Below are positions 1 to 27,512 of a stretch of 27,512 nucleotides of DNA, piece by piece. Within the stretch, counting starts at the first letter, position 1. Each line of letters opens with the position of its first letter. A program made the position numbers and the translations under genes. Source of the DNA: Hysterium pulicare CBS 123377 (lineage: Eukaryota > Ascomycota > Dothideomycetes > Hysteriales > Hysteriaceae); contig AJFK01000022.1 of NCBI GenBank assembly GCA_000467715.1, positions 1-27,512 on the forward strand, in the 5' to 3' direction. The notes beneath the pieces are model-generated. The model did not search any database and was not told the DNA's origin. It saw only the letters and a list, made by a program, of their open reading frames with translations.

Positions 1-1029
1 TACGCCGGCGTCCCTCAGACCTGCGTCAACATTCTGGGACCATTCCGTAACGGCGACGATGTTTTACTGAGTTCGCGCGTACTTACCGCGCAAGTCAACT
101 TCACCATTCGCACGAGTTTCGTCCTTCTTCCCCTCGATGGACGCTGCTTCATCAACAAGCACACAAAAGAAGAATACCCAGTAGATTTCTTCGACGTCAA
201 CACTTGGAAAGAATACAGCCTTTCTCCCTGCATTGCGGCACCTCTCCCACCTCCCCAACCCACAGTTAACTACACAAGCATAAACGGCCTCATCGGGGCT
301 ATGTCCAATGCGCTTCCCAACCTTACAATCATGGGTCGTAAAGCCTCCGTCTCCCGCGGCAGCAACGGCAACAGTAACAACAGCACCACCAACACATCAA
401 ACACCTCAACACCAAGCGAGTCCATCTCCTCAGCTCTCCATCGCGACTTATCTCCAAACAACGTCACCGAAGGCGGCGCCCAAAATGCCGGTTTCGCCCC
501 CCACATGAACAAATCTCACCCCAACCCCGCCGAATACAACGCTCCTCAAAATTCCTCTCCTTCCACCACCGTCACGATCCCCAAAGATAAAGCGCTGGAG
601 TACCTTTCTCGAACTCTGGCGGAAGTAAAACGCTTCAAGCAAGAACTATCCTTCATCCCCGCTCATGCCTCCGCAAACGTCTACCCGCCTGTCGCCGTGA
701 TCTACGGTAAAAGCACACCGACCGTCTACGGCGCGAAAGTCGAGAGTAGAGAAGCTATCAAGCGCGCTGATGCGTACGACGAACTGGCATTCGCGAGTGG
801 GGATGGGGTCGTGCTTGCGAGGGCCGCGATGGTGCCGGAGGGGTATAGTGTCGTCAGAGGTGGGGTTGTGAGCTCGGATCGCGGGCATGTTACTCTGCTC
901 GGGGATTTAGAGGCTGTAGGGAGGTGCTTGAGTGCTGTTATTGGGGGGAGGAAGGCGGGGGTGGGGGTTGGGAGGAGGGAGAAAGGGGAGAGGAGTGAGG
1001 GGGCTACGACGCAGACGGAGAAGGCGTGA
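1..1029 (+). CDS. LCAT/PDAT-like alpha/beta-hydrolase (lipase or acyltransferase), 3' end only
   Basis: The frame is open from base 1 to the TGA at 1027-1029 (342 visible residues), so the gene enters from the left; the ATG at 301 is internal. Two things point to the lecithin:cholesterol acyltransferase fold: a conserved fungal block in codons 1-80 (YAGVPQTCVNILGPFRNGDD, then a stretch ending PVDFFDVNTWKEYSLSPC), and a C-terminal catalytic-type pair, an Asp in GDGVVLARAAMVP (about codon 268) and a His in SSDRGHVTLLGD (about codon 296). The nucleophilic Ser would lie upstream, outside the window. Codons 115-195 are a Ser/Asn/Thr-rich low-complexity insert between cap and catalytic Asp, and the last 25 residues are basic and Gly-rich. 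Members of this family hydrolyse or transfer acyl chains of phospholipids; the substrate here cannot be told. Family is fairly secure, exact function is not. Confidence 0.72.
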   Translation, partial: YAGVPQTCVNILGPFRNGDDVLLSSRVLTAQVNFTIRTSFVLLPLDGRCFINKHTKEEYPVDFFDVNTWKEYSLSPCIAAPLPPPQPTVNYTSINGLIGAMSNALPNLTIMGRKASVSRGSNGNSNNSTTNTSNTSTPSESISSALHRDLSPNNVTEGGAQNAGFAPHMNKSHPNPAEYNAPQNSSPSTTVTIPKDKALEYLSRTLAEVKRFKQELSFIPAHASANVYPPVAVIYGKSTPTVYGAKVESREAIKRADAYDELAFASGDGVVLARAAMVPEGYSVVRGGVVSSDRGHVTLLGDLEAVGRCLSAVIGGRKAGVGVGRREKGERSEGATTQTEKA

Positions 1030-1715
1030 TGAGTTGATACTGTAAGAGGCTTTATGAGTTGTATCATATTAGGTGCATGTATCTTTCTGCCTAGGTAGGC
1101 TGTCGGATACGCGCAAGATATAGAGGAGGAACCGCAAGGTTTTGTTGGCATTACGGCATTGGGTCGGCGTTGGCTATAGATGTATGATTGATGAAAGCTT
1201 CGGGTCTTACACCCTGATGGGCACGTGACTGATTTTTCGATTTCGAAGTTATATAAACGCTGTCAGCCTTGGAATCGCTCTTATTCTTTACAACACACCC
1301 ATCGTCGAACGAATCACAGCTAGCCTGACATGCCCGCGTATGCGGGAGAGCGGCCTGGTGTTTGGAGATTCTAAACTGACATTATGTCACAGCGGTGTTG
1401 CTGTATGGGGTGTTGGGGAAGCTGACTTGTCCTCTGCCCAGATGGTCAAGAGGCCGGGTGATAAGCTCATCATTTCATCGTCGGGCTAATCTTCGTCACT
1501 ATCTCCGATTCTCCGTTTCATCACCTGTTGACCCCCCTTTCTCCAGCACCCATCATAGAGACACCTCCCACAAGACACTTCTATACCCAGACCCAGCCGA
1601 AGACACCAACTTGAATTCTTTGTCCGGCCAACTTTTAGGTACCACCATGATTCCGCTATTGGGTTTTGATTGAGAATTCCACACCCATGGCTCGCTTGTT
1701 GCTGAGGATTTGGTC
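1030..1715. other. Downstream region with one promoter-like cassette and no supported gene
   Basis: This is the 3' flank of the LCAT-like gene followed by a plus-strand promoter-like module (listed separately at 1221-1320). A 92-codon plus ORF at 1395-1673 has no recognisable domain, and I do not support it as a gene. Confidence 0.5.
1221..1320 (+). promoter_or_regulatory. Promoter-like module: CACGTGAC box plus TATAAACGC
   Basis: CACGTGAC lies at 1222-1229 and TATAAACGC at 1252-1260, 22 bases apart. A pyrimidine- and AC-rich leader-like stretch follows (TCTTATTCTTTACAACACAC). The same order and sequence recur at 4699-4747 and 7079-7134. CACGTGAC is the general binding site type of bHLH factors such as Cbf1 (known). 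No coding gene that I trust follows, so this may drive an unrecognised short gene or RNA, or be a duplicated promoter fragment. Confidence 0.5.
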
Positions 1716-3160
1716 TCCAGGTCTCTCCACTCTCCATGTTAGCAAAGCTGGACATGGATTTTGAAGGATAGCGGGTTGTAGTGGTTGATATCGAGAAGAA
1801 ATCGCCGCACAACATGCGAGTTTTGGCTGTCGTTCTTTTTCTTTCAACTCCCGCAGATCAGAGGCACGTTTGGCGGAAGAGAATAGAGATTAGATCTCGC
1901 GATCCACCCACTACCCATTCAGAAGTTTATTCCAGAACCCACTCCACTTTCCGTCAGTGGAGTGATGGAGTGTTTTGGAGCATAAGGGCGCTTGCTGATA
2001 GAAGTTGGAGAGAAAACAGCAGGGTCCGGCCAGTTCGAGGCTTTTGAATGGCGCAGACCATAGACAGAATTCGTCGATGACTTTGGGTTAGTCTCTCCTT
2101 CCACCAAAGATGGTTACCTGAGGATGTTGGAGCAGAAGGGCTGGCTCCATCAATGTTGGGGTTGAGTGGCTGTTTTGGAACATATGTCGCAGTGGCCGTG
2201 GATGTTGGGGAGGAAACGCCGCACAGCATGGAAAACGCTTTTGTCATTCTTTTGGCTTCCGCAGAGCATGCAACTATTGATTGTGGAAGTCTGCTCTGGC
2301 AGTCTGGTCCAGATCGAAAATGATCGGAGGGATGTTTTGGATCCGAAGGCCAGTCTCCATTCAGTTGCTTTAGCGCTAGATTTTGAAACGGACGTGGGAG
2401 ATGGCTAGGGGAGAAGACGCCGAAGGAAGCATATGTCGATTGTTCTGGAATGTCGGTTCCCACAGACTATAGGGAGGTCCGCCGAAAGAGGCTTGGGCCG
2501 AGAGTCTAGTCTCCATGGTGGCCCTATGTCGAACTTCTGGTCCAGAGGCCCTCTCTCCATGGATGGTCTACATCGGGAATTTAGAGTGGATGGGGAGTTT
2601 TGAGAAGAAGACGCCACACACACAGCATGGCGAGCTATTAATCTGCTCTTCTTGAATCCCGCGGATCATATAAGGCTAGTTCTGATATCTTTGGCCCTTA
2701 CGCCCAGTCTCCATCAGTCGTCCTTCGTGGACTTTTTGGAATAAGGGCCAAGAATGTTGAGAAGGCACCAAATCCAACATAAACCACGTTGCTATACTCT
2801 TTATCAATCCCACAGACCATTGCCCCGTTGAATATCAGAGTTTTATTCCGGGGGTCTAATCTCCATGCCGATCTTTGAGGTCCGACCTTTAGAGAAGAAT
2901 CTAGAGCTTGAAGACACCAAAACGCAGCATAAGTTCCTCTTGTCAATGAGGTTTGGACTCGGCAGAACATCACACCTGCTGTGGCCGCATGTATGGCTCA
3001 AGGCATCGAATCAATATGATTTGCCTTTGCGGCGTTTTAGCTCCCGCGGACCATGTAGCTTTAAGTGGTAGAGTTTTGGTGCAAGATTCCAGTCTCCGTG
3101 ACCTGAATTGCACCACAACTTCGGGCCGGAGCGTAGGAGGTGGATCTGTGTGAAGAGAAT
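1716..3160 (-). repeat. Degenerate tandem array of about seven ~200-bp units
   Basis: Three anchor motifs recur in the same order. On the plus strand they are (1) CAGTCTCCAT-like at 2351, 2507, 2705, 2857 and 3090; (2) CGCCGCACAGCATG-like at 1803, 2217, 2418, 2612, 2762 and 2911; (3) CCCRCAGACCAT-like at about 1851, 2051, 2260, 2460, 2659, 2809 and 3043. Spacing of the third anchor is 200, 209, 200, 199, 150 and 234 bases; an eighth copy lies near 3491. Read on the minus strand the units look like decayed coding sequence: reading frames of different units give related words such as GDWNLAPK, NGDWPSDPK and DGDWA-stop-GPK, and MVCG recurs. No unit has a long frame and stops interrupt several. 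The TATA-like element at 3181-3190 points into the array on the minus strand. It may be a decayed tandem gene family or satellite-like DNA; I do not recognise the family. Confidence 0.6.
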
Positions 3161-3180
3161 GGTTGATGTGAGGGCTGGGA

Positions 3181-4230
3181 GGTATTTATATGGGTCGAGG
3201 GGGAGAGATAGGGAGATGAGATGCTTACTCAGCTATTCGAAAGGGGAGATGTGGTGGAGACTAAAATAAGTTCTAGCATTCAGACACTTAACAAAGGAAT
3301 AGAGGTTCATATCAACGCTCTTCATCATTACATTATCAATCCTAGGCTTCATTATCAATCCCTCAACGCGGATTAACCTCAGACGTAGAAACATTACTGT
3401 TTCCATTACATTATCCCCCTTTAAGTCTCAATCACTTTGACATTCGCGCACTGAGAAACCATCATGTGACTTTTTCTAACCGGTTTAGATCCCACAGACC
3501 ATGTGCTCCTTGTAGAACGAAGTTTGGTCCGGGAGCCCACTCCATCAACTAACTCCTTCCTCAATTTTGGGAGAGAGAAGGACGTGGGTTGCTTATGAAG
3601 AGGAAGTTGACGGGGAATCTAGGAGGTATTTATAGGTGAGGAGGTGGCTGGCTTATTCAACAATCAAGAAAAGAGCTGGTGCGGTGAAGACCTCCAAAGA
3701 GCTACGGCTTTAAAAGAAATGATAACACACTAGAGGTTCCTTCTGGTGAACTTCGTCATCAATATCAACAATCAATGTCTCTATTATCATCTTACAACAC
3801 CGTTTAGCCTCTCTATGGTAGCTTATTCCCGCCTCCGTTGAATGTTCCAAAGCTCTGCCGCAACTCCCATCAGCCCCAGTTTCCTCACAATCACTGACTG
3901 GGAACAAACATAGGATCCAGCAAAGCTTGAGCTGTTGATTCGAAGCGATACGAGCATGATCGTGTATGATGGTTCGTTTTGCTCCAAGTCGCGCACTCCA
4001 TGGACCGCTTCGTGCATCGTTTTGGACCGAAGAAGGTGCGATGTAGTTGTTGTTGTAAAGAAGACTCTTGGTCAACGATCTGGGAAGTATTTATAAATGA
4101 ACCGGGCAGGATCTGATGGTTAAATGCTTATTCAGCCACTGGAAATGTTGGGGGGAATAAAGTAGGTGGAACAGAGATCAAGGGAGTTGAGAACGAAGTG
4201 TTAGTTCCCTCTGACGTTCTTCATCGTCAC
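3181..4230. repeat. Three tandem copies of a divergent promoter-like cassette (~450-bp period)
   Basis: Minus-strand TATA boxes (TATAAATACYTCC as read on that strand) lie at 3181-3190, 3625-3634 and 4085-4095, so the period is 444 and about 460 bases. Each is followed on the plus strand, 17-33 bases on, by GCTTAYTCARC (3223-3233, 3651-3660, 4126-4136). About 70-80 bases later comes a GAGGTTC- or AGTTCC-like word and a CTTCATCATC-like stretch (3301-3330, 3732-3760, 4201-4230). That stretch resembles the sequence just after TATAAACGC in the fuller copies elsewhere. These three copies lack the CACGTGAC box and an intact plus-strand TATA, so they look like partial or decayed copies. The DNA between them has short ORFs only; the 121-codon minus frame at 3710-4075 begins with TTG and has no recognisable domain. 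Confidence 0.55.
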
Positions 4231-4593
4231 ATTTCAGCAACACCGCTCTCCATTATCATACCGCGACCTCTCATCATAATGCTTTTCATTATCACTCTCC
4301 CACGATATCTTTCACTATTGCCAAAGCACATACAGCACCAACGCATCCCTTTTCATCATGCTTACCATGAGAAGTTGCGGCAAGTCTCCTTTGGGCGCTA
4401 CGGGCAACCCAACATCACCCATGAATCAATATTTTATATCCCACGACATAACATTGGCTGATCCATCCTGTCTGGTTCAAAATACCGCTTTCCATAGCAC
4501 GGCGCCCGCCCACTTTCTTTGTTCATTGACGGGACAGGAGAGGACGAGGTGGAGAGTGAGAGATGTAAAAAGGAGCTTTGGGGCAGGGTTGTG

Positions 4594-4765
4594 AAATAAA
4601 TATAGAAAGAAGAAGTTTCGGACAAGGTTTACTTATTCAGCCACTAAGCCTTAGATTCTTGTGATATGTAGTGAAAGTTGGTAGTCTTCTAGTCAGTGCA
4701 CGTGACAAATCTCACGGGTTTCTCCTGAACGAAGAATATATAAACGCTCATCATCTTGCAACATA
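4594..4765. promoter_or_regulatory. Full divergent promoter-like cassette
   Basis: In order on the plus strand: a minus-strand TATA-like word (AAATAAATATAG, 4594-4605), ACTTATTCAGCCACT (4631-4645), CACGTGAC (4699-4706), and a plus-strand TATA box TATATAAACGC (4737-4747) followed by TCATCATCTTGCAACATAC. The same order is seen at 6951-7134. The two TATA boxes face away from each other about 140 bases apart, which is the layout expected of a two-way promoter (inference). No coding gene is recognisable on either side. Confidence 0.5.
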
Positions 4766-6950
4766 CTCTTCTAGACTACCGATACACAGTCTCCACCTCG
4801 TGGAAGCAAAAAATCTTCATTATCAATGGGGTTATGCCTGTCTCACGGTTAGATAATTGAGAGGGAACATCAACGCGTTTCGACCTAAGGCATGGTTGCA
4901 CTTGGTGAGAAGAGCGTTGAATTAGGTAGAGATGGGCAACAATAAGATGCGGAGCTCTGGGCTGCAATTTCTTGTCCGAAACCATGTTATGACTTGACTA
5001 AATCTCACGACGATCATCCTTATAAGCATCGCAAAAATGCCGGGTAAGGAGCTGTTTTAGTATTAGTGAAGGTCACCATCATTCACTTCTTCGCATGAGT
5101 GCCACTTTATCGCAACATGGTTGCTGGAGTGCTGTGGACGTATTGCTATCATGAAAAGAAATTCGAGATGACTAAGACCAAAAGACATCTTGTAAGATTT
5201 TTGCATGCGATTAGGTCTTTGACATCGTTCTTCAAAGAAAGAAGATCTATATAAAGCCGTTTTATGCTCGCTCTTCTGACACACTCCATCTTAAACCTCT
5301 GGTTTGAGGAGTTCTCGCCAAGAAAGCAAACTTTTTCGATTTCTATGAGGAACAACTTCGTCAGAATTTAAAAATCTCGGGTTTCGTGTGCTGATGAGAG
5401 CTCCTAGATTGATTCCCCAAGTCTGATGAAGACTGATGCGGTCGGTGGTTCTTGTGTCGTCTTCGAACTGACTCCATCCGAAAGCCCAAACGAATAACGA
5501 TGAAGGTCATCGCCGCCTCAGCCCGCGAGTGTTCTTGGAATCGGAAGCTGGTTCAAGGGACGCACGTGACGTTGGTCTGTGGAAAAGAATGTAAAAACTC
5601 CACTTCCTACGACTTTTAGACTTTTCCATCACCAAACCCATGAAAACCATGGAATTAATGCGATTGTCATCGATGACCTATGTCCCTGTCCATATCCAAG
5701 CGATCTTCTGCTTATGGCCGCTGGAGCCTGGAGGTTCAGAAGGCCTGCCAACACTGCATATGGAGCAATTTTCAAATGCTGTCAGAAACCTTTCAACTCA
5801 TATTCGTTGGGTGCTTCTCTTGTCCTCTTACTCTTGACCTTTGGCTTCTGCGTTATCGATGTCCTGGTGTCGCTGATGCTAATCTTTGTTATGATTTGTC
5901 TAGCGAGTCGTAAGTCTATTGCATACGGCTACGATAATCTCGTTCATCACCCTTGGGTTCTTCCCTATGGGCACCAACCTCATTTTTGCATCTTGTGCCG
6001 TATTTGGCCATACCAGTCCAGTCCAGGTGGAAGCCATGTTGGATATCTATCATTCTCTTTGCCAACCAGTAAAGATCAACAGACATTACTAACATCCTTG
6101 ACTTTTTTGGGGACTCTAGATTCATCCACATAAGCGTAGTGGTTTACCTGTTTGTAGTATGGACGCTTCCAATCTAGGTGTGTAGATTACGACTGTAGTG
6201 GCGAAGAAGGCTTTTATATCTTCGGGGAAGGGAAGACGGATGCGGCGGGAAGTCGTTGAAAGTATAACTGTTCCCAGAGTCTTAGTCAGCCATGCAGAAG
6301 AGCAGAAACACTTAAGCCATAGTTGAGGTAGACTTCTCCAAATTTTCTCCTGCACCAGTACCACGTCTTCTAGACCACCGGAGCTGAAATCCAAGTGCGT
6401 AGAGCCAGAATGTTCCTGTTTCATCACCCGTGCAATCATGAAATGTTTGTTTGGCGTTGCGTCGAGGAGGCCTTGTTGTTTAAGACATGAAAACAATGTT
6501 AGTGGGTTCAGGATGGAGTGGCACATGTACGATTCTGCAATCTCCATAGAATCAATGATCTTCATCTCCAGATTTGGCGGAGGGTGCTCACCATCATCGT
6601 TCCACTCTTCCTCAAATGATGAGTATAGCTCTCCTCCCTGACCACCAGGACTCCAACCCACTCACCAAATGTTCCAGTAAGGCCTGAAGTCTTCTCTTGT
6701 CCCTCTCGCCTTCCATCTTTCCGTACTGAAGCTGATCGAAGCATTATTCTCATTCTTCCAAGTCATTGTGATAAAGAAATGGTAACAAAACCACGGGAAG
6801 CTCCAGATTCATGTGAGGTCTATCTTTATAGCATTGTCTGGAGGCCACACAACCACATGAAACTTTTAGCATCCATGATTGAGGATTCATTTCCGCAATC
6901 TTGCGGTAGAGAGTGTGGAGAAAAAGAGATGGGGAAGAAGTCGGATAGCC
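4766..6950. other. 2.2-kb stretch without a supported gene
   Basis: The stretch holds a TATA-like TATATAAAG at 5248-5256 followed by a GCTCGCTCTTCTGACACAC leader-like run similar to that after the 1252 TATA. It also has an isolated CACGTGAC at 5563-5570 without a TATA. The longest plus frame ends at 6133; its first ATG is at 5714 (139 codons) and it includes one strongly hydrophobic segment of about 30 residues. A minus frame covers 6122-6661. Neither shows a known motif or a clear exon structure, so both stay unsupported. Decayed copies of the neighbouring repeats are possible here. Confidence 0.4.
5563..5570. promoter_or_regulatory. CACGTGAC box (E-box/Cbf1-type)
   Basis: This is the same octamer as in the cassettes at 1222, 4699 and 7079. 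It shares the longer word CGCACGTGACGTT with the 7079 copy, but no TATAAACGC follows. The site is exact; its function is inferred only from recurrence. Confidence 0.4.
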
Positions 6951-7160
6951 GGATTTATATAGCTTTGATGCAGCTTAGCAACCTGAAGCTGAGTAAGAGT
7001 CACCTAAAGGTTAGTTGGTGCACGGCATAAAACATCAATCCCAGAATATCACAGGGGATACTCGCCATCCAGGACTCGCACGTGACGTTCCTGGGACCTT
7101 TTCCAAATAAATCTAGGATCAGAGATATAAACGCCCTCGCCCATCCTTTCTCAATCTTCA
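6951..7160. promoter_or_regulatory. Full divergent promoter-like cassette
   Basis: A minus-strand TATA box (TATATAAATCC, 6951-6961) is followed by GCTGAGTAAG (6988-6997), which is the reverse complement of the CTTACTCAGC word in the 3.2-kb copy. CACGTGAC follows at 7079-7086 and a plus-strand TATAAACGC at 7126-7134, then a CT-rich leader-like run. The layout is the same as at 4594-4747 but with the central decamer inverted. Downstream plus-strand sequence shows no trustworthy reading frame. Confidence 0.5.
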
Positions 7161-7768
7161 CAAACACCGCAAGCTTTGGTGTGTAGAAGTCAATGTTTCT
7201 GACCAGAATGATTTCCGATACGGGTTTATGGTTGTTGCTGTGCCAGTGGAGGATTGCACAACAGGATACACTCAAGGGATGACGGAGGTCAATTGAGGAA
7301 TTGGAACCTACTTTGGAAGTGAGGAGAAGCGTTGGAATATCCCGCGGCCTACTTCTGTACTATCAACTAGAGGTCCATCGATGAAAACTGCTGATGATAA
7401 TCAGCATTACTCTTGATTCACTGGACCGGCGTACCTTTAAAGTTCGCGTTGCCCTCAGCGTAAAGCATGATAATATTCATCACTCCCAATATATAACATC
7501 GCCTCCATAAAAGTCATCCCTAAAACTCCCCACTTCCAACTCATCCTTATGAGTCCCCCAGCAACGCGATCGCATCGGTTCAAGTGAACCTTCGTTTCAA
7601 TGAATGCCACAGCCCATCACAGACCCACGAGCATTGGGTAGTACTAGATATGAAATCCGGGTCCGCCCACATCAGAGAGGAATTCCTTGTCATTTGGAAG
7701 GATGACCTTGAGATGTTGAGAGCATAGACACTTAAGGAAATAGATGAAGGAAGAGTTCGATGGCCCGG

Positions 7769-7840
7769 CTTTTATAGATTGAAGAAGTTCACTGCTGAGT
7801 AAGTTAAAAGAAGGCTATTTGGCGGTGAACAGCACGTGTA
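7769..7840. promoter_or_regulatory. Partial divergent promoter-like cassette
   Basis: A minus-strand TATA-like TCTATAAAAG (7769-7778), GCTGAGTAAG (7794-7803) and CACGTG (7833-7838) lie in the same order as the fuller cassettes. No plus-strand TATA follows before the 3' end of the Pus7 gene, which is converging from the right. Confidence 0.4.
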
Positions 7841-7994
7841 CTCGAAAGAAGAGACTCTTCGTCGAGAGGCCGGAGAGTGAAATATTCAGATATCAAGTTC
7901 TGACTCTTGGAAGCTTAGGAGTAACGAGTAGTTACTTCCGCAACATGTTTGAAGGTCTAATATTCAGCTAGGAAGTGGAGATCATGATCACGCC

Positions 7995-10476
7995 CTACCT
8001 ACCAGCTCCATACTCTGGTTTATAAGTTTTGACGCCTCCAGCCTTCATAAGCTCTCTCAGCGCCATTGTGGCGTACTGACTTGTTCCCAGCTTCATCTTC
8101 AGTACCACGGCCAACTTAGGCAGCAGATCACTAGAACCCTCACCATCCGCCATCTCTTGATCCTTATTCACCCCTTTCGAGTCCTTTGTCCCCATGACTT
8201 TTTCAGACTTCTTTTGCTCTTTGAATTCTGCTTCCCGCTTCCTTAACCTTTCCAGGTCCGTTTCGACTAGCTGCTCATCATCCTTGGTATATCTCCTGAC
8301 CTCAAATTCTAGCTCTCCGAGCGGTCTAGCGATGACTTTCCTATATCCACCACTCAGACTGATATCCCTCCACTTCCTACGCATATCATGAGGATCTAGA
8401 CCACCACCTCTCTCACTCTTCATGAATTCCTTATAAAAACCTCCGATCGCATTTTTCGGGTATTCGACATCGAAGCCCGGCAGCGGGAGAACAATATCAA
8501 AGATACTGTAATCACCCGACGACGCTTCTCGTGCCGAGAGTGGACGAGCACGTTCGAAGAGATCAGATGCAGAAGCCGCGCTGTTCTCACCGGTAGGACG
8601 GATGATGATTTCTCCAGATTGGTCAATATCTTCCTCGACCGGTTGGTCGCTGTTTTTGTTTTTGTGTTCGTCGATCAGAACGAGATCGCCTTCGACGACG
8701 TCAGAGCCAAACGTTGTCCATCTCTTCCCTGCCACAATATTCCAAATGAAACTCTGATAGGCATGCACGTACATGAGACGTAAGTTTCGAGGTATTTGGC
8801 TCATGGCGCCCTGGAAATCGTTCTGACGCAATAATTGACCCGTTTTGTGATCTTTCCATCCTAGGTGTTTGATAATGCAATTTTCAGCGGTGAACTTTCG
8901 AGGGAGTCGTTTCAAAGCTGCATTGGCGTCATTAGTCGTTTTCCAGATATTCAAGGCTTCAGCTCGAGCTTTATCGTCGGAAGATACAAGGATGGCGGAG
9001 TCGGGATTCTGGGCAGCTGAAAGGGCTTCTAAGTTGAACGAGAGAAGATTCTCGACGGCACCCTTGAGGTCGTCTTGAAGCATCTTGACGCCAACTGTGT
9101 CCGTGCTTGCGGCGAAAGAACCGAAACGCTGAAGGCCGTAGTAGTTGATGAATCCTTTCTCTGAAAAATCCCGGACAGCTTTCTCAAGAACTTCGCTCGC
9201 AAGACTTAGTCTCTGGGTGAAGTCTTTGCCTTCTTCACCTTCGAAATGGCAGTCTCGGAGGGTGATGACGAACTCATTCCCCGAGAGATCCCCTAGCTCT
9301 AAGCCTCCGGGATGGTATTCATAATCGCCAATTTGTGCGTTATACAGTTTCCTTCCCAAACCAACCATTGTGCTTGCATTAACACGCTTCGCGCTGACCC
9401 TCTGAACAGTCACGGCTCTGCGATCCTTGGTCCCAGCAAACTGGAAAGTCTTCGGAGCCATCTTCAACTGGCTTCCAATGTAACCGATGACCTCCATGGT
9501 ATCCTTGTTCTCCTTGTACAGCGTGAAATGTAGGTATTCTCCACCTAGCTCTTCCCAGGGTACCTTGCCTCGACCACCTCCTCGCCCGCCCGCGTTCTGA
9601 TTCCCTCGCTTACCACGGTCCCGGGGCGGAAGCGGTTTTATTGTCATTGTCTCATCCTTCTCTGTGGTACTTTCGAACCGTGACGGAAATATTCGGCGAA
9701 GTGCTTGGTGGGCATTGGTTCGCTCTTCTTTGTCGGGTAGGACGCCTGTCGTGACAGGCTTGAAGTCTCGGGCTTTCTTTTCGGGGAATTTATATGCAGC
9801 ACCGTGAAGTGATAGTATCGCAGAAGTGGTTTCCTCTCCGAAGATGGATTGTAGCTCCTTGACGTTTTCTTCTGAAATCTAGGAAGCAACTAAGTAAGGA
9901 AAGATTTGTAAGATGCAGCTTAGTATTTACCTCCGGCACCTTTCCCCTCTCCTCTCCATCCGCTAGCTTCGGCTCTTGATCCTGTTGTTTCACTACTTGG
10001 GCGGGTTTCGCATCCGTCGTAGCAGTGGACGCAGCATCGGGTTTTACACCACTTGCCGAAGACGATTCAGCCTTGGTCTCTGCATCCTCGCCACGCTTGT
10101 GTTGCGGAACAGTGAGGTTCTCAAGGTGTAATACCTTTCCTGAAGGCAGTATCTCGTTGACGAGAAAGTCTGTGTACCTAATTTCGCATGCAAAATGAGC
10201 TTCATTCTTGTGCTAGAGCGGATCGACAGAAAGTTCCCACCTCTGCTTCAAAACGCCCGTAAATCCCAAGTTACCCGGACATATATATTCTGTGATCCCA
10301 GCCCTAACTTCCTTATTGAGATCGTCGTCGTCCTTTGTCCCATTATTGCTAACGGCGCCATTGGCGTTTTTTAATTCTTGGACGCTGGGGGTGGTTTCGT
10401 CCACTAAGGTAGCTTCTGGACTGCTCAATCGCACACGCTTTCGGGGTTGTTCATCTTGAACATCTGGTTCCATCAT
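7995..10476 (-). CDS. PUS7: Pus7 pseudouridine synthase (TruD family)
   Basis: Three exons (10476-10241, 10177-9931, 9878-7995) with introns of 63 and 52 bp give 788 codons in phase. The protein starts MMEPDVQDEQPRKRVRLSS; RKRVR is a likely nuclear signal. Family marks: YICPGNLGFTGVLKQRYTDF spans intron 1, FAGTKDRRAVTVQRVS carries the catalytic Asp (about residue 313), then NYYGLQRFGS, and the C-terminal RKVIARPLGELEFEVRRY and LGTSQYATMALRELMKAGG. Pus7 enzymes convert uridine to pseudouridine in tRNA, U2 snRNA and mRNA at UNUAR-like sites (known for yeast). It is longer than the yeast protein (676 aa); extra length lies in the acidic N-terminus, a poorly conserved stretch around residues 100-160, and an Arg/Gly-rich loop at about 247-266. 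The first ATG after the promoter gap is taken as start; a second Met follows directly. Confidence 0.95.
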
Positions 10477-11156
10477 TTTTGGGCAGAGAATGTGGTGGAG
10501 GTAGGATGAAATTTGATGTTCGTGGAAAAAGTTGAGCTTTCAAGATGCTGGCGGGGAAGATTTTCGCGAGGTGCGGGCAAAGCTCCGAACTGTCACTGCG
10601 GTGTGGCGCAAAGTTGGAACGACATGAGTACAACTTATTCACCTATAAATCTTGCGTGAGGCATAGGATGAGTCTAGCCTACGAGTTAGATTACAGTTTT
10701 TACTATCTACGATAAATTCAATAGGTGTTATAGAGAATTCGAAGAATCTACAGTGTGCATTACCGGATTGAGTAATTCACTACGGTACACAAAATAGCTT
10801 CTATCTACGTAACGTAACACCTTAAAGGTAAATGACTTATATAACTTTTAAAAGAATAAATATGTATTACTAAAGTAAGGTCGTAAGACATTTTTGGATT
10901 GATATGGAAAATGGATTCAGAGGCGACTGCACCATCTTTCATTATATGTTATTATGGAGCTCCGTTAAAGGCTTCAAAGCTAGTCCGCATCCTGAAAGGG
11001 ATTTGGAAAGTAACATGGTAATTGTGTCCTGCTAGAGCAGATCAAGAAACGCGTAAATGTAGAAGGCTCTTATTCTAGGCTGAAAACATGATGAAGCAAC
11101 AAGTCTTGAACTCCTATCCTATGCACAACATATCATTTACACTTCAATCCCTCCAT
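10477..11156. other. Intergenic: Pus7 upstream region and Lhs1 3' flank
   Basis: This gap between two minus-strand genes must hold the Pus7 promoter and the Lhs1 terminator. It is AT-rich at 10690-10870. I see no clear TATA box or CACGTG near the Pus7 start and no gene. Confidence 0.6.
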
Positions 11157-14100
11157 CTACAGTTCATCATGCTTCTTCTCGTTTGCCTTCTTCCCCCGAT
11201 CCAACGCCGCCTCCATCGCCGCCTTAATATCCTCCTCACTCGCGTTCTCATCCAAGTCCAACTTGACGAGCGGAGGTTTAACCTCCTGCTTGATCTCCTC
11301 ATCACCCGTGACCTTTCCTTCTTCAACGTTCTCTTCAACTCTTTTTTTCTCCGCCATCTCTTCGTCCTTCTTCTTCGAAGACTTCTTGGGTTTCTTAGGC
11401 TTCTTGGAAGCCTTGGGTTTTGGACGCTGGGTCTTTTGTTGCTGATACATCTTGCGTTGTATAATATCCATGAGCGCGTCGTTTAGCTTCTTGGTCTTTT
11501 CATTGATGTCTTTGACAAGAACAGCTGGATCTTCGGACTTGGATAGCTTGGCTTGCGAAGCCAACTTCTCGTCCATCCATTTCTGTACACTGCCGGAAGT
11601 ATCTTCAAGGGATTTGAGGTCTTCCTCGTTATACATCGCCGCAAATGACGGGGGCTGCGAAGGTTCAGGCGCTTCTGACGATGACGACTTCAGCATATCT
11701 TGATCCTCCAGGTCATCGAGAGGATCGGCGCTCGTCATTGCCGATTTCGCAGCCGACGAGCTAGCAGACGCAGCAGATTTACTTGCTTCTTCTGCCTCAG
11801 CAGATGCCTTAGCTGCGCTGTCCAGCTGCTCTTTGACGATTGAAGTAAGTGACTTGAGCTGAGACATAGCGTCTTCTAAGGAACTGATTGCAGCTGGTCT
11901 TTTAGCTGTTTCATCTTTGCGCTTCTGAACAGGGTCGACAAGGTCCTTCAGCTCTTTGAGTCGTGATTTCAGAACCTCCTCAGTCGCGCTGTGGCCCTCT
12001 CCATAAATCCAATCACTAGCGGCGCTGAGCTTTTCTTGGAGCTTGGAGCGCTCCTCGGCGGTAGATGCTGCGATAAAGCTTTCGTCTTCGAGGAGATCGC
12101 GGGCGCGGTATGTGAAGGCTTCGAGCGAGTTGAGGACTTCTTCGCGGACACGTCGCGCTTTGTCGGAGGCATCATATGCAGCAAGTCTACGAATCATTAA
12201 TGATCTGCATTGCAAGGGTGAGTTCATGATTATACCTGTCTTGCATGCGCCTGAATTCCTTCTTTGGGTGCTTCTCGTATCCTTTTTGCGTGATGTGATA
12301 CGTGATAGCCGAAGTGACAGTCTTCTTCTTTCCAGCTAAAGCCGTGGCTGAGTCGGATGTCTCAGGCTCTCCAGAGGACGAAGCGGAAGACGAGGAAGAA
12401 GAGACAGATGCGGTGGCAGAAGATGACTCGGAAGCTGGAGAAATCGCTTCTTCAACTGTTTCGGAAGAGTCTTCGCCTTCTTTGAGTGGCTCTTGGTCTC
12501 CTTTCTTGCCGCCCATGCCAAAAAAGTTCTTGACATTATCCATTACACCACCTTTACCTCCGACCATATCTGTTTCGCATGTAACCCAAGCCCCCAACAC
12601 TTCAGGAAGACCAGTGACTGGGCTCAAGCGTACAGAAACTTTCGTATCGAAAGTCTCTCGATCACATCCATCCTGATCAATCAAGGTCGTAACCACTCGA
12701 GTCAAATTTCCGCTCTTGAAGTGGACGACGGGGCTTCGGATAAGCTCTTCGCCACCGCTAGGAACGGACTGATAGAGTGTAAATTCAAACTCTCCCATCA
12801 TCTTGAAAGGAAGGTCCTTGGTCGTGCCAACTTGAGATGTCGGCGTGAACACCTTCTGGAGACGATCCTTAAGATTCCACATGTACTGAACACCAACAGC
12901 GTAACCCTGAGTATCTGAATCTCGAATTTCCTTGACGCGGAAGCTTGGGCTCAGTCCAGCGGCCTTGAAAGCGGCACCAAATACTGCCGCTTCATCGGCA
13001 TTAACGTTGCTCCTAAGTTTACCGGAGCCTCCAGCCAAAGATTCGAGCCGCTTTTGAACAAATGGGGTCCGCACTGCACCACCATGTAGAATGACCGAGT
13101 CCAGATCGGCAAAAGTGAGTCCAGAGGTTACAAGAGCCTGCTGAACCGGACCATCAACGCGAGATGCAAAGTCTTCCGCCATCTCCTCGAATCTAGATCG
13201 TGAGAGCTTGTAGCGGAAGTCGACGTCGTCATGCAAGCTTTCGAAGAACGCTGAAGTCTCGGTGTTTGCACTGAGAACCTGTCGAACTTTCTCGGCTTCT
13301 TTCCACAGCTTTGCGGTAGTCCTTCCAGAGGTTTTGACACTGAAAATGTCAACTCCGGCTTTCGTTGCAGATGGTGTAGCGATGAACGCTTTTATCATGT
13401 CCGTCATGATGAGAGCATTTAACGAGTCTCCGCCCAGTGTCCTATCCCAGCCCGTTCCCATAACTTGGACCTCTTGAACTGTCTTGTTGAATCTTCCTAC
13501 ATCTTTGACCGTCCTGCCCTGAAACTTCAGAATCGTGGCAGTAGCCGATCCGGCACCCATGTCAAAGACCATATGGTATTCAGCCTTGCCCCCTTCGTTG
13601 GCCACCGGGAAGGTCCTAGTCGTAGCATAATTAATGCCCACTGCGAGACCATCGCTTACCAGGCCTAGCACCTTAAGTCCAGCCAACTTGGCTGCAACTT
13701 CGAGCGCCCTCTTCTCGTCTGCGGTATAAAACGGTGGTACCGTAAACACCACATCCACGACATCAGTCCCCTTTCCCGCCAAAGCTTTTGCATTCTCCTT
13801 TATATTCTTCAGTTCCATCGCCAGTAGCTCCTCAATAGTGAATGGCTTCTCCTCCTGCGGGAAGCTCGGACTCTTGATCGCAACCGTAGGACGATCATCC
13901 ATTCCCACAAGATCCAACGCTGGATATCGTCGTTTGTATTCCCTTGCAATCTCTGGTCCCATCAACGGTATGCCCAACAGAGACTTCAAATTCAGGTATA
14001 CATCGCTCGGAAATCTTGCGGCGAGGGCAAGCGCGTCACCTCCATAGAATCGCTCGGGAAAGCTCCCAGAAGGCTCTGTCCCAGATTTTGAGGGTTTAAA

Positions 14101-14316
14101 TGCGACGGCAGAGAGTTCTTTGCGTTTCGAGTCTTTCGTTAAGACGATCTCGAGGGGAATTCCGGGTTTCACAAGCGCTGCTTTAATGTATTCCGTTCCA
14201 AGGTCGATACCCAGGACAGCCGAAGCTGCGGATGCGGTGGAGGAGAAAAGCAAGAGGAGTCCAAGAATGATAGAGAGAGTAGGGGAGTTAAAGCGCCGTC
14301 GACCTGGTGGTGCCAT
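11157..14316 (-). CDS. LHS1: Lhs1/HYOU1-type ER Hsp70-like chaperone
   Basis: Two exons (14316-12236 and 12186-11157) joined across a 49-bp intron encode 1036 aa. The start chosen is the ATG at 14316 (MAPPGRRRF); the frame upstream has no other ATG. A signal peptide covers about residues 1-30 (hydrophobic core LSIILGLLLLFSSTASA). The Hsp70 ATPase domain shows VLGIDLGTEYIK (34-45), FDMGAGSATATIL (251-263) and the adenosine motif HGGAVRTP (411-418). A Ser/Glu-rich stretch (about 620-665) is the usual Hsp110/Grp170 acidic loop. The C-terminal part is helical and Lys-rich and ends in HDEL, the ER retention signal. Lhs1 exchanges nucleotide on the ER Hsp70 Kar2/BiP and aids protein import and folding (known in yeast). 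Length and end signals are complete; nothing looks broken. Confidence 0.96.
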
Positions 14317-15198
14317 TGTGAATATCGAGGCGGAGGGGGATTGAAGCAAAAGCGGGTAGGCAGTCTAATATAACAAAAGTTGCAGTTAGGTGTTCAACGC
14401 CCAGATCTAAAAGCTCAAGCTGCAAAAGTGAAAGAAAGGAATGGGAGTGTATCCCGGTTAGGTTGAATTTGGGCGTGGTTGCGCATTGAAGAGGTGAAGT
14501 CAGTAATAAATGTCAGAAGCTATCGGAGCTACAAATGAACACCTGGCGTTAGCAACAAAGGCCACCTTTTCATGGCGAAGCTCCATTGACCAGCCGCAAC
14601 TGATATTTTATGCGCAAGACTTTCAATTAACCGTTCATGCAACGTAGTAGAAATTTTATCTCTTTTTCTTGACAAGAATTATAATTGTTGCAGTGGTTCC
14701 GTAAAGTTCTTTGAATTCCAGCATTTTCTAGCCAATCAGAATCAACGCTTCTCCGCAACCTCCTTCAACGTCTTGTTTCGCGGCTGCGCACGTCAAGACC
14801 GTTGCCGGGAGCGTACATATAGCATGAGGCCTGGCGTAAGGACTCAGCGATCGCATCCTCAGAATAAATTCCAGGTATTTCTAGTTCTCCAAGATCATAA
14901 ACCTTTAGCCCAAGCACATTTCATACTATCTTGTCTTTTTCTCGTCGAGCAAGAACCAGGTCTTAGTATTGTAACTTCTCGGCACTTTCAAAGGTAGACA
15001 AATGGGTTTGAGGCTTTTCACAAAGAGTACTCTCTCCAGAGTACCATTAACCCCCGAACTATCTGGTAAACATACTTTTAACGCTATCATGAATAATGCC
15101 ATTATGTACCATGCAGCTATTGGGCTTAGATAATTGCCCTGTCCCCAAGGCAAGTCGCAAAGATGTATGTAGTACACTAGTTTGGGCCCTTCGTGTCC
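14317..15198. promoter_or_regulatory. Lhs1 upstream region (and sideroflexin 3' flank)
   Basis: Reading toward Lhs1 (minus strand), there is a CCAAT box (plus strand CCAAT at 14732-14736) and a TGACGTG word (plus strand CACGTCA, 14789-14795), both 400-480 bp upstream of the ATG. TGACGTG is the core of the unfolded-protein-response element bound by Hac1/XBP1-type factors (known), which would fit an ER chaperone; one 7-mer is weak evidence. No gene is seen in the gap; the small ORF at 14926-15177 has no recognisable feature. Confidence 0.35.
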
Positions 15199-16516
15199 TC
15201 ATATCCCACGATTAAATTCCACCATACTATCCTTGCCACCTTTATCCCAAAAGCTCTCCTCGAGTGTCTTCGCACTCACTGCTTGACGTTGAGGGAAGGC
15301 TGCAAGCGCTAATGGGAGAGCAAAGACGGAGGTTGAGAGAATCAAGCCTACAATTCAGTCAGTCTAGTGTATGAGGGAAGTTCTTCCATTGGTATACATA
15401 CCAAGATTTACTGGGAGTACCATCCTGGGTCGCTGCTTCAACCATTCCGTTCTCTGTAATCGTACCAAGATCAGAGGCGGAAGGACCATGATCGGAGTAG
15501 CATTCAACACCCGACTCAGAGCTGTCTCCCCTACCGCGAGCTTTGCGGCGACTTTACTCTTTCCCAATGACTTGACTACTCCATCACCTGCTTCGACCTT
15601 TTGTTTTTCTTCTTCGCTAAGAACGGGATATATGTCAATTCCTCTCCTAATCTCTTCACCCCGCATAAGGAATACATTCAATGCACCCGCACTTGCCACA
15701 GCTGCAAACGGCACCAATCGACCAAGAGTCATGCGTGCTGCAGGCGACAGGCGCTTTAGTCGTGGAACAAGCGAATTGAGGCCCAATGCTACGCCGCAAG
15801 ATGCGCTGACGGCTAGGAAGTACGATTGTACAAGGGTGGACATGGACAACGGCGTAGACTTGTTTGCATTCGCATTATTGATTGCGACGTTAAGCGACTG
15901 GTTGGTAATTTGCCATGCTAATGTTCCTGCTGTCTGGTTATAGTATTAGCAAGATCCCCTTTGGATTCAATGAAGAAAAGAGCATACCCCAAGACCAGGA
16001 GTGAGCATTCCAGCTGTGACGACCAAGTTGGACAGGACAAAGCATGACATTCGGAATGGCAGGAAGACGGGCTGGCCAGTATCTAATTCTCCTTCAGTCC
16101 AGCACCTCGCACCACTCCTTTAAGGGTCCATATTGCCCGCACCTGGATGTAGTGTAGAATCGATGACCTTTTTCGCAGTCCATAACTCGGGCGTCATTTC
16201 CTGTATCTTCCCCTGCTTGTAGGATGTGACAAGTTGTTTCGCATGTTCGAGGCCGGCAGAGGAGGTCAGGAGTGTTCTGTATTCCAATTGCGTTGTTAGC
16301 AAGAGCATTCAATTGGGCAGTAGAGCACGCGAGCTTTCGAGAGCTTAGAGGTAGTGGTACTCACCACACCCCCGCAGCAGGAATACGGTGATTTTTGCGT
16401 CGCTGTTCTCACCTAGGATCTGATATGTCGGCAGAATGCCTTACTCGACCCCAATATGTGCTAAGGTCATATTGAGAGACGGGTAGGTCTCGGTTGCCAG
16501 GTAGAGAAGAGGACAT
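15199..16516 (-). CDS. FSF1: Sideroflexin (mitochondrial amino-acid carrier)
   Basis: Five exons (16516-16413, 16276-16143, 16082-15988, 15933-15402, 15347-15199) with introns of 136, 60, 54 and 54 bp keep phase and give 337 aa, the usual sideroflexin length. It starts MSSSLPGNRDLPVSQYDLST. Family motifs in order: YWGRVRHSADISDPRTLL, STLHPDTGQPVFLPFRMSCF (the HPDTG word spans intron 2), the Asn-rich NQSLNVAINNANANKSTPLS, GEEIRRGIDIYP, GETALSRVLNATPIMVLPP and a last short exon ending EFNRGI. Several hydrophobic segments fit a five-helix inner-membrane protein. Sideroflexins carry serine or related substrates into mitochondria for one-carbon metabolism (human SFXN1); the fungal substrate is inferred. 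The first intron is the least certain, but CCTAG|A gives the conserved DPRTLL junction. Confidence 0.94.
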
Positions 16517-16900
16517 GGTGAATGTAGCCGTCGCAAACGTATGTGGAGGTCAATTGGAAGAGGGAAGCTTAAGAAGAGGGCTCCATAGCTTATGGGATAA
16601 GCTGCATTGGGTGGAATTAAGCTGGTGCTGGCAAGCTGGCAAGCTTGTAAGTACTCAGCAGATAGGTACACAGCAGAGCAAACAAACCTTGGAAGACGAT
16701 ATCGGCTCAATGCGATTGGCGGTGTGGATGCTCAGCACGTGACCATTTCGGAGCCGATTCCGGTCCTAGCCGTTACCACCATGGAAAGCGCTTTTCTGTC
16801 TTCCTCATCTTCAACCAACCTTGGAATTTCGAACGCTTCAATCGAATGTGGCAAATGTTCGTCATGCGTGTGCTCGATAAGTGGTCAATAAAAGCACACA
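16517..16900 (-). promoter_or_regulatory. Sideroflexin promoter region with CCAAT and CACGTGAC
   Basis: Upstream of the sideroflexin ATG lie an ATTGG word (reverse CCAAT, 16715-16719) and CACGTGAC (16736-16743), about 200 and 220 bases from the start. The octamer is the one seen in the promoter-like cassettes on the left of the window. Here it sits in front of a secure gene, which supports its being a working promoter element in this genome (inference). Confidence 0.5.
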
Positions 16901-17854
16901 CTTGAATGGTGACTCCCCTACAATAGATCTCTCCTCCATAGCCCCTGAAGGGATGCACGTAAGGCACGTAAGTTGCTTTTAAACTCGTAATAATTCAATA
17001 ATTGAAGGTTATATAACAGACACTTTCAACATCCGCTGAGAGCGGGATACGCCTCTAAATCCACATCACTCAGGTCAAACGATGTACGTGGGCAGCGAGA
17101 AGAGTCATTACAACATTGACGCGCAACCCAGAATCCATTGTATGTGTCTGCCACTATCAACTCCGATGCGTGGGGTCTACATAGATCAATTGAACTCGGT
17201 GAAGGTCATTAAAGCCACGTGCCCTCATCAAGCAAATGCAGAAAGTGCTTTAACATACAGAGCTTGAGAACCTATTCGTTTCAAAAGTTTTAGGTTTGTA
17301 CCTAATATACGCGCAGCTCCTGAAAGTGTCTTGTGTATCTCTTAGGCCGTTAAATATTATAAACATAGTAGGCGCCGCAAGCTACCTGTAGGTGGGCTGA
17401 TGTGGACTTACATTACTACAATCATAAACCTTCTATTAAAGTCACTAAGTCAAGTCTTCGCTTTGCAACACTCTTCATTATAGTACCTTGGCTCTTGACA
17501 TAGTGGTAAAATCTATTTAGGGTATAGGTCACTCATCACGCAGTAATAACATTCATATGGATATACGTATGTCTTTGGGAGGCCATAAGCTGTACCAACA
17601 CTACAGATATAATTAGTCTAGTGAATTCAAATCTACACCTTCAATAAAATTTATACGAGTTGAAAGATAGGAAGCCCAAGGACTTTTCAGAGCCCAAATT
17701 CTCTGTGCAACCTTATCTCAAGGTAGAGAGTCTTCTGCATGTGGTCCTCAGCGGGGTTATAATCTAGAGTTCCGCACAACATCGCTTTATAAGACGCCCT
17801 TCCTGCTAGCCAACGTCAAAAAACAAGAGGAGTATGCAAGGGGGAAATATTGGA

Positions 17855-18184
17855 CAAAAAAAATGCAATATTAAACTCGAGAATGTCTACTAGTGGAATC
17901 GAACCCTAAAGATCATTAATACAGTTAGAAATGGAAGAAATAAGATAGATTGGCGAAGAAAAAAGATATAATAAAAATGCAAAAAGGAAGGTTGCTTATT
18001 GCCTACATCTGGAATTGAACCCTAATTATTATTAGTGTTTGCTAATGTCTAATTATCAGTTTGACACTTACAGAGATCTTCGCATTGGATGTAAATTTAT
18101 GTACAAGTGCGACTGCATGACTTAGTTGAAGTTATCACTTCAAAGTGGGTTGAACATACCGCGTTACCACTGCGCCATGCAGGC
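17855..18184 (-). pseudogene. tRNA-like relic: 5' half plus two diverged 3' halves
   Basis: On the minus strand a tRNA-like 5' half begins at 18184: acceptor GCCTGCA, then the A-box TGGCGCAGTGG (18177-18167) and a D-arm with 3 of 4 pairs. A 3' half with a B-box-like GGTTCAATTCC (18021-18011) ends in TGTAGGC (18007-18001), which pairs with the acceptor over 7 positions (one G-U). A second, diverged 3' half with GGTTCGATTCC lies at 17905-17895, and a run of eight T (17863-17856) follows, as for RNA polymerase III termination. The 110-bp middle does not form an anticodon arm, and the T-stems have mismatches. It is therefore a dead or split tRNA copy, or part of a tRNA-derived SINE; I cannot decide which. 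Confidence 0.4.
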
Positions 18185-19510
18185 TGTTTGAATAAAATTT
18201 AAAAATAAAATATCTCTATAAATTATGTAATTATGAAGTAAAAATTAATCAAGCAACTGCACCTCGGCTCCCCCCTAGTGCCCCTCCATGCCCTGCTCGA
18301 AGATTCTCCATTTATGAACACATTTGGGTTCCATAATTAGTAACCTTCTGAGTGTCGGGTTTGCAAAGATCAAGTACTATTAGATCGTGAAGCCATACTT
18401 CCTTGGTGAAGGATATGAGGTGGTCGATATACCCTTCATCACTGTTTGCTGCTAATGTTTGCTCATAGAACTAGATTGTTCCAACAACTGCAAGCAATCT
18501 TGAAGATACCGCTGCGTGTTATTCCACGCTTCATCTCAACCGAGGCCAAACTACTGAAACTAGTTTGCCTCTGCACCAGTACCCGAATGGATGTTCCGGA
18601 CATCCGCCTACCCCATTTGGCCTCAGCGTTACTGGTTGAGTGGAGTTCTCACCCGTCTACGGATCCCAAATATTAGCTGTGCACCATAGCTTAAACGGAG
18701 TTTCCAGTCGTTTCCAGATCCCAATTCACCTCTGCCTCGCCTCTTGAATGGCTTTCCCCGCCCTGTGCAGAACACATTTGAGCTTTGTGGAAGCAGAAAA
18801 ATCCAGTTGGCTGCTTTGAGAGCATCTGACTTCATGCTTCCTTTTATACGGGTGATACATGGGCGAGGCTGGTAGCAAATGGCCCCAGGTAGATTTGGTG
18901 AGCCTTGCCGGCCACGACTACTCAAAATAGCTCAAAATGGCCCTTTCGCTTAGAGCTTCTCCTCAAGACCTGCAATTCCGCCAGAACACTTAATGTCGCC
19001 ATCAGCCTAAGGATTTGCGCGGGGGACTCACCAAAGTGACTGTAACAGCCATAATAACCTCACGAAAAAGAGCGGCGATGTTAATTGCATCTTGATCAAG
19101 TACCAATCAATCTTTCTGAGGAGGCATGTACTTGCGATCTTTTCCTTGTCGGACGCATAACTTTCCCATCTTGTTCCAAAGGGCTGTGGAGAAAGCGTGC
19201 ATCTGCTTCGCCAGTTGTATCATGAATTGTTCCTGGAGAACAGTAATATTGATATACTGTTATCTTTGGTATAGCATCTGCTGCAAGGCGCCACGTCCTC
19301 GCAAAGCCGCATAGTACAAAGCTGACATCTAGGGTCAGTAGACAGGAAGGGAATTCATTCAGCTATAATTCTGAGGTCAAACAGGATATGCAGACAGCCA
19401 GAACATCCATTTGGGCACAGGTACAGAGGTAAAACGGGATGGGTAGACGGTAGAGACATTGTTTCGAAGTGGATCCCCTATACTGTGTAAGTCTAAGCCA
19501 ACATTACTAA

Positions 19511-19566
19511 TTTGGAGTTGGAGTAATAATAATAACTATAGTAGTCACTATTACTACATCTCCAAG
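19511..19566. repeat. Imperfect inverted repeat (hairpin)
   Basis: GGAGTTGGAGTAATA (19514-19528) and TATTACTACATCTCC (19549-19563) pair over 15 bases with two mismatches, extended by two more A-T pairs outward, around a 20-base AT-rich loop containing ACTATAGT. No coding sequence borders it. It could be a short MITE-like relic or chance in simple AAT-rich sequence. Confidence 0.35.
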
Positions 19567-20498
19567 AAAGTGGAAACCGTAAAAAGCAGCCATGTTTGCA
19601 AACAGTGAGCACTGGAAACGAATTTTTGGCTGATGTTATTGCGCTGTACCTTAATGGAACGGGACAGGATATAAAGAAGATAAGAACTGATAAACGATCA
19701 CGCATACCTATAACTCAGTGTTCAACGACAAGTTAACAAAACCGACTCGCATGTATCATTGTATTCGTGCTTACGACTATTGTGTTCCCCGACCTTCGTG
19801 CACCTACGGCCCCATCTATGTGTGACAAGCAACTTCATACCTTTACCTTAGCGGCCACTTTTCATTCCAGTCAAGTGCCGAAGCGCTCGACAACGGAAAC
19901 ATTTAATGATGTGAATGTGATATATCAGCCAGTACTTCAGTTAACAACCTTTCACCTCTAATGTAACGACTTTTCACGGACTTCGACTTCATACAAAAGC
20001 ACTTTTCGGTCTGATAGTCTGCGCAACGCGTACTCATGCACCTATCCTTTCAGAGCTACCAGCCTCCATCATTCTTTATCAAAGCCATTTGGTGCACGGC
20101 GTACTTAGTCAGAATAGTCATTGGTCTGCGGATCATGCCCGTTTCGCATTTCGTTTGGTACGTGAGCTATCAGGTTACACAGTGAGCCGTTCAAAGAGGG
20201 GGTTGCTCGTCAATCTTTCCTTCTGCTTGTTTCTTCACTACCCTCCTCTTCTCTACTACGTTGCGTTGAATCCCCAGCGTTTTTGGACTTTTACCTCACC
20301 GGAGGCTGAAAACTGTTGGAAGGAGCGCCCGGGTTCGTGCTTCTCACCGGACGTCACAGTCTTAGCGCGTCAGAGACAACTTCCTTCAGCCCCGCGCTGA
20401 CCACCTACCAAGCAAGCAACAGCTTCGCAACAACTTCGAAGCTGTTGAACCTCCCCAAGACTCCAGATCGCCTGAAGTATCGATCATATCGGTTTATC

Positions 20499-23400
20499 AT
20501 GGATCAGGTCGACCCGCAGAATCTTAAAGAAAGGCTGCAATGGGAGCAACAAGACTACTGGCTCCACATCGAGGCTAGTACTCCGCTGGAGAAGTATCCC
20601 GGTGAGTCTTCTATCGAGCTCAAAGCGAAAGCCTCAAGAACTAATTTTAGAGCTACCAGCCAAACAACATGCGGAACGAGTAGCTCAAAATCTGGGGGTA
20701 TCGGAAGGATTAATCTACCTGCCTGGTGCGCCTATGAAGCTCGAGCCGGACAGTGATATGCCCCAGCCTTTTCGTCAACTACGATACTTTTATTACTTGA
20801 GCGGGTTTGTCACTTTCCTGGCGAAAGGGTTGAATGCAAGCTAACCATGTGTTCAGCTGTAACGAGACTGACTGTCATCTGACTTACGACATTAATAACG
20901 GCGTTCTCACCCTCTTCATCCCAAATATTGACCCTGCAAAGATAATATGGAGCGGCCGTGGATCTACGCCTGCTGAGGCATACGACAAATATGACATCGA
21001 TCAGGTCCGCTATACAGACTCCCTCAGCTGGTTCTTAGAGCAGTGGCCTAGTGTTCACAACGGAAAGCTCTATATTCTCCATACTACACCGACATCATAT
21101 CACGTGCAGGATCATTACCCAGAGATCGATCGCCAATCCTTGCAGCCAGCCATTAGTGCTGCTCGAATGATCAAGGACGACCACGAGATCAAACTCATAA
21201 AAAAGGCCAATGACATTTCGTCAAAAGCCCATCGTGAGGTACTCGCGAACATCCTAAAATTCAAGAACGAAGCTCAAGTCGAAGGACTATTTCTTGACGT
21301 GTGTATATCACAAGGCGCCAAAAGTCAAGCATACGCACCTATCGCTGCATCTGGAGTCAATGCCAGTACGTTGCACTATGTTAAGAATGATGAGCCCCTT
21401 CAAGGACGACAGCTCATGTGCCTGGATGCCGGTTGCGAATGGGAGTGTTATGCTAGCGATGTCACTAGATCGTTTCCTCTTTCTGGCTCATGGCCGTCCA
21501 AGGAAGCCAAGCAGATATACGACCTAGTTCAACGCATGCAGGAATCCTGTATTAATCGGCTTGCCCCTGGTGTAAGGTTTCTTGACCTACACATACTTGC
21601 TCACTACATGGCTATCGATGGCCTGTTGACTCTGGGGATTCTGCACAACGGATCACGGGAAGAAATTTATAGAGCAGGAACATCTCGCGCCTTCTATCCT
21701 CATGGTCTTGGGCATCATGTTGGCCTCGAGGTCCATGATGTTGGACAAGGTGATCTAATGTCAGCCATCGCTAACATCGATCAAAAGCACCACGAAGTAG
21801 GTGTAAGCCTGTTATACCAATGAAGGCTTTCGCTCACTACTACAGTCAAAATCGATGTTCCCCGAATATCATCATGCTCCAGTGTATTCACCCGAAACAT
21901 GCTTTTCTCCAGTTGATCCCGTCAGTACAGGATTAAAAGAAGGAATGATAATTACGGTCGAGCCTGGAATGTAAGTGACTGAGATGATCCGCTGGGCTTT
22001 ATTTTACTGATTTGTTGTAGCTACTTCTCCTCCTTTGCTCTTAATATGTTCTTCCTACCTTCGCCAATCCATTCCAAGTATATCAATAAGGAAGTTCTAT
22101 TACGCTACCTGCCGGTCGGTGGCGTAAGAATCGAGGATTGCGTTCTCATAACATCTGCCGGTCATGAGAACCTGACTTCGGCACCGAAAGGGGAGCAGAT
22201 GTTGCAGATCATTCGTAGTGCAGGAACTGGCATCCCCGAGCTTGGAGACTTCCTGGACACCGGGTTCGGAAGACCGGACGATCATTCAGACTTGACAGCA
22301 TCGAAGACGCCTACTTTACCTATCCCATCGCAAGAATACCCTTCGACAAGCCAAGTTGAACGTTGGGTCGAAGATGCCCATAAGGTCAGGTTGTGTCCCG
22401 AACCCAAACCAGCTCCTCCGAAAAGCCAACGCAGCCTGGCATGCACATACTGCAGACCGCGAAAAGTAAGTCTATCCTTTCAAAGAGATGATCGTACATC
22501 AAATTCTGATAACAGTTAGATTCGCTGTAGTTTAACACAGAGTGCCCACGGTCTAACTGGTGAGGACCGATGTGCTAATTGTCGGCGGTTTGATCGGAAA
22601 ACTTGCGGTAACGTTAGAGAACCTAAGGAAACTCCAGCAGAGAATACTCGAGATCGTTCTGCTGCCCAGCCGCAAATCGCAACCACTGGTACTGACAACG
22701 ACCCGACCAAGGACCCATCACCTAAAGGCAAACAGAAGGCCACTGCAGAGGCAGCCGAAGGTGATATGGAGCCATCATCATCGACTGCACAAATCGGAAA
22801 CCCTGGACAGTTCCTGGCAATGGCACCGAACCGTCTTCAGCAAATCCAAGCACTACGAGTGCCGGTTCAGCACGAACGACAAATGCACAAAACCCAAGAT
22901 GGATCCCAGAATCAATCTGCGCAAGTGCACCAGCCGCAGCACCAGCCGCAGCAAATGAGGCAAGTTCTTGCAAGCGCCATGCGGAATGCGGCTTCTTCTA
23001 CCATTGGTTCGTCCCAAGTAGCAGCAATATGTCCTCAACCTCAAGCGGCCTCATCCCCTTTCCCTCGCGTGCCATTACAGGCGGTTCCAGCAGGTCGACC
23101 TGTTTGGGCAACGTCGTTCTCAACATTGTCTGCGGATCTATTAGATCATCTACATGCCGGGGGCTCGGGGAGAGAAACCACCCAACGACCAAATTCTACA
23201 ATGGCACCATTGCCAGAGCCCCAAAAGCCGGTATCGTATCGGCATAGTCTGCCAGATCTGAAGCCACACCGAAGTAGCCGCGTTCCAGATACTACAAACC
23301 TCCTCAAGCTACCACAAGTCCATGCGGATGAATCGAATGAAAAGAGTGTTCAGATTCCTCCGAGATCTCAGCACCATCGCCAGCCACTTTCTGACCTTGG

Positions 23401-23824
23401 AGACAGGCTGGATCATCCCTTGGGAAAAGCTTCGATTCTGCATGCTCTCACGAGACCCGCTACGCTGGAAACGTGGGGTCAGCTCAAAGACCACATGAAC
23501 GCCGATCCACCGGCCGTGCCGCAATGGTTCTCCGATGAACTCTCTCATCTCCAAGCAAAGTATCGCGACAGTAAGTTCGAGGCGGTTATGCTCTTTTCAG
23601 CAGTTGACACGTTGACTCGGCAGACTGTTGACATAGACGACAATCAAATTCCGGCGGGGCAGGAGAGCCTAGTCTACACTTATCTACCTCAAATCAGATG
23701 TAATGATTGCGGAGGAATGGTTTCCCCCCCATCTATCAAGAATTTGGAGGCTCATCTTGTTGGCCCTCATCACAAGCTTAGAAAGAGGTTGAATGAGCTT
23801 CGTAGGTTCAGTTCGGCTAGATGA
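20499..23824 (+). CDS. Xaa-Pro aminopeptidase fused to a Zn2Cys6 zinc cluster
   Basis: Six exons (20499-20601, 20651-20804, 20857-21802, 21846-21970, 22021-22465, 22520-23824; introns 49, 52, 43, 50 and 54 bp) keep phase and give 1025 aa. Residues about 1-505 are a whole M24B aminopeptidase P/prolidase with all five metal ligands: D276 (CLDAG), D287 ([10 protein letters not shown]), H372 (HGLGHHVG), E440 (TVEPGIYFS), E481 (VRIEDCVL). The usual prolidase end ([17 protein letters not shown]) is followed without a stop by a linker. Then comes a canonical fungal binuclear cluster: C584-X2-C587-X6-C594-X14-C609-X2-C612-X7-C620. Intron 5 sits inside it between CRPRK and IRC, a place where such introns are common. 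The rest (about 621-980) is Pro/Gln/Ser-rich and looks disordered, and a CX2C...HX4H word lies near the C-terminus (985-1008). Peptidase function is secure (removes an N-terminal residue before Pro). The fused DNA-binding role is inferred from the open frame and needs transcript proof; two overlapping genes would be the alternative. Confidence 0.85.
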
Positions 23825-24574
23825 TTCGTGCGTCCATGAAAAATGGCATAAAGAGCGCAGGAGCTAATGGTTAACGACGGGTCCTCTTTCGATGGTAATG
23901 AGGGGGCTATACTGGCGGCCTTTGGCCATTTTTCGGTTCTCATGCTTTCATAGTTCCTCTAATTGAGCAAATATGAATATTCGGACTTACTTTCGGCCTT
24001 TTCTTTGCGGTAGCAGCGGGTATTTAATGAAAGATATTTGGGACCCACATTCCTGCTGTCAATGTGAAATTCGAATCGGAGCTCTGGATATGCTTAGATA
24101 ATTTCCTCTATCACCAAACAACCTTCACCACATGGGTGTCATAGAGAATGGGTCTGCGCCTACCACCTTTATTACCAGCCAAGAAAGCCGATTTGGGCTC
24201 TGGGAACCTTTGGCCTTGAAGCAAGTTCCCATCCTTGAGGGTGGAGTAGGTCATCAATTCAATCTCATCTCCATTTAGCTGACTAAATATTGGGAGGCTT
24301 CACAAATGGAGCTAGAAGCAATGATATTGTAAGGATTTATTGCCCTGAACACTGTCACGGTCACAGCTCATTTGAAGTCTGACTAGCGTGTCTCCTTAGT
24401 GACAATATGGGGTCCGCTCTGCACACATTTGTTAGTTTAATGGTTGTGGAGAAGCTGTGCGTAGGAGCGGTCCAGCCTACTCTTGTTTGGTCATCTTACA
24501 GGATATCGCATTCATCCTCAATGCCAATATTCCATGAAGGTCACCTAACGATTGCGATTGGCATGCTCATCTCA
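23825..24574. other. Intergenic between converging genes
   Basis: This holds the 3' flanks of the aminopeptidase fusion gene (+) and the Arl3-type GTPase gene (-). No reading frame of note lies wholly inside it, and no repeat or RNA gene was recognised. Confidence 0.6.
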
Positions 24575-25299
24575 TCATCTCATAACGGGCGGTCTCGCCT
24601 CTTTATTCCACTTAACCCTACTACACAACCACTCAACAGCCTCCTGAACTCCCGTTCCCGTCAACGCGCTGCAAGGCAAAACCCTACTATCTCTCACACT
24701 TGCTCCTTTGCCGCCTTCAATAACCTTCCTCACCAGCCCTTCCTTGATCCTCACCACCTCAACACAATCCTCTCTATCCTGCTTATTCGCCAATACAAGC
24801 AACGGCACTCCCTCGGCATCTTCATTCTGCAACACACTCTCCAGCACCAATCTACATTCGTCCAATCGTCCAAACTCGTCACTCTTTCCTGCATCCGTAC
24901 TCAAATGCGCTATATCCGCATCTCCGATATCCGTGCTATCGATCACAAAGACTATCGCATGGCAGCTCGAGTAGTAGGATTGCCAGAGGCCTCGGAGGGA
25001 ATGCTGGCCGCCGACGTCCCAGATTTTGAGATAGATGGGGGGATTGGGAGGTGGGAGGGAGACGGTCGCTACATTTTGGCCGACGGTGGGCACGGTTTTG
25101 AGGTTTGGGTGGGAGGCGCTGAAGGCTGATTTTATTTGTTCGAGGAGGGTGGTTTTGCCGGCATTGTCGAGGCCTAGGAGGAGGATGGAGTATTCTGGCA
25201 GACGATTAAGCTGAGAAGAGATGGAAGGCATAGAGAGAAAGAACACAAACCTTCCTTGCTTGTGGCATATAGATATAGGCCTTTAAGGAGGTGATACAT
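24575..25299 (-). CDS. ARL3: Arl3/ARFRP1-type small GTPase
   Basis: Two exons (25299-25251 and 25194-24575) around a 56-bp intron give 222 aa starting MYHLLKGLYLYATSKEEYS. GTPase motifs: P-loop GLDNAGKT (24-31), switch I VPTVGQN (51-57), WDVGGQ (75-80), NKQD (153-156) and CSALTGTG (191-198). There is no Gly at position 2 for myristoylation; instead the N-terminus is Met-Tyr, as in yeast Arl3 and human ARFRP1. Those are N-acetylated and recruited to the trans-Golgi by Sys1, where they act upstream of Arl1 and golgins (known). Acidic and Pro-rich insertions (about 62-69 and 105-126) make it a little longer than the yeast protein (198 aa). The first short exon was chosen because it restores the conserved amphipathic N-terminus; the in-frame Met upstream of exon 2 would lose it. 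Confidence 0.93.
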
Positions 25300-25657
25300 A
25301 TCTGGTTCATTCGAGCAGCCCTACGATAGAGCCATGGTGTTGACTTTCGAAGACGGATCCGTGGCCCGAGCTCAAGCTTTAGGGATCGATATATCTGGCA
25401 CGTGATAGGTGTGACGCGCGCGGTAGAATAAGCGGGGAATTCCAAGTTTACAAGCTTCCGCAACCAAAACAATCACCTTTCACGCTCCATTCACCACAAT
25501 GCCCTTTGACACGACTACCTTTTCCCCACCTATAAACCTCCAGACGAAAACGCACCCTCGCATACATCGCCCATCTCCTTGCTGACGCTTCTGGCATTGT
25601 GTCCTACAACATCGCATCGCCCATATTCGCATAGCTACGTCGAGCTTCTAAACAACA
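25300..25657. promoter_or_regulatory. Divergent promoter between the GTPase and membrane-protein genes
   Basis: The two start codons (25299 minus, 25658 plus) are 358 bases apart and face away from each other, so this gap serves both. CACGTGAT lies at 25399-25406, about 100 bases upstream of the GTPase start. It is close to the CACGTGAC octamer seen elsewhere in the window. A CT- and AC-rich leader-like stretch (about 25450-25600) precedes the plus-strand ATG. No clear TATA box is seen. Confidence 0.55.
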
Positions 25658-27512
25658 ATGGCGCCAGTCGAGCCCGACGCGACCGCGCGCTCAAACTACC
25701 TCCCCGTTACGCTTTACTCCTCGCACACTATCATCGTTCTCGCCTTAACAACAAATATCCTCCGTGTAATCCTTCGCGCCTCGCGCACCCTTCCTCCTAC
25801 CTCCTCAACCCGCGCCCAAAAGCCGCTTCGTCGGCGTCACGTCGCGCTATTCTCCCTCTTTTCTTTCCTATCACTAGCTTCCGTGACCGTGTTCGGCATC
25901 GCATGGCGCGTGATATCGTACCATGACTGGGCGAATGAGAAAATGCATGATATACCGGGGAGTCTGTGGAGCGGATGGTATGGGAACTCTGAGGAGAGCG
26001 TGGGATTGAGCGCGAATCCTGTGGATTGGAAATTGGGCGATTGGATGGCGGATACGGATTTGGTGAAAGAGGCGCATGTGATTGGGGTGCTGAGTAATGA
26101 GGGGTTTTGGTGGATGGGACAGAGGTTTGCGGGATTGATTGGGGCGAGCATGTTTATCGGTGTTGAAGGTAAGATAATAGTTTTAGTATAAAAAGGTGGC
26201 TTCTGGAAAGTGGGCTTCACGAGAATCAGCAAAGATGTGTATGGGAGCTTAAAGACCGCATACAAAATGCGGGCGAGCTTCGTACCCAGGAGGGTTGAGG
26301 GTGCATGCATTTCAAAAGATCTCAGCTAACATAACTCATAGGCTATAGGCGCAACCTTCCAATCACAACCATAGTATCCTTCGTCCTCCTCTCCGAACTC
26401 GCTAGTCTCGGTTTTGCGCTCAATCTATTCTTCATCTTGATACTCTACACCCCAGTGCCACTTTACAGCTCTTCTCCTCCCAAACGAGATCCATTATGGA
26501 CACCACGAGCCGTAGTATACTATGCGCCGATGATATTTTCGTTTGCATTTCTCGGCTTGGCGCCAACATTTATGGAGGAAAGGTATCCAAATGATAAGTT
26601 TGGATTGAGGGCCGTCTATTTTGCAGTGCCATTGTTTTTGGCACTTGTTATACAGGTGAGTAAATTCCCCAATACAAGCGAAAGCCAACAATATTTTCTG
26701 TTCGAATACCCTTTTTCCTAACTATCTAAAACTGAATGTCGGTCCTTGGCTGTTAAGGAACGGACCATGACCCACCAAACTCCACATACCTCCTTTCCCA
26801 CACTCCAACCCGACTTCACGCCCTGCAATCATTCCATTTAGATCTATAAAGTTGACATCACGCAGATCATTCCCACCCAATGGGGTCAGACCCACTCCAG
26901 CAAATCTACCGCCCACTCCTCCCTCCGAACCCCATTCTGGATGCTCACCCTCCTCTCCTTCCTCTTGCATGTAAAGTTCTTCTATATATTCATAATAGCT
27001 AACACACCGCCTGCTCACAACTCGTACTACGACTACATATGGCACCCCTGGAACGCCACGACTCGCAACCGTACCTACTCCGAGCGCGCCGCCACCGGCA
27101 TCATCAAAACCCTGAGCATGTTAGGCTCTGTGAGCATGCATCCAGCACTGAGCGTCATCAGCAGCGACGTCACGCTCACAACCCTGAGTCTGATCCTCTG
27201 GGCATTCGTGCGAGGAGGCATCGACGTCCAAGAAATGATCTCAAACACATTCCTATCCATCTTCGTATCCAAAGACCCCGCAGAAGCAGAATCAGAAAGA
27301 CACGTCCACTTCAATGAGAATGTAGACGTATCTCCCGCACCCGCACCCACTGCCCCCATCACCACCTCCCCAGCCAAGAAAACTCGCGGCCGCCCCAAAA
27401 AAGTAGATTCCACCTCCTCCTCATCCACAAACACAAACACCACCTCTTCCCACTCCTCCTCTTCAACAAACACCACAACGACAGCTTCCTCGGCGCCCTC
27501 CCTCCGCCGCAG
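25658..27512 (+). CDS. Multi-pass membrane protein with AT-hook-like tail (3' end outside window)
   Basis: Three exons are visible (25658-26168, 26342-26655, 26866 to the window end), with introns of 173 and 210 bp in correct phase; the first intron has a CTAAC branch site near 26325. The frame is still open at 27512 after 490 codons. About seven hydrophobic segments are visible: residues 17-39, 61-83, about 154-171, 177-207 and 222-243, then 258-276 and 299-322. NATTRNRT is a likely N-glycosylation site. The region after residue 410 is hydrophilic and low in complexity: a KKTRGRPKKV word (446-455) matches an AT-hook core (RGRP), then long Ser/Thr/Asn runs. I do not recognise the family; it looks like a fungus-specific integral membrane protein. 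The 210-bp second intron is the least certain part and could hide a small exon. Confidence 0.75.

Follow-up and report, generated by a model that had tools for sequence, protein, structure and literature searches.

The window analysed here is a stretch of 27,512 nucleotides that makes up the whole of contig C19 in a draft assembly of Hysterium pulicare (37.2 Mb in 596 contigs), and the gene described below is taken from this one genome. On the plus strand, positions 20499-23824 contain six exons that splice in frame and encode a protein of 1023 amino acids followed by a stop codon (Table 1). The earlier note on this DNA had counted 1025 residues, a figure that the spliced translation corrects. 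The stop-to-stop frame 20310-20756, which surrounds the ATG at 20499, contains no earlier in-frame methionine. For intron 3, a donor at 21801 was dropped in favour of the one at 21797, since the former shifts the frame and the latter restores it.

Domains of the encoded protein follow one another in an unusual order. An M24B peptidase (about residues 20-502) is followed by a 74-residue linker, a six-cysteine cluster (residues 582-618), a stretch rich in A, Q, P and S, and finally a C-terminal CCHH module. Neither Fungal_trans nor any other further Pfam domain is listed for the 1023-residue protein at E values up to 10.

Table 1. Positions in the window of the exons, of the intron inside the cysteine cluster, and of the protein features downstream of the peptidase.
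Feature	Position	Strand	Remarks
Exon 1	20499-20601	+	ATG at 20499, with A at -3 and G at +4; spliced frame
Exon 2	20651-20804	+	AMP_N domain begins here; spliced frame and Pfam
Exon 3	20857-21796	+	Bulk of the M24B catalytic domain; ligands D276, D287, H372
Exon 4	21846-21970	+	Carries ligand E438 (VEPGIYF)
Exon 5	22021-22465	+	End of the peptidase (E479 in VRIED), linker, cysteines C582 and C585
Linker A508-A581	22220-22441	+	Begins at the position of the stop codon in the PEPP paralogue (contig C286); open frame with coding-like sequence
Six-cysteine cluster	22442-22606	+	C582, C585, C592, C607, C610, C618, with C607 and C610 in the motif CANC; exons 5 and 6
Intron 5	22466-22519	+	Within the zinc cluster; 22517-22519 is the first in-frame stop after intron 4
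Exon 6	22520-23824	+	Rest of the cluster, then the A/Q/P/S-rich stretch and the C-terminal module; stop codon 23822-23824
Snf5-type C-terminal module	23504-23776	+	C983, C986, H1001, H1007; match to the genome's Snf5 and to PDB 23fj

Several other genes of the window are encoded on the minus strand. A Pus7-type pseudouridine synthase with TruD and PUS7L_N matches in Pfam lies at 7995-9878. Within the region 11157-14364, the frame 12187-14364 matches the Hsp70 family (PF00012), and this gene resembles the ER chaperone Lhs1. An overlapping frame at 11157-12335, which has no convincing Pfam match, may be the 3′ part of the same gene joined by an intron. A Sideroflexin exon (PF03820) is found at 15364-15945. 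Finally, an Arf-like GTPase (PF00025) at 24575-25282 is located downstream of the peptidase gene and is convergent with it.

The peptidase half is well defined. Pfam places AMP_N (PF05195) at residues 42-149 (profile positions 5-113 of 121, E 1e-25) and Peptidase_M24 (PF00557) at residues 199-485 (profile positions 2-207 of 208, E 3.4e-49). Both matches exceed their cut-offs and are near full length compared to the Pfam profiles. Residues D276, D287, H372, E438 and E479 align with their equivalents in human prolidase and form a complete D, D, H, E, E set, which we take to be the five metal ligands of the M24B family. With two nearly complete domains and five aligned ligands, the M24B peptidase with all of its metal ligands that had been claimed earlier is confirmed.

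The best match among solved structures is human Xaa-Pro dipeptidase with 222 bits, compared to 131 bits for E. coli PepP, and by sequence the peptidase is nearer to human prolidase than to aminopeptidase P. The alignment to prolidase structure 5m4g falls in two stretches, which cover residues 20-383 and 428-502 of the window protein. The name “aminopeptidase P” used in the earlier note is therefore loose: the assignment to M24B holds, while the name is imprecise, because human prolidase scores higher. None of the 13 NCBIfam models listed for the peptidase reaches its own cut-off, equivalogs included. Cleavage of Xaa-Pro bonds is a predicted capacity that the enzyme could have.

The six cysteines downstream are arranged as C-x2-C-x6-C-x14-C-x2-C-x7-C. 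The third loop of Zn2Cys6 clusters generally has an upper bound of 12 residues, and it is in this loop alone, with its 14 residues, that the window cluster departs from Zn2Cys6 spacing; all of its other spacings fit. A family search of the genome had 207 candidates, scored 150 of them and listed 134 Zn_clus matches, of which 50 were measured (the 30 best, plus 20 picked mostly for wide spans). The third loop contained 5-12 residues in 49 of the 50, in agreement with the bound of 12, and the remaining one gave no motif. The consensus quoted in the available text of PMC5082525 is CX2CX6CX5-9CX2CX6-8C, and terms describing the spacing do not occur in the available text of PMC2447501. Because its third loop of 14 exceeds both the x5-9 of this consensus and the 5-12 of the genome clusters, the window cluster is a variant and does not have the exact spacing with which it had been credited.

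Profile searches agree with this assessment. The Pfam Zn_clus profile (PF00172) matches residues 581-625 with 16.2 bits in the full protein and 17.4 bits in the downstream half, short of the cut-off of 21 in both cases. The window cluster is absent among the 134 Zn_clus matches listed for the genome, and it could not have scored well in that search because an intron splits it. The only PDB chain that a phmmer search with the cluster stretch listed at E up to 10 was a ribosomal protein (E 3.9), so that zinc-cluster structures were absent from the result. Directly beyond the cluster, the sequence weakly resembles C425:26080-26250 (E 1.1e-5, 44% identity over 57 residues), which lies in an open frame of 1157 residues on another contig. 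This match was set aside as probably due to low complexity.

The end of the protein contains a feature that the earlier note missed. The last 106 residues match the C-terminus of the Snf5 protein encoded on contig C506, with 34-37% identity over about 90 residues. The Snf5 gene of this genome has an SNF5 domain exon and a CCHH-module exon, at 1518-3737 and 3784-4119 of locus L019 on that contig, and its main exon encodes an SNF5 domain protein (PF04855, E 2.7e-74). The SNF5 repeat domain itself is absent from the window protein according to Pfam. A phmmer search with the window module also matched chain S (Snf5) of PDB 23fj at E 8.2e-10, while the other five of the six chains listed were at 0.016 or worse. 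This is the independent search, since a profile match to 23fj at E 4e-54 came from an alignment that contained a piece of 23fj and is thus circular.

The window protein has the features that define this module of about 90 residues, a conserved CxxC and a conserved H-x5-H. The two cysteines and two histidines are invariant in the window, C506 and 23fj copies, whereas two proline columns at the N-terminal side vary. Since these four residues are kept in all three copies, the module likely holds a zinc site. The window and C506 copies are the only two found in the genome, and neither matches any Pfam family in the version searched. Folding of the module alone gave a prediction of low confidence (mean pLDDT 44.6), which was set aside. 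Of the independent signs that the downstream half has a part in gene regulation, the Snf5-like tail is the best, and its homology to Snf5 gives the chromatin theme of this half a second line of support.

The junction between the two halves lies in exon 5, which runs unbroken from the VRIED motif of the peptidase to the first two cysteines of the cluster, with neither an intron nor a stop codon between them. A PEPP-type M24B gene on contig C286 of the same genome, with 46% identity to the window gene over the aligned catalytic region, ends right after the peptidase domain. Its C-terminus reads NENLTPTPKEVDEMRKIIKG-stop, and the terminal EMRKIIKG-stop aligns to MLQIIRS-A508 of the window protein; the window gene therefore reads past the end of its paralogue.

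The linker that begins at this point resembles coding sequence. Its codon score in the true frame (22216-22440) is 0.174 bits per codon, compared to 0.023 to 0.071 in the other five frames, on a scale trained on a small set of six stretches of conserved genes. The peptidase scores 0.121, and the two parts beyond the cluster score 0.170 and 0.137. The cluster segment scores poorly (-0.277 bits per codon over 43 codons), possibly because of its cysteine content. Of simulated non-coding sequences as long as the linker, 2.0% were open when read in a single given frame, and 0.01% were open with a codon score at least as good. When the simulation was drawn from the linker's own composition, these values rose to 8.4% and 1.2%. 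Real DNA gave a similar picture, in that none of 10,678 overlapping stretches, taken on both strands from three hand-chosen and presumed non-coding parts of the window, equalled the linker.

The claim that the frame reads without interruption from peptidase into cluster is thus borne out by six exons in frame, an open exon 5 and a linker whose openness is beyond chance. The DNA thereby supports the view that a peptidase and a fungal zinc-cluster-type domain form one continuous frame, and such a frame is odd, as the earlier note held. A true fusion is favoured over two genes because of the position of the paralogue's stop codon and the coding-like linker.

One way to account for the continuous frame without an established fusion is that the peptidase stop was lost in this strain alone, or that an assembly error joined two genes that are normally separate. 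Adjacent genes often share an orientation, and the evidence comes from a single genome whose draft is divided into 596 contigs. However, read-through intergenic DNA would not be expected to resemble the coding-like, 74-residue linker, and the phase is kept across intron 5. In addition, searches of the genome found neither another close copy of peptidase exon 3 (as DNA) nor one of the downstream half (as protein) that could have been mis-joined. A strain-specific loss or a misassembly is considered unlikely.

Splicing offers two further ways in which the halves could be kept apart. Intron 5 interrupts the cluster, as had been proposed. Its signals are a GTAAGT donor, a TAG acceptor and, 10 nucleotides 5′ of the acceptor, a branch-like CTRAY; intron 4 likewise has a branch-like site. 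A scan for alternatives covered 183 GT-AG or GC-AG pairs whose donors lie between 22060 and 22469 and whose acceptors reach as far as 22700. Nine combined a good donor with a pyrimidine-AG acceptor, and the 174 weaker pairs were dropped. Five of the nine share the intron 5 donor. The other four start before the cluster, all from the donor at 22124, and all delete the VRIED metal ligand; two of them would give the peptidase a premature stop, after residue 498 in one case and 521 in the other. Among the 183 pairs, therefore, no good-donor alternative ends the peptidase ahead of the cluster with all metal ligands intact, and this loss of the VRIED ligand supports the one-gene model.

These results bear on the possibility of two overlapping transcription units. 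The peptidase transcript would then terminate in intron 5 or beyond it, and a separate transcript for the cluster would begin within the peptidase gene, at ATG 22046, at ATG 22199, or at ATG 22374 followed by a short intron. Chance neighbours of these types are plausible in a genome with 134 Zn_clus matches and 13 M24 exon matches (the window gene included). Stand-alone starts for the cluster comprise nine one-intron models as well as ATG 22046 and ATG 22199, both of which lie in frame within exon 5. A start at 22374 is the only one that sets a short N-terminus right before the cluster. Its hypothetical 50-nucleotide intron (22385-22434) would give a cluster protein beginning MPISLACTYC and would shift the peptidase out of frame with the cluster. 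However, this intron relies on a poor donor, GTCAGG, which fits at 2 of the 4 positions scored, and it has no branch-like site. The ATG at 22199 has a weak context, with C at -3. If no such intron is spliced, translation of the peptidase runs through the linker and half of the cluster before it meets a stop, and the coding-like character of the linker also argues against separate units. Two overlapping units are thus regarded as rather improbable.

The second possibility is that one gene makes two products by way of intron 5. Retention of this intron would give a product of 606 amino acids, a peptidase that ends 17 residues after the first half-cluster, while splicing would give the full fusion and so turn the regulator on. 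Beyond intron 4, the frame stays open up to the final three bases of intron 5, which form its first stop, so that the product of retention contains the peptidase in full but lacks cysteines three to six and everything beyond them. The position of this stop is suggestive, but many unspliced introns meet a stop anyway. Moreover, constitutive splicing of intron 5 is expected because its donor, branch and acceptor are all good. A switch of this kind is very unlikely.

The locus is probably one gene that gives rise to one fused message and one fused protein. Relatives of this gene were sought in other collections. A scan of a genome contig collection gave 11 loci, all titled bacterial, with 22-27% identity and no fungal relative among them. 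Viral contigs, scanned with the exon 6 half, with the peptidase core and with an alignment of two peptidase sequences, yielded no relative that could be confirmed.

In the fused protein, an M24B metallopeptidase of the prolidase-like type would be followed by a linker, a variant Zn2Cys6 cluster, sequence of low complexity and a Snf5-type CCHH module. M24B peptidases usually form dimers. If the peptidase half does so as well, it would replace the coiled coil and middle region of zinc-cluster factors, and a dimer of the prolidase type could hold two clusters on DNA. The cluster would contact DNA, and the Snf5-like module would contact chromatin-remodelling partners. The peptidase might be catalytic, or its site might sense Xaa-Pro peptides or metal.

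A DNA-bound regulator is conceivable, though we lean against it. We regard as tentative, and rather doubtful, the fuller proposal of a catalytically competent prolidase with its own DNA-binding cluster and Snf5-derived module, which would cleave or sense Xaa-Pro peptides, bring an SWI/SNF-type contact to target genes, and use the peptidase dimer as its dimerisation device. A regulator that senses proline peptides is possible. Fungal zinc-cluster factors usually sense metabolites via middle regions that are poorly understood. If the proposal is true, an intact peptidase would occupy the sensor position, and the chemistry of the sensor could be assayed. Independently of the proposal, it is useful to know that an SWI/SNF subunit and a zinc-cluster-type protein have in common a conserved CCHH module without a Pfam match.

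No fusion of peptidase M24 or aminopeptidase P with Zn2Cys6 was found in one open-access library, in part judging from titles and the opening lines of abstracts, which is not proof that the architecture is undescribed. A module shared by Snf5 and zinc-cluster proteins was likewise not found there by title, and the word “peptidase” was not found in the available part of a review of fungal factors (PMC5415576).

Each part of the window protein can be compared to a known system. Human prolidase PEPD (MEROPS M24B; PDB 5m4g and 2iw2) matches residues 20-502 and the five ligands are kept, but its solved chains, at 478-494 residues, leave no space for an extension like that of the window protein. Zn2Cys6 factors (PF00172) have in common with it six cysteines in order and a basic first loop. 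These factors usually have a short N-terminus directly before the cluster and a Fungal_trans middle region, although the latter is not obligatory. The window protein differs from them in its x14 third loop, its score below the cut-off, the position of its cluster C-terminal to an enzyme, and the lack of a listed Fungal_trans domain.

A zinc cluster is reported to be joined to parts of an enzyme elsewhere. In QutA/QA-1F, the cluster is reportedly linked to parts derived from the metabolic enzyme AROM. That enzyme differs from the one in the window, and the cluster is at the N-terminus of QutA/QA-1F compared to C-terminal to the enzyme in the window protein. QutA/QA-1F is an activator of the quinate pathway (PMC12610400, in its available text). 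The CCHH module, with its four CCHH residues kept, is shared with the Snf5 proteins of contig C506 and PDB 23fj, but the main exon of the C506 gene contains no peptidase or cluster domain.

A precedent for a link between proline and zinc-cluster factors is Put3, which reportedly binds proline directly. It is a zinc-cluster factor that governs proline use, as stated in the accessible part of PMC5729217. Lastly, a precedent for an M24-type fold within a chromatin protein is the N-terminal domain of Spt16, a component of FACT. The Spt16 domain is described in the text available from PMC7708052 as being without the consensus active-site residues, and peptidase activity was not detected. Unlike Spt16, the window protein keeps all five ligands.
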